Source: Guyparkeria sp. SCN-R1
GTDB taxonomy: Bacteria; Pseudomonadota; Gammaproteobacteria; Halothiobacillales; Halothiobacillaceae
Length of the DNA stretch: 64,000 nt
Assembly: GCF_003932495.1 (NCBI RefSeq)
Contig: NZ_QZMT01000007.1
Location: 1 to 64,000 of the forward strand
Reading direction: 5' to 3'
Shown: one piece after another, positions 1-64,000 of the stretch
Layout of the letters: each line of letters begins with the position of its first letter
How positions within the stretch are numbered: the stretch's first letter is position 1
Made by a program: the position numbers and the translations under genes
Notes under the pieces: generated by a model
The model's input: only the letters and a program-made list of their open reading frames with translations
What the model was told of the DNA's origin: nothing
The model's database searches: none

Positions 1-168
1 GGCCACGGTGGCCTCCTCACCCCGCCAGATTTACACCACTTCCCGGGACGCTACCCATACTGACCTGCCCGACGATAGAAAAAATACTTATGCCGGACCG
101 TGAGAACGTCGGCTTGACGGCCCTTGTCGGCCAGTCCGGTCCTAATGCGCGTTTTCGTCGGGCACAAA

Positions 169-192
169 AAAAGCAGGCCGAAGCCTGCTTTT
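169..192 (-). terminator. Intrinsic terminator of soxXA
   Basis: Read on the minus strand, a 10-bp perfect stem AAAAGCAGGC / GCCTGCTTTT closes a TTCG tetraloop and runs into a stretch of seven T (positions 172-166). It lies 24 bases beyond the soxA stop codon, so it should end the soxXA transcript. Upstream of it, positions 1-165 show no convincing gene. Confidence 0.9.
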
Positions 193-215
193 CTGGTTCC
201 GAGTAATCCGATGGA

Positions 216-1076
216 TTACTTGCGGATGCCCGGACCGTTGAGCTCCAGTTCGTTGTCGTTGTAGGACATGAAGAACTCGAGATCGCGGTAGTACGGGGAG
301 TACTGCGCGAACGGCACCGTGCCGGTGTCGCGGAAGCAGCCGTAGATACGCTTGTGCAGGGTGAACATGCTACCGTTGCTGTAACGGAACAGCGGGAAGT
401 GGGTGGTGTTACCCAGGTTCATGTGCAGGTGCTCGGCGCGGACGTACTTGCCGCCGTGGTACTGGTGGCAGTCGGCGCAGGAGTTGTCCAGGCGACCGGT
501 GCGGCGGAACCATGCTTCCTTGCCGCGGTTGTAGGCAGCCTTGGCGCCTTCGCTGTCGATCTGCACGTTGTTGGTCATGCCGTTCGACTCGCTAGCGAGG
601 TAGGCGAGCACGTTGGCCAACTTCTTGTAGTTGTTCTTCGGATCCCAGACCTTGTCGGCGTCTTCGCCGGCATTCTTCTGGCAGTTGATGATGTCCAGAC
701 CCAGGCTGTGCACTTCGCCGTCTTTCTCGTTGAAGTACGGGTACTTGGCGCGCAGGCCCTTGGCCTCGCCCAGGCAGGAAGACAGCGGCTTGCCGTTCGG
801 CAGGCGGTACTCGTTCCAGAGCTCTTCACCGGCAGCGATGTACTGGTCGGTCTCCGGGAACACCATCATGCCTTCCCACTGAGAGCGGGCATCTTCATCG
901 ATGGCGTAGACACCGTTGTTGTATTCCTCGAACGGGACGTCCGGGTAACGCTCCTGGTAGAACTCAACCATCATCTGGCGGAACTCTTCCGGATCGGACG
1001 GGTTGGCCGGCTCGGCCATCGCGCCGCCGGTAGCCAGAACGCTGGCGGCGATCATGCTGGAAAACAGGCGTTTCAT
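216..1076 (-). CDS. soxA: SoxA, haem subunit of SoxAX L-cysteine S-thiosulfotransferase
   Basis: Periplasmic c-type cytochrome that, with SoxX, joins thiosulfate oxidatively to the carrier SoxYZ in the first step of Sox sulfur oxidation. The 286-residue protein has a signal peptide ending AMA|EP near residue 21. One haem motif, CADCH, lies at residues 200-204. Cys247 in GCFRDTG is the expected active-site cysteine that carries the persulfide. Cys101 and Cys132 remain where two-haem SoxA proteins carry their N-terminal haem, but no CxxCH is present, so this is the single-haem type. The start is supported by AGGAG nine bases upstream. It follows soxX by 57 bases and ends at a strong terminator. 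soxYZ, soxB and soxCD are not in the window. Confidence 0.95.
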   Translation of the reverse strand: MKRLFSSMIAASVLATGGAMAEPANPSDPEEFRQMMVEFYQERYPDVPFEEYNNGVYAIDEDARSQWEGMMVFPETDQYIAAGEELWNEYRLPNGKPLSSCLGEAKGLRAKYPYFNEKDGEVHSLGLDIINCQKNAGEDADKVWDPKNNYKKLANVLAYLASESNGMTNNVQIDSEGAKAAYNRGKEAWFRRTGRLDNSCADCHQYHGGKYVRAEHLHMNLGNTTHFPLFRYSNGSMFTLHKRIYGCFRDTGTVPFAQYSPYYRDLEFFMSYNDNELELNGPGIRK

Positions 1077-1133
1077 TATGGATATCTCCTTGTGATTCGG
1101 GTCTTAGCTTTTATTGATCCCTGAGACCTGTGC

Positions 1134-1517
1134 TTACAGGGTGTAGAGGTAGTCAACGATGTTGCTGATTTCCTCTTCGCTCAGGATCTTGTTGGCCCCG
1201 AACGGCGGCATGATGGTCTGATCGCCGAACTTGTCGCGCGGGTCATGGAGGACTGCTTCAAGGTCCTCACGCTCCGGATAGCGGGCCTTCATGGCAATCA
1301 GTGCCGGGCCGATGTTGCCGGCCAGGTTGCCGCCCTTCATCTGGTGGCATGCCAGGCAGTTGCCCGCACCACGGCCGAAGGCGATTTCCTTGCCCTTCTG
1401 GGCGGAATCGGACAGGCCTTCATCATTCTGTGCGGTAGCGGCGCCAGAGAAACTCAAGCCGGCCGCAAGCAGTGCGGCAGCGCCTGCCGTGGTGATCACG
1501 GATGTGAACTTCTTCAT
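1134..1517 (-). CDS. soxX: SoxX, monohaem cytochrome c subunit of SoxAX
   Basis: Small periplasmic cytochrome c that takes electrons from SoxA during thiosulfate-SoxY conjugation. The 127-residue precursor starts MKKFTSV, has a hydrophobic signal peptide to about residue 29 (ATAQ), a CLACH haem motif at residues 54-58 and a likely distal ligand Met103 in TIMPPF. The start at 1517 is chosen because GGAGGAT lies about seven bases upstream. A longer in-frame reading to 1682 adds residues without a signal sequence. It is the first gene of the soxXA unit. Confidence 0.93.
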   Translation of the reverse strand: MKKFTSVITTAGAAALLAAGLSFSGAATAQNDEGLSDSAQKGKEIAFGRGAGNCLACHQMKGGNLAGNIGPALIAMKARYPEREDLEAVLHDPRDKFGDQTIMPPFGANKILSEEEISNIVDYLYTL

Positions 1518-1846
1518 TGTTATCCTCCTCTGCGGTCGCTGTGTCAGCGCCGAGATTCCTTGGTGAGTTGTCTCATTCATCGAATCGACGTGTACCACTT
1601 TAGTGGCCTGAACACTCGAGACAATAAAAAATAATTTATGGCGACATGATGGAATGATTATTAGCATTTGTTGAAATTCCATCGTCTCGCCACCCCCGCC
1701 ATGAGGCGGTTTGCGCGTTCATTAATACCACATCGCCGTGGCTTTTGCCGAGTTGGCGCGTCGGGAAGGGTTTGGGTTCACTGGGCATGCTGCCCGGCCC
1801 ATGCTGGCAGGCTTGATCCATCGATTTTCCTGCAAAAACCGCAGGT
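1518..1846 (-). promoter_or_regulatory. Probable soxXA promoter/operator region with palindrome
   Basis: This 329-base stretch has no convincing gene. It separates bepA from soxX on the same strand and should hold the soxXA promoter. A 12-bp palindrome CCACTTTAGTGG lies at 1595-1606, about 80 bases upstream of the soxX start, next to an A/T-rich tract at 1622-1640 that stands out from the G+C-rich surroundings. A possible minus-strand promoter is TTGTCT, 16 bases, TAAAGT, overlapping the palindrome. Its role as an operator is inference. Confidence 0.35.
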
Positions 1847-3277
1847 TCACTCTTCCGTCTGGCCGGCGAGTCGCTCGATTTCCTGCAGGGTTGATTCGAT
1901 CCGGGCCTGGGCGCGCGGGTTGTCCGCGGTGTGGGTGTAGGCGGTCTCCAGTTCCTGGTGGGCAGCGACCAGGTTGTCCTTGAGCAGGAAGTAACGGCCC
2001 AGTTGTTCGTGGTGTTCGAGCGGGCGATCGGCGGCGCTGGCCGCTCGCGAGAGTGTCAGGGCCGCTTCGGCATCCTTGGGGCGATCTTCGACGGCCTGGC
2101 GCGCGGTCTGGTAGGCCGTCTTGGCATCGCCTCGGTCGAGCATCCAGTCGACCTCGACCCGCAACAAGGTGCTGTCGCCGGGGTAGAGCGAGATCAGATC
2201 GGCGAGGACGCGGTCGGCCTCCTGCGTTTGGCCGGTGTCGTTCAGTGCCCGCGCCAGTGGCAGGGCGTACCAGCGGTTGCCCGGGTTGTCGCGGTAGAGC
2301 GGACGCAGTTTTTCGACGGCCTGGTCGTGGTTGCCTTGGCGCTGGGCGGCGACGGCCTGGCGATAGGTCTCTTCAGGTTCGTCCAGAGAGAGTCCGCTGC
2401 GCCCGGTGAGCGCCGCCAAACGGGCCCGGGCCAGCCGGAACGATTCGCTGTCGTTGGCGCCGAAACGGTCATTGTTCAGGCCGGCGAGACGGTCGCGGAT
2501 GGCGCTGATGCGCTCGCTGTTCATGGGGTGGGTGCGCAGGAACTCGAACTGCCGCCCGGGGCTGGCGCCGGCCCGTCTCTGTAGTGTCTCGAAGAAACTG
2601 GCCATGCCGCGTGGGTCCATATCGGCTCGACGCAGGGTATCGATCGCGATCCGATCGGCTTCGCGCTCGTGCATGCGGGTGTAGTTGATCGCGTTCTGTG
2701 CCGCCCCGGCAATGCCGGCCGTTGCAACCGCGGCACCGAGCTGGGGGTCGACGGCGCCCAGCAGGATGCCGGCGATGAAACCGGCCACGGCGGTCATGCT
2801 GTTGCCGGTCTGGGCAGCGACCATCTGGGCGATGTGCCGCTGGGTGGCATGCGCGATTTCGTGGGCGACCACGCCGGCCAGTTCGCTTTCGTTCTCCGCG
2901 GTGAGCATCAAGCCCGAAAATACGGCGATGTATCCCCCGGGCACGGTGAAGGCGTTGATCATGGGGTTGTCGACGATGACCAGCTGTGGGGCGAAGCGCG
3001 TGCCGGAGGCCGATGACATCAGGCGGATGCCCAAATCATTGAGGTAGGAGTCGAGCAGGGGGTCCTCGATCACGCCGCCGCGGGCACGCAGTTGGGAAAA
3101 CACCTCCGCGCCGATCTGGCGCTCTTCGTCAGGCGAGAGCACGGTGTCGACCGGGTTGCCCAGCTCCGGCAGCTGGGCCTGGGCGCGGCCGGGCAGGCTG
3201 GTGAGCAGCAAGACGGCCAGCAGCAGGGTAAAGAGGTGTCGCATCATGGGTTTCGTGTGGTGCTTCCCGTGGTTCAT
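1847..3277 (-). CDS. bepA: BepA-like periplasmic M48 metalloprotease with TPR domain
   Basis: Periplasmic chaperone/protease that in E. coli helps outer-membrane proteins such as LptD assemble and degrades stalled ones. The 476-residue protein starts with a signal peptide (hydrophobic LFTLLLAVLLL, cleavage near RAQAQ). The HEIAH zinc motif is at residues 139-143, and a third-ligand segment HEREAD lies near residue 200. The C-terminal 200 residues are helical and TPR-like. Length matches E. coli BepA (487). The start is uncertain: 3277 and 3247 (MMRHLF) are both possible, and longer readings precede the signal peptide with implausible sequence. Confidence 0.9.
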   Translation of the reverse strand: MNHGKHHTKPMMRHLFTLLLAVLLLTSLPGRAQAQLPELGNPVDTVLSPDEERQIGAEVFSQLRARGGVIEDPLLDSYLNDLGIRLMSSASGTRFAPQLVIVDNPMINAFTVPGGYIAVFSGLMLTAENESELAGVVAHEIAHATQRHIAQMVAAQTGNSMTAVAGFIAGILLGAVDPQLGAAVATAGIAGAAQNAINYTRMHEREADRIAIDTLRRADMDPRGMASFFETLQRRAGASPGRQFEFLRTHPMNSERISAIRDRLAGLNNDRFGANDSESFRLARARLAALTGRSGLSLDEPEETYRQAVAAQRQGNHDQAVEKLRPLYRDNPGNRWYALPLARALNDTGQTQEADRVLADLISLYPGDSTLLRVEVDWMLDRGDAKTAYQTARQAVEDRPKDAEAALTLSRAASAADRPLEHHEQLGRYFLLKDNLVAAHQELETAYTHTADNPRAQARIESTLQEIERLAGQTEE

Positions 3278-3562
3278 GCTTTTTCGCTTGCGCTTGGACC
3301 GCCTGGCCGGGTGCGGGTTTCCGGAGTGTATAAAAGGGATCGTTGCCTCGCGTGTCATTCCGGCTCGGCCCGAGCCGGGGCGATGCACTACCTTTGCGTG
3401 CCATTTGGCGAATGGCGGCGCCTCGTCGAAAGATAGTGTCGTCGAGGCCCGGTTCAACTGGCCTTGGCGAGGCACACCCGGATTGGCGTTCGATTCCGAT
3501 CTGGGCAAGGGGGTCTGGATGGACGCGATGCGGCGCTCGCCGCTAAACTGCCGCGATTGATA
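3278..3562. other. Intergenic region upstream of bepA with a hairpin
   Basis: No convincing gene is seen here. A perfect hairpin CCGGCTCG-GCC-CGAGCCGG lies near 3360-3378 without a T tract. The bepA promoter should lie on the minus strand in this stretch, and the rhodanese promoter could lie here or inside the adjacent repeat element; neither is recognisable. Confidence 0.3.
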
Positions 3563-3656
3563 GGGAAACTCTGCACGGATGCCATGCCACTCTGGCCTGG
3601 CGAGCCGTTCGTGATCAAGGCACGCAGAGCGGTACGGCATTCGTACAGAGTTTCCC
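3563..3656. repeat. MITE-like inverted-repeat element, short copy
   Basis: A 94-bp element whose 32-bp ends (3563-3594 and 3625-3656) are inverted copies matching at 27 of 32 positions, beginning GGGAAACTCTG. TA at 3561-3562 and TA at 3657-3658 look like a target duplication. It is the 268-bp element at 40044-40311 with a 174-bp interior missing between two CAAGG repeats. It ends 24 bases before the rhodanese start codon, so it may sit inside that gene's promoter or leader. It has no coding capacity. Confidence 0.8.
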
Positions 3657-3680
3657 TAGTGAACCAGTCTGGAGACGATT

Positions 3681-4001
3681 ATGGCAGCCTACGAAAGCAT
3701 CAGTGCCGATGAATTGAACGCGCGCCTCGGCGAGGTCGCCCTGTTCGACGTGCGCGGCCCCGCCGAGACGGATCGCGGCGTGATCGAGGGGGCCACCCTG
3801 GTGCCGTTGCATCTGGTGCCCATGAACGTGGATCGTTTTCGCGGCGATCGTGACGTGGTCATCTATTGCCACAGCGGGGCGCGTTCGGCGCAGGCCTGCC
3901 AGTTCCTGGCAGGTCAGGGCATCGATCGACTCTTCAACCTCGAGGGCGGGGTCATGTATTGGGCCGGCTCGGGGTTGCCGTTGGTGGCGCCGACGCAATA
4001 A
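3681..4001 (+). CDS. Single-domain rhodanese (GlpE-like sulfurtransferase)
   Basis: A 106-residue cytoplasmic rhodanese domain. The active-site loop CHSGAR puts the persulfide-carrying cysteine at residue 63, and the domain ends with the usual NLEGGVMYW segment. GGAG six bases before the ATG supports the start. tusA follows 69 bases downstream on the same strand. In many sulfur oxidisers a rhodanese and TusA act together to move sulfane sulfur inside the cell, so such a role is likely here. The exact donor is unknown. Confidence 0.9.
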   Translation: MAAYESISADELNARLGEVALFDVRGPAETDRGVIEGATLVPLHLVPMNVDRFRGDRDVVIYCHSGARSAQACQFLAGQGIDRLFNLEGGVMYWAGSGLPLVAPTQ

Positions 4002-4070
4002 GCGTTGCCCTTGACCGCCCGGGCTTGAGGGTTGCCCGGTCCCGTTTTGTCATTGCCGGAGCGAATGTCG

Positions 4071-4307
4071 ATGACTGAAGAAGCGCCGATCGAGGTGGAT
4101 GCCCGGGGGCTGTCCTGCCCCATGCCGTTACTCAAGGTGCGCAAGGCGCTGGCAACGGCCGCGACGGGGCAGCGGATCGTGGTGCTGGCCACGGACCGCG
4201 GGGCGGAGAGTGATTTTCGCGCCTACTGCGAGCGCGCCGGCCACGAGCTGGTGGCGCTCGAGTGGCAGGGAGACGAGTTGCGGGTCGAGTTGATTCGCGG
4301 CGAGTAG
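4071..4307 (+). CDS. tusA: TusA-family sulfur carrier protein
   Basis: A 78-residue sulfur carrier. The conserved CPMP motif places the sulfur-binding cysteine at residue 16, followed by the helix LLKVRKAL typical of the TusA/SirA fold. TusA carries persulfide sulfur for tRNA thiolation and, in sulfur oxidisers, between rhodaneses and dissimilatory enzymes. The ATG at 4071 has GGAG nine bases upstream; an ATG at 4065 is only four bases from that site and is less likely. It is paired with the rhodanese gene just upstream. Confidence 0.92.
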   Translation: MTEEAPIEVDARGLSCPMPLLKVRKALATAATGQRIVVLATDRGAESDFRAYCERAGHELVALEWQGDELRVELIRGE

Positions 4308-4514
4308 TGCCGCCGTAATGATTCGGCGGCTATCGATGGCCCCAGGGATGGGGTTCATGTCGTTGTGTTGTGAGTGAGTGCCGTTGCTCCAGTGAGACAG
4401 CCGGGCGGATGATGCCGGGTGGGGTAGGCGTTCGCGGGGGTTCTGGCGTATTGTCGGAATCGTCAATGACAACAACAACGACAGAACGAATTTGACACAA
4501 GGGAGTGATGAGCC

Positions 4515-5462
4515 ATGGGGAATGCCCACCCGAATCGCCTGCTGCTGGCAGGCATCTTCATGTTTGGCCTGCTGTTTTCCGGACTGGTCCGGGCCGAATT
4601 TCAACCGTTTATCGAAGGCGCGGCGTTGCCGGGCGATGTCACAGCGTCTGCCGAGACCGCAAGGGAGAAGCTGGTCGCCGAGGGCTTCGAGGTGGTCGGT
4701 GACTACGTGCCCACCGAGGGCGTGCGTGTCCTGGTAGTGACCAATGACACCTTGCTCGACACGGCGGCGCGCAGTTCGCGAGGTGGCTACGGCTCGGTTC
4801 TGAGCGTGGCGCTCGAACAAACCGAGAACGATACGCGCGTCTCCTACCAGCATCCGCAGTACGTTGCGCACGGCTACCGTCTGGAGTCGGACAACGAGCC
4901 CGTGTTCCAGGCCATGGCGCGTGCACTCGGCGCGACCGGCTATTTCGGTGCCGAACCGATATCCAGCACCAATCTGCGCACCTATCAATACGCCTTTGGT
5001 CTCGAGACCTTCGAGGACCCGGTTGATCTCGGCGGATTTGATTCTTTCAATGCCGCCGATCGGCAGATCGCCAGTCGGGCCGATAACGGCGAACTGGGCA
5101 CGGAACTCGTCTACCGCGTGCGCATTCCGGGTCGGGACCAGGTGGTCTACGGTGTCGGCATGCACACCGACGATCCGAACGCGAACGGCGCGGCGCTGGT
5201 GGAAGCGGTCGATGTTGGCGCGCCGCGCGGCTACGCTTTCCTGCCGCACCCGGTGCTGCTGGATGGCAGCGAGGCCGAGACCCTGAGCCTGCGTTTTCGC
5301 ATGGCGCTGTTCTTCCCGGACCTGCCCATGATGGGCGGCGATGCCTCGTTCTTTAAACTGCGCAAGGCGCCCGATGCCATCAACAAGTTGATGCTTGAAG
5401 TGGTCGGTGGCGAGATCGAGCAGGAAGAGCAGAGTTCGGGTGGAGGCTTCGGTACCTTCTGA
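4515..5462 (+). CDS. Secreted protein of unknown function
   Basis: A 315-residue protein with a signal peptide (hydrophobic LLLAGIFMFGLLFSGL, cleavage near VRAEF). No motif allows a firm assignment. The N-terminal third (about residues 40-145: paired residues, a Gly-Phe turn, then short beta strands) loosely resembles DUF302 proteins, but this was not testable. The C-terminus is Gly-rich (SSGGGFGTF). No metal-binding or haem motif is visible. It lies downstream of rhodanese-tusA after a 207-base gap and upstream of ilvI, so co-transcription with tusA is uncertain. Confidence 0.7.
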   Translation: MGNAHPNRLLLAGIFMFGLLFSGLVRAEFQPFIEGAALPGDVTASAETAREKLVAEGFEVVGDYVPTEGVRVLVVTNDTLLDTAARSSRGGYGSVLSVALEQTENDTRVSYQHPQYVAHGYRLESDNEPVFQAMARALGATGYFGAEPISSTNLRTYQYAFGLETFEDPVDLGGFDSFNAADRQIASRADNGELGTELVYRVRIPGRDQVVYGVGMHTDDPNANGAALVEAVDVGAPRGYAFLPHPVLLDGSEAETLSLRFRMALFFPDLPMMGGDASFFKLRKAPDAINKLMLEVVGGEIEQEEQSSGGGFGTF

Positions 5463-5853
5463 ACTCGGGCGGCGATCGGCCGATGCCGCTCGTCGCGCGC
5501 GTCTGCGTTGCGCCCAAAGTGGTGAAATCTGTCCAATAACACGTTATATTGGCAGGTCTACGATTGAGACCGCCGGGCCCTAACGGGCGCATCCGCGGTT
5601 GATGGCAGCCTGCTCGGCCGGCGATGATCTCGCCGCCCGGGCGGGCTGCCGTCGTCATGGGCTGCGTTGATCGCGTTGCACTCTTTGCTTTCGAGCAAAC
5701 TCAATGAGAAGTGGATGACCATCCGGGGCGTGCCCCGGATGCGGGGACGGTTACCCCGAAATCGGACGCTCGCTCCGGTGGTTCGTCCACCGTCGAGTCG
5801 ATCGTCAAGTCATTTATTTAGTGAAACGCGCAAGTTTCGAGGTGAGTACTCTC
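5463..5853 (+). promoter_or_regulatory. Long structured leader region before ilvI
   Basis: A 391-base gap before ilvI with unusual structure. A Val-rich reading frame (5483-5539, MPLVARVCVAPKVVKSVQ, 6 Val of 18) has no clear ribosome site. An imperfect palindrome CCAATA...TATTGG at 5533-5552 overlaps a possible -10 (TATATT, 5545-5550). Downstream lie a strong GC stem around 5603-5650 (GGCAGCC...GGGCTGCC), a perfect 9-bp hairpin at 5720-5741 (loop CGTG) and a hairpin at 5776-5792. Attenuation or another RNA control of ilvIHC is plausible but not shown. Confidence 0.4.
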
Positions 5854-7554
5854 GTGGAATTATCCGGCGGTCAAATCCTGGTCGAGTGCCTCAAGTCGGA
5901 AGGGGTCGATACGGTCTTCGGCTACCCCGGTGGGGCGGTCCTTCATATATACGATGCCCTGTACCAGCAGGAGCATGTGAATCACGTGCTCGTGCGCCAC
6001 GAGCAGGGCGCGGTCCACATGGCCGACGGCTATGCCCGTGCCACCGGCAAGCCGGGCGTGGTGCTGGTTACCTCCGGTCCGGGGGCGACCAACGCCGTCA
6101 CCGGCATTGCCACCGCGCACATGGATTCGATCCCGCTGGTGGTCTTCACCGGCCAGGTGCATAGCGCACTGATCGGCAACGACGCCTTCCAGGAAGTCGA
6201 CAACGTCGGTATCACCCGTCCCTGCGTGAAGCACAACTTCATGGTCAAGGACGTGCGTGACATGGCCGAGACCATCAAGAAGGCCTTCTACGTGGCGACC
6301 ACCGGTCGCCCGGGCCCGGTCGTGGTCGACATCCCCAAGGATGTTACCGACCCGAAGGTCAAGGTGCCGTTCGAGTACCCGGAAAAGGTCGCGATGCGCT
6401 CCTACCAGCCCACCGAAAAGGGGCATTCCGGGCAGATCCGCAAGGCGGTCGACCTGATCGTAAACGCCGAGCGCCCGATGATCTACACCGGTGGCGGCGT
6501 CATCCTGGGTCGCGCCGCCGACGAGTTGACGCACTTCACGCGCAAGCTCGGCTACCCGATCACGCAGACGCTGATGGGCCTGGGCGCCTACCCGGCGAAC
6601 GACAAGCAGTTCCTGGGCATGCTCGGCATGCACGGCACCTACGAGGCGAACATGGGCATGCATCATTGCGATGTCCTGATCGCCATCGGCGCGCGCTTCG
6701 ATGACCGCGTCACGGGGGATCTGTCCAAGTTCTGCCCGCACGCGAAGATCGTTCATGTCGACATCGACCCGTCGTCGATCTCCAAGAACGTGATCGTCGA
6801 CGTGCCGATCGTCGGCGCGGTCAAGTCGGTGCTCACCGAGATGATCGAACTGGTCAACCAGGCCGGCGGCGCGAAGAAGACCAAGGAGCTCGAGTCCTGG
6901 TGGGACCAGATCGAGCAGTGGCGCGGCATGAAGTGCCTCGAGTACAAGTGGTCCGACGAGATCATCAAGCCGCAGTACGTGGTGCAGAAGCTGTGGGAGG
7001 TTACCGGCGGGGATGCCTTCGTCACCTCCGATGTCGGCCAGCACCAGATGTGGGCCGCGCAGTACTACGGCTTCAACAAGCCGCATCGCTGGATCAACTC
7101 CGGTGGTCTGGGCACGATGGGTTTCGGCCTGCCGGCCGCGCTGGGTGCCAAGTGGGCGTTTCCCGACGAAGAGGTTGCCTGCGTGACCGGCGAGGGCAGC
7201 ATCCAGATGTGCAGCCAGGAGCTGTCCACGGCGTTGCAGTACCAGCTGCCGATCAAGATCGTCAGCCTCAACAACGGCTATCTGGGCATGGTCCGTCAGT
7301 GGCAGGAGTTCTTCTACTCCGGTCGCTACGCGATGAGCTACATGGAATCCCTGCCGGATTTCGTCAAGCTGGCCGAGTCCTACGGTCACGTCGGCATGCG
7401 CATCGAGAAGCCTTCCGACGTCGAGGGCGCGCTCCGGGAGGCGTTCGCCATGAAGGACCGCCTGGTCTTCATGGACTTCCAGACCGATCCGGAAGAGAAC
7501 GTCTACCCGATGGTTCCCGCCGGTGCGGGCCTCAACGAAATGATCCTGCTGTGA
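5854..7554 (+). CDS. ilvI: Acetolactate synthase, large catalytic subunit
   Basis: Thiamine-diphosphate enzyme making 2-acetolactate or 2-aceto-2-hydroxybutyrate, the first common step of valine, leucine and isoleucine synthesis. The 566 residues match the family length. The N-terminal ThDP-binding segment FGYPGGAV and the C-terminal ThDP/Mg motif region (GEGSIQM...NNGYLGM) are present. The GTG at 5854 (VELSGGQIL) is chosen because AGGTGAG lies about nine bases upstream and it aligns with the usual family start; GTGs at 5821 and 5842 are alternatives. ilvH follows after 12 bases. Confidence 0.95.
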   Translation: MELSGGQILVECLKSEGVDTVFGYPGGAVLHIYDALYQQEHVNHVLVRHEQGAVHMADGYARATGKPGVVLVTSGPGATNAVTGIATAHMDSIPLVVFTGQVHSALIGNDAFQEVDNVGITRPCVKHNFMVKDVRDMAETIKKAFYVATTGRPGPVVVDIPKDVTDPKVKVPFEYPEKVAMRSYQPTEKGHSGQIRKAVDLIVNAERPMIYTGGGVILGRAADELTHFTRKLGYPITQTLMGLGAYPANDKQFLGMLGMHGTYEANMGMHHCDVLIAIGARFDDRVTGDLSKFCPHAKIVHVDIDPSSISKNVIVDVPIVGAVKSVLTEMIELVNQAGGAKKTKELESWWDQIEQWRGMKCLEYKWSDEIIKPQYVVQKLWEVTGGDAFVTSDVGQHQMWAAQYYGFNKPHRWINSGGLGTMGFGLPAALGAKWAFPDEEVACVTGEGSIQMCSQELSTALQYQLPIKIVSLNNGYLGMVRQWQEFFYSGRYAMSYMESLPDFVKLAESYGHVGMRIEKPSDVEGALREAFAMKDRLVFMDFQTDPEENVYPMVPAGAGLNEMILL

Positions 7555-7566
7555 GGGCGGCCTGAC

Positions 7567-9139
<1,573 letters not shown>

Positions 9140-9181
9140 TCGCGGGACCGTCGCACGAGGCAATCCCGGGAGGGGCAGAAC

Positions 9182-9961
9182 ATGGATCACGAGACGCAGA
9201 CCGAGCAGCAACCGGCCGACCGGCAGGATGACCATCGGCGGCGCAAGGCGATCTACCTTCTGCCCAACCTGATCACGACCGGCGCCCTGTTCGCCGGTTT
9301 TTTCGCGATTGTGATGGCCGTTCAGGACAACTTTGTCCCGGCGGCCATCGCCGTTTTCGTTGCCATGCTGCTCGACGGCATGGATGGCCGCGTGGCGCGG
9401 ATGACCGGCACCGAATCGGAGTTCGGCATCCAGTACGACTCGCTCTCCGACGTGATCTCGTTCGGCATCGCCCCGGCGCTCATTGTCTACCTGTGGAGCC
9501 TGCAGGGCATGGGCGATCGCTGGGGCATGCTCGGCGCGTTCGTGTTTGCCGCGGCGGCCGCCATTCGCCTGGCGCGCTTCAACGTGCAGGTGGAGACGGT
9601 CGACAAGGGCTACTTCGTGGGGTTGGCCTCGCCGGCGGCCGCGGCGGTACTGATGGGCATGGTGTGGTTCTTCGAGGCGCACGGCATTCCCTTCGAGGCC
9701 CAGCAGGGCTGGGTTTGGGTGATCACCATCACCACCGGGCTGTTGATGGTCTCGAGCTTCCCGTACTTCAGCGGCAAGCGGCTCTCACCACGTCTGCGCG
9801 TTTCTTTCCTCAGCTTGCCAATCGCGATCATCGTGTTCGTGCTGCTCTTGAAGGATTTCGCCCTGACACTGTGGGTGCTGGCGAGTGCCTACGCGCTCTC
9901 GGCGCCGCTGTGGACGCTCTCGCGGGGATTGCGTCGGCGCATCAAACGCCTGGTCTCTTGA
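9182..9961 (+). CDS. pssA: CDP-diacylglycerol-serine O-phosphatidyltransferase
   Basis: Inner-membrane enzyme of phosphatidylserine and thus phosphatidylethanolamine synthesis. The 259-residue protein carries the full CDP-alcohol phosphatidyltransferase signature DG-x2-AR-x8-G-x3-D-x3-D (from DGRVAR, about residues 65-87). Hydrophobic segments follow, with a basic C-terminus (LRRRIKRL). The ATG follows GGGAGGGGC. It begins 42 bases after ilvC, so it may be read through from the ilv operon. Sited between ilvC and leuA, as in several proteobacteria. Confidence 0.93.
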   Translation: MDHETQTEQQPADRQDDHRRRKAIYLLPNLITTGALFAGFFAIVMAVQDNFVPAAIAVFVAMLLDGMDGRVARMTGTESEFGIQYDSLSDVISFGIAPALIVYLWSLQGMGDRWGMLGAFVFAAAAAIRLARFNVQVETVDKGYFVGLASPAAAAVLMGMVWFFEAHGIPFEAQQGWVWVITITTGLLMVSSFPYFSGKRLSPRLRVSFLSLPIAIIVFVLLLKDFALTLWVLASAYALSAPLWTLSRGLRRRIKRLVS

Positions 9962-9992
9962 ATCGCGCCGCCCGCGTCGTTACCTTGCAGTC

Positions 9993-10106
9993 ATGAGCCG
10001 TCATTTGCGCACAGCCTGTTTCTCCCTCCCGGCCACCGTTCCGGTGGTGGGGCTGTGCGCCGTCGGCTCGTCGCTGCTGCTGCGACTGCCCCGCTGGGGC
10101 TATTGA
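9993..10106 (+). CDS. Candidate leuA leader peptide (LeuL-like)
   Basis: A 37-residue frame, MSRHLRTACFSLPATVPVVG in its first 20 residues, ends SSLLLRLPRWGY. Four Leu codons fall within five positions (codons 28-30 and 32, bases 10074-10088) just before the stop, as in attenuator peptides of leu operons. No good Shine-Dalgarno is visible, which lowers confidence. An alternative is coincidental coding in G+C-rich DNA. It lies in the 235-base gap between pssA and leuA, and nothing else in that gap looks coding. Confidence 0.55.
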   Translation: MSRHLRTACFSLPATVPVVGLCAVGSSLLLRLPRWGY

Positions 10107-10155
10107 CGAAGGCCTGGCGAGGCGACCCACGCGACTACCGACTAGATAACGACAT

Positions 10156-10184
10156 GCCGACGGGATTGCCCGGCGGTGACTTTT
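10156..10184 (+). promoter_or_regulatory. Candidate attenuator hairpin before leuA
   Basis: CCGACGGG (10157-10164) can pair with CCCGGCGG (10169-10176) around an ATTG loop with one A-G mismatch, followed by T4 at 10181-10184. The left arm GCCGACGG (10156-10163) is also perfectly complementary to CCGTCGGC at 10060-10067 inside the leader peptide frame, giving two mutually exclusive pairings. It ends just before the leuA ribosome site, so it could control termination or translation. This is a reading by eye with no folding energies. Confidence 0.45.
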
Positions 10185-10196
10185 GAGGTTTATGCC

Positions 10197-11744
10197 ATGA
10201 GCAGCAGTGACTCCTTGATCATCTTCGACACCACGCTTCGCGACGGCGAGCAGAGCCCGGGCGCGTCCATGACGCGTGACGAGAAGCTGCGCATCGCCCG
10301 TCAGCTCGAGCGACTGGGCGTGGACGTGATCGAGGCCGGTTTTGCCGCGGCCAGCGAAGGCGATTTCAACGCCATTCGCACCATCGCCGAACACGTCGAA
10401 CACTCGACGATCTGCTCGCTGGCACGCGCCGGCGAAAAGGACGTGCGTCGCGCAGGCGAGGCGGTGTCCCCGGCGCCGCGGCGGCGTATCCACACCTTCA
10501 TCGCTACCAGCCCGATCCACATGGAGAAAAAGCTCCGCATGACGCCGGACGAGGTGGTCGGCCACGCGGTGAACGCGGTCAAGATCGCGCGCGAGTACAC
10601 CGACGACGTCGAGTTTTCCGCCGAGGACGCGGTGCGTTCGGAGATGGATTTCCTGGTGCGGGTGTTCGAGGCGGTCATCGAGGCCGGCGCGACCACGCTC
10701 AACGTCCCCGACACGGTCGGCTACGCCACGCCGGGCCAATGGGGCGAGCAGATGGCGACCCTGATCGAGCGGGTCAAGGGCTCGGAGAAGGTGGTCTGGT
10801 CGACGCACTGCCACAACGACCTCGGCCTGGCCGTGGCCAATTCGCTGGCCGCGGTGCGCTCGGGGTTCCGGCAGGTCGAGTGCACCATCAATGGTCTCGG
10901 CGAGCGGGCCGGTAACGCCGCGCTCGAGGAGGTCGTCATGGCCACCCGCACCCGGCCGGACATCTACGGCGTGTCGACCCGCATCGACGCCACCCAGATC
11001 GTGCCCACCTCGAAGCTGGTCTCGACCATCACCGGCTACCCGGTACAGCCGAACAAGGCGATCGTCGGCGCCAACGCCTTCGCCCACGAGTCGGGCATCC
11101 ACCAGGACGGCGTGCTCAAGCACCGCGAGACTTACGAGATCATGCGTGCCGAGGACGTCGGCTGGTCGACCAACCGCCTGTCGCTCGGCAAGCTTTCCGG
11201 GCGCAATGCCTTCAAGAGTCGCCTGAAGGATCTGGGCGTCGAGCTCGAGAGCGAGGAGGCGCTCAACGATGCCTTCCGTCGTTTTAAGGAACTGGCCGAC
11301 AAGAAGCGCGAGATCTTCGACGAGGACATCCAGGCACTGGTCTCGGAGGTCTATGACGAGCAGGAAGAGGCCTTCCGCCTGGTCGCACTGCACGTCTGCT
11401 CGGAGACCGGCGAGACGCCGGAGGCGACCATCACCGCCTCGATCCGCGGCGAGGAGATGACCGCGACGGCCACCGGTGCCGGCCCGGTCGATGCCGCGCT
11501 GGCCGCGATCGAGAAGATCGTCGCCTCGGGCGCGAACCTGCAGCTCTACTCGGTGAACAACATCACCAGTGGCACCGACGCCCAGGGCGAGGTCAACGTC
11601 CGCCTCGAGCGTGCCGGACGCATCGTCACGGGGCAGGGCGCGGATACGGACATTGTGATTGCCTCGGCGAAGGCCTATCTCAATGCCATCGAGCGCCTCG
11701 AGCATCCCCCGAAGCGCGCCCATCCACAGATGGGTGACGTGTGA
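10197..11744 (+). CDS. leuA: 2-isopropylmalate synthase
   Basis: Condenses acetyl-CoA with 2-oxoisovalerate, the committed step of leucine synthesis. At 515 residues it matches the long LeuA form. The N-terminal TIM-barrel motif [12 protein letters not shown], the metal-binding HCHNDLGLA, and [10 protein letters not shown] are visible. A C-terminal regulatory domain (about residues 390-515) should mediate leucine feedback. The ATG at 10197 has GAGG nine bases upstream; a GTG at 10176 overlaps the hairpin and is less likely. A Leu-rich leader peptide lies directly upstream. Confidence 0.96.
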
Positions 11745-11763
11745 TGCGGAGCCAGGTCTGAGC

Positions 11764-12288
11764 ATGGCCTTGCGGGTCGATCGGGAGACCGCCCTGGGGT
11801 GGCTGGGTATCGAGGGCTTTCGCCCCAGTGGGCGCGTGCGCCCGGCCCGTTTGCAATCGCCCGCCGATGGCGAAGAGCCGATCAGCGATGCGCCCGTCGA
11901 GGCCCGGGCTGCGCCACAGACTGACCCGAACGAAACCCCGATGGATGCCTCGGCGGATGTCCCGACCCCGGTACCCGACGGGGCAGATGACGAGCGGCCT
12001 CGGCAAGAGCCCGTTGCCGCTGCCGAGGCGGCCCCGACCCCGGCCCCGGCCGAGCCGGCCGACGAGGTGCTGACCGACCGGTTGTGTCTCGCGGCCGACT
12101 CCCCCCACCGGGTACTGGCCGAGGCGATTGCCCAGATTGCGGGTCTGGCCTGCGAAAGCGGCGAGGGTGGCGATACCGTGACCGTTAGGGGAGAAACCTG
12201 GGAGTTGGCGTCCCTGGCCGGCGACGGGTCAGCCAAGCGTCGGCTGTGGCGGGCCCTGGTGGCCCGTGGCCGGCGGGCGCGCGGATGA
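11764..12288 (+). CDS. Candidate DNA polymerase III psi subunit (HolD-like)
   Basis: A 174-residue protein with a folded N-terminus, a Pro/Ala/Glu-rich linker (about residues 35-100) and a C-terminal domain. In E. coli the order is holD-rimI-(yjjG)-prfC; here this gene overlaps rimI by four bases (ATGA) and prfC follows. The N-terminal LGWLGIEGFRPSGRVRP resembles the psi start (LQQLGITQW...RRP), and the end SAKRRLWRALVARG resembles psi ARAALWQQI. Psi proteins are poorly conserved, so the assignment rests on synteny plus short matches. Confidence 0.6.
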   Translation: MALRVDRETALGWLGIEGFRPSGRVRPARLQSPADGEEPISDAPVEARAAPQTDPNETPMDASADVPTPVPDGADDERPRQEPVAAAEAAPTPAPAEPADEVLTDRLCLAADSPHRVLAEAIAQIAGLACESGEGGDTVTVRGETWELASLAGDGSAKRRLWRALVARGRRARG

Positions 12289-12752
12289 GGGCCGAGTCCG
12301 CGGTCATGCCGGCTTGGGACTGGGCCGCGCTGGCCGGCGAAGACCTGCCGGAGATCGTGACGATCGAGGAGGCGGCCCATCCATACCCCTGGAGCGAGGC
12401 GATCTTCGAGGACTGCCTGCGGGCCGGTTATCGGCTCGACGGGGCCTTTTCGCGCGGGCAACTGATTGGCTACTCGGTGGTCATGACCGTGCTCGACGAG
12501 TGGCACCTGCTTAACCTGTGCGTCGATCCGGCCGTCCAGCGGCGCGGGGCGGGGCGGTTTTTGCTCGAGCGGTTGCTCGAGTCGGCGGGCGCCGGCGATG
12601 CCGGCTGCGTGATCCTCGAGGTGCGTGCCGGCAACGCCGCGGCCATCGCCCTCTACGAGTCCGCCGGGTTTACGGATATCGGTCACCGAAAGGCGTATTA
12701 TCCGGCCCCCGACGGCCGGGAGGACGCACGCGTGATGCGCTGCCTGCTGTAG
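12285..12752 (+). CDS. rimI: RimI ribosomal protein bS18 N-acetyltransferase
   Basis: GNAT-family enzyme that acetylates the N-terminal alanine of ribosomal protein S18. The 155-residue protein shows the early HPYPWSEAIFEDCL segment of RimI, the acetyl-CoA site RRGAGRFLLERL, and the closing LEVRAGNAAAIALYESAGF. It overlaps the upstream gene by ATGA, indicating translational coupling, and lies 64 bases before prfC. An ATG eight codons inside is an alternative start. Confidence 0.92.
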   Translation: MRAESAVMPAWDWAALAGEDLPEIVTIEEAAHPYPWSEAIFEDCLRAGYRLDGAFSRGQLIGYSVVMTVLDEWHLLNLCVDPAVQRRGAGRFLLERLLESAGAGDAGCVILEVRAGNAAAIALYESAGFTDIGHRKAYYPAPDGREDARVMRCLL

Positions 12753-12816
12753 CCCCAATCATTGTTCCATCGGCCCGGCGTGATGACGGGCCCTGTCATT
12801 GCAGACCCGAGAGTCC

Positions 12817-14418
12817 ATGAGCATTACCCCCGAAAACGATTACTCCAGCCGCCGGACCTTCGCGATCATCTCGCACCCGGACGCGGGCAAGACCACCATG
12901 ACCGAAAAGCTGCTGCTGTTCGGCGGTGCGATCCAGCTGGCCGGCACGGTCAAGGGCAAGAAATCCGGCCGCCACGCCACCTCCGACTGGATGGCGATGG
13001 AGAAGGAGCGGGGCATCTCGGTGACCTCCTCGGTGATGCAGTTCCCCTACCGCGAACGCATCGTCAACCTGCTAGACACCCCGGGCCACGAGGACTTCTC
13101 CGAGGATACCTACCGCGTCCTGACCGCGGTCGACTCGGCCCTGATGGTGATCGACGCGGCCAAGGGCGTCGAGGCGCGCACCATCAAGCTGATGGAGGTC
13201 TGCCGCCTGCGGACCACGCCGATCATGACCTTCGTCAACAAGCTCGACCGCGAAGGCCGTGACCCGCTCGAGCTGCTCGACGAGGTCGAGACCGTTCTGA
13301 ACATCCGATGTGCGCCGGTGACCTGGCCGATCGGCAGCGGCAAGCGTTTTCGCGGCATCTATCACATTGCCCAGAACACCACCTATCTCTTCGGCTCGGC
13401 CGATGGCACCCGCGACCAGGCCGTCGAGGCGATCAAGGGGCTCGACAACCCCCTGCTCGACGAGCGTCTCGGCACCCAGGCCGACGAATTGCGCGAGGAG
13501 ATGGAGTTGGTGGAGGGTGCGGCCGACGAGTTCGATCTCGACGCCTACCTCAGGGGCGAACAGACGCCGGTGTACTTCGGCTCGGCGATGAACAATTTTG
13601 GTGTGCAATCCTTGCTCGACGACTTCGTCGAGTACGCCCCGCCACCGCAGCCGCGCGAGGCGACCGGCCGCACGGTCGAACCCTCGGAGAACAAGTTCAC
13701 CGGGTTCGTCTTCAAGATCCAGGCGAACATGGACCCGCAGCACCGCGACCGGATCGCCTTCCTGCGCATCTGCTCGGGCGAGTTCCGCCGCGGCATGAAG
13801 TCCCACCACGTGCGTCTGGGGCGTGACGTGAAGATTCCGGACGCGCTGACCTTCATGTCCTCCGACCGCGTGCGGCTGGAAACCGCCCAGGCCGGCGACA
13901 TCATCGGCATCCACAACCACGGCACGGTCCGCATCGGGGATACCTTCACCGAGGGCGAGAAGCTCGCCTTCACCGGCATCCCCAACTTCGCCCCGGAACT
14001 GTTCCGCCGCGCGCAGCTCAAGGACCCGCTCAAGTCCAAGCAGCTGCTCAAGGGCCTGTCGCAGTTGTGTGAGGAGGGGGCGACCCAGCTCTATCGGCCG
14101 ATGACCAACAACGACCTGATCCTGGGGGCGGTGGGCGTGCTGCAGTTCGACGTGGTGGCCCAGCGCCTCAAGGACGAGTACAACGTCGACTGCCGCTTCG
14201 AGGCGGTCAACGTCAATACCGCCCGCTGGGTGGAATGCGACGATCCCAAGCGCTTCGAGGAATTCAAGAACAAGAATCAGGCGAACCTGGCCATCGATCA
14301 CGCCGGGGAGCTGGTCTATATCGCGCCGACACGCGTCAACCTGCAAATGACCCAGGAGCGTTGGCCCGAGGTGCGCTTCCTCGCTACCCGCGAGCACGGC
14401 GACTACCGCACCGAGTAA
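12817..14418 (+). CDS. prfC: Peptide chain release factor 3
   Basis: GTPase that recycles release factors 1 and 2 from the ribosome after termination. The 533-residue protein (E. coli 529) has the P-loop [14 protein letters not shown], the switch region [11 protein letters not shown], the G3 motif [11 protein letters not shown] and the G4 motif NKLDR. RF3-specific C-terminal sequence ends [15 protein letters not shown] 12817 (MSITPEND) is chosen although the ribosome site is weak. It is the last gene of the holD?-rimI-prfC group and converges with a lipoprotein gene. Confidence 0.96.
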
Positions 14419-14464
14419 GCCAGCCGGCTTCTGGCCGCGGAGGTCGCCACGGACCCGCGGCGGA

Positions 14465-15181
14465 TCAATGGTCCTGCGGATCCCCCTCGGGATTGCCGCC
14501 GAGCGTGTGCTCGACCAATTCGTCGAAGTGTTCCGGGTTGATGTACTGGAACAATTCCTTTTCGTCCGGTTCGACCGTGATGGCCAGTCCCTTTTTCGGG
14601 TAGAGCCACAGCATCGCCGGTGGCTCGTCCTCGTCGCGCTCGCCGCGGGGGATCGGGCGCTTGTCGTCCGGTTCGCCGAAACGCCGGCTGATCAGTTCTT
14701 CCTCGTAGTCCGCGCTGGGTGCGTAGCTGATCGAGCGGATCGGCTTGTCCTGCGCTTCCACCAGGGCCTCGTCCGACATGGAGAGCTTGCGTGCCCCGCT
14801 CGGCGTCGGGTCGGCGATGCGCGACTCCCCCGCCCAACGCTCCAGCGTTTCCGGATCGACCTCGGCCACCAGGACCACCCTGGCCGTCAGCGGGCCGACG
14901 TTCATGCGCCCGAAGAATGCCTCCATCGACAGCGGCTCGCCGGGCTGGGCGAAGATCGCCAGATCCGCCTTCTGGTCATAGCGTCGCTTGAAATCCAGCA
15001 GGGTCGACTCACCCAGCGTCACGCCGAACACCGCTACCTGCCCGCGATCGTTGACCTCGACGTCCCATGGCAGGAACGGGTGCTCGGGCGGGGTGGGCTC
15101 GCAGCCGGCCAGCAGGCCGGCCAGGAGGGTTGCGCCGAGGGCGACGGATCGGGGGGCGGTAACAAGGCGGCGCATGGGCAT
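14465..15181 (-). CDS. Predicted lipoprotein of unknown function
   Basis: A 238-residue protein whose signal peptide ends in a lipobox, LLAGC with the lipidated cysteine at residue 27, followed by Glu-Pro. The rest is acidic and soluble with no recognised domain; a Lys/Asp/Glu-rich C-terminus ends in His. The second residue of the mature part is Glu rather than Asp, which favours outer-membrane sorting by the E. coli rule. It is transcribed divergently from the double rhodanese gene across a 193-base gap. An ATG at 15175 is an alternative start. Confidence 0.75.
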   Translation of the reverse strand: MPMRRLVTAPRSVALGATLLAGLLAGCEPTPPEHPFLPWDVEVNDRGQVAVFGVTLGESTLLDFKRRYDQKADLAIFAQPGEPLSMEAFFGRMNVGPLTARVVLVAEVDPETLERWAGESRIADPTPSGARKLSMSDEALVEAQDKPIRSISYAPSADYEEELISRRFGEPDDKRPIPRGERDEDEPPAMLWLYPKKGLAITVEPDEKELFQYINPEHFDELVEHTLGGNPEGDPQDH

Positions 15182-15374
15182 TCCAGAAGACTCGAGGGAT
15201 GGGGGCGTTCGATCGGATAGGTGACCGACAGTCGCGACACGAGCCCGGATTTAATCAGCCCGGCGCGCGACGGGCAAGTCGCTGCTCATGAAGGAGATCG
15301 TCTCTGTATTGCGTCGATCGAGTACAAGGGGGTATGTTGCCTGCATTCGGTTTGTCACATGAGGAGGGACGCGC

Positions 15375-16229
15375 ATGCCGATCGCAGGGAGTTCGAAGGG
15401 AATCGTTGGGCGAGTGGAATCGTTAAAGGGGCTGCCGGCTGCCTTGGTGCTAGGCGTGGCGTTGCTGCTTGCCGGCCCGGCCGTCGCGGAAGATTTCCCG
15501 CTGCGCGACAAGTACGCCTCGGTCGGCGTGCCGCCGGTGGAAACCGAGGAGTTGGCGGGCTCGCTGGATGCCGTGACCGTGGTCGATGCGCGCTCGCCCT
15601 ACGAGTACGAAACCCTGCATATCCGGGATGCCGTCTCGATCCCGCTTGCCTCGCGTGATTTCAACGATTCCGTACGGGCCCTGGCCGAGGAATCGGGGCA
15701 GCCCCTGGTGTTCTACTGCAATGGCGTGACCTGCGCGGTCTCCTACAAGGCGGCGCTGAAGGCCAAGGAGGCCGGGGTGGCGGACGCGCGCGTCTATGAC
15801 GCTGGTGTATTCGCCTGGGCGCAGGCCCACCCGGAGCACACGGTCCTGCTGGGCGAGCCGCTGCAAAGTGCCGACCAGCTGATCGCCGACGAGGCCTTCA
15901 AGGGCCGCGTGCTCGACGAGGACGCCTTCTATGCGCGCATCCAGTCGAGTATCGATCCCGTGATCATCGATATCCGCAGCAAGGATCAGCGCCAGGGAGT
16001 GTCGCTGTTCCAGATGCGGGACCGTCACGTTCCCCTGACCAACGATAACCAGGAGCTCGGCTGGCTGGTGCAGGCGGCAATGACGGATCAGCGGCCAATG
16101 TTCTTTGTCGATGCCACCGGCAAGCAGGTGCGCTGGCTGCAGTATTACCTCGAGGAGCAGGGCGTCGCGCAGTACTGGTTCCTCGAAGGCGGCGCCAGCA
16201 AGATCTACGAAGGCATGGGGTTGCAATAA
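15375..16229 (+). CDS. Periplasmic tandem-rhodanese protein
   Basis: A 284-residue exported protein: signal peptide to about residue 39 (AGPAVAED), then two rhodanese-like domains. The first (about residues 40-150) has DARSPYEYE and an active loop FYCNGVTC with the catalytic cysteine. The second (about 170-284) has the DIRSKDQRQG motif and the closing FLEGGASKIYEGMG, but its loop FFVDATGKQ lacks the cysteine, so it is probably structural. GAGGAGGG four bases upstream of the ATG is a very strong ribosome site. A role in handling sulfane sulfur in the periplasm is inferred. Confidence 0.85.
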   Translation: MPIAGSSKGIVGRVESLKGLPAALVLGVALLLAGPAVAEDFPLRDKYASVGVPPVETEELAGSLDAVTVVDARSPYEYETLHIRDAVSIPLASRDFNDSVRALAEESGQPLVFYCNGVTCAVSYKAALKAKEAGVADARVYDAGVFAWAQAHPEHTVLLGEPLQSADQLIADEAFKGRVLDEDAFYARIQSSIDPVIIDIRSKDQRQGVSLFQMRDRHVPLTNDNQELGWLVQAAMTDQRPMFFVDATGKQVRWLQYYLEEQGVAQYWFLEGGASKIYEGMGLQ

Positions 16230-16272
16230 CGGCGCCAATCGCCGGCTGCGTGACCCGGTCAGGTCGACCCGC

Positions 16273-17196
16273 TCATCCCGCGGATTGCGTCGTTGCTGGT
16301 TGGCGATCCGCGGGGGCGCGATCGCGCCATTCGCTAATCCAGCGTTCCAGCAAGCCGGCCACCGTCTCCCGGTCGGTCATGGCGGTGTCCAACCCCAATA
16401 CGCCCGCCGCTTGGCGAAGGTTCTCCACGGCCCGCTGGTTATCCAGCGGGGCGGCGTGGTTGGTCTTGCTCAGCTTGCGCCCGTCCGGGCCATTGACCAA
16501 TGGCAGGTGCAGGTAACCCGGCACGCGTAGCTCGAGCGCCTCGGCGAGTTCCACGTGCAGCGGCGTGAGGTTGGCCAGGTCTTCGCCGCGCACCACCTGC
16601 GTGATGCCCATCTCGTCGTCATCGACCACGTTGGCCAGGTGGTAGGCAATCGGCCCGTCGGCTCGTCGCAGGACCGGGTCGCCCACCTCGGTGGCCAGGC
16701 GCTGGGTGATTTCGCCCAGACGTCGGTCGGCCACCGTGCGCCGGTGCTCGCCCACTCGGAATCGCCACGCATGACGCTCGTGAGCCGCGGCAGGCTGTTC
16801 GCGGCAAAAGCCGGGGTAGAGCGGACCGATCGCCCCGATCGTTTGCCCGTTTTGTTCGGCCCAGTCGCGCAGCCGAGCGCGTGTGCAGTTGCAGCGATAG
16901 ACCCGTCCGGCCGATTCCAACCGCGCCAGGGCGGCTTCGTAGCGCGCAGTGCGTTCGCTCTGGAAGATCACTTCGCCATCGACGGCCAGCCCGTGGGCCT
17001 GCAATTGTTCGAGGATCGCCTCGATCGCGTCACGACGGCTGCGCGCCTGGTCGGTATCGTCGATGCGCAGCGACCAGCGCCCGCTGTGGGCTCGGGCATC
17101 CAGAAAGCTCCCCAACGCCGCGACCAGCGAGCCAGCATGCAGCGGCCCCGAGGGCGTTGGCGCGAAACGGCCATGGTAGGTCGTGCTGGTGGTCAT
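16273..17196 (-). CDS. gluQ: Glutamyl-Q tRNA(Asp) synthetase
   Basis: Class I synthetase paralogue that attaches glutamate to queuosine at the anticodon of tRNA(Asp). The 307-residue protein has the HIGH-like motif PSGPLHAGSLVAAL, the KMSKS-like motif KLSKTNHA, and a zinc site of Cys residues (CNC...C). It lacks the anticodon-binding domain of full GluRS, as the family does. queD, which makes a queuosine precursor, lies elsewhere in this window (40312-40713). Confidence 0.94.
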   Translation of the reverse strand: MTTSTTYHGRFAPTPSGPLHAGSLVAALGSFLDARAHSGRWSLRIDDTDQARSRRDAIEAILEQLQAHGLAVDGEVIFQSERTARYEAALARLESAGRVYRCNCTRARLRDWAEQNGQTIGAIGPLYPGFCREQPAAAHERHAWRFRVGEHRRTVADRRLGEITQRLATEVGDPVLRRADGPIAYHLANVVDDDEMGITQVVRGEDLANLTPLHVELAEALELRVPGYLHLPLVNGPDGRKLSKTNHAAPLDNQRAVENLRQAAGVLGLDTAMTDRETVAGLLERWISEWRDRAPADRQPATTQSAG

Positions 17197-17370
17197 GTTT
17201 GTGCCTGCATTGGGTGCTGCATTCCGATGTAATGCTCGATGGCGGCGAACTCAAGGCCGATTGGCGCATCCTATGGGGGCAGTCCACGTCCTGACGTGAT
17301 CTGAGTCGGGCCGTGCCCGTCCCGAAGCCTGGTTGTCTGTCCGTCGCCCCCGATGTCGTAGAGTATCGAT

Positions 17371-19395
17371 ATGTTCCGATTCCGTGTTCCCGCTTCCGCT
17401 CGCGTTTTCGCCCATGGCTTCACCAAGGGGTCCGCCCTGCTGTTGACGCTCGCGCTGCCCCTTGTTCCCGCGCTGGGCGGCGCCAACGAACCCAGCGATG
17501 CCATGGGCTCTGCGCTGGATGACAAGCTGGAAACCGCCCTCGAGGCGATCGAGCGTGGCGATCGCAACGGCCTGGATCAGGCGCTGACGGGTCTTGAAGG
17601 TGCCCGTCACGGCGAACAGGTGACAACGTACCTGGCAGTGCAGTGGCTGCACGAGCGGGTTGAGCAGGAACCGTCGGCCGTGGCCGCCCGGTTGCGAGAG
17701 CATCCCGAGATCCCGTTGATGCCGCGACTCAAGCGCCGATACCTGGATCACCTGGCCGAAACCGAGGCCTGGGGCGAGTACCGGCTTGTCTTCGATCGCG
17801 CCCCAGAAATCGATCCCGGCACCCGGCGCCAGTGCGCCTACTGGCAGGCCGAGCTGACGCTCGACGACGTCTTGAGCGACGAGCAGGCCGACGCTGCCTT
17901 GGCGGTGTGGGAGCGCGGGCGCAGCCAGCCGGAGGCCTGTGATCCGGCATTCGACTGGCTTGATGCCAATGGCTATCTCGACGAATCGGCCTACCGGGCG
18001 CGCGTGCGTGCCGCCGTCGAAGCGGGTCATGATGGTCTGGCGCGCTACCTCGTCCGCCAGGGGCCGACCGGGCTTGCGGCCTACCGCGACCGCTGGATGG
18101 ACCTGCGTGATCGTCCCGCCACGGCCGTGCCGGCGCTGATCGAGGCCGAGGGGGATGCCGAGGAGATTACTCAAGGACTGCTCTGGCTGGCCAAGCGCGA
18201 ACCGGCGCGTGCCCGTGAGTCGCTTTCCCGGGCTCGTTCCCAGGAACTGATCGATGCCGAGCAGGCCGGCAGCGTGGCAAGACTGGCCGCGCTCAAGGCC
18301 GCTTATCTATACGAGCCGCAGGCGCATGAATGGCTGACCGAGGTGCCACTGGCGGCTCGTGACGAGGAGGTCTGGACCTGGACCGTGCGCTCGGCCTTGC
18401 GGCATCTGGACTGGTCACGGGTCAAGGCGTCGATCGATGCCATGCCCGAGGAATTGCGCGAGCGGCGCGAGTGGCGTTACTGGCGGGCCGTCGCCGACGA
18501 TCACCTGGGGCAGTCGACGGCCGCGCGCACGGTCTGGCGCGAGCTGGCCGGCACCCCCGATTATCACGGCTTTTTGGCTGCGGACCGGCTTGGCATCGGC
18601 TACCCCTTGCCCGGGGCCCAAGGCGAGCCGCCGACACCGTCAGACGAGGCCGTCGCGACGCTGGTCGACAATCCCTGGCTGTCGCTCGCCTTTGCCCTCC
18701 ATCGCCTCGATCGTCCCGAAGACGCCCGTCGCCTGTTCAATCACGAGATCGACGGGCTGGGCGACGACGTCCTGCCGGCGCTTGCCTACCTCGCCGACCA
18801 GGCCGACTGGCACGACCGGGCCTCGGTGGTGATTGCCCGCATGGACAAGCTGCACGATCCGGCGTGGTACGCCACCCGCTTTGCCATGCCGCACCGGGCA
18901 CTCGTGGAGGCACAGGCCGAGCGACAAGGCGTGCCGGCCGAATGGGTCTACTCGATCATGCGCCGCGAAAGCCTGTTCATGCGCGACATCGGCTCCGGTG
19001 CCGGCGCGCAGGGCCTGATGCAACTGATGCCGGCCACCGCACGCTGGACCAATCGGCAGGCGGGGTTGGGGGTCTCGCCGAGTCAGTTGGCGGATCCCGG
19101 CACCAATATCGCGCTGGGCACGGCCTACATCGGGCACATGGCCGAACGGTTCGAAGGCCGCTACCCGCTGGCCACCGCCGCCTACAATGCCGGGCCGGGT
19201 CGCATCAAGGGGTGGTTGCCAGAGGTCCCGTTGCCCGGTGATGTCTGGGTCGACACGATCCTGTTCGACGAGACCCGCGCCTATGCGCAGGCGGTGCTCG
19301 CGGGCATGGTGACCTACCGCTGGCGGCTGACCGGCGAGCCGCGACGCCTGGGCGAGTTGCTGTCGGTGGTTAGGCCCGGCGATGATCAGAAATGA
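17371..19395 (+). CDS. slt: Soluble lytic murein transglycosylase
   Basis: Periplasmic enzyme that cleaves peptidoglycan glycan strands to 1,6-anhydro products. The 674-residue protein has a signal peptide to about residue 40, a long alpha-superhelical U-domain, and a C-terminal catalytic domain with the ES motif (MRRESLFMRDIGSGAGAQGL), the MQLMPATA segment, and AYNAGPGR. Length matches Slt70. It is divergent from gluQ across a 174-base gap that holds no other gene. Confidence 0.94.
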   Translation: MFRFRVPASARVFAHGFTKGSALLLTLALPLVPALGGANEPSDAMGSALDDKLETALEAIERGDRNGLDQALTGLEGARHGEQVTTYLAVQWLHERVEQEPSAVAARLREHPEIPLMPRLKRRYLDHLAETEAWGEYRLVFDRAPEIDPGTRRQCAYWQAELTLDDVLSDEQADAALAVWERGRSQPEACDPAFDWLDANGYLDESAYRARVRAAVEAGHDGLARYLVRQGPTGLAAYRDRWMDLRDRPATAVPALIEAEGDAEEITQGLLWLAKREPARARESLSRARSQELIDAEQAGSVARLAALKAAYLYEPQAHEWLTEVPLAARDEEVWTWTVRSALRHLDWSRVKASIDAMPEELRERREWRYWRAVADDHLGQSTAARTVWRELAGTPDYHGFLAADRLGIGYPLPGAQGEPPTPSDEAVATLVDNPWLSLAFALHRLDRPEDARRLFNHEIDGLGDDVLPALAYLADQADWHDRASVVIARMDKLHDPAWYATRFAMPHRALVEAQAERQGVPAEWVYSIMRRESLFMRDIGSGAGAQGLMQLMPATARWTNRQAGLGVSPSQLADPGTNIALGTAYIGHMAERFEGRYPLATAAYNAGPGRIKGWLPEVPLPGDVWVDTILFDETRAYAQAVLAGMVTYRWRLTGEPRRLGELLSVVRPGDDQK

Positions 19396-19450
19396 CCCGG
19401 AATCACTCGGACTGATTCACTTAATTCATTGATGCCATGGAGTCGGGCCC

Positions 19451-21001
19451 TTGTCTGTTGCCACCACGCCACCGAGCTTCCTGTTTTTCGACCTGGAAAC
19501 CACCGGGGCCGACCCGGTCTTTGACCGCCCCCTGCAGTTCGCGGCCATCCGTACCGACATGTCGCTCGAGCCGATCGGCGAGCCGGTGGTCTGGTACGCG
19601 CGTCCCCCAGAGGACTGCCTGGCGCACCCGGCGGCGGTAATGACCACCGGCCTGCTGCCGGATGCCCCGGTGCTGGCCGAGGCCGATAGCGAGGCGAATC
19701 TGGCCAACCGTATCCATCGGCTGGTGAGCCAACCGAACACCTGCGTGGTGGGATTCAACAACCTGCGCTTCGATGCCCCGATGTTGCGTTTTCTGTTCTG
19801 GCGCAATCTGCTCGACCCCTATCGCCACGAATGGGCCGACGGCAACAGCCGCTTCGATGTCCTGGACGCCGCACGCGCCTACCGGGTGCTGGCGCCGGAT
19901 GCACTCAATTGGCCGGTCGGTAGTGACGGTCGGCCGACGCTGCGGCTGTCCGAGCTGTCGGCGGCCAACGGGCTGACGCACGAGAACGCCCACGACGCGC
20001 TCAGCGACGTCGAGGCGACCATTGACCTGGCACGGGCCCTGCGCGATGCCGACCCGGCGCTGTGGGAGCGTCTGCTCGCGGCAAGGGACAAGCGCGAGGT
20101 GGCGCGGGTGGTCGATCAGCCCGATCACGGAGCCTTCCTGCACGTCTCGCCACGTCTGCCGGCGAGGGTGGCCTCGGCATCGATGTTCTCCTCCTTCGGT
20201 CAGGTCGACAACAACCGCAATCGGCGCGAATGCTGGGACCTGCGCTTCGACCCGCTGCCCTGGCTGGATCTGGATGCCGAGCAGTGGGCCGAGCGTCGCT
20301 TCCTGAAGAACCCGCCAATCGATGCCGAACGCGACTGGGATGATCTGCGCCTGCCGATCAAGTCGATTCACCTCAACCGGGTGCCGGTCGTCCTGTCGGC
20401 CGAGGCGCTCGAGCGCGACGGGGTGGCCCAGCGCATGGTGATCGATCGCAGGCGGATCGACGAGCATGCCGAGTCTTTCCGGAGTCACTTCGATGCCCTG
20501 CGCGAACGCCTGTTGGGGGCGTTGGCGCAGACCGAGGGCGAGTTCCCACCCCGGCCGGCCGAACAGTCGCTTTACGCGGGCTTCGTGCCCAATGCCGACC
20601 GGCGCCACCTCGAGGACTGGTGGGGGCGCGCACGGAGCCTGCGGTCGCGGCACGACGCGATCGCTCATGCACGAGACCTGCTTGCCTGGTCGTTCGAGGA
20701 CCCGCGCCTGCCGGACCTGGTGGAGGGCTTTGTCGCCCGCAATCTGCCCGAGGCGCTGGATGCGGCCACCGCGGAACGATGGAGGAGCCGGCTGGTCGAT
20801 CAATTGCGACCCGGGCAGCGGACCGAGCAAGTCGAAGGGGCGGACATCGGCAAGGCGCGTGACTTCCCCTCGCTGTTCGCAGAGGTCGAGCGTCTGGCCA
20901 CCGATGATCACTGGTCGCCTGAACAGCGCGCGCTGCTCGATCCATATCGGCGATGGCTCGAGGAACGCGAGCGGGCGGTGGCCAACGGCGCCGGCAGGTG
21001 A
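19451..21001 (+). CDS. sbcB: Exodeoxyribonuclease I
   Basis: Processive 3'-5' single-strand DNA exonuclease of the DEDDh family, used in recombination and mismatch repair. The 516-residue protein has Exo I motif FFDLETTGADP near the start, Exo II GFNNLRFDAPML, and Exo III HDALSDVEATIDLA. The start appears to be TTG at 19451: an in-frame stop lies at 19430 with no ATG or GTG between, and GGAG lies eight bases upstream of the TTG. Confidence 0.93.
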   Translation: MSVATTPPSFLFFDLETTGADPVFDRPLQFAAIRTDMSLEPIGEPVVWYARPPEDCLAHPAAVMTTGLLPDAPVLAEADSEANLANRIHRLVSQPNTCVVGFNNLRFDAPMLRFLFWRNLLDPYRHEWADGNSRFDVLDAARAYRVLAPDALNWPVGSDGRPTLRLSELSAANGLTHENAHDALSDVEATIDLARALRDADPALWERLLAARDKREVARVVDQPDHGAFLHVSPRLPARVASASMFSSFGQVDNNRNRRECWDLRFDPLPWLDLDAEQWAERRFLKNPPIDAERDWDDLRLPIKSIHLNRVPVVLSAEALERDGVAQRMVIDRRRIDEHAESFRSHFDALRERLLGALAQTEGEFPPRPAEQSLYAGFVPNADRRHLEDWWGRARSLRSRHDAIAHARDLLAWSFEDPRLPDLVEGFVARNLPEALDAATAERWRSRLVDQLRPGQRTEQVEGADIGKARDFPSLFAEVERLATDDHWSPEQRALLDPYRRWLEERERAVANGAGR

Positions 21002-21106
21002 TTCCGAACTTCCCGGACGGCAGCCAAGGGACGGCAATTCAGTCACTTGCACTCAAGTGAACGGGCGGCAGGCCGATAACCGGACAGGGAACACGAGGAA
21101 TCCAGC

Positions 21107-21745
21107 ATGAGCTTTACGGTCTTTGGTCGCGGGGTCAGCGACGGGGTGACGATCGACGAGGCGACGTCACCCGGCCTGCTGCGCCCGCCGATGATGGTCG
21201 AGCCGCCGCCGGCGGTCCGCGAGGACCAGGCCGGTACGCCGTTCGCGCTGGATCGTGAGGCTCGCAGCCCCCGGGGTGACTCGCTGCGTGCCTATCGAGA
21301 GGCCGCCGGGCAGGTCAACCGGGAGCCGGCGCCGGTGTCGGTGGCCGAGCAGATCATGTCGCGCCCGGCGCTGACCATTGGCATCAACGACACGGTGGGG
21401 CGCGCGCGTGACCTCATGGCCGAGCGTCGCATCGGCCTGTTGCCGGTGATGGGGGAGGACGGGCGCATCGAGGCGGTCATCACCCGGGGGGATATCACGC
21501 GCCAGCGGATTCGTTACTCGGATCTGGCCAAGATGCCGGTGGGGGCGATCGCCCGCTTCGAGGTGTTGACGGCCGGCCCCCAGACCAACGTCCGCGAACT
21601 GGCCCGGGTGCTGCTTGAACAGGACATTCGTGGCATGCCGATCGTCGACCAGGCCGAAGACCCGCCCCGGGTCATCGGCGTGGTGACGCGTAGCGACATC
21701 CTGCGTACCTTGATCAACTACGCGCCGCTCGAACTCTGGCTCTAG
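21107..21745 (+). CDS. CBS-pair domain protein
   Basis: A 212-residue cytoplasmic protein. After about 85 low-complexity residues come two CBS domains (about 88-145 and 152-208), with the typical IMSRPALTIGINDTVGRA, GLLPVMGEDGRIEAVITRGD, and IRGMPIVDQ...GVVTRSDILRTL. CBS pairs usually bind adenine nucleotides and regulate partners. No enzymatic domain is attached, and the neighbours do not identify a partner. GAGGAATCCAGC precedes the ATG. Confidence 0.88.
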   Translation: MSFTVFGRGVSDGVTIDEATSPGLLRPPMMVEPPPAVREDQAGTPFALDREARSPRGDSLRAYREAAGQVNREPAPVSVAEQIMSRPALTIGINDTVGRARDLMAERRIGLLPVMGEDGRIEAVITRGDITRQRIRYSDLAKMPVGAIARFEVLTAGPQTNVRELARVLLEQDIRGMPIVDQAEDPPRVIGVVTRSDILRTLINYAPLELWL

Positions 21746-21763
21746 TACCGTTCCGGTAGGGGG

Positions 21764-22192
21764 TCAGATGGCCGGCGTCGTGCCTTGGCGTTGCGCCAGT
21801 GCACAGCTGTCGCTGTAGGCATCGCGCATCAGGTTGAAGCAGGTGGCCAGGAACAAGCTCTGCAGTTCCACGAACTCGTCAAAGGATTCCCGCTCGGCCT
21901 GTTGGCCACCTTCGGCGCTGGTGAGCAGCGTGTCGGCGGACTTGTGCATCTGCACGTGCAGTTGGTGGACCTTGTTGAATTCGCCCTGACGTCCCGGCGG
22001 GGCGCCGTGGCTTTCCAGAAAGCGGCCGAAACGGCATTCATGCTCGCTCAGTGCCGGCCGCGGCGTGCCATACAACAGCACCGCCATGATTCGTGAGTAC
22101 CAGTCGAAATGCCAGTAGGTGACTTCCTCGAAGCCGTCGATGAAGGCCTGGTAGTCGAACGGTTCCGGCAGGTTCGGGGACGATGCACTCAT
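21764..22192 (-). CDS. Free-standing CZB (chemoreceptor zinc-binding) domain protein
   Basis: A 142-residue protein that consists almost wholly of a CZB-like domain. Candidate zinc ligands are His28 (YWHFDW), Cys53 (HECRFGRFL) and His79/His83 (HVQMHKSA), the same His-Cys-His-x3-His order as the CZB domain of the zinc-responsive diguanylate cyclase DgcZ. There is no attached receptor, GGDEF or kinase domain. The start at 22192 (MSASSPN) is chosen because the upstream extension runs into the repeat element at 22233-22511. It converges with the CBS protein gene 18 bases away. Confidence 0.75.
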   Translation of the reverse strand: MSASSPNLPEPFDYQAFIDGFEEVTYWHFDWYSRIMAVLLYGTPRPALSEHECRFGRFLESHGAPPGRQGEFNKVHQLHVQMHKSADTLLTSAEGGQQAERESFDEFVELQSLFLATCFNLMRDAYSDSCALAQRQGTTPAI

Positions 22193-22232
22193 GAGTGATT
22201 TCACTTGCGGTGTGGGGCGTGGGGTCAGTCTA

Positions 22233-22511
22233 GGGAAGGTCTGCAGGAATAGCCAATGCCTCTGCGGGTCGCCAGGCGTCCAGATGCAAGGCGCAGTGCG
22301 CCGCCCAATGGCCGTCGCCATTGGCAAGCGCTGCAACACCGCAGATGGGCGCCTGGCGGCCCGCCCGAAGGGGCTTACCGGCTTGCCCGCCCTCGGTATT
22401 GCCGATTCTCGCCGGGCCCTCGTTATCATATTGGGCCCGCCTTCGAATCGGCGCCTTGATGGCGAAGAAGCCGGTAAGCCAGAGGCATTGGCTATTCGTG
22501 CAGACCTTCCC
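22233..22511. repeat. MITE-like inverted-repeat element, full-size copy with two internal arms
   Basis: A 279-bp non-coding element. The 31-bp ends (22233-22263, 22481-22511) are inverted copies matching at 30 of 31 positions and begin GGGAAGGTCTGCA. TA flanks both sides (22231-22232, 22512-22513). Two inverted-repeat arms fill the interior: arm 1 stems 22265-22278 / 22350-22363 (one mismatch, with a smaller CCAATGG/CCATTGG hairpin inside) and arm 2 stems 22372-22384 / 22468-22480 (perfect, with GCCGATTC/GAATCGGC nested). It lies in the gap upstream of the CZB gene. The remaining 85 bases to cbbY show nothing. Confidence 0.85.
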
Positions 22512-22596
22512 TAAGCGATTTCATTTCGCCCTGACAGGCTGATTCGAACATTCGGCCATGACGACTTGATGTCGCCAGGGCGGTATCGAATGCGGA

Positions 22597-23352
22597 CTAG
22601 CCGTCCATCAGCCCGGCCAGATAATGCAGATCGACCACGCCGTTGTCGGGGGCGGGGCCGGCAAGCGTTTCGGCGGGGGCGCCCGGTTCGCCCAGCTGTG
22701 AGAGCACGGCAATTGCCCCGTCGAAATCGTCCCCGGCGGTGTAGTCGTTGATCGTGACCAGGACCGGGATGTCGGCGGCGCAGGCCGAGCGCACCCCGTT
22801 GGCCGAGTCCTCGAGCGCAATGGTTTCACCCGGGGCCAAGTCCATCTTCTCGAGCGTCCAGGTGTAGATGTCCGGGGCGGGCTTTTTCTTCGGGACGATG
22901 TCGCCGGCGGCGATCACCTCGAACCAGTCGGGGCTGTCATCGCCCAGCGTGGCGCGCAGCAGGCCGGTCACGTTCTCCGGGGTGGTGGTCGTGGTGATGG
23001 CCAGGCGCATGCCGGCATCACGGGCCTCGTCGATCAGTCGCTTTACCCCGGGGCGCAGCGGGATCTCGCCGCGCTGCAAGAGCTCGAGGTAATGCGCCGT
23101 CTTGGCCTTGTGCAACCCGGCGATCCAGGTGGTCAGGTCATCGACGGCGGGCAGCGTGGGGGCATGGGTGTCGATGAAGTGCCGGATGCGCTCCTTGCCG
23201 CCGGTGACGGTCAAGAGCTCGCCGTAGGTGGGAATGTCCCAGTGCCAGTCCAGCCCGGCCTCGCGGAAGGCGAGGTTGAAGGCGACGCGGTGGCCGTCGC
23301 GTTCGGTGTCGGCCAAGGTGCCGTCGACGTCGAAAAGGATTGCGTGCAGCAT
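22597..23352 (-). CDS. cbbY: CbbY-type HAD phosphatase
   Basis: A 251-residue HAD-family phosphatase with the nucleophile motif FDVDGTLADTERDGH at residues 7-21, a helical cap, and the later motifs TTTTPENV and EDSANGVRSA. The N-terminal ADTERDGHRVAFNLAF segment is typical of CbbY, which removes xylulose-1,5-bisphosphate, a Rubisco inhibitor. Other HAD sugar phosphatases cannot be excluded. If correct it implies a Calvin cycle encoded elsewhere. It is divergent from a membrane-protein gene. Confidence 0.85.
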   Translation of the reverse strand: MLHAILFDVDGTLADTERDGHRVAFNLAFREAGLDWHWDIPTYGELLTVTGGKERIRHFIDTHAPTLPAVDDLTTWIAGLHKAKTAHYLELLQRGEIPLRPGVKRLIDEARDAGMRLAITTTTTPENVTGLLRATLGDDSPDWFEVIAAGDIVPKKKPAPDIYTWTLEKMDLAPGETIALEDSANGVRSACAADIPVLVTINDYTAGDDFDGAIAVLSQLGEPGAPAETLAGPAPDNGVVDLHYLAGLMDG

Positions 23353-23435
23353 GCGGGGTCCGTGCGTTTGTGGTTACCATTGGGCCCGTCCGTCGACAGA
23401 CGGGTCGAGAATCGAAACGAACGAGAGTCTACTCA

Positions 23436-24230
23436 ATGCGCAAACGACCGGCCAGTTCCGGTGCCCGCTGGATTGCGGGTGGCTGGCAGCTTTTGAAGAC
23501 CCGCCCGGGTCTCGTGATCGGCAGCGTGCTGCTGATGTACCTGTTGGTGTTCCTGACCAGTTTCGTGCCGTTGATCGGCATGGGGGCCGGCTATTTGATC
23601 GCACCGATCCTCGGCGGTGGCGTGATCGTGATCTTTGCCCGCATCGCCGAGATCCTCGAGCGGGCCGAAGATGAGCCGCTGGCCCGCGAGCAGCCGATCG
23701 GTTTCGATCTGCTGTTCTCGCAGTTCTCCGGGCAGGCGCCGTGGCGCCCCTTGCTGGGGCTGGGTGGCGTGACGATCCTGGTGAACCTCGCCATCCTGCT
23801 TCTGTTGGCGGCCTTTCTCACCGCGGCAATGCCGGAGGGCGGTATGGCCGCCCTGAACGACCCTGAGACCACCGACAGCGAACGCCTGTCGCAATTGCTG
23901 CCCATCCTGACCTCGGGGTCGGCCATGGGTATCTGGCTGGCGGTCATCGTGATCTACGTGCTCTATCTCTCGGCGATGCTGTTCGCCATCCCGCGGGTGG
24001 TGCTCGCCCAGGCGAGTCTGACCGCGGCGCTGGTGACCAGCTTTCGCGCCGTCTGGATCAACTGGTTGCCGATGCTGATTTTCGGCCTGATCTGGCTTGC
24101 CCTGTTCATGACCATACCCCTGACCGCGGGGTTGAGCGCGATCCTGCTGGTGCCCTGGGCATGGGCGGCGCTGTATGCCGCCTACGTCTCCATCTTTCCG
24201 GCCGAGGAGCCGCACGTCGAGGTGGGCTGA
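23436..24230 (+). CDS. Inner-membrane protein, BPSS1780-like family
   Basis: A 264-residue integral membrane protein. The N-terminus (GARWIAGGWQLLKTRPGL) matches my memory of the uncharacterised BPSS1780 family. Hydrophobic stretches at about residues 25-65 (two close helices), 115-140, 180-205 and 220-250 suggest five or six membrane segments. ATG 23436 is chosen over the upstream reading, which overlaps cbbY. No function is known. It converges with slyD at a strong terminator. Confidence 0.75.
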   Translation: MRKRPASSGARWIAGGWQLLKTRPGLVIGSVLLMYLLVFLTSFVPLIGMGAGYLIAPILGGGVIVIFARIAEILERAEDEPLAREQPIGFDLLFSQFSGQAPWRPLLGLGGVTILVNLAILLLLAAFLTAAMPEGGMAALNDPETTDSERLSQLLPILTSGSAMGIWLAVIVIYVLYLSAMLFAIPRVVLAQASLTAALVTSFRAVWINWLPMLIFGLIWLALFMTIPLTAGLSAILLVPWAWAALYAAYVSIFPAEEPHVEVG

Positions 24231-24278
24231 GGTTGCGCGGGCCGCGCCGGGCCCATCCAGGTGATCTTCAGGCAAACA

Positions 24279-24308
24279 AAAAGGCAGCGTGCCAGCACGC
24301 TGCCTTTT
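24279..24308. terminator. Bidirectional intrinsic terminator
   Basis: A 13-bp perfect stem AAAAGGCAGCGTG / CACGCTGCCTTTT with CCAG loop. T-rich on both exits (TTTTCTTCTT on plus; TTTTTGTTTG on minus). It sits between the convergent membrane-protein gene and slyD. Confidence 0.92.
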
Positions 24309-24350
24309 CTTCTTGGTCGTTCCGGACCGCGTCCGGATCGCCGCGCTCGA

Positions 24351-24833
24351 TCAGTGCTCGTGACCGCCCGGGCCATGGACGTGACCGTGCTCGATCTCTT
24401 CCTCGGAGGCCGGACGCACGTCCTTGATCTCGACGTCGAAGTGCAGGGTCTCGCCGGCGAGTTCGTGGTTGCCGTCGAGGGTGATCTCGTCGCCGTTGAC
24501 GTCCTTGATGGTCACCACGGTGACGCCGCCTTCGGTCTGGGCCTGGAAGCGCATGCCCGGCTCGATCTCGTCGACGCCCTGGAACATGGAGCGCGGCACG
24601 GTCTGGATCATTTCCTCGTTGCGCTCGCCGTAGGCATCGGCAGGCTCGATCGAGACGGACAGGGTGTCACCGACCGCCTTGTCGTCCAGCGCCTTCTCCA
24701 GGCCCGGGATGATGTTCTGGTGGCCGTGCAGGTAGGCCAGCGGGCCGGTCTGCTCGGAGCTGTCCATGACTTCTCCGGCATCGTTTTTCAGGGTGTAGTC
24801 GATGGAAACGACGTGGTCGTTTTGAACTTGCAT
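24351..24833 (-). CDS. slyD: SlyD-type FKBP peptidyl-prolyl isomerase
   Basis: A 160-residue cytoplasmic FKBP prolyl isomerase and chaperone. The start YTLKNDAGEVMDSSE, the GPLAYLHG...IIPGLEKAL segment, and the inserted-in-flap domain AYGERNEEMIQTVPR are typical. A short His-rich tail (HGHVHGPGGHEH) could bind nickel, but it is shorter and lacks the cysteines of E. coli SlyD. It ends at the bidirectional terminator. galU lies upstream on the same strand after 102 bases. Confidence 0.93.
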   Translation of the reverse strand: MQVQNDHVVSIDYTLKNDAGEVMDSSEQTGPLAYLHGHQNIIPGLEKALDDKAVGDTLSVSIEPADAYGERNEEMIQTVPRSMFQGVDEIEPGMRFQAQTEGGVTVVTIKDVNGDEITLDGNHELAGETLHFDVEIKDVRPASEEEIEHGHVHGPGGHEH

Positions 24834-24935
24834 TGATTTGCCTCGCGTGGACGGCTGTGAATGTCGGGGACGCTTCCGAATCCTTCTGCGACGTCAGGAT
24901 CGATGAGAGATTCCCCGGACGCGCGGGCTGGCGCC

Positions 24936-25757
24936 CTAGCGCGTGCTGAGGTGATAGAAGTGGTTAGTGGCGGCGACGAAGCCCGATGGGCTGCCGCAGT
25001 CGAAACGCCGTCCCTTGAACCGATACGCGATCACCTTGCCTTGTTCAGCCTGCTCGCGCAAGGCGTCGGTGATCTGTATCTCGCCGCCGGTGCCCGGCGG
25101 GGTGTCCCGCAGGATGTCGAAGATGTCCGGGGTCAGGATGTAGCGGCCGATGATGGCGAGATTGCCCGGCGCATCCTCCGCACTGGGCTTTTCCACCATG
25201 TCGGTGACTTGGATGACGTCGTCGTCGATCGGGGTGCCGCCGATGATGCCGTACTTGTGGATGTCCTGTTCGGGGACCTCTTCGACGGCGATCACCGAGC
25301 ACTGGTGGCGCTCGTAGATGGTGGCCATCTGCGCCATGATTCCGACCGGCGAGCCGACACACAGGTCGTCGGCCAGGACCACCCCGAACGGTTCGTGGCC
25401 GATCAGACGCTCGCCGGTCAGGATCGCGTGCCCCAGGCCGAGCATTTCCAGCTGGCGGGTGTAGGAGAAGGTGCAGTTGTCGATCAGGCGGTCGATCGAG
25501 GCGAGCAGAGACTCCTTCTTGGTGCCGCGGATCTGATGCTCGAGTTCGTAGTTGACGTCGAAATGATCCTCCAGCGCCCGCTTGCCGCGCCCGGTCACCA
25601 TGGCCATCTGGGTCATGCCGGCCTCAAAGGCCTCCTCGACACCGTACTGGATCAGCGGGCGGTCGAGGATCGGCAGCATTTCCTTGGGCATAACCTTGGT
25701 GGCGGGCAGGAACCGGGTGCCATACCCGGCGGCAGGAAACAGGCACTTGTCGATCAT
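24936..25757 (-). CDS. galU: UTP-glucose-1-phosphate uridylyltransferase
   Basis: Makes UDP-glucose for envelope polysaccharides. The 273-residue nucleotidyltransferase begins with AAGYGTRFLPATKVMPKEML (residues 8-27), the UTP-binding and catalytic loop, and contains VLADDLC and VEKPSAEDAPGNLA, typical of GalU. It ends a minus-strand run wrbA-DUF2069-galU: the DUF2069 stop is two bases before its start, so the three are probably co-transcribed. Confidence 0.95.
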   Translation of the reverse strand: MIDKCLFPAAGYGTRFLPATKVMPKEMLPILDRPLIQYGVEEAFEAGMTQMAMVTGRGKRALEDHFDVNYELEHQIRGTKKESLLASIDRLIDNCTFSYTRQLEMLGLGHAILTGERLIGHEPFGVVLADDLCVGSPVGIMAQMATIYERHQCSVIAVEEVPEQDIHKYGIIGGTPIDDDVIQVTDMVEKPSAEDAPGNLAIIGRYILTPDIFDILRDTPPGTGGEIQITDALREQAEQGKVIAYRFKGRRFDCGSPSGFVAATNHFYHLSTR

Positions 25758-25759
25758 CG

Positions 25760-26187
25760 TCAGTCCTCTGATTTGAAGTTTGTTTGTTCGGGGCGGCTAC
25801 GGGCCACCGTGTTTCGGGCCTTCAGGTATCGCCGCCGCTTGATGCTGTGCCACCAGGCGGCCAGGAAGGCGAGCGTCGAAGCGGCCGCGATCAACAGGTG
25901 CCAGCCGCGATCGGCCGCCACGGCCCAGGCATCGGTGGCCGAGATCAGCAGGTAAAACAGGGCGACCAACGCCGCCCAGATCATGGTCTTGTAATGCCCG
26001 AGCCACAGGCCGGGTAAAACGACGATCGCCGGCAGCAGCATCAGAATGGTGGTCAGGCCCGTCGGGCGGATCTCGGCGCGACCCGCGAACCACAGACCGA
26101 GATACCCCGCGATCACGGCGAGCAGCCCGAGCACCATTACCCGCACTGGCCAGATCGGCAATCCTTCGCTGGTGTGACCGGCAAACA

Positions 26188-26188
<1 letters not shown>
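25760..26188 (-). CDS. DUF2069-type inner-membrane protein
   Basis: A 142-residue protein with four predicted membrane helices (about residues 15-35, 42-65, 70-90 and 95-115) and a basic C-terminus (KRRRYLKARN). Spacing and size suit DUF2069. Its ATG overlaps the wrbA stop by one base (TGATG), and in many gammaproteobacteria a DUF2069 gene lies next to wrbA, which supports both calls. Function is unknown. Confidence 0.78.
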
Positions 26189-29090
<2,902 letters not shown>

Positions 29091-29094
<4 letters not shown>

Positions 29095-29879
29095 AACATA
29101 TCGATTCGGGGTGGGCGCGTCGTCTCACCGTGCCCGTGGCCCTGTTGGCCATCGGTCTGGGAGGGCCGGTCTGGGCCGTCGAGGTCGAGGGGCAGCTGAA
29201 TTTCGCCGACCGGGTGGCGCTGTCGACGCCGGTTGCCGGGGTGGTGGAATCGGTGCCGGTTCGTGCCGGCGAACGGGTCGAGGCAGGCGCATTGCTGTTG
29301 GCGTTGGATGCCACGCCGTTCGATCAGCGCCACCGCATGGCCGCCGCACAGATCGAGGGGTTGAGCCTGGCCGCCGACGAGGCGGCCTTGGACGCCGAGC
29401 GTGTGCAGGCGCTTTATGATCGGACGGTCGGATCGGATTCCGAGCGCGCCCTGGCGGTGATTGCCCGTGAGCAGGCCGAGGGCGAGCGCGACCGGGTGCG
29501 CGCGCAGGCCGCACTCCGGGCCTGGGAGCGTGACCAGGCCCGCCTAGAGGCGCCGTTCGACGCGCAGATCCTGTCAGTGGACGCCGCGGTAGGCGAGGTG
29601 GTCTCGCCGCAATTGACGCCGCCAACCCTGATCGAGATCGCGCGGGCCGACCAGTTGCTGGCCACGGCACGCGTAAGCGCCGACCAGCTGGGTTCGCTGG
29701 CGCTGGGCGATGAGGTCACGGTAGTCCGGGGCGATGAACGTCGGACCGGATCGGTCGACGCCATTCGCGTGCGTAGCGATGGCGACGGGCCGGTGCAGTA
29801 CGAGTTGGGGGTACGTGTGGAACGGGGTGACGGCTGGCGGGCCGGCCAGTCGGTCACGCTGGAGCTGCCCGACGACTGA
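29091..29879 (+). CDS. Periplasmic adaptor (HlyD/RND membrane-fusion type)
   Basis: A 262-residue membrane-fusion protein. After a signal peptide (cleavage near residue 30), the lipoyl-like half AGVVESVPVRAGERVEAGALLL leads into a helical hairpin (about 85-150), then EAPFDAQILSVDAAVGEVV and a beta-barrel domain. It is short for an RND adaptor. It is coupled to the TolC-like gene by a four-base overlap. The pump it serves, if any, is not in this window. Confidence 0.85.
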
Positions 29880-29908
29880 ACCCCAATGGTGGTTGGACGA
29901 TTAAAGAG

Positions 29909-29937
29909 ACGGGGCGGGATGAATCATCCCGCCCCGT
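29909..29937 (+). terminator. Intrinsic terminator of the thioredoxin-TolC-adaptor genes
   Basis: A 13-bp perfect stem ACGGGGCGGGATG / CATCCCGCCCCGT with AAT loop, followed by TTTTGATTT, 29 bases after the adaptor stop codon. Confidence 0.9.
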
Positions 29938-29962
29938 TTTGATTTCTGCCGGCGTTGGCCAA

Positions 29963-31669
29963 TCAGGCCAGATGCGCATCCAGCCAGTCGAACAGGCCGT
30001 CGGCGGCGATGTCCTCGTTGGCCTCGGCATCGCGGCGGCGCACTTCGAGCTGACCGGCGGCGAGCCCCCGTGGGCTGACCACCACGCGCAACGGGATGCC
30101 GATCAGTTCCCAGTCGGCAAAGGCCGCGCCGGGACGCATGCCGCGGTCGTCGAGGATGGTCTCGATGCCGCGTGCGCGCAGATCCGCGTAGATGGACTCC
30201 GCTCGTTCCATCACGCTGGCATCCTTGTTGGCACCGATCGGCACGATGACGACCGTGAAGGGCGCGATCGGCTGGGGCCAGCGGATGCCGCGCTCATCGA
30301 AGTTCTGCTCGATCGCGGCGGCGACGATGCGCGAGACCCCGATGCCGTAGCAGCCCATCAGCGGGGTGATCGGTTTGCCGTCCTCCCCCAGCACCTCGCA
30401 GTTCATCGCCCGGCTGTACTTGTCGCCGAGCTGGAAGACGTGACCCACCTCGATGCCGCGGCAGATATCGAGCTTGCCTTGGTTGTCCGGAGCCGGGTCG
30501 CCGGCAACCGCGTCACGCAGGTCGGCGGTCTCCGGCTCGGGCAGGTCGCGCGCCCAGTTCACGCCGGTGATGTGATAGCCGTTCTTGTTCGCCCCGCAGG
30601 CGAAATCGCTCAGGGCGGCCGCGGCGTGGTCGGCGATCACCGGGATGTCGAGACCGAGCGGGCCGATCGAGCCGACCGAGGCGCCGATCAGCTTGGGTGC
30701 CTCCGCCTCGTCGACGAAGGTCAGCGGCTCGGCGATGGCCGGGTGCTTGGTCGCTTTGATCTCGTTGAGGGAGTGGTCGCCGCGCAGGACCAGCGCGACT
30801 GCCGTTGACTCGGTGCCGGTGACCAGCAGGGTCTTGACCGTGCGCGAGGCCGGCAGGTCGAGTGTGGCGGCCACTTCCTCGATGGTGCGCGCGTTTGGCG
30901 TGGCCACCTCGGTCATGGTCTCGGCTGGCTCCGGGCGCGGCTGCGTGGCCGGGAAGGTCGGAGCCATCTCGACGTTCGCGGCGTAGTCGCCATCCACCGC
31001 GTAGGCGATGGCATCCTCGCCGGAGTCGGCCAGCACGTGGAACTCGTGCGAGGCATTGCCGCCGATCGAGCCGGTATCCGCGACCACCGCGCGCCAGGCG
31101 AGTCCCAGCCGGTCGAGGATGCGGCTGTAGGCGGTGTACATCAGCTGGTAGGTCTGCTCGAGCGACTCGGCATCGGCGTGGAAGGAGTAGGCATCCTTCA
31201 TGACGAACTCGCGGGCACGCATGACGCCGAAACGCGGCCGGATCTCGTCGCGGAATTTCGTCTGGATCTGGTAGAAGTTCACCGGCAGCTGGCGGTAGCT
31301 CTTGAGCTCGCGGCGGGCGTAGTCGGTGATCACCTCTTCATGGGTCGGTCCGAAGCAGAAATCCCGCCCATGCCGGTCGGTCAGGCGCAGCAGCTCGGGA
31401 CCGTACTGTTGCCAGCGACCCGATTCCTCCCACAGCTCGGCCGGTTGCACCGCCGGCATCAGCAACTCCAGCGCCCCGGCGGCGTCCATTTCCTCGCGCA
31501 CGATCGTCTCGACGCGGCGCAGCACCTTCAGACCCAGCGGCGACCAGGTGTAGAGCCCCGAGGCCAGCTTTTTGAGCATGCCGGCACGCAGCATCAGCTG
31601 GTGGCTGACGATCTCCGCTTCGGCCGGGGTTTCCTTCATGGTGTTGATGGCGAAGTGGCTGGCGCGCAT
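29963..31669 (-). CDS. proS: Prolyl-tRNA synthetase (bacterial type)
   Basis: Class II synthetase of 568 residues in the bacterial form with an inserted editing domain. Motif 1/2 region residues ([21 protein letters not shown], read here in part) lie near 135-155, the YbaK-like editing insert spans about 225-400, and the C-terminal anticodon-binding domain begins near 465. It starts [15 protein letters not shown], as in many proteobacterial ProRS. A DUF4124 gene lies upstream on the same strand with a 180-base gap. Confidence 0.96.
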
Positions 31670-31849
31670 GGGGGTCTCGTTCGTGTTGGAAAGCGGGGAG
31701 GCCGGTGTGTTGTGTCAGTGTCACCGGTTCACGGCAGGCCGGGATTGTACCGAGCCGGGCGCCGGGGCGTCGAGAGAATCAAGCACAAGGGATCTGGAAA
31801 CGAGAACGGCCGCTCGCGGCGGCCGTTACCTGTGACGATCGGCAGGGGA

Positions 31850-32374
31850 TTATTCCTCGGCGGCGCTGCAGGCCTCTTCGATGATCGCGTCGAGTCGCTC
31901 GAGTCGCTCGGTACGTTGCGCTTCGCTCATCGGCTGATACTTGCCGTCTTCGTCCTGGACCATCAGTCGGTTGCCGCTGTTGGCCACCGCCTCGCGCTGT
32001 TCCCGCGCCTGACGGCAGGTCTCCCGCGCCTTTTCCCGATCGACCACCTTGACCTCGGTGGCCGGGTCGCTGGCCTTGTCGCCGTCCACTGGCGGTGTCT
32101 CTTCGTCCTTGGTTTCGTTCGCCGACGCGCTGGGGGCAGGGTCCGCGCCGCCGGCCTCGAGGGCCTGGGAGGGGCGATCCTTGGGCGGAGTCTGCGAGAA
32201 CTGGACGTTGCCACGCTCGTCGACGGACTTGTAGATCGTGGACGCCTCGCTGGGACTAGACGTAACGGCCAGCATGACGGCGACGGCCAGCGCAACCGTC
32301 AACGTGGCGATGGCGCGACCGACCCTTTTGCCCTGGTGGGCCGGGGGAGTGGGATGTGCTGCGATTCCTTGCAT
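31850..32374 (-). CDS. DUF4124-containing exported protein
   Basis: A 174-residue protein with a hydrophobic signal/anchor (ATLTVALAVAVMLAVTSS, about residues 22-40) followed by the DUF4124 segment TIYKSVDERGNVQFSQTPP. The rest is charged, with two cysteines (TCRQ and EACSAAEE) that could form a disulfide. Function is unknown. Start 32374 is tentative because the ribosome site is weak. A hairpin AACGGCCGC/GCGGCCGTT at 31805-31827 downstream, with only a short T stretch, may be its terminator. Confidence 0.75.
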   Translation of the reverse strand: MQGIAAHPTPPAHQGKRVGRAIATLTVALAVAVMLAVTSSPSEASTIYKSVDERGNVQFSQTPPKDRPSQALEAGGADPAPSASANETKDEETPPVDGDKASDPATEVKVVDREKARETCRQAREQREAVANSGNRLMVQDEDGKYQPMSEAQRTERLERLDAIIEEACSAAEE

Positions 32375-32607
32375 GATGTCGGGTCCCGATGTGATGAACG
32401 ATCCAGTGACGAGTCTACCCCTGCGCGAACAGGCGCATTGCCCGTTGGAGCATAAACCGCCTGATCGGCCCTGAAAAGCCCTCGACGAGGCGTTTGTGTG
32501 GTGCTTGCTGCGCGCGGGTGTTGGTCGCAAAGCACAAGGTGGCTTGATACACTCTCTGCTCAGTTTATCGCGCCCCTTTATCGTTTACCGGAACAGAGAC
32601 TGAACCA

Positions 32608-33561
32608 ATGGCCGATCGTCGCCTCAAGGTTTTCAATACCGTTGCCCGCCTGCTGAGCTTTACCAAGGCAGCCGAGGCGCTGCACATGACGCAGCCGGCG
32701 GTGACGTTTCAGGTTCGCCAGCTCGAAGAGCATTTCGACACCCGCCTGTTCGACCGAACGCACAACCGCGTGACGCTCACCGACGTCGGGCACACGGTCT
32801 ACGAGATCTCCGAACGGATATTCGAGCTCTATGACGAGATGGACCGACGGGTCAAGGAGATGACCGGGGAGATCGGCGGGGCGCTCAATATCGGTGCGAG
32901 CATGACGGTGGCCGAGAACATGCTGCCCGCGTTGCTGGGCAATTTCCGCCAGGAGCATCCCGATCTGTCCGTGCGCCTGAAGGTGGGCAACACCGAATCG
33001 GTGGTCTCGATGGTCGAGCACAACGTGGTCGACCTGGCCTTGGTCGAGGGCAGCGTCACCAACAAGAATCTGCTGGTCGAGACCTGTCGCCGCGACGAGC
33101 TAGTGGTAATCATGCCGCCGGAGCACGAGCTCGCCGGGTATGGTGATGAGGGCGTGCCGGTCGAGAAACTGGCCAAATACCCGTTCATCTGCCGCGAGGA
33201 AGGCTCGGGCACACGCGAGGTGGTCCTCTCTTACATGGACGAGCAGGGTCAGTCCGAGGGCTGGGATGTCTGCATGGAGTTGGGCAGCCCGGAGGCGATC
33301 AAGGGGGCCGTCGAGGCCGGCATGGGGTTGTCGATCATGTCATCGGCGGGCATCAGCAAGGAACTCAAGCTTGGCCTGCTGACGGCCGTGCCGCTCAAGC
33401 CGCGGCTGTACCGTGACTTCTCCTTCGTGCGCCAGCGTCACAAGTTCCGCCTGCCGGCGATGGAGCAGTTGCTGGAGTTCTCGCGTCACTATTGCCGTGA
33501 GAGCACGCCGATGCATGACCTGGAAGTGATCCAGCACACGGCCAACGGCGAAGAGGCCTGA
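32608..33561 (+). CDS. LysR-family transcriptional regulator
   Basis: A 317-residue LysR regulator: N-terminal winged helix-turn-helix (residues 5-62, SFTKAAEALHMTQPAVTFQV) and a periplasmic-binding-like sensor domain (about 92-300). The overall pattern resembles CbbR or the LysR proteins next to sulfur and carbon genes, but the target cannot be read from sequence. It is divergent from the DUF4124 gene; a gap of 233 bases lies between. A strong terminator follows. Confidence 0.92.
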   Translation: MADRRLKVFNTVARLLSFTKAAEALHMTQPAVTFQVRQLEEHFDTRLFDRTHNRVTLTDVGHTVYEISERIFELYDEMDRRVKEMTGEIGGALNIGASMTVAENMLPALLGNFRQEHPDLSVRLKVGNTESVVSMVEHNVVDLALVEGSVTNKNLLVETCRRDELVVIMPPEHELAGYGDEGVPVEKLAKYPFICREEGSGTREVVLSYMDEQGQSEGWDVCMELGSPEAIKGAVEAGMGLSIMSSAGISKELKLGLLTAVPLKPRLYRDFSFVRQRHKFRLPAMEQLLEFSRHYCRESTPMHDLEVIQHTANGEEA

Positions 33562-33595
33562 CCCGGCTGGTTCTGTTCGAGTCAGCCGAAGCGAG

Positions 33596-33629
33596 AAAAC
33601 GCCCGGAGGGTCGCCTCCGGGCGTTTTTT
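33596..33629 (+). terminator. Intrinsic terminator of the LysR gene
   Basis: Stem AAAACGCCCGGAGG / CCTCCGGGCGTTTT with GTCG loop, then further T. It starts 34 bases after the LysR stop. The remainder of the gap 33562-33893 holds only another terminator and no convincing gene. Confidence 0.92.
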
Positions 33630-33821
33630 GTTGTGTGAGTCCCCGGGGAGGGGCGGTGTCCGAGGGAGCGCTGCCCGAGAATCGGGGATGAGCGCGCTGT
33701 TAGGTGAGGCATGAACAGAGGGCGTGATCGAGCAATGCGGGCTTAAGCCGTTCGCTCTGGCCTTGCTGGGCCAAGGAGACCGGTCCATTGCCGGCGGTGT
33801 CATCTGTATTTTGCACACACG

Positions 33822-33854
33822 AAAAAACCCGGCGCGGGCGGACCCGGCCGGGCT
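33822..33854 (-). terminator. Probable terminator of the DUF302 lipoprotein gene
   Basis: On the minus strand, GCCCGGC and GCCGGGT can pair across a 12-13 base loop and are followed by TTTTTT. It lies 40 bases beyond the stop codon of the lipoprotein gene. Confidence 0.65.
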
Positions 33855-33893
33855 GGATGGCATCGCCCCGAAGGGCGATCAACCGGACGGGGC

Positions 33894-34463
33894 TTAGAAG
33901 CCGCCGCTGGCGCCTGCCTCCATCATCTTCCAGATGGTGTCGCGAACGTGCATGGCGTCTTTCTTGAATTCCGGATCCATTTCCTTGCCGCCGTGAACAA
34001 ACATGTCCATGTTCAGGCTGTAGAGATGGAAGCGGCCCTCTTCGTCTTCGACCACGCTGATGCGGCACGGCAGGTAGGCCGAGAAGTACGGGCTGAAGTT
34101 GACGGCCTTGCGGGCGATCTGCGGGCTGCAGTACTGGTAGATCATCAGGTAGCGCTGTTCTTCGCCCGTCTCGAGCTCGATCTGCTTGGACAGCGGCATC
34201 TCCCCAACATTCGCCAAGCCACTGCCGACAGCGGCCGACTCGATGCTGGTCTTGATGTCGTCCGGACCCAGGCCCTCATCGACCTCCATATGCCAGACGG
34301 TGGCCGCGCCCAGGTCACCCTCGCTTTCGACGAACTTGTCGTACATCTCGCTGTAGATGTCCATCGCCTTCGGATCGAGGTTGTCCTTGACGGACATGAA
34401 GCCGCAGCCGGACAGTGTCAGGATGGCGGCGCCGAGGATCGATACCTTGAGAAAATTGTGCAT
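33894..34463 (-). CDS. DUF302-type lipoprotein
   Basis: A 189-residue lipoprotein: lipobox ILTLSGC with the lipidated Cys at about residue 20, then Gly-Phe. The body (about 50-185) resembles DUF302 proteins (paired strands, YQYCSPQIARKAVNFSPYFS and LPCRISVVED). The two Cys are candidates for a disulfide or ligand site. The start at 34463 (MHNFLKV) has AGGGAGAG upstream. DUF302 proteins are common in sulfur oxidisers but their role is not settled. Confidence 0.8.
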   Translation of the reverse strand: MHNFLKVSILGAAILTLSGCGFMSVKDNLDPKAMDIYSEMYDKFVESEGDLGAATVWHMEVDEGLGPDDIKTSIESAAVGSGLANVGEMPLSKQIELETGEEQRYLMIYQYCSPQIARKAVNFSPYFSAYLPCRISVVEDEEGRFHLYSLNMDMFVHGGKEMDPEFKKDAMHVRDTIWKMMEAGASGGF

Positions 34464-34625
34464 GTGAGACTCTCCCTGTGTGCTTTTTCGTCTTGAAGCC
34501 AAGCTGACTTCGACGGAATCGATTATCTGCGCATTAGTACATGCTTACAAACTTGATTAATTTACTCCTGATAAAGGGGCTTAATTTGGCTATCCAGCCC
34601 TGTCATGTCGCGGTTTGATGGAGCG

Positions 34626-34650
34626 AAAAGCGCCCGCAATGGCACGGGCG
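34626..34650 (-). terminator. Probable terminator of the PIN-PhoH gene
   Basis: On the minus strand CGCCCG and CGGGCG pair across TGCCATTG, followed by CTTTTCG, about 45 bases after the PIN-PhoH stop. The stem is short and the T run only four, so confidence is moderate. Confidence 0.5.
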
Positions 34651-34692
34651 ACGGGTCTTTTTCGGCCGATTTGTGGCCTTTTCGAGGCTTTC

Positions 34693-36117
34693 TTAGAGCA
34701 CCTCGGCGGCAAACTCGGCCAGACGCGAGCGTTCGCCACGGGTCAGCGTCACATGCGCCCCATGAGGCCATCCGCGGAAGCGGTCGACCACGAAGGTCAA
34801 CCCCGAGCTGGTCTCGGTGAGATAGGGGGTGTCGATCTGGGCGATGTTGCCCAGGCAGACCATCTTGGTGCCCGGTCCGGCACGGGTGATCAGGGTGCGC
34901 ATCTGCTTGGCGGTGAGGTTCTGTGCCTCGTCGATGATGACGAACTTGTTCTGGAATGTCCGGCCGCGCATGAAGTTAAGCGAACGGATCTTGATGCGCG
35001 ACTGCAGCAGATCGTTGGTGGCGGCGCGCTCCCAGGAGCCCCCACCACCATCGGTCTTGGCGAGCACCTCGAGGTTGTCCATCAACGCGCCCATCCACGG
35101 CGTCATCTTCTCCTCCTCGGTGCCGGGCAGAAAGCCGATGTCCTCGCCGACCGGGATGGTCACGCGGGTCATCACGATCTCGGTGAACAGCTTCTGTTCC
35201 AGTACCTGGGTCAGGGCGGCGGCCAGCGTCAGCAGGGTCTTGCCGGTGCCGGCCTGGCCGAGCAGGCTGACGAAATCGACTTCGGGGTCCATCAGGGCGT
35301 TGAGGGCGAAGCTCTGTTCCGGATTGCGGGCGGTGATGCCCCAGATCGAGTGTCGCTCCTGCTGGTAATTGGTGACGCTCTCCAGCACGGCGGTGCCGTC
35401 GGCCTCGACCTCGCGCACCACGGCGGTAAACGGTGAGGGTGCCTCCAGTCGCAGGTAGAGGTTCGGGTACCACTCCGCGGTGTCGGCGCCGTGGATGCGA
35501 TAGAAGACGCGGCCCTCGTCCTGCCAGGATTCGAGCGCCTCGCCATGCGCCTCCCAGAAGTCCGGCCCGAGGCTCTCGTGGCCGGTATGCAATAGCGAAA
35601 CGTCATCGAGGACCTGGTCGTTGTGGTAGTCCTCGGCCTTCAACCCGACGGCAGTCGCCTTGATACGGAGGTTGATGTCCTTGGAGACCAGAATCACCTC
35701 GCGGTCGGTGACTCGCTCCTGCAGGGCCAGCGTGATGCCGAGGATTTGATTGTCAGCACGGCTGCCCGGCAGGCTCACCGGCAGGTCGTTGCTCTCCTCG
35801 CGCGTCTGCAGGAAAAGCCGCCCGGTCGGTTTCAATGTGCTTTCCGACTGCGCGTGCAGGGCGGTGTGGATGGGCAGGCCATCGTTGATCGTGGCGATGT
35901 CGACGTCGGTGAGCATGTCGTCGAGGAACCGACTGACCTGCCGGACGTTGCGGGCCGTCTCGGACTGGCCCTTCTTGCCGGCATCGAGCTCCTCGAGCAC
36001 GATCATCGGCAGGTAGATGTCGTGCTCCATGAAGCGGTAAAGGGCGGTGGGGTCGTGCATCAGCACGTTGGTGTCGAGGATGAACAGGCAGCGGTTCTTG
36101 CGGGTGGTGTTGATCAT
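34693..36117 (-). CDS. PIN-PhoH fusion ATPase/ribonuclease
   Basis: A 474-residue protein of the PhoH2 type. The N-terminal PIN nuclease domain (residues 8-150) shows FILDTNVLMHDPTALYRF and acidic residues (LEELDAG; SRADNQILGITLAL). The C-terminal PhoH ATPase (about 235-474) shows the P-loop GQAGTGKTLL and the Walker B segment FVIIDEAQNLT. Related proteins unwind and cleave RNA. Here it stands alone with no antitoxin-like partner gene next to it. Confidence 0.92.
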   Translation of the reverse strand: MINTTRKNRCLFILDTNVLMHDPTALYRFMEHDIYLPMIVLEELDAGKKGQSETARNVRQVSRFLDDMLTDVDIATINDGLPIHTALHAQSESTLKPTGRLFLQTREESNDLPVSLPGSRADNQILGITLALQERVTDREVILVSKDINLRIKATAVGLKAEDYHNDQVLDDVSLLHTGHESLGPDFWEAHGEALESWQDEGRVFYRIHGADTAEWYPNLYLRLEAPSPFTAVVREVEADGTAVLESVTNYQQERHSIWGITARNPEQSFALNALMDPEVDFVSLLGQAGTGKTLLTLAAALTQVLEQKLFTEIVMTRVTIPVGEDIGFLPGTEEEKMTPWMGALMDNLEVLAKTDGGGGSWERAATNDLLQSRIKIRSLNFMRGRTFQNKFVIIDEAQNLTAKQMRTLITRAGPGTKMVCLGNIAQIDTPYLTETSSGLTFVVDRFRGWPHGAHVTLTRGERSRLAEFAAEVL

Positions 36118-36167
36118 CGCGTGGGTCTTGCTCCCTGCTGGTGGTTAAAGGCGGGCTGTCGGCCTTC

Positions 36168-36662
36168 TTAAAGGGCCTTGACCGCGTCGAGTACCGCCTC
36201 GACGTGGCCCGGCACCTTGACCTTGCGCCAAGCCTGTCGGATCACGCCGTCGGCGTCGATGAGAAAGGTGCTGCGCTCGATACCCTCGAAGCGCTTGCCG
36301 AACATGTTCTTCATGCGCAGGACGTTGAAGGCCTGGCTGACCGAGCGGTCCGTGTCGGCGATCAACGGGAAGTCGATGCCCTGCTTGTCGCAGAACTTGC
36401 GATGGCTGGTCGCGTCGTCGTTCGACACGCCGACGACCCGGGCGCCGGCCGCCGTGAAGGCGGGCAGGGCCGCCTGGAAGTCCCGTGCCTCGGTGGTGCA
36501 ACCGGGCGTGTTGTCGCGCGGGTAGAAATAGAGCACCAGCGGGGTACCGCGAAAGTCCGCCAATCCCAGCGTTTCGCCGTCGGTGGTCTGGCCGGTGAAG
36601 TCCGGGGCGGGTTGGTCCGGGCGCGGTTCGGGGGAGGGCGTGGCGCTGCTCTGGCTACTCAT
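36168..36662 (-). CDS. bcp: Bcp-type thiol peroxidase
   Basis: Peroxiredoxin (PrxQ/Bcp) of 164 residues that reduces hydroperoxides using thioredoxin. The peroxidatic site FYPRDNTPGCTTEARDF holds the catalytic Cys; a second Cys five residues after SNDDATSHRK is in KFCDKQG rather than the usual C-x4-C position, so resolving may differ. A Pro-rich N-terminal extension of about 18 residues is present. It lies 50 bases upstream of PIN-PhoH and is divergent from dapA. Confidence 0.92.
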   Translation of the reverse strand: MSSQSSATPSPEPRPDQPAPDFTGQTTDGETLGLADFRGTPLVLYFYPRDNTPGCTTEARDFQAALPAFTAAGARVVGVSNDDATSHRKFCDKQGIDFPLIADTDRSVSQAFNVLRMKNMFGKRFEGIERSTFLIDADGVIRQAWRKVKVPGHVEAVLDAVKAL

Positions 36663-36801
36663 TGGGCTCGATGGAACTCCTCGGTTATGACGATGGGATG
36701 AAACCGGCTATCCGGCGGTTGGTTCCTGTGATCAATATAGCAGTCGTCCGACGGCCCGTGCGGGCTATGACGATGCGGCGTGGAGCCACCATTGCCCCGG
36801 C

Positions 36802-36831
36802 TTGTCACTGGCGGATAACTGCCGGTACTAT
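36802..36831 (+). promoter_or_regulatory. Candidate dapA promoter
   Basis: TTGTCA at 36802-36807 and TACTAT at 36826-36831 are separated by 18 bases, about 105 bases before the dapA ATG. The -10 matches the consensus at four of six positions. This is a visual match only. Confidence 0.3.
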
Positions 36832-36935
36832 GCGAGTTTGGCCCCGCCCTTTAGAGGACCTCCCGCAAGGCTCTCAACGGGGCAGGACGGCCGCGATCCA
36901 CTGATCCGTAGGCGACTACAAACACGCGAGGCGAC

Positions 36936-37832
36936 ATGGCGGCGAAAACGATTACCGGCAGCATGGTGGCCCTGGTCACCCCATTGCACGAAGACGGCGC
37001 AGTGGATTATGTCGGTCTCAAACGCCTGATCGAGTGGCACGTTGCCGCCGGGACCCACGCGATCGTCGCGGTCGGCACCACGGGCGAGTCGGCGACCCTC
37101 GACTACGAGGAGCACATCGCCGTGATCCGTGCCACGGTGGACCTCACCGCCGGCCGCGTGCCGGTGATTGCCGGCACCGGCGCGAACTCCACTCGCGAGG
37201 CGCTCGCCCTGGCGCGTGGTGCCCGATCCGCGGGTGCCGACGCGCATCTGTCGGTCACCCCGTACTACAACAAGCCCACCCAGGAAGGCCTCAAGCAGCA
37301 CTTCCGGGCGATCGCCGACGCGGTCGATCTGCCGATGATTCTCTATAACGTCCCCGGCCGCACGGCAGTGGACATGGCGCCGGACACGACCTTGTCGCTG
37401 GCCGAGCACCGGAATATCGTCGGCATCAAGGAGGCTACCGGCTCGATCGAGCGCATGCGCGACATCATCCAGCGTGGTCCGGACGACTTCGCCGTTTACA
37501 GTGGCGAGGACAATCTGGGGGCGGCCTGTATGCTCGGAGGCGGCCAGGGCAGCATCTCGGTGACCGCCAACGTCGCGCCGGCCTTGATGGCGCAGATGGC
37601 CGAGTCCGCACTCGCGGGTGACGAGGGGGCGACCGAGTCGCTGGACGCCCGTTTGGCACCATTGCATCGCGAGCTTTTCTGCCAGACCAATCCGATTCCG
37701 GTCAAATGGGCCCTGCACCGCATGGGCCTGATCGGACCGACGTTGCGCCTGCCGCTTACCCCGCTGGATGGCTACTGCCATGCGGGTCTCGAGCAGGCGC
37801 TGAACGAGGCGGGCTGCCTCGAGTCCGATTGA
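36936..37832 (+). CDS. dapA: 4-hydroxy-tetrahydrodipicolinate synthase
   Basis: Condenses pyruvate with aspartate semialdehyde in lysine and diaminopimelate synthesis. The 298-residue TIM barrel has the GTTGESATL pyruvate site, the NVPGRTAVDM segment, and the Schiff-base lysine in GIKEATG. GAGG precedes the ATG by eight bases. bamC follows after 62 bases, the gene order seen in E. coli (dapA-bamC). Confidence 0.96.
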   Translation: MAAKTITGSMVALVTPLHEDGAVDYVGLKRLIEWHVAAGTHAIVAVGTTGESATLDYEEHIAVIRATVDLTAGRVPVIAGTGANSTREALALARGARSAGADAHLSVTPYYNKPTQEGLKQHFRAIADAVDLPMILYNVPGRTAVDMAPDTTLSLAEHRNIVGIKEATGSIERMRDIIQRGPDDFAVYSGEDNLGAACMLGGGQGSISVTANVAPALMAQMAESALAGDEGATESLDARLAPLHRELFCQTNPIPVKWALHRMGLIGPTLRLPLTPLDGYCHAGLEQALNEAGCLESD

Positions 37833-37894
37833 CCAGACCCGCTCTCATATTTCAGACACCCGACACTCAAACAAGACACTGGAACCGAACAGGC

Positions 37895-39010
37895 ATGCGA
37901 TACCCCACCCCCTCCCGGATGTTGACCTTCGCCGCACTGGCGGCCACGGGCCTGATTAGCGGTTGCTCCAGCATTCCGTTCATCGGCGGCGACGATGACC
38001 GCGAGGCCGACCGTGCCGCGCAACTGGAAGTGCCGCCGGCGTTTTCCGCCCCGGCCGCCGGTGGATCGGTTGCCCTGCCGGAGATCGCCTCGGCCCGGGC
38101 CGAGCAGATGTCGCGCAACCAGGATGGTGGCGTCCTGGCAACGGGCACCGACATCCGGGTGGCCGGCGAGCCGGGTAGCCGCTATCTGGTCGTGGGCACC
38201 AATCCCGACTCCGTCTGGCCGAAGCTGCAGGGCTTTCTGCGCGACGAGGGTTATTCCATTCGTCGGCTGGAGCCGGGCGTCGGTCTGATCGAGACGGACT
38301 GGACTGGCGTGGCCAGCAACGATGGGGGCGGTTTCAACATCATGAGCTTCCTCAAGATCGCCCGGGATACGCTGTTCAAGCCGGACTCTATCGAGAAGGT
38401 GCGTCTGCGTATCGAACGGGGCGAGGGCGACAGCGAGACCCTGGTATTCGTCACCGGGCAGAAGCGTGAGCTAACCGGCGACGAGCCGCTGGTTCCGGGT
38501 GACGAAAGCACTACCTTCGAGTACAGCAACGCCGTCGATTCCTCGGCCATGACCGCCGAGACCATGTCGCGCCTGGCGGCGTATCTCTCGGGCAACGATG
38601 CCGAGGAGGCTCGTGCCCTGGTGGGTCAGAAATTCTCCTCCCGCTCCAAGGTGATCACCGGCGACGAGCCCGAGGATCGCTACATCGAGGTCAGCCAATC
38701 CTTCCCGCGAGCCTGGAATCGTGTCGGCCTGGCGCTGGATCGCCTCGGCTTCGATCCGGTCTCGCGCAATCAGGACGAGGGCGAGATCGAGGTCAAGCAC
38801 AGCTACCCGCAGGGCCTTTACGAAGGCATCGTGATGCGCGGCGTAACCATCGACAAGGACGCCGACATGACCCTGCACCTGACCCTCGAGGTCGAGCCGC
38901 GGCGTGATGGCGGTACCGACGTGCGCATCGAGCGGATCAATATCGCCGGCGGCACCCTGCCGCAGGATCGGGCGGTGATCCTCTCCAAGATCAACGCGGA
39001 ACTCGAGTAA
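37895..39010 (+). CDS. bamC: BamC, lipoprotein of the outer-membrane assembly complex
   Basis: Outer-membrane lipoprotein of the BAM complex (formerly NlpB). The 371-residue precursor has the lipobox GLISGCSS (Cys near residue 24), a flexible N-terminal segment, and two helix-grip domains (about 110-215 and 250-371). It lies right behind dapA, the usual position of bamC in gammaproteobacteria. The ATG at 37895 is chosen because the lipobox then falls at a normal distance. A strong terminator follows the stop. Confidence 0.9.
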   Translation: MRYPTPSRMLTFAALAATGLISGCSSIPFIGGDDDREADRAAQLEVPPAFSAPAAGGSVALPEIASARAEQMSRNQDGGVLATGTDIRVAGEPGSRYLVVGTNPDSVWPKLQGFLRDEGYSIRRLEPGVGLIETDWTGVASNDGGGFNIMSFLKIARDTLFKPDSIEKVRLRIERGEGDSETLVFVTGQKRELTGDEPLVPGDESTTFEYSNAVDSSAMTAETMSRLAAYLSGNDAEEARALVGQKFSSRSKVITGDEPEDRYIEVSQSFPRAWNRVGLALDRLGFDPVSRNQDEGEIEVKHSYPQGLYEGIVMRGVTIDKDADMTLHLTLEVEPRRDGGTDVRIERINIAGGTLPQDRAVILSKINAELE

Positions 39011-39048
39011 TCTCGGCGGGCCCGCCGAGGGCCCGACCGCGATTCACA

Positions 39049-39081
39049 AAAAAGCCCCGTCTCGCCGAGACGGGGCTTTTT
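39049..39081 (+). terminator. Intrinsic terminator after bamC
   Basis: A 15-bp perfect stem AAAAAGCCCCGTCTC / GAGACGGGGCTTTTT with GCC loop, 38 bases after the bamC stop. The A run on the 5' side means it could also act for folE2 on the minus strand, which ends at 39165. Confidence 0.92.
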
Positions 39082-39164
39082 CGGTTGCCGAGACGGTGCG
39101 AGGAGTGTGCCGTCGGGCTCAGTGCCGGTTCGTCACCCGCGTTATTGCTGGGTGATCGGTCCGG

Positions 39165-39953
39165 TTATCGACCCGGCCGATGGATCACGGCCCAGGCCGA
39201 GTGGTTGTGGATCGACTCGAAGTTCTCGACGCTGATCGAAAAGCCGTTGATCCCCGGGTAGCCTTCCAGCGCATTGGCGACGTCGCGCACCATGTCCTCG
39301 ACGAACTTCGGGTTGTCGAAGGCGTACTCGGTGATCCACTTTTCGTCCGGGCGCTTGAGCAGCCCCCACAGCGGGCAGGAGCCTTGGTCTTCCACCGCGG
39401 TGATCAGGTCGCGCAACGAAAGGGCCGGATCGCTGATCTCGGTCTCCACCGTGATGTGCGAGCGCTGGTTGTGCGCGCCGTAGGCCGAGATTTCCTTCGA
39501 GCAGGGGCAGAGGCTGGTGACGGGGATCACGAGCTTCAGGCCGACGTGTGCCCGGCCGTGTTCGACGCGTCCTATCAGGGTGACGTCGTAATCCATCATC
39601 GCCCCCTGGCCACTGACGGGGGCGTCCTTGGCGATGAAGTAGGGGAACGCGAAGTGCGCCTCGCCCGAGTGTGCCTCCAGTCGTTCGATCATGGCCTCGG
39701 TCCATTCGGCCAGGCTCTCGACAGAGAGCCGCAGTGGCCCCTCGTTGAGCAGCGCCACGAAGCGCGACATGTGGGTGCCCTTCTTGTCGGCCGGCAGCCC
39801 GACGGTCAGCTGGCACTCGGCGACCGTCGGGTGTTCCTGGCCGTGGTCGAGGAACGTCATGGGATGACGAATCGCCTTGATGCCCACCTGGTCGATCGCG
39901 ATATCGCGTGCATCGTGGCTGGACTGGACATCGGGCATGTCGTGGCTGTTCAT
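39165..39953 (-). CDS. folE2: GTP cyclohydrolase I, FolE2 type
   Basis: Converts GTP to 7,8-dihydroneopterin triphosphate, feeding folate and (through QueD) queuosine. The 262-residue protein is of the FolE2 family, not the classical zinc-dependent FolE: the conserved HMSRFV (about residue 61) and the VPVTSLCPCSKEIS-like segment with its catalytic cysteine are visible. It lies 358 bases downstream of queD on the same strand, with a repeat element in between. No other GTP cyclohydrolase is in the window. Confidence 0.93.
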   Translation of the reverse strand: MNSHDMPDVQSSHDARDIAIDQVGIKAIRHPMTFLDHGQEHPTVAECQLTVGLPADKKGTHMSRFVALLNEGPLRLSVESLAEWTEAMIERLEAHSGEAHFAFPYFIAKDAPVSGQGAMMDYDVTLIGRVEHGRAHVGLKLVIPVTSLCPCSKEISAYGAHNQRSHITVETEISDPALSLRDLITAVEDQGSCPLWGLLKRPDEKWITEYAFDNPKFVEDMVRDVANALEGYPGINGFSISVENFESIHNHSAWAVIHRPGR

Positions 39954-40043
39954 GGGCAGTTCAAACGCTGTGTGAGTGGGTGGGGCAGTGCCGTTTCGGG
40001 GCCCGACTCTAGCACGCCGTTGCGCGCTTCGCCGGGCGGCTCA

Positions 40044-40311
40044 GGGAAACTCTGCACGAATGCCATGCCACTCTGGCTTGGCGAGTCGTTCGTGATCAAG
40101 GCGCGATGTCGCCGGCGTGTCGGTGGCCACGTCAAGACATCGCAACACGGAGCACGGGCGACTCGCCAGGCCCCGACGGGCGCGCCTTGAGCAGGGCATC
40201 TGCTGCGTTGTCGTCCTTGGAAAGGGAACAACCCTTTCGCGGCGGACGAACGCCTTGCATCTGCCCGGCTCAAGGCACGCAGAGCGGTATGGCATTCGTG
40301 CAGGGTTTCCC
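40044..40311. repeat. MITE-like inverted-repeat element inserted at the queD stop codon
   Basis: A 268-bp non-coding element. The 32-bp ends (40044-40075, 40280-40311) are inverted copies matching at 29 of 32 positions, beginning GGGAAAC. It is flanked by exact TCA direct repeats (40041-40043, 40312-40314), the second being the queD stop codon on the minus strand. Two internal arms: stems 40075-40088 / 40159-40172 and 40184-40198 / 40262-40276. It occupies most of the gap between queD and folE2. The 90 bases next to folE2 show no gene. Confidence 0.88.
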
Positions 40312-40713
40312 TCAGGGGCGGAAGGTGACCGCCGAGCGCGCGTTTTCCCAGACCGTGACGGCTGAGACCCGGTAGGCCTCCGTGTCGAAGGTCGTGGCCA
40401 GGGCCTGGTGGAAGTAGGCGGCCAGATTTTCGGCGGTGGGATTGACCGTGTCGAAGGGCGGCACCTCGTTGAGGTAGGCGTGATCGAGTTCCTTGGCGAT
40501 CTCGCGTGCGCGGGCCCGGATGACCTTGAAGTCCACCACCATGCCGACCTGGTCGAGCCGTTGGCCGGTGACCTCGATCACCACGCGCCAGTTGTGGCCG
40601 TGCAGTCGGGCACAGTTGCCGTCATAGCCATGCAGCCGGTGGGCGGCGGCGAATTCCACCTCGGTGGTCAGGGTGTAGCTGCCCCCTGACGGCAGCGAAT
40701 ACGCAGTGCTCAT
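40312..40713 (-). CDS. queD: 6-carboxy-5,6,7,8-tetrahydropterin synthase
   Basis: Converts dihydroneopterin triphosphate to carboxytetrahydropterin in queuosine synthesis. The 133-residue protein has the zinc-binding His set: AAAHRLHGYDGNC and ARLHGHNW, plus the ELDHAYLN segment and PTAENLAAY near the C-terminus. It overlaps dxs by four bases (ATGA) and so belongs to the xseB-ispA-dxs transcript. Its stop codon TGA forms one copy of the 3-bp duplication flanking the repeat element. Confidence 0.93.
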   Translation of the reverse strand: MSTAYSLPSGGSYTLTTEVEFAAAHRLHGYDGNCARLHGHNWRVVIEVTGQRLDQVGMVVDFKVIRARAREIAKELDHAYLNEVPPFDTVNPTAENLAAYFHQALATTFDTEAYRVSAVTVWENARSAVTFRP

Positions 40714-42635
40714 GTGGCGCTCACCTTGTCTGGGTCCCCTATAAATGCGGCGATACTAGCGGCGATCGATCCAGAATCAAGCCCGGTGTCGGCAAGGCAT
40801 TCCTCGCGGCTGCCATGTTCGATGAAGCGGTCCTCGATTCCTAGGCGCAGGCCGGGACGACTCACGCCTTGCTCGGCCAGCGCCAGCAACAGCTCGCTAC
40901 CGACCCCGCCGATGCGCGCGCCTTCCTCGACGGTCACCACCGCGTCGTGTTCCGCGGCGAGTTCGGCCAGCGGCTCGATGGCGAGCGGCCGGGCCCAACG
41001 CAGGTTGACCAGCGTGGCATCCAGGTCCTCGCTGATCGGGATCAGTCGTTCGACCATCGCGCCGATACCGATCATCAAGACGCGCCGAGGCGCGTTCGCC
41101 GCGCTGTGGCGCAGCAGCGTCGGGGCGGTGGTGCCCTCGGCCAACGGTCGGCCGCCCAAGTGGTCCGGGCATTTATCGCGGGGGTAGCGGACGAGACAGG
41201 GGCCGTCGTGTGCCAGGGCCCAGTCGATCGCCGCGGTCAGATCCTGGGCATCGGCCGGGACGGCGATGGCGAGATTCGGCACGCTCATCCCCAGGGCCAG
41301 GTCAAAGCTGCCGGCGTGGGTGGGGCCGTCCGGTCCCACCAAACCGGCGCGATCGACCAGGAAGGTGACGGGCAGGTCCTGCAGGGCGATGTCGTGGATC
41401 ACCTGGTCCCAGGCGCGTTGCAGGAAGGTCGAGTAGATGGCGACCACCGGGCGCATGCCCTCGGTGGCGAGGCCTCCGGCCAGCGTGACCGCGTGCTGCT
41501 CGGCGATCCCGACGTCATAGAGGCGCTTCGGGAAGCGGGCGGCAAACCCCTTGAGCCCGGAGCCCTCGATCATGGCCGGGGTGATCGCGATCACGCGCTC
41601 GTCGTGTTCGGCGTGGTGTTCGAGTCGGGCGGCGGCGACCTCGGTCCAGGTCGGCGGGCCGGCGGGCTTGGCCGGTTTGTCAGCCGACGTGGCCATCGCC
41701 CGACTGACACCGTTGCGTCCCACGCCGTGAAAACCGACCGGGTCGCGTTCGGCCGGGACCAGGCCGCGCCCCTTCTGCGTGACGACGTGCAGCAGGCGCG
41801 GCCCGTGCTGTTCACGTAGGTTGGTAAGGGTGTCGAGCAGGGTGTCGAGATCGTGACCATCGATCGGGCCGAAATAGCGAAAGCCCAGTTCCTCGAACAG
41901 GCTCGAGGTGCCCAGCAGGTGACGCATGCCGTCACGCAGCCCGGCGCGGGTCGAGCCGAGCAATTCGCCCAGCGGCCCGGCCTGGGCGAGTATCTCCTCG
42001 CCGGAATGCCGGAATCGCTCGATCACCGGTTTGCTGCGCAGACGAGTCAGGTGTTGGTTAAGCGCGCCGACATTCGCCGAGATGCTCATCTCGTTATCGT
42101 TGAGGATGACGAGCAGATTGGCCTGGCGGTCGCCGGCGTGATTGAGCGCCTCGAAGGCCTGCCCGGCAGTCATGGCGCCATCGCCGATGATCGCCACTGC
42201 CTGGCGGTCTTCGCCCTTGCGCTCGGCGGCCAGGGCCATGCCGAGCGCCGCGCTGATCGAGGTGCTCGAGTGACCGGCGCCGAAGGGGTCGTATTCACTT
42301 TCCGCCCGCCGGGTGAAGCCGGCGGGGCCGCCGTGCTGGCGCAATTGGCTCATCCAGGCGCGGCGACCGGTGAGCATCTTGTGCAGGTAGGTCTGGTGGC
42401 CGACATCCCAGACCAGCCGGTCGTAGGGGGTGTCGAAGACCCGGTGGAGTGCCAGCGTGAGTTCCACCACGCCAAGATTGGCGGCCAGGTGCCCGCCGGT
42501 CGCCTCGACCTGTTCGAGCAGCGCATGGCGCATCTCCTCGGCGAGTGCGGCGAGCGAGCCGCGCGAAAGCGCCCGGAGGTCGGCTGGCCGCTCGATCAGG
42601 TCCAGCAGGTGCGTCTGTCGGGGGGAGAGCGGCAT
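40710..42635 (-). CDS. dxs: 1-deoxy-D-xylulose-5-phosphate synthase
   Basis: Thiamine-diphosphate enzyme, first step of the MEP isoprenoid pathway. The 641-residue protein shows the N-terminal ATGGHLAANLGVVEL and HQTYLHKMLTGR segments, the ThDP/Mg site (VIGDGAMTAGQAFEA), and the transketolase-type second half (YDVGIAEQHAV). The start at 42635 (MPLSPRQTH) overlaps the ispA stop by one base. Upstream reading is inside ispA. It is coupled to queD downstream. Confidence 0.96.
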   Translation of the reverse strand: MPLSPRQTHLLDLIERPADLRALSRGSLAALAEEMRHALLEQVEATGGHLAANLGVVELTLALHRVFDTPYDRLVWDVGHQTYLHKMLTGRRAWMSQLRQHGGPAGFTRRAESEYDPFGAGHSSTSISAALGMALAAERKGEDRQAVAIIGDGAMTAGQAFEALNHAGDRQANLLVILNDNEMSISANVGALNQHLTRLRSKPVIERFRHSGEEILAQAGPLGELLGSTRAGLRDGMRHLLGTSSLFEELGFRYFGPIDGHDLDTLLDTLTNLREQHGPRLLHVVTQKGRGLVPAERDPVGFHGVGRNGVSRAMATSADKPAKPAGPPTWTEVAAARLEHHAEHDERVIAITPAMIEGSGLKGFAARFPKRLYDVGIAEQHAVTLAGGLATEGMRPVVAIYSTFLQRAWDQVIHDIALQDLPVTFLVDRAGLVGPDGPTHAGSFDLALGMSVPNLAIAVPADAQDLTAAIDWALAHDGPCLVRYPRDKCPDHLGGRPLAEGTTAPTLLRHSAANAPRRVLMIGIGAMVERLIPISEDLDATLVNLRWARPLAIEPLAELAAEHDAVVTVEEGARIGGVGSELLLALAEQGVSRPGLRLGIEDRFIEHGSREECLADTGLDSGSIAASIAAFIGDPDKVSAT

Positions 42636-43609
42636 CAGTAGCGCCGCCGGGTGACGAAATCGAGGCAGGCGCTCAACGCTTGGCCGTCGGCGCCGAGGGT
42701 GGCCAGTTCCCAGAGCAGGGCGTGAGCATGGCGCACGGTATCGTCGAGCTCGCGGCGTGCCCCGTCGAGTCCCGCGACGGTGACGTAGGAGCACTTGTCC
42801 GCCGCGGCATCCTTGCCCGGGGTCTTGCCCAGGTCCTCGGCCGAACCGGTGACATCGAGGATATCGTCCTGGATCTGGAAGGCCCGGCCCAGCAGGCGAC
42901 CGAACCCGTCGACCAGCCGGAGTTGGCGGTCCGGCAGGCCCGCCCAGCGGGCGCCCATGATCAATGAGGCGCGGATCAGTGCGCCGGTCTTGCGATCGTG
43001 CAGGTCGGCCAGTCGAGCGAGATCCGGGGCGTCGTCGTCACCCGCCTGACCGGCAAGGGCCAGATCGATCGCCTGGCCACCGACCATGCCCGCCGGGCCG
43101 ATCGCCGCGGCGAGGCGGCGCGTCCAGTCGAGTCGGATTGCAGGGTCGGCCTGCGCCTCGGCCACTGTCGTGAAGGCCAGGCTCTGCAGGGCGTCCCCGG
43201 CGAGGATCGCGGTGGCCTCGTCGAAGGCGCAGTGCAGGGTGGGGCGCCCGCGGCGCAGGTCGTCGTCATCCATGCTCGGCAGGTCATCGTGGACCAGCGA
43301 GTAGACGTGTACGAGTTCGACGGCGATGGCCGCCGGCCACAGGCCGTCGAATTCCGCCTCGTCCGTCTCGGGCCACGGGCGGCCGATGAGGCTGCCGAGA
43401 AAGACCAGGGCCGGGCGGAAGCGCTTGCCGCCGTCGAGGCTGGCATGACGCAGGGCGTGGGCCAGTCGAGGCGGGGTGTCGGCAAGTTGGCGGTCGAGCG
43501 CGGCCGTCAGGCGCACCTCGACCTGGTCGCGGAACGCGGTCAGCCAGGTGTCGAAACCATCGGGTGCGGCCAGGGTGCTGTGCGGGGCGTGGGGCGTGGC
43601 GTGGGTCAC
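42635..43609 (-). CDS. ispA: Farnesyl diphosphate synthase (polyprenyl synthetase)
   Basis: Builds geranyl/farnesyl diphosphate. The 324-residue protein has the first aspartate-rich motif (DDLPSMDDDD) and the second (QIQDDILD), and GGKRFRPAL near residue 62. It is somewhat longer than E. coli IspA (299), mainly an N-terminal extension of about 20 residues. xseB ends five bases upstream and dxs overlaps its stop, the classical xseB-ispA-dxs order. Confidence 0.95.
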   Translation of the reverse strand: MTHATPHAPHSTLAAPDGFDTWLTAFRDQVEVRLTAALDRQLADTPPRLAHALRHASLDGGKRFRPALVFLGSLIGRPWPETDEAEFDGLWPAAIAVELVHVYSLVHDDLPSMDDDDLRRGRPTLHCAFDEATAILAGDALQSLAFTTVAEAQADPAIRLDWTRRLAAAIGPAGMVGGQAIDLALAGQAGDDDAPDLARLADLHDRKTGALIRASLIMGARWAGLPDRQLRLVDGFGRLLGRAFQIQDDILDVTGSAEDLGKTPGKDAAADKCSYVTVAGLDGARRELDDTVRHAHALLWELATLGADGQALSACLDFVTRRRY

Positions 43610-43614
43610 GGGCG

Positions 43615-43896
43615 TCAGGACGAGCGCTCGTCGCGTCCGGACTCGTCGCGGGCCGGGTCATTGATCGCCGCCACCCGCCGCTCTGCCTCGTCGAGGGCCC
43701 GCTGGCACTGGCGTTCGAGTTCGACGCCGCGTTCGTAGTCCTTGAGCGACTGCTCGAGGCTCTGCTCGCCGCTCTCCAGGCGTGCCACGATCTGCTCGAG
43801 CTCGGTCAGGGCCTGCTCGTAGCGCGTGATCGCGGACGGATCGCCGCTCTCGACGGTTTGCGAACGGATGGTCTTGGATGCGGGGGAAGAATCCAT
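43615..43896 (-). CDS. xseB: Exodeoxyribonuclease VII small subunit
   Basis: A 93-residue small subunit of exonuclease VII. The central helix pair with YEQALTELEQIVARLESGE and SLKDYERGVELERQCQRAL is diagnostic. The N-terminus (about residues 1-20) is low-complexity, and the C-terminus is charged. It is the first gene of the xseB-ispA-dxs-queD unit. A solo repeat end lies about 40 bases upstream of its start. Confidence 0.93.
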   Translation of the reverse strand: MDSSPASKTIRSQTVESGDPSAITRYEQALTELEQIVARLESGEQSLEQSLKDYERGVELERQCQRALDEAERRVAAINDPARDESGRDERSS

Positions 43897-43937
43897 GGGA
43901 AGCCTCTCGGATAGCCGGCGAGGATTATATCGTCCTA

Positions 43938-43973
43938 GAGAACCTCTGCACGAATCGATAGTGTCTCTGCGGG
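43938..43973. repeat. Solo end of the inverted-repeat element family
   Basis: The 36 bases match the left end of the element at 22233 through its CTCTGCGGG boundary (about 26 of 36 positions), including the core TCTGCACGAAT, and are preceded by CTA as in that copy. No matching right end or arms are found between here and radA, so it looks like a remnant. It lies in the promoter region of xseB. Confidence 0.6.
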
Positions 43974-44018
43974 AACGAGGGGGGTGCGACCAAAGCCGTC
44001 GATCGGATCGGCACGGAT

Positions 44019-45401
44019 TCAGAAGGTGTCGACCGCCTCGATGGCCTGGTCGAGATGCGCCACGGCGATGACTTCCAGGCCGTCGATCGGCTTGGGCGGC
44101 TTGTTGCCACGCGGCACGATCGCGCGGGTAAAGCCGTGCTTGGCCGCCTCGGTCAGTCGTTCCGGGCCGCCGGGGACCGGGCGTATCTCGCCGGCCAGTC
44201 CGACCTCGCCGAAGATCACCAGCCCCTGCGGCAGGGGGCGGTCACGGAAGCTCGAGAGCATGGCGATCAGGCTGGCCAAATCGGCGGCGGTCTCGTTGAC
44301 GCGCACGCCGCCGACCACATTGAGGAACACGTCCTGGTCGAACAGCGCTACCTGGCCGTGACGATGCAGTACGGCGAGCAGCATCGCCAGCCGGTTCTGG
44401 TCCAGCCCCACCGTCAGCCGGCGCGAGCCGCCTCCCGGGTGATCGGCCACGAGTGCCTGGACTTCGACCAGCATCGGCCGGGTGCCCTCGCGGGTGACCA
44501 TCACCACGCTACCCGGCACCGGCTTCTCGTGGCGAGAGAGAAAGATTGCCGAGGGATTGGAAACGGGCTTGAGGCCGTGATCGGTCATGCCGAACACGCC
44601 GACCTCGTTGGCCGCGCCGAAGCGGTTCTTGACCGCGCGGATCACGCGAAAACGCGCGCCGGGATCACCCTCGAAGTAGAGCACGGTGTCGACCATGTGC
44701 TCGAGCACCCGCGGGCCGGCCAGCGCCCCTTCCTTGGTGACGTGACCGACGATCAGCACGATCACGTCGTGACGCTTGGCGAAGCGCACCAGCTGGGCGG
44801 TGGCCTCGCGCAGTTGCGAGACCGAGCCCGGTGCGGCGGAGAGCTCCTCGGTGTAGAGCGTCTGGATCGAGTCGACCACCATCAGTCCGGGCAGCGATTT
44901 CGAGCAGGCCGCGAGGATCGATTCGATGCGGGTCTCGGAGAGCAGGGTCAGTTCGCCGGCCCGCCCGGCAAGATCGTTGCCCAATCGACGGCCACGCAGG
45001 GCCACCTGCTGCAGGGATTCCTCGCCGGTGACGTACAGGCACTCGATGCGGTCCTGCAGGCCGAGTACCGTCTGCAGCAACAGGGTGGACTTGCCGATGC
45101 CCGGGTCGCCGCCGAGCAGCACCACCGAGCCGGGCACCAGCCCACCGCCCAGCACGCGGTCGAGCTCGCCCAGCCCGCTGGACTCGCGCGGGGTCTCGGA
45201 GACCTCGACCTCGCCGATGGCCGTGATGCGCGCGGCCTCGCCGGCATAGCCGGCCACCTCGCGAGTGGGCGACTTGCCGCCCGGCAGGCGCATCTCGGCG
45301 AGGCTGTTCCAGGCACCGCATTCCGTGCAGCGACCGGCCCACTTGGGATGGTCGGCGCCACACTCGCGGCAGACGAAGGCGGTCTGGCTCTTCTTCGCCA
45401 T
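44019..45401 (-). CDS. radA: DNA repair protein RadA
   Basis: Branch-migration ATPase acting with RecA. The 460-residue protein has the N-terminal C4 zinc finger (CRECGADHPKWAGRCTECG, residues 11-29), the P-loop GGDPGIGKSTLL, the RadA-specific KNRFG motif, and a C-terminal Lon-like domain (LPQGLVIFGEVGLAGEIRPV). It lies six bases downstream of the CorC-like gene, suggesting co-transcription. Confidence 0.96.
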   Translation of the reverse strand: MAKKSQTAFVCRECGADHPKWAGRCTECGAWNSLAEMRLPGGKSPTREVAGYAGEAARITAIGEVEVSETPRESSGLGELDRVLGGGLVPGSVVLLGGDPGIGKSTLLLQTVLGLQDRIECLYVTGEESLQQVALRGRRLGNDLAGRAGELTLLSETRIESILAACSKSLPGLMVVDSIQTLYTEELSAAPGSVSQLREATAQLVRFAKRHDVIVLIVGHVTKEGALAGPRVLEHMVDTVLYFEGDPGARFRVIRAVKNRFGAANEVGVFGMTDHGLKPVSNPSAIFLSRHEKPVPGSVVMVTREGTRPMLVEVQALVADHPGGGSRRLTVGLDQNRLAMLLAVLHRHGQVALFDQDVFLNVVGGVRVNETAADLASLIAMLSSFRDRPLPQGLVIFGEVGLAGEIRPVPGGPERLTEAAKHGFTRAIVPRGNKPPKPIDGLEVIAVAHLDQAIEAVDTF

Positions 45402-45407
45402 GGTGCC

Positions 45408-46682
45408 TTAGATCCCGCTGTCGTCGCGCTTGAAGGTGGTGATCAGGGCGGTATCGACCGCGCGCTTTCTGACCGTGCGCACCTCGATATGGGCATCGGG
45501 CAGCTCGACGGCGGCACCCACGGTGGGCAGGGATTCGAGCTGCTCGATCACTAGGCCGTTGAGCGTGCTGGCCTCGTCGGTTGGCAGCTCAACCTCGAGC
45601 TCGCGGTTGATCTCGCGGATGGGCAGGTTGCCGCGCACGATATAGCGGCCGTCGTCCTGCAGGGTGATCCCCTCGTGATCCGATTCGGGCGAGGTGGTGA
45701 ACTCGCCCACGATCTCCTCGAGGATGTCCTCGAGCGTCACCAGGCCCTGGATGTCGCCGTATTCGTCGACCACCAGCGCCGAGCGGCGTTCCTGTCGCTG
45801 GAAGTTCAGCAGCTGGGTGGTCAGCGGCGTGCCCTCGGGGACGTAGTAGGGCTCGGCCAGCCGGCGCTTGAGACGCGAGAGCGTCAGGCTCTGGTCGATC
45901 AGCGGGCCGATCAGGCGGCGGACGTTGATGATGCCGATGGTGTGTTCGACCGAGCCCTCGAACACCGGCAGCCGCGAGTACTGGGCGTGGATCAGCTGGT
46001 CGAGGATGTCGTCCCAGTCCTGCGTGATGTCGATGCCGACGATCTCGGCGCGCGGGATCATGATGTCCTCGACGCTGGCCTGGCCGAGCTCGAGCACCGA
46101 CAGGAGCATGTTCTGGTCCAGATCCGGCAGGCGCTGCCCCGACTCGCGCACGATGGTGTGCAGCTCGGCGCGGGTCAGGGCGTTCGACCCGGCGCCGCTC
46201 GGGTGAAGGCCGAAGATCGACAGCAGGCCGTTGGCAAGCCAGTTGATCAGCCAGATCACCGGGCGCAGCGGGCGGATCAGGAACGAATAGACGAACGACG
46301 CCGGGAAGGCGAATCGCTCCGGGAAGACCGCGGCGGCGGTTTTGGGCGCGACCTCGCCGAAGATCAGGAGAAGGAAGGTCATCGCCCCGGTGGCGATGGC
46401 AATCCCCGAGTCACCGAACAGCCGCAGGCCGATCACGGTGGCGATGGACGAGGCAAGGATGTTGACGAAGTTGTTGCCCAGCAGGATTAGTCCGATCAGT
46501 CGATCGGGTTCGGCGAGCAGCCGCGAGGCGAGTATCGCCCCGCGTTGACCCTGCTTGGCCAGATGGCGCAACCGGTAGCGGTTGAGCGCCATCAGCGCAG
46601 TCTCCGAGCTGGAGAAAAAGGCGGACAGGACGATGAGCACGGCGAGGGCCGTGAACAGAAAACCTAAGGGTATTTCGTTCAA
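45408..46682 (-). CDS. CNNM/CorC-family membrane protein with CBS domains
   Basis: A 424-residue protein with an N-terminal DUF21 (CNNM) membrane domain (about residues 1-190, hydrophobic LFTALAVLIVLSAFFSSSET), two CBS domains (about 205-330, including IMIPRAEIVGID and VDEYGDIQGLVTLEDILEEI) and a C-terminal CorC_HlyC domain. E. coli CorB (YfjD) has this layout. Magnesium or other cation transport is likely but not proven by sequence. In E. coli the corB gene also neighbours the CcsA-like ypjD, as here. Confidence 0.9.
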   Translation of the reverse strand: MNEIPLGFLFTALAVLIVLSAFFSSSETALMALNRYRLRHLAKQGQRGAILASRLLAEPDRLIGLILLGNNFVNILASSIATVIGLRLFGDSGIAIATGAMTFLLLIFGEVAPKTAAAVFPERFAFPASFVYSFLIRPLRPVIWLINWLANGLLSIFGLHPSGAGSNALTRAELHTIVRESGQRLPDLDQNMLLSVLELGQASVEDIMIPRAEIVGIDITQDWDDILDQLIHAQYSRLPVFEGSVEHTIGIINVRRLIGPLIDQSLTLSRLKRRLAEPYYVPEGTPLTTQLLNFQRQERRSALVVDEYGDIQGLVTLEDILEEIVGEFTTSPESDHEGITLQDDGRYIVRGNLPIREINRELEVELPTDEASTLNGLVIEQLESLPTVGAAVELPDAHIEVRTVRKRAVDTALITTFKRDDSGI

Positions 46683-46852
46683 GAGTGGTGACGCTTGTGA
46701 TTGAACCAGCCGGAAGTGTACGGCGAAGCTCCCGGCATTTCGAGCCGGTTCGACATGGTCGGGTCACCAACCGTAAGCGTGTTCGATCCGAGGGCTGGCC
46801 AATCGCGTGACGAGGGGACCGTGTCGAGCGGGTTATCGAGTCAGTGATCGGC

Positions 46853-47674
46853 TCACTCGAGATTGAGGATCCACTCGAGCACGATCTTGGTGCCGAAATA
46901 GGCCAGGCCCATCAGGATAAAGCCGGCCAGGGTCCACTGCACCGCCGTGCGGCCGCGCCAGCCGGCGATGTGCCGGCCTGCCAGGAGTACGGCAAAGACC
47001 ACCCAGGCGATCACCGAGAGCACGGTCTTGTGCACCAGGTGTTGGGCCAGGATGTTCTCGAGGAACAGAAAGCCGGTGACCAGCGCCAGGGTGAGCAGCA
47101 GAAAGCCGATCACGATAAAGCGGAACATCAACTGCTCGACCGACTCCATCGGCGGCAGTCGGCGGACCCAGCCGGCCGGGTGATGGCCGTGCAGTGCCTG
47201 GTGCTGGATCAGCAGCATCACGCCTTGCAGGGCGGCGAGCGTCAGCAGGGCGTAGGCTGACAGCGAAATCAGGATGTGCGCATCCAGGGCGATCTCACCG
47301 GTGCGGATGGGCACGTTCGATTCCGGCACGAACACGGTGAGAAAGACCGTCAGGGCCGTGACCGGCAGCAGCACCACCGCGATGCCTTCGAGCCGTTCGC
47401 GAAAGGCGCTGATCACCGTAATCGCGCTCGCCAGGCCGAACACGGTGGCCAGGGCATTGAGCACGCTCAGGTTGAGTGCGGTCGGTGCCGTCTGGAATCC
47501 CAATTGATAGAGCAGGGCACCTTGACCCACCAGGGCCGCCACCGCGATCAGCAGGCCGGGCAGACGAAAGGAGACCCGCTCGAGCCGTTGCCACTGGTCC
47601 ACCAGCAGGAGGACGGTGGCAAGGACAAAGCCGGTGATGGTCGCGATGGCGAGAAAGGTCACGCTGTGGTCCAC
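46853..47674 (-). CDS. ypjD: CcsA-like cytochrome c assembly-type membrane protein
   Basis: A 273-residue protein with eight predicted transmembrane helices. The GEIALDAHILISLSAYALL segment and the C-terminal pattern TVLSVIAWVVFAVLLAGRHIAGWRG belong to the CcsA/CcmC haem-handling superfamily, YpjD type. The start is GTG at 47674 (VDHSVTF), selected because AGGAGGAGCG lies eight bases upstream. It lies upstream of the CNNM gene with a 170-base gap. Its haem role has not been settled. Confidence 0.82.
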   Translation of the reverse strand: MDHSVTFLAIATITGFVLATVLLLVDQWQRLERVSFRLPGLLIAVAALVGQGALLYQLGFQTAPTALNLSVLNALATVFGLASAITVISAFRERLEGIAVVLLPVTALTVFLTVFVPESNVPIRTGEIALDAHILISLSAYALLTLAALQGVMLLIQHQALHGHHPAGWVRRLPPMESVEQLMFRFIVIGFLLLTLALVTGFLFLENILAQHLVHKTVLSVIAWVVFAVLLAGRHIAGWRGRTAVQWTLAGFILMGLAYFGTKIVLEWILNLE

Positions 47675-47756
47675 GTGGGACGCTCCTCCTGGAAACGGGC
47701 CCCGGATCAGACGGGTCGGGGGTTGGTGTCGATCGACGACACAGTCTGCCACAGAG

Positions 47757-49160
47757 TCAGTGCGGCAACGCCTCGTCGGGTCGGTCGGGCAGTTTCTTGT
47801 GCGGGTTAAGAATCCCGGCCGGGTCGAAGACGGCCTTGATGCCCCGCATCAGGTCGAGCGAATCCGGCGGGATCTCGCGGGCGACGAACTCGCGCTTGAC
47901 CAGCCCGATGCCGTGTTCGCCCGAGAGCGTGCCGTCCAGGCGCAGTACCGCGTCGAATACCTCGTCCAGGGCCTGCTCGGCGCCGGCCATCTGCGCCGGG
48001 TCGTCCGGGTCGACCAGCAGGTTGACGTGGATGTTGCCGTTACCGGCGTGGCCGAAACTGACGATGGTGATGGCGTGGCGGGTGGCGATGTCATCCAGGG
48101 TCTCGATCAGCCGCGGGATGCGCGAGACCGGCACGACCACGTCCTCGTTGATCTTCTTCGGCGCGACCTGGCGCAGGGTGGGCGAAAGTGCCTTGCGAGC
48201 GGCCCACAGTCGCGCCTGTTCCTCGGCGGTCTGCGCGACGGCGATATCGGCATCGGCGGAGTTTGCCGCTGAAACCACCCGCTCGACCGTCGCGTCGATG
48301 CCGCTCTCGTCGCCGTCGACCTCGATCATCAGCATGGCCCCGGCGGTCGCCGGGATCTCGACGGCCGAGTTCTTGCGCAGCAGGTCGAGGGCATTGCCGT
48401 CGATGAATTCGATCGCCGCAGGGGTGGCCGGCTGGGCCATCACGCGGGAGACTGCCGCCGAGGCGGCATGCATGTCCGGGTAGAAGGCGCGCAGCAGGCG
48501 TCGGGTTTCCGGCAGCGGCGTGAGCTTGAGCGTCGCCTCGGTGATCACGCCCAGCGTGCCCTCGCAGCCGATCAGCAGCCGGGTCAGATCATGCCCGACC
48601 ACCCCCTTGGTGGTCTGCGAGCCGGCCTTGATCGTCCGCCCTCGACCGTCGACGGCCTTGAGGCCCAACACGTTCTCGCGCGTCGTGCCGTACTTGACCG
48701 CGTGCGGGCCGGCGGCATTGCAGCCCAGGTTGCCGCCGATGGTGCACAGGGCATTGCTGGTCGGGTCGGGTGGCCAGAAGAAGCCCTTCTCGCCGACGAT
48801 CCGCTGCAGGTCGGCGTTGATCAGCCCGGTCTGGGCCACGATCAGGCGATCCTCGGGGCGAAAGTCCAGTACCCCGGTCATGCGGTCGGTGACCAGGACC
48901 ACCCCACCGAGTACCGGTACCGAGCCGCCGGCCGTGCCCGTGCCGCGTCCGCGCGTCGTCACCGGTACGCGATGGGCATAGGCCAGGCGCATTACCTCGG
49001 CCACCTCGTCATGGGTTTCGGGGAATACCACCACCGCCGGGGCGTGATGGACCCGGCTGTTGTCCATGCCGTAGGCCCAGGTCGAGCCGGCATCCCGGAG
49101 GATGCGTTCGGCCGGCAGGACGTGGGCAAGCTGGTCGAGGAAGGCGTCGAGTCCGGTCAT
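47757..49160 (-). CDS. glcD: FAD-linked oxidase, GlcD-type (glycolate/D-lactate)
   Basis: A 467-residue FAD-binding oxidase with the PCMH fold: TTRGRGTGTAGGSVP (residues 67-81), GGNLGCNAAGPHAVKYG, and GCEGTLGVITEATL, and the C-terminal LSGEHGIGLVKREF, all typical of GlcD and D-lactate dehydrogenase. In an autotroph, glycolate oxidation would remove the product of Rubisco oxygenation. Substrate cannot be told from sequence, and glcE and glcF are not adjacent. diaA lies five bases upstream on the same strand. Confidence 0.85.
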   Translation of the reverse strand: MTGLDAFLDQLAHVLPAERILRDAGSTWAYGMDNSRVHHAPAVVVFPETHDEVAEVMRLAYAHRVPVTTRGRGTGTAGGSVPVLGGVVLVTDRMTGVLDFRPEDRLIVAQTGLINADLQRIVGEKGFFWPPDPTSNALCTIGGNLGCNAAGPHAVKYGTTRENVLGLKAVDGRGRTIKAGSQTTKGVVGHDLTRLLIGCEGTLGVITEATLKLTPLPETRRLLRAFYPDMHAASAAVSRVMAQPATPAAIEFIDGNALDLLRKNSAVEIPATAGAMLMIEVDGDESGIDATVERVVSAANSADADIAVAQTAEEQARLWAARKALSPTLRQVAPKKINEDVVVPVSRIPRLIETLDDIATRHAITIVSFGHAGNGNIHVNLLVDPDDPAQMAGAEQALDEVFDAVLRLDGTLSGEHGIGLVKREFVAREIPPDSLDLMRGIKAVFDPAGILNPHKKLPDRPDEALPH

Positions 49161-49165
49161 GGGGC

Positions 49166-49729
49166 TCAATCGGTCAGGCCGAGCAGCTGGCGGTCGACCA
49201 GGTCGACCAGCGCGTGGATGCACTTGATCTGCGTTTCGTAGGCAATGCCCGGGCGCTCGGTGGGGATACAGATCAGTCGATCCTGGCTATGCAGGTGGGG
49301 GGCGATCACCTCCTCGGAGCCGGCCGATAGCAGCACCACCTGCATGTCGCGCTCGTGGGCTGCCCGCAGGGCCGGCAGGATGCCGTCGACCGCGTTGCAG
49401 CTGATCGCGAACAGTACGTCGTTCTGGGCCCCCAGTGCCCGAATGGAGCGGACGAACGGCTCCTTGCCGCCGGGGTATTCGGACAGGGCCATGACGGGCA
49501 GGCCCGGTCGCGGGTGCTCCAGTTGGCCGGTCATCAGCCGGGCGAAGTAATGCGCCATGTCACTGCGCTCGCGCGAGCCGCAGGCATAGACGCGCTGACC
49601 GTTGAGCACGGCGGTGAGGATGACGCCAGCGGCCTCCAGTGCCTGAGGGGCACCGGCCTCCAGCAGCTGGCCGATCTCGGCCAGATCATTGTCGATGCGT
49701 CGTTTCAGGCCGTCGAGGATGTCGCTCAT
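49166..49729 (-). CDS. diaA: DiaA-like SIS-domain protein
   Basis: A 187-residue single SIS-domain protein. It resembles phosphoheptose isomerase but is placed as in E. coli, lpoA-yraN-diaA, where DiaA binds DnaA and helps initiate replication. The phosphosugar loop reads YACGSRERSDMAHY, with CGSRE rather than the GNGGSA of GmhA. The C-terminus ends CIHALVDLVDRQLLGL, as in DiaA. GmhA function is less likely. Confidence 0.8.
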   Translation of the reverse strand: MSDILDGLKRRIDNDLAEIGQLLEAGAPQALEAAGVILTAVLNGQRVYACGSRERSDMAHYFARLMTGQLEHPRPGLPVMALSEYPGGKEPFVRSIRALGAQNDVLFAISCNAVDGILPALRAAHERDMQVVLLSAGSEEVIAPHLHSQDRLICIPTERPGIAYETQIKCIHALVDLVDRQLLGLTD

Positions 49730-49810
49730 GGGCGTCGGGTCCGTGGAGTGGGGGCTTTAATCGTGCATTACTGTTGTGGGGATGCCTTTTCAGGGTTTCC
49801 CTGCAAGACA

Positions 49811-50254
49811 TCAGAAGGCATCGGGCAGCCAGTCGATGTGATTGTGCGCGCCTCGCGCCGTGATCGCCACCACGTCGAAGCGGCAGTAGAGACCCTGCCA
49901 CGCCGGTTGACTGGCGATCAGGAGTTCGGCCGTCTCGCGGACCTTGGCGCACTTGCGTGCCGACAGGCTTTCGGCGGCGGCGACCAGCGCTCCGTCTTCG
50001 CGGGCGCGGACCTCGACGAAGACCAGGGTGTCGCCATCGCGCAGGATCAGGTCGATCTCGCCGCGCCCGGCCCGTGCGTTGCGGCGCAGCAGTTTGAGGC
50101 CGGCCCGTTCCAGGTGGCGCAGGGCCAATGTCTCGGCCTGCTGACCGAGCCGTTGCCGGTGGGCCTGACCGTCGACCTTGCCGACGTGCCGTCTCTCCGG
50201 GTCATCGTCGTTACGCCACCAGCGCCGTAGGGCATCCATGCCGCAGCCTTTCAT
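49811..50254 (-). CDS. yraN: YraN/UPF0102 nuclease-like protein
   Basis: A 147-residue protein of the UPF0102 family with a restriction-endonuclease-like fold: residues GQQAETLALRHLERAG, RNARAGRGEIDLI and FVEVRARED contain the expected E, D and ExK-like residues. Its function is unknown. Start 50254 or 50239 (MDALRRW, with AAGG upstream) cannot be decided. It begins four bases after the lpoA stop. Confidence 0.88.
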   Translation of the reverse strand: MKGCGMDALRRWWRNDDDPERRHVGKVDGQAHRQRLGQQAETLALRHLERAGLKLLRRNARAGRGEIDLILRDGDTLVFVEVRAREDGALVAAAESLSARKCAKVRETAELLIASQPAWQGLYCRFDVVAITARGAHNHIDWLPDAF

Positions 50255-50258
50255 GAGC

Positions 50259-52196
50259 TCAGGGCATCGACGTCGGCTGGCCGGAGCCGTCGGTGTTCTG
50301 ACCGGCCGGTGGCGTGGTCCCCGGCAGTCGAGCCGGGCTGGTCAGCGAACCGGGCAGGGCCGCGTCCGATGTCGGGTCGAGCGGCCGGATCAGGCCCTGG
50401 CGGAACTGGCCCCAGCGCGGCTGGCGCTCGACCAATCCGGTGGCCGTGACCGACAGCTCGCCGGTCAGCCCGTCCAGCGTGCCGCCTTGCAGGAGCATCT
50501 CCATGCGTCCGGCCAGGGCCGCCGCGTCGGCGCCGAAGGCAAACAGGCGGGGCAGTGGGCCGGCCAGTTGAGCCCGCTCATAGGTGATGCGCAGCGGGTT
50601 CTCGGGCCCGGCCGTGCCGGCGAGCAACAGCGGAGCGATCGGGATGATCACGCCGTTCTTGTCGGCATCCCCGCGCCGGTCCCGGTTGCCGTTGTAGGCC
50701 AGGCCCAGGCCGTAACGCGGCAGGTCGTCGGCGCCGAAGTAGTCGAGTTGGGGGACCACCAGGGCCAGCTCGTCGCCGCTGGCGGCGAGGAAGATGGCGT
50801 CAAGGTCGCCGCGGATAATCGGCTGGAACGGCCCGTCATTGGATTTCGTGCGAACCCGCAGCAAGCTGCGCAGTTCGCTGGAGAAATCCGTCTGGCCGGA
50901 GGCGAAGCGGGCGCGATCGACCACCTCACCGCCGAGCAGTTCGAACTCGTTGGCGAATGCCTGGCGGGTGCGCTCGCCCAGGTGGTGGTCGGCCGAGAAG
51001 ATGGCCGCGCGCCGATGACCGTCGGTCCACATGCGCTGGGCGACGGCGGCGGCATCCTGTTCTGGTGACAGCGAGAAACTGACCACGCCGCCGGGCAGGG
51101 ATTCGCCGGACGGTGGTGAATTGAGGGCGATTGCCAGCGGCCCACCGGCCGGCAGATTGGCCAGGGCACCCAGTTGTTCCTTGAGCAACGGGCCGATGAT
51201 CAGTGCCACGCCTGCCCGCTGGGCCTCCTCGATCGCGGCACTGGCGCCGATTCGATCGCTGCCCGAGTCAAAGAAGAGCACCTCCCGGCCACCGAGCGCG
51301 CCATTCTCGCGGGCGAACTCGATACCGGCGCGGATCTCGCGGGTGATGCCGGCATAGCGTTCGCCCTCCGGCAGAATGACCGCGACCGGGCCGGTCTTGG
51401 CGGGTGCCGTCAGTTGACCCATGGGTTCGGTGGCGCCGAGCATTTCCATAAGCCCGCTCTCGATGGCCGGGTGCCCCGGGTAGTTGGCGGCCCAGCGATC
51501 AATCTGTCCGGGTTGCTGGCGGTAGGTCAATGCCAGTTCCAGCCAGCCGGCAAACTGGCGACTGCCGGTCTGTTCGGCCTCGCGGCGCAGTTGGTCAGCC
51601 GGTACCTCGGTCAGGAGGTTCCACAGGCGGGCGTGGTTCGTTTCACGCGCCTTGTCATCGAGTTGGTCGTCGACGGCGTCGTAGTAGCGGGCGGCGGTTA
51701 GCGGATTGCCAAGCTCGGCCTCGAGCGCACCCAGGAGAATCAGTCGACGGCGTTCACTGTCGGGGTCCAGTGGGAGCGGGATGCGGTGGATGGTGCGTCG
51801 GGCCTGTTCGGGATTACCGCTGCTCCATTCGCCCAGTCCGCGTGCGATGCTCGCCCGGCGGGAATTGATGGCATCCCAGCGCGCCTGGGTGTCGGCCTGC
51901 TGATAGAGTTCGCGGGCCAGTTCCAGTTCATGGGCATCGATTGCCGTCTCCAGCGCGTTGAGCTGCTGCTCGGCGCGGGCGGCCCCGGAGAGGGTCTGCG
52001 ACAGTGCCATCCGTGCCCGGGCGAGCGCCGCCGGATCCTCGGCGCTGATGGCCTGGTCGACCTCGACCTGGGCGGTCTGTCGTTGGTCGTCCTGCGGTGA
52101 GGTGGTCATCTGGGCGCAGCCGCCAACGGTTAGCAGGGTGGCCAACAGGGCCAGCCGCGTGGCGGAATGGGCGAGCGGGCTTGGGCGTGTCGGCAT
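50259..52196 (-). CDS. lpoA: LpoA, outer-membrane lipoprotein activator of PBP1A
   Basis: A 645-residue lipoprotein. The lipobox LLTVGGCAQ puts the lipidated Cys near residue 27. The N-terminal half is TPR-like (about 40-290) and the C-terminal half is a periplasmic-binding fold (about 295-600, VAVILPEGERYAGITREI). A Pro/Ser/Thr-rich tail follows. It lies between yraN and divergent rsmI, as in E. coli. The start 52196 follows CGGAGA. Confidence 0.9.
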   Translation of the reverse strand: MPTRPSPLAHSATRLALLATLLTVGGCAQMTTSPQDDQRQTAQVEVDQAISAEDPAALARARMALSQTLSGAARAEQQLNALETAIDAHELELARELYQQADTQARWDAINSRRASIARGLGEWSSGNPEQARRTIHRIPLPLDPDSERRRLILLGALEAELGNPLTAARYYDAVDDQLDDKARETNHARLWNLLTEVPADQLRREAEQTGSRQFAGWLELALTYRQQPGQIDRWAANYPGHPAIESGLMEMLGATEPMGQLTAPAKTGPVAVILPEGERYAGITREIRAGIEFARENGALGGREVLFFDSGSDRIGASAAIEEAQRAGVALIIGPLLKEQLGALANLPAGGPLAIALNSPPSGESLPGGVVSFSLSPEQDAAAVAQRMWTDGHRRAAIFSADHHLGERTRQAFANEFELLGGEVVDRARFASGQTDFSSELRSLLRVRTKSNDGPFQPIIRGDLDAIFLAASGDELALVVPQLDYFGADDLPRYGLGLAYNGNRDRRGDADKNGVIIPIAPLLLAGTAGPENPLRITYERAQLAGPLPRLFAFGADAAALAGRMEMLLQGGTLDGLTGELSVTATGLVERQPRWGQFRQGLIRPLDPTSDAALPGSLTSPARLPGTTPPAGQNTDGSGQPTSMP

Positions 52197-52338
52197 GCGG
52201 TCCGTCTCCGGTAACGTGACCCGGATCAAGTCCGGGGTGTTCGGTTCTGACTTCCGGTCGAGGTGGACCACCGGGGCGGCGGTTCGTTCGGTCGAGCCGG
52301 GTCGAGGAAAACGAAAAATCGTGAGTGAGTATAACCAA

Positions 52339-53238
52339 ATGTCCAGTCCGAATGCGGGGTCGCGGCCAGCGAGTGAAACAGGTGGTCGTTGGGTCGAACC
52401 CGGTCATCTCTACGTGGTCGCCACGCCGATCGGCAATCTCGCCGATATCAGCGAACGGGCGGTATCGGTGCTCAAGGGGGTGGATTTCATTGCCTGCGAG
52501 GACACCCGGCACGCGCGCGTCCTGCTGGATCACCTCGGCGTGCGCAAGGAGTTGGTTGCCTTGCACGAGTACAACGAACGCAGCGCGAGCGAGGCCATCA
52601 GCCGCCGGCTGGGCGAAGGGCAATCCGCGGCCCTGATCAGCGATGCGGGCACCCCGGCAATCAGCGATCCGGGCGAGGTGCTGGTCCGTGTGTTGGTCGA
52701 GGCGGGGGTGCCGGTGGTGCCGGTGCCCGGGGCGTCGGCGGTGATCGCGGCGCTGTCGGCCGCCGGTCTGCCGGCCCGTCCCTTCTGGTTCGAGGGTTTT
52801 CTGCCGTCCCAGGACAAGGCGCGTCGGGATCGGCTCGAACGCCTGGCCGGTGTCGAGGCCACCCTGGTGTTCTACGAGGCGCCTCATCGAATCGTCAAGA
52901 GCGTGGCCGCGGCGGCCGACCGCCTGGGTGGGGCGCGCTCGGCCGTGTTGGCCCGTGAGGTGACCAAGCGCTTCGAGCAGTTTGCCCACGGCTCGCTCAA
53001 CGATCTTGCCGACCGACTGTCCGGTGGCGAGATCCCCGCCCGGGGTGAATTCGTGTTCCTGGTGGCCCCGGCCGCCGAGCAGGCAGACGCCCCGGCCGCC
53101 GAGGCCGAGGCCTTGATCTCAGCGCTGATCGAGGAAGGTGTCGCGCCCAAGACCATCGCCCGGGTCGTCTCGAAGACGACCTCGTTGGCGCGGAACGCGA
53201 TCTACGCCGAGGTGCTGGCGCGGCGCAAGGAGTCCTGA
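52339..53238 (+). CDS. rsmI: 16S rRNA (cytidine(1402)-2'-O)-methyltransferase
   Basis: SAM-dependent methyltransferase for C1402 of 16S rRNA. The 299-residue protein has YVVATPIGNLADISERA, the glycine-rich and aspartate residues ISDAGTPAISDPG, and VVPVPGASAVIAAL, typical of RsmI. The start may be ATG 52339 or GTG 52321 with more distant GAGG. It is divergent from lpoA across about 140 bases. Confidence 0.95.
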   Translation: MSSPNAGSRPASETGGRWVEPGHLYVVATPIGNLADISERAVSVLKGVDFIACEDTRHARVLLDHLGVRKELVALHEYNERSASEAISRRLGEGQSAALISDAGTPAISDPGEVLVRVLVEAGVPVVPVPGASAVIAALSAAGLPARPFWFEGFLPSQDKARRDRLERLAGVEATLVFYEAPHRIVKSVAAAADRLGGARSAVLAREVTKRFEQFAHGSLNDLADRLSGGEIPARGEFVFLVAPAAEQADAPAAEAEALISALIEEGVAPKTIARVVSKTTSLARNAIYAEVLARRKES

Positions 53239-53291
53239 ACACCATTTGGCAGGCGGTATGCCCGACCCGGCCAGGGCGAGAAATCCTTGAA

Positions 53292-53308
53292 TTGGCACAC
53301 ATGCTGCA
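53292..53308 (+). promoter_or_regulatory. Sigma-54 (-24/-12) promoter
   Basis: TTGGCAC at 53292-53298 and TGCA at 53305-53308 match TGGCACG-N4-TTGCA at all fixed positions but two. The GG (53294-53295) and GC (53306-53307) doublets are exactly 10 bases apart. It lies about 97 bases before the GGDEF gene that heads the flagellar cluster. Flagellar genes in related bacteria often need RpoN and an activator such as FleQ; no activator site was identified. Confidence 0.75.
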
Positions 53309-53404
53309 TTACCCCGTGATCATCGACGCGGCGAGCGGTTATCGCCGTCGCGACGGTCCAAATCGATGGTCCATATGGGCGGCCATCCTCAGGGGTTTAA
53401 CCGC

Positions 53405-54337
53405 ATGGCCTACTACCTCACCAGCGACGATTCAGTTTGCGGTCGATCGCCGTCTCGCCGGATGTCTGCCGCGGCCGACCGGACGCCATTTGCGCGTCAG
53501 GCTGCCGGCGAACGGGGCCAGGCGCTTCTCGAGTCGTTGTTGCGCTGCGTCAATGTTGGTACGGCGCTCGACACGATCCGCATGCATGTCGAGGGGCTGC
53601 TGGCGGTGACGTCAATTTCCTGGCAGGTGGACGACGAGCGATATTGCGGCACGGTCTGTGAGCCATCCGAGCACACCATTCCCGTTGCCTTGTCGCTAGA
53701 TGACCGCCCCTTCGGCCGGCTGCGGCTGTACAGCCGCCGTCCGGTTGCCGAGGACGAACTGGCACAGCTGCGCGAGATGCTGTCTGTGGTCGCCTATCCG
53801 CTGCGCAACCTGCGGATGCTCGAACATGCCCTGATCGCCGCTGAACACGATGCGCTGACCGGTCTAAAGAACCGCCGGGCCTTCGACCTGGAGCTCAAGG
53901 CGGTCCATGCCCGAGTGGCGCGATATGGCGGCCAGGCGAGTCTGCTAATGCTGGACATGACGCGCTTCAAGGCGATCAACGATACCTACGGCCATGACGT
54001 CGGCGACCGGGCGCTGGCCCGCGTGGCCGAGGGGTTGGACCGTTGCCTGCGCGAAACCGACAGTGCCTATCGCCTCGGTGGGGACGAGTTTGTGGTGATC
54101 CTGCCCGAAACCCCGTCTGAGGGCGCGCGACGCCTGGGTGCGCGTGTGCTCGACTGGTTTCGTGAGCATCCGTTGCGGGAGCCCGGCGGTGAACGAGTGC
54201 CGCTAAAGGCGCGGATGGGGATGGCCCAGTTCCGTGAGGGTGAAGACGCGGACGACTGGTTCCGTCGCACCGACCAGGCGCTGTACGGCAATGCCGAGCC
54301 CAGCGGGACCAACCGCCGGTTGGATCGCCTGGCATAG
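53405..54337 (+). CDS. Diguanylate cyclase (GGDEF domain)
   Basis: Makes cyclic di-GMP from GTP. The 310-residue protein has an N-terminal region of about 140 residues without a recognised sensor motif (GAF-like layout is possible) and a C-terminal GGDEF domain (about 145-310) starting DALTGLKNRRAF. The active-site GGDEF is intact and preceded five residues upstream by an RETD I-site, so product inhibition is likely. The start at 53405 (MAYYLTS) has AGGGG ten bases upstream; 53366 is an alternative. It is just upstream of fliL. Confidence 0.88.
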   Translation: MAYYLTSDDSVCGRSPSRRMSAAADRTPFARQAAGERGQALLESLLRCVNVGTALDTIRMHVEGLLAVTSISWQVDDERYCGTVCEPSEHTIPVALSLDDRPFGRLRLYSRRPVAEDELAQLREMLSVVAYPLRNLRMLEHALIAAEHDALTGLKNRRAFDLELKAVHARVARYGGQASLLMLDMTRFKAINDTYGHDVGDRALARVAEGLDRCLRETDSAYRLGGDEFVVILPETPSEGARRLGARVLDWFREHPLREPGGERVPLKARMGMAQFREGEDADDWFRRTDQALYGNAEPSGTNRRLDRLA

Positions 54338-54492
54338 ATGCGTGCCTGATAGGCGCGGCCCTCAGGCGGGCTCGGGCAGCAAGGTGGCAAAACACCGCCA
54401 AACACGTGAGAATCGCGGGCGTTTGTTGAAACGATTGTGAATACAGGCCCCGACAACGGGGCAAACTCCGGAAAACGAACGAGGTAAGGGAC

Positions 54493-55011
54493 ATGGCCGA
54501 AGGCGACGAGGCAACCGCGGAAAAGAAAGGTAGCAACAAGCTGATCGTGATCCTGCTCGCGGTGTTGATCGTCGTGATCCTGGCGATCGGTGCCGTGGTG
54601 ACGACGCTCTTGCTCACCGGCGACGACAAGCCGGCGACCGAGGGCGAGGAAACCACCGAGCAGAGCGAGGAGGCAGAGGAACCCAAGGGGCCGCCGATCA
54701 CCGTCTCGCTGGGCGATCCGATCACGGTCAACCTGAGCAAGCCCAACGATGCCAACGTGCTGCAGGTGCAGCTCGATCTGGTCACCCGCGACCCCAAGAT
54801 CGAGGAAATGATCAAGACCCAGCGCTCGCGGATCGTCAACGACGTGATGCTGGTGCTGAGCGACGTCGACTCGGCCGAACTGCGCACGCGGGCAGGCAAG
54901 GAGTCGCTGCAGGAGTCGCTGACCGAAGAGATCAACCGGATCCTCGAGGACGACAGCGAGCTCGAGCAACCGGTCGAAAACGTCTATTTCACCAAGCTCC
55001 TGATGCAGTGA
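54493..55011 (+). CDS. fliL: FliL flagellar basal-body-associated protein
   Basis: A 172-residue single-span membrane protein that surrounds the stator and supports motor function. The transmembrane helix is at about residues 16-38 (LIVILLAVLIVVILAIGAVV), followed by an acidic linker (about 45-65) and the periplasmic FliL domain ending VENVYFTKLLMQ. GAGGTAAGG precedes the start. It is followed by fliM after 45 bases. The gap 54338-54492 shows no second clear promoter. Confidence 0.93.
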   Translation: MAEGDEATAEKKGSNKLIVILLAVLIVVILAIGAVVTTLLLTGDDKPATEGEETTEQSEEAEEPKGPPITVSLGDPITVNLSKPNDANVLQVQLDLVTRDPKIEEMIKTQRSRIVNDVMLVLSDVDSAELRTRAGKESLQESLTEEINRILEDDSELEQPVENVYFTKLLMQ

Positions 55012-55056
55012 TGCACCAGGGGTCGGAGCCACAGGGCCAACAGGCGCGAGGCGCTT

Positions 55057-56109
55057 ATGTCTGAAGCCGACATCCTCTCCCAGGACGAGATCGACGCGCT
55101 CTTGAACGGCGTCGACGAGGGCGACGTCGAGACCGAGCAGGGGGTCGGTGACCCGACCCAGGCCAAGGCCTACGACCTTACAACCCAGGAGCGCATCGTC
55201 CGGGGTCGACTGCCGACGCTCGAGATGCTCAACGAGCGTTTCGCGCGCAGCCTGCGTATCCGATTGGTCTCCATGCTGCGTCGCTCGGTCGAGATCTCGA
55301 TCGAGGGCGTGGAGATGAGCAAGTTCTCCGAGTACATCCACACGCTGTTCGTCCCTACCTCGATGACGCTGATGCACGTGCGTCCGCTCAAGGGGCTGGG
55401 GATGTTCATGATGGAGTCGCGGCTGGTCTTCTCGCTGGTCGACAACTTCTTCGGCGGGTTCGGCATGCACGCCAAGATCGAGGGGCGGGACTTCACGCCC
55501 ACCGAGCTGCGGGTCATCAAGCGGGTGCTCGAGCAGGCGACCGAGGAGATGCAGAACGCCTGGGCAGGCATCTACCCGATCCTGTTCGAGACCGTCAGCC
55601 ACGAGATGAACCCGCAACTGGCGAACATCGTCTCGGCAACCGAGGTGGTAGTGGTCTCGAGCTTCCGCATCGAGGTCGAGGGCGGTTCGGGCAAGTTCGA
55701 CTTCGTGGTGCCGTACTCGATGATCGAGCCGATCCGCGACCTGCTTGACGGCGGCATGCAGGGTGACCGGCTGGAGGTCGACGAGCGCTGGACCAAGGCA
55801 CTCAAGCGTGAGCTGGGTTTTGCCGAGATCGAGATGACCGCGCATCTGGCCGACGTACGCATGTCGCTCAAGGACGTCGCCAACATGGAGGTCGGGCAGG
55901 TCATCCCCTTCGAGATGCCGGAGTATTCGACGCTCGCGTCAGATGGCTTGCCCCTGTATCGCGGCAAGATGGGAGTCTTCAAGGGCAACAAGGCGATTCG
56001 CATCGAGGAGCCGGTTCCCGAGCGGCTCGAGCGGGCAGCGCATCCCAACGAGATCCTGCGGGCGCAGATCCCCGGGGCGAACCAATCAGGAGAGAAAGAC
56101 GATGGCTGA
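55057..56109 (+). CDS. fliM: Flagellar motor switch protein FliM
   Basis: A 350-residue C-ring protein that binds CheY-P at its N-terminal SEADILSQDEIDALLNG segment (residues 2-18). The middle domain has the GGMG-like loop (FFGGFGMHAK), and the C-terminal domain is SpoA-like. fliN overlaps the stop by eight bases (ATGGCTGA). Confidence 0.96.
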   Translation: MSEADILSQDEIDALLNGVDEGDVETEQGVGDPTQAKAYDLTTQERIVRGRLPTLEMLNERFARSLRIRLVSMLRRSVEISIEGVEMSKFSEYIHTLFVPTSMTLMHVRPLKGLGMFMMESRLVFSLVDNFFGGFGMHAKIEGRDFTPTELRVIKRVLEQATEEMQNAWAGIYPILFETVSHEMNPQLANIVSATEVVVVSSFRIEVEGGSGKFDFVVPYSMIEPIRDLLDGGMQGDRLEVDERWTKALKRELGFAEIEMTAHLADVRMSLKDVANMEVGQVIPFEMPEYSTLASDGLPLYRGKMGVFKGNKAIRIEEPVPERLERAAHPNEILRAQIPGANQSGEKDDG

Positions 56110-56518
56110 AGAATCCGACAAGTCCACCGAGGATGACTGGGCGGCGGCCATGGCCGAACAGGGCGACACGGAAAGCGATCCGGGTGGTGCTGACCAGGCC
56201 CAGGCGGTCGGCATGGAGCAGTTCAGCGAGGGTGGCCATCCCGACGATGACGAGAACCCGGTCAACTTCGACGTCATCATGGACGTGCCGGTCAATATCT
56301 CGATGGAGATCGGCCGCACCGCGATCAATATCCGTAATCTGCTGCAGTTGAACCAGGGCTCGATCGTCGAGCTCGACCGGCTGGCCGGCGAACCGCTGGA
56401 CGTGCTGGTCAACGGCACGCTGATCGCGCGTGGCGAGGTGGTGGTGATCAACGAGAAGTTCGGCATCCGCCTGACTGACGTGATCAGCCCGGCCGAGCGC
56501 CTGCGTAAGCTGCGTTGA
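56102..56518 (+). CDS. fliN: Flagellar motor switch protein FliN
   Basis: A 138-residue C-ring protein. An acidic N-terminus (about residues 1-50) precedes the SpoA domain (VNFDVIMDVPVNISMEIGRT, then VELDRLAGEPLDVLVNG and GEVVVINEKFGIRLTDV). Start 56102 overlaps the fliM stop. Its stop overlaps the fliO start, TGATG. Confidence 0.96.
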   Translation: MAEESDKSTEDDWAAAMAEQGDTESDPGGADQAQAVGMEQFSEGGHPDDDENPVNFDVIMDVPVNISMEIGRTAINIRNLLQLNQGSIVELDRLAGEPLDVLVNGTLIARGEVVVINEKFGIRLTDVISPAERLRKLR

Positions 56519-56973
56519 TGATGCGCTCGCTCCTCTCCCTGATGTTGTTGGTGGTGGCAGCTCCGGTCATGGCGGCCGAGGCCATCGATCCGTTGGCACC
56601 GAGCTATCTCGTCAAGCTGGTGATCAGCCTGATCCTGGTGCTGGTGCTGATGTTCGCGCTGGTGTGGGTGGTCAAGCGTGTCGGCCGGCTGGACGCCCGC
56701 GCGGGGAATTACCCGATGCAGGTGCTCACCCAGATGTCGATCGGCCCGCGCGAGCGCATCCTGCTGGTGGCCGTGGGCGATCGGCAGATGCTTGTCGGCG
56801 TGAGCCAGGGGGCGATCGAGTCGCTCGGCTGGGTCGATCCCCCGCTCGAGCCGCGCCGGCGCGACGGGGAAAACCCGAGCTTCGGCGAGGCCTTCCAGGC
56901 ACAGCTGGCCGCCCGCTTCGGCAAGGGTGGCCCGAGTGGCCAAGGTAGCAAGGGGAGCTCGAACGATGGCTAG
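56518..56973 (+). CDS. fliO: FliO flagellar export chaperone-type membrane protein
   Basis: A 151-residue protein with a signal/anchor (about residues 4-20), one transmembrane helix (about 30-55, [18 protein letters not shown]), and a cytoplasmic domain [20 protein letters not shown]. It supports assembly of FliP in the flagellar export gate. It overlaps fliN at the start and fliP by eight bases at the end. Confidence 0.93.
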
Positions 56974-57733
56974 CATGTTCGGCCGGCTTTCCCTGCTGAT
57001 GCTGCTGGCCTTCGGTCTGTTCGGCGCGAGTGCCCCGGTGCTGGCCGAGCCGGGTCTGCCGGCGGTGACCTTGACCGAAAGTGAGGACGGCGGCACGCAA
57101 TACAGCCTGACGCTGCAGATCCTCGCCCTGATGACGGTGCTCACCCTGCTGCCGTCGTTGCTGCTGATGATGACCTCGTTCACGCGCATCATCATCGTGC
57201 TGGCCCTGTTGCGCCAGGCACTCGGTACCGTCCAGACGCCCTCCAACCAGATCCTGCTCGGCCTGGCGCTGTTCCTGACGCTGTTCATCATGGCGCCGGT
57301 GTTCCAGACCGCCTACGAGGAGGGCGTCGGGCCGTACATGGCCGAGGAGATCGGCGCGATGGAGGCGATCGATCGGGCCGCTCAACCGTTGCGCACCTTC
57401 ATGCTCAACCAGACGCGCGAGACCGACATCGCCCTCTACCAGGAGATCGGCGACTACCCGGACTTCGAGACGCCTGACGACGTGCCGCTGACCGTGTTGA
57501 TGGCCGCTTTCGTCACCTCTGAGCTCAAGACGGCCTTCCAGATCGGTTTCCTGATCTTCATCCCGTTCCTGATCATCGATCTCGTGGTCGCCTCGGTGCT
57601 GATGTCGATGGGCATGATGATGCTCTCGCCGATGATCGTCTCGCTGCCATTCAAGATCATGCTGTTCGTGCTGGTCGACGGCTGGGCGTTGCTGATGGGT
57701 ACGCTCGCGTCCAGTTTTTATATGGGGGGCTAG
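56966..57733 (+). CDS. fliP: FliP flagellar export gate protein
   Basis: A 255-residue membrane protein forming the FliPQR export channel. It has a cleavable signal peptide (to about residue 26) and hydrophobic segments with FliP-type residues [20 protein letters not shown] and [10 protein letters not shown]. Start 56966 (MASMFGRLS) has AGGGGAG upstream and overlaps the fliO stop. Confidence 0.95.
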
Positions 57734-57736
57734 GCC

Positions 57737-58006
57737 ATGAGTCCGGATACCGTTATTGATCTCACCCGCCAGGCGCTCACGGTCATCCTGTACCTGTCGA
57801 TGCCGATCCTGCTCACTGCGCTGGCGGTGGGCCTTTTGATCGGCATGTTCCAGGCGGCGACCCAGATCAACGAAATGACCCTGAGCTTCATCCCCAAGAT
57901 GATCGCGGTGGTGGTCGCGATCCTGCTGGCCGCGCCCTGGATGCTGCAGGTGATCGTCGACTTCACCGAGCGGCTGTTTCACAACATCCCCTCGCTGATC
58001 GCCTGA
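57737..58006 (+). CDS. fliQ: FliQ flagellar export gate protein
   Basis: An 89-residue protein with two membrane helices (about 15-38 and 53-75) and the FliQ-type segment FQAATQINEMTLSFIPKM between them. It lies three bases after the fliP stop. Confidence 0.95.
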   Translation: MSPDTVIDLTRQALTVILYLSMPILLTALAVGLLIGMFQAATQINEMTLSFIPKMIAVVVAILLAAPWMLQVIVDFTERLFHNIPSLIA

Positions 58007-58016
58007 GGCACCCGCC

Positions 58017-58787
58017 TTGGAACTGGCGATCGAGCAGATACTCGGCTGGACCGCCACCTACCTGTGGGTGCTGGTGCGGGTCGGGGCGATGCTCATGGTC
58101 GCGCCGATCTTCGGCTCGCAGTCCCTGCCGGTGCGCATTCGGCTCTTGATCGCGCTGGCGGTTTCCCTGGTGATCACGCCCATGGTGCCCGAGATCCCGG
58201 CGGTCGACCCGCTCTCGATCGCCGGGATCACCATGATCGTTCAGCAGGTGCTGATCGGCGTGGCGATGGGCTTCATCCTCAACCTGGTGATCTCGGCGTT
58301 CGTGGTCGCCGGCGAGTCGATCGCCATGAGCATGGGCCTGGGCTTTGCCCAGACCGTCGATCCGCAGAACGGCGTGAGCGTGCCGTTGATCTCGCAGTTT
58401 CTGACCATCGTGGTCACCCTGCTGATGGTGGCGCTCAACGTGCCGGCGATGATCGTCAAGATGCTGGCGGACTCGTTCACCATCCTGCCGGTCTCGCCGG
58501 TGGGACTCACTGCCGAGGACTTCCGCGCGATCGCCTGGTTCGGTCAGCAGATGTACATCAACGCGGTGCTGGTCGCGCTGCCGGTGGTGACCACGCTCCT
58601 GATGGTCAACCTCGCCATGGGCGTGATCACGCGCGCCGCGCCGCAAATGAACATCTTCTCGGTGGGTTTCCCGGCCACTCTGATGATCGGCTTTTTCCTG
58701 CTGTTCCTTGCCGCCCCCCTCTGGTTCCCGAACGTGGAACAGTTCGTGCATCAGTCGTTCGTGCTGATCACGGAAATCCTGAGGTGA
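58017..58787 (+). CDS. fliR: FliR flagellar export gate protein
   Basis: A 256-residue multi-span membrane protein of the export gate, with the FliR start MELAIEQILGWTATYLWVLV and later GFILNLVISAFVVAGESIAM. The start is TTG at 58017 with GAGG eight bases upstream. There is no in-frame ATG nearby. Confidence 0.94.
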   Translation: MELAIEQILGWTATYLWVLVRVGAMLMVAPIFGSQSLPVRIRLLIALAVSLVITPMVPEIPAVDPLSIAGITMIVQQVLIGVAMGFILNLVISAFVVAGESIAMSMGLGFAQTVDPQNGVSVPLISQFLTIVVTLLMVALNVPAMIVKMLADSFTILPVSPVGLTAEDFRAIAWFGQQMYINAVLVALPVVTTLLMVNLAMGVITRAAPQMNIFSVGFPATLMIGFFLLFLAAPLWFPNVEQFVHQSFVLITEILR

Positions 58788-58791
58788 GTTG

Positions 58792-59931
58792 GTGGCGGAG
58801 AACGAGAACGGTCAGGAGAAAACCGAAGAACCCACCGAGAAACGACTGCGCGACGCCCGCGAGAAAGGGCAAGTCGCCCGTTCGCGGGAACTCAACTCCT
58901 TTTTGCTGACCGTCGGGTCGGCTGCGGTGTTCCTGGTGTTCGGTGGCCAGATGATGCTGGGGCTGGCCGAGGTCGTGCGCGACTCGTTCATCATCGAGCG
59001 CGCGGATGTCTTCGACCAGGCGGCGATGTTCTCGCGGCTGGCCAATGCCTTCGCCAGCGGCTTTCTCGCCTTCGTCCCGATCTTCTTTGCCACCGTCGTG
59101 CTGGCCGTGGTCGCCTCGATTGCCGTCGGCGGCTGGAATTTCTCCACCCAGGCGATGGCGCCGAAGCTGTCCAAGATGGATCCCATCGCGGGCCTCAAGC
59201 GCATCTTCGGTGTGAAGGCGCTGATGGAACTGGGCAAGACCTTCGCCAAGTTCGTGTTGATCGCCGCCATCGGCGTGGCGGTCTTCTTTGCCTTCGACGC
59301 GCAATTCATGAGCCTCGGCCTGCAGCCGTTCGATGCCGCCTTGGCCCATGCCGGCTGGCTTATCGGCTGGGGCTTTCTCGCCGTCTCGTTCGGGTTGCTG
59401 CTGGTGGCGCTTGTCGATGTGCCGTTCCAGATCTGGCAACACAACAAGCAGCAGCGCATGACCCTTCAGGAAGTGAAGGACGAACACAAGGACACCGAGG
59501 GCCGGCCGGAGATCAAGCAGCGCATCCGCCAGACCCAGATGCAGATGTCGCAGCGCCGGATGATGGAAGCGGTGCCCGAGGCCGACGTGGTGGTCACCAA
59601 CCCGACCCACTATGCCGTCGCCCTCAAGTACGACGCCGAGGGCGTCGGTGCGCCGATCGTGGTGGCCAAGGGGGTCGACGAGATGGCGCTCAACCTGCGC
59701 AAGATCGCCGCGTCCCACGGGGTCGAGATCTTCGAGGCCCCGCCATTGGCACGGGCCTTGTATACGCATGTCGAGATCGACGAGGTGATCCCCGCCGCGC
59801 TCTACACCGCGGTGGCCCAGGTGCTGGCCTACGTCTACCAGCTCAAGGAGGCCGCTCGCGGTGCCGGGCAGACGCCGGGGCGCCCGGAGCCGCAAGTGCC
59901 TGACGGCTTCGACGTGCCGGCAACCGACTGA
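58792..59931 (+). CDS. flhB: FlhB flagellar export switch protein
   Basis: A 379-residue export apparatus protein that switches substrate class. The N-terminal EKTEEPTEKRLRDAREKGQV and four membrane helices precede the cytoplasmic domain with the autocleavage site NPTH in VVVTNPTHYAVALKY. The start is GTG at 58792 with GAGG seven bases upstream. It follows fliR by four bases. Confidence 0.96.
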   Translation: MAENENGQEKTEEPTEKRLRDAREKGQVARSRELNSFLLTVGSAAVFLVFGGQMMLGLAEVVRDSFIIERADVFDQAAMFSRLANAFASGFLAFVPIFFATVVLAVVASIAVGGWNFSTQAMAPKLSKMDPIAGLKRIFGVKALMELGKTFAKFVLIAAIGVAVFFAFDAQFMSLGLQPFDAALAHAGWLIGWGFLAVSFGLLLVALVDVPFQIWQHNKQQRMTLQEVKDEHKDTEGRPEIKQRIRQTQMQMSQRRMMEAVPEADVVVTNPTHYAVALKYDAEGVGAPIVVAKGVDEMALNLRKIAASHGVEIFEAPPLARALYTHVEIDEVIPAALYTAVAQVLAYVYQLKEAARGAGQTPGRPEPQVPDGFDVPATD

Positions 59932-59987
59932 CCAGTCGCTCGATCGATGAACCTCAACGTAACCGCAGCCAAGAAGAACGCGTTCAG

Positions 59988-62105
59988 ATGAAACCCAGCC
60001 CGAACAATTTCAGCTTTGCCCGCCTGGGTAACACCCTGCGCCAGTATCGGGGGCAGGGGATCGGGCCGCCGGTGATGATCATCATGCTGCTGGCGATGGT
60101 GATCGTGCCGTTGCCGCCGCTGGGTCTGGACGCGCTGTTCACCTTCAACATCACCTTGTCGCTGATCATCCTGATGGTGGTGCTCTACGTGGGCAAGCCG
60201 CTGGATTTCGCAATCTTTCCCACCGTCATCCTGATCGCGACCCTGCTGCGACTGGCGCTCAATGTCGCCTCCACCCGCGTGGTGCTGCTCAATGGTCACG
60301 AGGGCCCCGGCGCGGCCGGCAACGTGATCGAGGCCTTCGGCAACTTCGTCATCGGCGGTAACTACGCCGTCGGCCTGGTGGTGTTCATCATCCTGATGGT
60401 GATCAACTTCGTGGTCATCACGAAGGGCGCCGGGCGGGTCTCCGAGGTGTCCGCCCGCTTTACGCTCGACTCGCTGCCCGGCAAGCAGATGGCGATCGAC
60501 GCCGATCTCAACGCCGGCATCCTCAACCAGGAACAGGCCCGCGCCCGGCGCGAGGAGATCGCCTCCGAGGCCGACTTCTACGGCTCGATGGACGGTGCCT
60601 CGAAATTCGTGCGCGGCGATGCCATTGCCGGCATCCTGATCGTGTTCATCAACGTGATCGGCGGCTTGCTGATCGGTGTCGCGCAACATGGCATGCCGTT
60701 CGGCAATGCCGCCGAGACCTACGTCCTGCTGACCATCGGTGACGGGCTGGTTGCCACCATTCCCTCGCTTTTGATCTCGACGGCGACCGCGATCATCGTC
60801 ACGCGTGTCACCGCCTCGAAGGAGGACATGGGCAAGCAGGTCCAGCGGCAGATGTTCTCCGATCCGCGGGTGCTGGGCGTGGCCGCGGGCCTTATGGCGG
60901 GCCTCGGCCTGGTGCCGGGGATGCCCAACGCCGCCTTCCTTTTCCTCGCCGCGATTGCCGGTGGTGGCGCCTGGTTGGTATCGCGCCGCCAGGCGACCGA
61001 GGCGGCCGAGAAGGCAGCGGCCGAGGCCGCCCCGGCGGAGACCAAGCCCGAGGTCAAGGAATTGACCTGGGACGATGTCCCGCCGGTGGACCTGATTGGT
61101 CTGGAGGTTGGCTACGGCCTGATCCCGCTGGTCGACCGCAACCAGGGGGGGCAGTTGATGCCGCGCATCAAGGGTGTTCGCAAGAAGCTCTCGCAGGACC
61201 TGGGTTTCCTGATCTCGACGGTTCACATCCGTGACAACCTCGATCTCAAGCCCAACGAGTACCGCATCAGCCTCAACGGTGTGCCGATCGGCAACGCCGA
61301 GATCTTCCCCGACCGCGACATGGCCATCAATCCGGGGCAGGTCTCCGGCGACATCAAGGGCATCCAGACCACCGACCCGGCCTTCGGCCTGAAGGCCTAC
61401 TGGATCGATCGCGGCCAGAAGGAAGAGGCCCAAGCGCTTGGTTATACCGTGGTCGACCCGGCCACGGTGGTCGCCACCCACCTGTCGCAGATCCTCGGCG
61501 ACAATGCCGCCGACCTGTTCGGCTACGAGCAGGCGCAGCAACTGCTCGACACGCTCAAGCAAAACTCGCCGAAACTGGTCGAGGACCTGGTGCCCAAGAC
61601 CCTGCCGATGACCACCATCGTCGAGGTGCTCGGGCAACTGCTCTCCGAGCGGATCCCGATTCGCGATATCCGCACGATTGCCGAAACCTTGACGATCCAG
61701 GGTCAGCGTACCCAGGACGTCGGGGAATTGACGGAGAGCGTGCGCATGGCGCTGGGCCGGATGATCGTCCAGCACATCAACGGCTTGGCGCCGACCGTGC
61801 CGGTCATCACGCTGGATCCACAGTTGGAACAGCTCTTGCTTAACAGTACCCAGCGCGGGAATCAGGCCCCCGGAATCGAGCCCGGCCTGGCCGAGCGACT
61901 GCACAAGTCACTCAAGGACGCGGCCGAGCGTCAGGAGCAGAGTGGCAAGCCGGCCATTCTCCTGGTGGCTCCGCAGATTCGCAGCTGGCTCTCGCGCATG
62001 GTCCGGCACTCGATCCCGACGCTCAGCGTGCTGAGCTATCACGAGATACCGGACAACAAGGAAATACGCGTGGTGGCGAGCGTCGGCAACCAGAACGAAG
62101 GCTGA
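59988..62105 (+). CDS. flhA: FlhA flagellar export component
   Basis: A 705-residue protein: N-terminal membrane domain with about eight helices and the FHIPEP-type loop (GNYAVGLVVF, then AGRVSEVSARFTLDSLPGKQ), and a large C-terminal cytoplasmic domain (about 345-705) that docks export substrates. The family length is about 690-700. The gap of 56 bases before it has no clear promoter. Confidence 0.96.
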   Translation: MKPSPNNFSFARLGNTLRQYRGQGIGPPVMIIMLLAMVIVPLPPLGLDALFTFNITLSLIILMVVLYVGKPLDFAIFPTVILIATLLRLALNVASTRVVLLNGHEGPGAAGNVIEAFGNFVIGGNYAVGLVVFIILMVINFVVITKGAGRVSEVSARFTLDSLPGKQMAIDADLNAGILNQEQARARREEIASEADFYGSMDGASKFVRGDAIAGILIVFINVIGGLLIGVAQHGMPFGNAAETYVLLTIGDGLVATIPSLLISTATAIIVTRVTASKEDMGKQVQRQMFSDPRVLGVAAGLMAGLGLVPGMPNAAFLFLAAIAGGGAWLVSRRQATEAAEKAAAEAAPAETKPEVKELTWDDVPPVDLIGLEVGYGLIPLVDRNQGGQLMPRIKGVRKKLSQDLGFLISTVHIRDNLDLKPNEYRISLNGVPIGNAEIFPDRDMAINPGQVSGDIKGIQTTDPAFGLKAYWIDRGQKEEAQALGYTVVDPATVVATHLSQILGDNAADLFGYEQAQQLLDTLKQNSPKLVEDLVPKTLPMTTIVEVLGQLLSERIPIRDIRTIAETLTIQGQRTQDVGELTESVRMALGRMIVQHINGLAPTVPVITLDPQLEQLLLNSTQRGNQAPGIEPGLAERLHKSLKDAAERQEQSGKPAILLVAPQIRSWLSRMVRHSIPTLSVLSYHEIPDNKEIRVVASVGNQNEG

Positions 62106-62148
62106 CGACTCGACCGGATAACCCAACCGCTAAGGGTCTGGTGGATAC

Positions 62149-63675
62149 ATGAAAATCAAGCGAATCATCGCCAGTGACATGCGCGAGGCCATGCGCCAGG
62201 TGCGGCGCGTGTTCGGTGACGAGGCCGTCATCCTCTCCAACAAGCCGGTCTCCGGCGGGGTGGAGGTGATTGCCGCGATGGACTTCGACGAGAAGGCGAT
62301 CCAGCTGGCAGCCGCCCAGCAGTCGGCCAGCCGGATCGCTGGCGCCTCGGAACGGCCGGCGGCGAGGGCCGAGCGCGCCACGCCGGAACAAGCGTCGCGT
62401 CCGGTACAGCCGACCGCGGCCGAGGCCGAGCCGGCGGAGGCCAGCAATGTCGCGCCCAAGACAACCGCCGAGATGCTCGCCGAGCGTAGCCGCAAGGCCG
62501 AATCGGCCGGGTCGACCGAATCAAGCGAGACGCTCGCGTCGTCTGCCGCCGACGAGAGCGAAGACGACCGTGCCGCCTTTTCCGAGGCGCTTGCCGCCTG
62601 GAGCGAGCAGCAGACAGGCCCCTCCGCCGAGTCCACCGCGAATCAGGCGGCCGACGAGCCGGCCGCTCGTTCGTCCAACCGAACCCCATCGCACTGGGAC
62701 TGGCTGGTCGAGGATCAGGGCGCGGCCGAGGGGCGCCTGTCGACGCTAACCGAAGAAGTGGCGCAGCTGCGTGACCTGTTCGAACGGCAATTGTCGGTCA
62801 TGGAATGGCACCGTTTCAGCCAGGCGCACCCCGCCGAGGTCTCGACCGTCCAGCGGTTGCAGGATATCGGCCTGCCGACGGGTCTGGCGCGCGAGCTGGG
62901 TCGGGCCGCGGCCCAGGCCCAGCCGGAGCGGGCATTCGTCGAGGCGCTCAAGATGCTTGGCGAGCAGCTCGAGAACCGTGCCGAGGACCCGGTCGAGGCC
63001 GGTGGTACCTATGCCTTCGTCGGCCCGACCGGCGTGGGCAAGACCACCACGCTTGCCAAGCTGGCCGCCCGCGCGGTGCTGCACCGTGGGCGCGACTCGG
63101 TGGCACTGATCAGCACGGATCGCTTTCGCATCGGCGCCCAGGAGCAGTTGCGCAACTACGCCCGTATCCTTAACGTGCCATTGCATATTGCCCGTGATGA
63201 GACGCATCTGGCGCAGTTGCTCGAGGCCGTGTCCGACCGGCACCTGGTGCTGATCGACACCTCCGGGATGTCGCAGCGCGATTTCCGCATGATGCAGAAA
63301 CTCGAGGCCCTGATGGGGGCGGGCGAGGCGGTCAAGCTGCTGCTGGTGCTGTCGGCCAATGCCCAGTACCCGGCCCTCGAGGACGTCAAGAAACGCTTTG
63401 CCGGCCTGCCGTTGCACGGCACCGTGCTGACCAAGCTCGACGAGACCGTCCTGCTCGGCGGCGGCCTGGCCGCCCTGGTTCGCCCGCTGGCCGGTGTCGA
63501 CGGTGAGCCGCGTCGCCTGCCGCTGGTTTGCGCGGGGGTCGGCCAGCGCGTCCCGGAGGATCTCTGGTTCCCGAAGGCGGCCGACCTGATCAAGCAGGCC
63601 CTGGAAATGGGGCAGTCACAACTCGAACACACCGACCGGGATGATCCGCTGTGGATGCTCAATCAAGCCGGATGA
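62149..63675 (+). CDS. flhF: FlhF signal-recognition-type GTPase
   Basis: A 508-residue SRP-type GTPase that places polar flagella. The N-terminal basic domain starts MKIKRIIASDMREAMRQVR. A variable Ala/Glu/Ser-rich middle follows (about 65-200), then the G domain with the P-loop GPTGVGKTTTLAKLAAR, the DTSGMSQRD and TKLDE motifs. Such FlhF/FlhG pairs suit a polar flagellum. It overlaps flhG by four bases. Confidence 0.95.
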   Translation: MKIKRIIASDMREAMRQVRRVFGDEAVILSNKPVSGGVEVIAAMDFDEKAIQLAAAQQSASRIAGASERPAARAERATPEQASRPVQPTAAEAEPAEASNVAPKTTAEMLAERSRKAESAGSTESSETLASSAADESEDDRAAFSEALAAWSEQQTGPSAESTANQAADEPAARSSNRTPSHWDWLVEDQGAAEGRLSTLTEEVAQLRDLFERQLSVMEWHRFSQAHPAEVSTVQRLQDIGLPTGLARELGRAAAQAQPERAFVEALKMLGEQLENRAEDPVEAGGTYAFVGPTGVGKTTTLAKLAARAVLHRGRDSVALISTDRFRIGAQEQLRNYARILNVPLHIARDETHLAQLLEAVSDRHLVLIDTSGMSQRDFRMMQKLEALMGAGEAVKLLLVLSANAQYPALEDVKKRFAGLPLHGTVLTKLDETVLLGGGLAALVRPLAGVDGEPRRLPLVCAGVGQRVPEDLWFPKAADLIKQALEMGQSQLEHTDRDDPLWMLNQAG

Positions 63676-64000
63676 CACTCCAGCCCACCATTAGCGGCCA
63701 CGACCAGGCCGACGGGGCGCGCTACGCCAATGCCAATCGCCCGGTGCGGGTGATCGCCGTGACCAGCGGCAAGGGCGGCGTGGGCAAGACCAACGTCTCG
63801 GTCAACCTTTCCGTGGCACTCGCCCGCAGCGGCGAGCGGGTGGTGTTGATGGATGCCGACCTGGGGCTCGGCAACGTCGATGTCCTGCTTGGTCTACAGT
63901 CCCGGGGCAATCTGTCCCACGTGCTTTCCGGCGAGGCGACTCTCGACGAGATCATGCTCGAAGGCCCCGAGGGTATCGGCATCCTGCCGGCCGCTAGCGG
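63672..64000 (+). CDS. flhG: FlhG/FleN MinD-type ATPase (partial, runs off window)
   Basis: The first 109 residues of a MinD/ParA-type ATPase that limits flagellar number. The deviant Walker A motif SGKGGVGKTNVSVNL and the Walker B DADLGLGNVDVLLGL are seen, and these are characteristic of FlhG/FleN. The ATG overlaps the flhF stop (ATGA). The 3' end is beyond base 64000. Confidence 0.93.
   Translation, partial: MTLQPTISGHDQADGARYANANRPVRVIAVTSGKGGVGKTNVSVNLSVALARSGERVVLMDADLGLGNVDVLLGLQSRGNLSHVLSGEATLDEIMLEGPEGIGILPAAS

Follow-up and report, generated by a model that had tools for sequence, protein, structure and literature searches.

The window, by which we mean the whole 64,000-nucleotide stretch of Guyparkeria sp. 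SCN-R1 DNA that was analysed, contains a small mobile element in which a terminal stem of ~30 bp closes two hairpin arms (Table 1). The first-pass annotation had described this layout within 22233-22511. The layout was found there, and the exact mobile unit was corrected to 22234-22510 by empty sites in related genomes. Both the terminal inverted repeat (arms 22231-22264/22480-22513, 34 nt, 97% complementary) and the two inner inverted repeats (22264-22287/22341-22364 and 22372-22394/22458-22480) were recovered as claimed. Folding as DNA and as RNA gave the same three-way layout, a terminal stem closing two arms. The DNA fold of the element reached -111.2 kcal/mol (z -13.1) and the RNA fold -200.3 (z -14.3), and 0 of 200 shuffles folded equally well in either case. 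At 277 bp the element is too short for a transposase, and the sole ORF of at least 120 aa that touches it (21764-22429) enters from outside. The second full copy that had been reported in the window is also present.

Table 1. Features of the two-arm element and of its further copies and remnants in the window
Feature	Position	Strand	Basis
Left target-site duplication, CTAG	22230..22233		Empty sites in related genomes
Whole element, 277 bp, GGAAGG...CCTTCC	22234..22510		4-bp duplication statistic and empty sites
Left terminal inverted repeat, stem strand 1, IS5-group-type end	22234..22263	+	Inverted-repeat search
Arm 1 hairpin, motif strand + (GCAAGGCG ... GCAACACC)	22264..22364	+	Covariance model R1, 90.7 bits (arm 1 is among the model's 15 training rows)
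Inter-arm linker CCGAAGG, with adjoining bases CCCGAAGGG	22365..22371		Read from sequence
Arm 2, inverted homologue of arm 1, 109 nt	22372..22480	-	Covariance model R1, 59.3 bits
Right terminal inverted repeat, stem strand 2	22481..22510	-	Inverted-repeat search
Right target-site duplication, now CTAA (1 base off CTAG)	22511..22514		Empty sites
Second full copy, 266 bp, CTCAG flanks 40040-40044 / 40311-40315	40045..40310		Occupied and empty sites
Arms of second copy	40075-40172, 40180-40280	+, -	Covariance model R1
Deletion derivative, stem and stub of arm 1, 92 bp	3564..3655		End-pattern matches
Solo left-end fragment next to CTAG (43935-43938), without a detected arm	43939..43974	+	Right limit judged by eye

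The window site was occupied in the own genome (G000) and in G009. It was empty in five relatives, which carry an uninterrupted CTAG (G001, G004, G005, G006) or an uninterrupted CTAA (G007); G002, where a partial copy adjoins the locus, G008 and G010 were left out of this comparison. The empty site in four of the relatives reads AGTCTAG-G(C/T)GATTT and that of the fifth reads AGTCTAACGATTT. The copy at 40045 was likewise occupied in G000 and G009, and a single CTCAG was found in G001 and G006; its duplication is five bases, compared to four as a rule. Identical 4-bp flanks were observed for 35 of the 141 copies with flanks (shuffled mean 10.1, maximum 19), and with the same bounds every other flank length gave at most 2 identical. 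The 35 exact duplications were CTAG (14), CTTG (7), TTAG (5), CTAA (3), CAAG (2), TTAT (2), TTAA (1) and TTAC (1). With each bound set one base further out, the 2-bp flanks agreed in 56 cases (mean 34.9, maximum 45); these are the inner dinucleotide of the same site. The TA flanks noted earlier are present, but the real target duplication is the 4 bp that contain this TA. Collectively, these results show that the element inserted with a target-site duplication, for example into CTAG.

Further copies had been predicted for the host genome and its relatives and were found in both. BLAST returned 62 matching pieces in the own genome, and the end pattern GGRAANNTCTGCACGA, with one mismatch allowed, gave 49 + 45 matches (94) compared to 0 + 0 for the reversed control. 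From this genome we collected 53 distinct copies with both ends, one of them doubtful; 37 measured 255-300 bp, 3 were longer and 13 were shorter (<255 bp). The doubtful copy, one of the longer ones, is probably an artefact, its right end being common to another copy. The element was matched in 16 of the 40 genomes searched (own included), among them 10 of the 11 of its own genus, and the end pattern was present in 5 of 369 genomes of the class. When named genomes were scanned for a pair of intact ends, 56 stretches came up, of which 55 are from Guyparkeria, Halothiobacillus or Halothiobacillaceae and 1 is from Nitrosomonas europaea. In G170, a genome of another family (f147), there were 20 exact end matches, some on contigs that end 142 to 190 bases past the end. 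Its best four full-length matches were 91-100% identical to the query copy, and two more stood at 74%. With many pieces, several of them at contig ends, the G170 element looks recently active and amplified; a DDE_Tnp_1 match was looked for in this genome and none was found.

Some copies depart from the common form. L035 and L046 in the own genome, of two Guyparkeria subfamilies, carry a similar hairpin-forming insert of ~72 nt inside one arm. A different hairpin-forming insert lies in the other arm of G170:C28:64513-64852. Two full elements nearly abut in L065 (2877-3143 and 3146-3424), possibly because the younger one inserted at the end of the older. The window element had no match among plasmid and phage records, and neither L044 nor L381, a relative described below, had one among phages. 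Both the two-ended pattern and the L381 end were found in 0 viral contigs. The single-end pattern matched 94 viral stretches, 80 of which were examined for further ends (up to 3 mismatches). Six had a second match and none held a credible element, so we attribute the single-end viral matches to chance.

The ends had been described as reminiscent of the IS5 family, and insertion sequences (ISs) in other gammaproteobacteria support IS5-group-type ends. The nearest, L394, lies in a gammaproteobacterium, reads CTAG-GGAAGGTCTGCACAACC...-CTAG over 1172 bp with an inverted partner and CTAG on the far side, and its transposase scores as IS5_4. With the element it has the first 13 nt and the CTAG target in common; a full IS with the same ends was not found, none of the ISs carrying the whole of GGAANNTCTGCACGAAT. 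Similar IS5-group ends occur in other gammaproteobacteria (CTAA-GGAACCTCTGCAAAACTC in L405 and CTAG-GGAACCTCTGATCAATC in L414), and G021, of the Halothiobacillaceae, has an IS5_4 transposase behind CTAG-GGAACCTCTGATTGAAT. A relative of the window element in another gammaproteobacterium (L381, in G563) has a 20-bp end, CTAGGGCCTGTTGACGTTTC, that is also present on two IS5-family ISs (Halomonas and Azotobacter plasmid; inverted partners 20/20 and 19/20 bases). Since its ends are of the IS5-group type, we regard the element as a MITE. Separately, a CRISPR-like repeat, TCCCCGCGCACGCGGGGATGAACC, was observed near an IS5-group transposase in L416 (G149).

Searches for a partner transposase gave the following picture. 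PF01609 (DDE_Tnp_1) had 0 matches in G000, and any match at all in 4 of 12 genomes, so the element family looks orphaned in its own genome. Relatives of the IS5-group transposase at E 1e-40 were absent from G000, G005 and G009. The lack of both leaves present mobilisation in Guyparkeria a supposition and weighs against the mechanism proposed below. No IS-sized pair around single ends (within L264-L283) was credible when judged by eye. The transposases of G001 and G015 were rejected as partners, as their ends differ. N. europaea (16 places) was rejected as an IS source: L306 was measured and differs, and the rest gave no credible pair when screened with the end pattern, up to 5 mismatches being allowed. 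The G170 end had five plasmid matches, at E 0.9 or weaker; the genes near those in Cupriavidus and Diaphorobacter are of IS481 and IS66, not IS5, and the remaining three fall within genes. The ends of L356 and L360 had no match among plasmids. In the mechanism that we propose, an IS5-family transposase acting in trans would recognise GGAANNTCTGCACGAAT and its inverted copy and would insert the element, duplicating 4 bp, at sites such as CTAG, CTTG or TTAG. The insertion and its duplication are observed directly, and that such a transposase was supplied in trans is very likely.

The first-pass annotation took the arms of the second copy to be unrelated to those of the first. This was wrong, as one covariance model (R1) finds all four arms in the window, and they constitute one ~98-nt hairpin family arranged as inverted pairs. 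Two arms were obtained in 109 of 113 oriented full copies (L093, of undecided orientation, was left out) and mostly measured 97-101 nt; arm 2 of the window copy is ~12 nt longer than the usual arm. The two arms of the element are homologous to each other in inverted orientation. When 15 arms from eight genomes were aligned, CAAG.CG was invariant and GCAAC nearly so, and the internal-loop motif CAAGGCG...GCAACGC was conserved together with covarying helices. In the consensus fold of these arms both sides had changed in 29 of 34 pairs (28 by RNAalifold). The fraction of paired cells was 92.0%, compared to 66.0% when shuffled and 37-41% when slid, and 0 of 500 shuffles reached any of the measures; these figures are not a probability, as the structure was derived from the same 15 related rows. 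Covariation had been named as a test that the fold could fail, and the outcome strongly favoured it: the fold is maintained through compensatory changes.

Of 299 Pseudomonadota genomes, the own one among them, the arm model matched 70 (E <=1e-4, these E-values being rough), spread over 38 of 154 genera. The 41 loci picked from earlier matches held 71 arm matches, often as inverted pairs 7-8 nt apart. In the 24 two-arm elements that we measured, three of them from G039, the core was 200-206 nt, and 23 had a total length of 261-274 bp; the exception was L376, in which stem extension failed. Their ends were of several kinds without visible likeness, e.g. TAGTGTCCTATCCCGC, CTAGGGGGCGTTCTCAATTAG and TGAGCCTATCTCGATGGG, and the linkers CCCTTCGGG or CCCGAAGGG, of the form CCC...GG, recurred among them. 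One two-arm member, L368:1467-1735, has ERIC- or IS630-like ends, TATACCCAA...TTGGGTATA. It is also low in G+C (31% in one arm), a hint of a link between ERIC and the two-arm family. Plasmid hosts included Azotobacter and Halomonas, where the model also matched (L382, L383, L387); one Pseudomonas plasmid record was matched by BLAST only, and the L370 core had no match among plasmids.

The core occurs with several kinds of ends in different bacteria. It would be a module paired with different ends in different hosts, and from the same core standing with different ends we infer that ends were exchanged, which is likely. A more tentative extension is that the hairpin pair itself is an ancient core of ~200 nt, repeatedly joined to ends from unrelated transposases, of IS5 groups and possibly of IS630; we lean against it. 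If it were true, the motif strand of the core, as RNA or as folded ssDNA, would work in cis and spread with any transposase at hand, and the inverted doubling would make the core orientation-independent. It is highly improbable that the element is the decayed palindromic debris of one IS5 element, with a fold that has no function. Such debris would fit with the lack of a resident transposase and with the deletion derivatives (13 of the 53 copies <255 bp), but not with deep covariation, conserved size, a conserved loop motif and matches in 38 of 154 genera.

The fate of landed copies was followed at sites shared by two genomes (11 comparisons, 10 sites). Among the base pairs compared, 984 were unchanged, 72 had changed on one side and 4 were compensatory; 3 had changed on both sides without compensation, and 2.6 both-sided changes are expected if the sides change independently. 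The in-place mismatches were 19 G.T, 20 A.C and 36 others. These counts and the divergence given below omit pairs more than 15 different in length, the nested L019 pair and the redundant L092/L126 pair; copies without both ends were dropped as well. Two clean arm losses were observed in place, L078 at 266 bp compared to L045 at 92 bp (58/59 and 39/40 identical) and L106/L116 at 265 compared to L140 at 55 (44/47 and 21/21 identical); the breaks share 7 and 12 bases, respectively. A third loss, 198 compared to 92, is likely, and L022/L115 was rejected as a further case, not being supported as one element. L005 and L054 are inverted between the same flanks, 252/263 identical only if flipped, and L054 is less like any other copy. 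A second in-place inversion, of L092 relative to L099 (258/266) and L126, is likely, even though other copies match to a comparable degree. For L029/L095, a third candidate, the case is doubtful, since both have closer matches among the other copies. Misassembled draft genomes could produce apparent inversions. Landed copies mostly lose pairs and sometimes arms, and at least one lies flipped.

These changes also bear on whether the arms are maintained at the DNA level without selection, correcting each other by template switching in a hairpin or cruciform. Mirrored private end changes in L010, L018 and L027 and a paired change from A-T to G-C at one site between L005 and L054 would be expected from such a process, and in-place inversion and arm deletion at shared break bases are how long palindromes behave. 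However, one-sided changes outnumber compensatory ones in place by 72 to 4, and template switching would keep neither an unpaired loop motif across genera nor the strand preference described below. We consider this explanation quite improbable.

Shared copies diverge by 4.0% in their interiors compared to 8.4% in their flanks, the interior being the less diverged in 10 of 11 comparisons. Change was equally frequent at paired sites and over all sites (86/2126 vs 123/2917), so the slow divergence is not tied to pairing. It could reflect a host-level function or constraint, and it speaks against a purely spread-driven reading because free debris should not lag behind its flanks. L337 shares 97.7% identity with L062, which sits at a different place, and 92.1%, counting gaps, with the window copy; often, copies from different sites are no less similar than same-site copies. 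Gene conversion between copies may be at work and, given this likeness, could blur every in-place count.

To compare the strands, G.T and A.C mismatches were counted on the motif strand. In the comparison across genomes, 66 G.T and 22 A.C were found in the basal helices of 64 of 65 arms, a ratio weakened by shared ancestry of the wobble positions and by a model that scores G.T. This count took gapless helices of arms from many genomes and dropped from the 71 matches 6 that were wrong-strand or partial, then 1 of the 65 arms left, which had <12 Watson-Crick pairs. High-scoring arms (20:5) and low-scoring arms (28:9) both showed the preference. Among rare arm mismatches in Guyparkeria copies (up to 12 copies per pair), G.T stood at 109 and A.C at 90 (two-sided p 0.20); when common mismatches were included the figures were 467 vs 301, following few columns. 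An earlier count of 102 vs 92 was replaced by the union of both strand folds, because a restriction to pairs present in both strand folds drops wobble columns. We read these results as indicating that, in the long run, it is as a folded single strand (RNA or ssDNA) that the motif strand works, and that landed copies are not bound by this.

The deep G.T preference could equally reflect an RNA function in the cell, and a structured RNA is a possible reading of the sequence. The element would then be spread by transposition and kept for its RNA, with a role in mRNA stability, as a substrate of RNase III/E or as an attenuator. The very stable RNA fold, the conserved loop motif with its covarying helices, the 66:22 ratio and the slow divergence of landed copies are all consistent with this, and ERIC, a related kind of repeat, affects transcript stability in Yersinia (PMC2229807). 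Against it, recent mismatches are without clear strand preference (19:20 in place, 109:90 among rare ones), and landed copies lose single pairs, can lose arms and can flip. Rfam 15 at the gathering score gave 0 matches in the window and 0 in 20 superfamily loci, and 0 over 22200-22545 even at E up to 1. By crude gene calls, the 52 copies considered showed no preference for gene ends: 22 were tandem, 11 divergent, 7 convergent, 11 overlapped a called ORF and 1 was without a neighbouring gene, with a background of 196 tandem, 51 divergent and 66 convergent gene pairs. Overall, a cellular RNA role is unlikely. The element is thereby a warning that covariation in a repeat, however strong, does not by itself point to a cellular RNA: landed copies here lose the fold.

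The reading that we favour is that of a non-autonomous MITE with IS5-group-type ends and a conserved core of two inverted homologous ~98-nt hairpins, and as a whole we consider it somewhat probable. That the fold, not the letters, is kept in many bacteria on different ends suggests that the fold matters for spread. It would be selected in spreading copies, through mobility or through survival of the intermediate, and not in those that have landed; this part of the reading is plausible, at a little under even chances. Any transcribed strand, or any single strand exposed by replication, would show one arm in the motif orientation. As the arms are inverted copies, the design could be independent of the direction of insertion, which we put forward with some reserve. 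If the favoured reading is right, a non-autonomous element whose fold acts in cis is widespread.

Several known systems resemble the element in part. Parvovirus terminal repeats are T-shaped, with a stem closing two inner palindromes, and occur in flip and flop orientations; the likeness is one of layout only, and the element is not a viral terminus. Among the entries listed from the openly accessible literature, there was no description of the two-arm layout. ERIC/IRU (MITEEc1, MITEPlu5) and IS630 CCC-type ISs are similar in being small, strongly folding intergenic mobile repeats, and the ends of L368 are ERIC- or IS630-like by the end type given in PMC6267812. In contrast to the Guyparkeria element, with its 277 bp, two arms and 4-bp duplications, ERIC is one ~127 bp hairpin with a TA target; it was rejected as a superfamily member, as model R1 fails on two E. 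coli ERIC copies (2.7 bits over ERIC). CIR repeats of Caulobacter and Brucella have two arms and a linker, and bacterial repeats besides CIR are said to have no arms (PMC2229807). CIR repeats differ in being ~110 bp long with GANTC in a loop and in lacking a closing stem such as the ~30 bp stem of our element. The P. fluorescens R0 and R2 MITEs and R200 are intergenic repeats as well, some with the ends of resident ISs, and R0 and R2 differ in being described as one stem and one loop (sections of PMC2718517). R200, known here by description alone, is 320 bp with 47 copies in SBW25, and the same sections do not give its structure (PMC2718517).

With IS5-family MITEs the Guyparkeria element shares terminal inverted repeats, a target duplication and the lack of a transposase gene. 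The relative L381 shares its ends with IS5-family ISs; for the Guyparkeria element, what is shared with an IS5-group IS is the initial 13 nt and the CTAG target. MITEs are usually viewed as ends plus filling, and the core of a typical MITE is a leftover of its IS, or plain. In contrast, the core of the Guyparkeria element is structured, conserved and found with different ends elsewhere. We file the element as a MITE with IS5-type ends whose apparently new part is the conserved two-arm core; here it is the filling, not the ends, that is kept across genera, with strong covariation.
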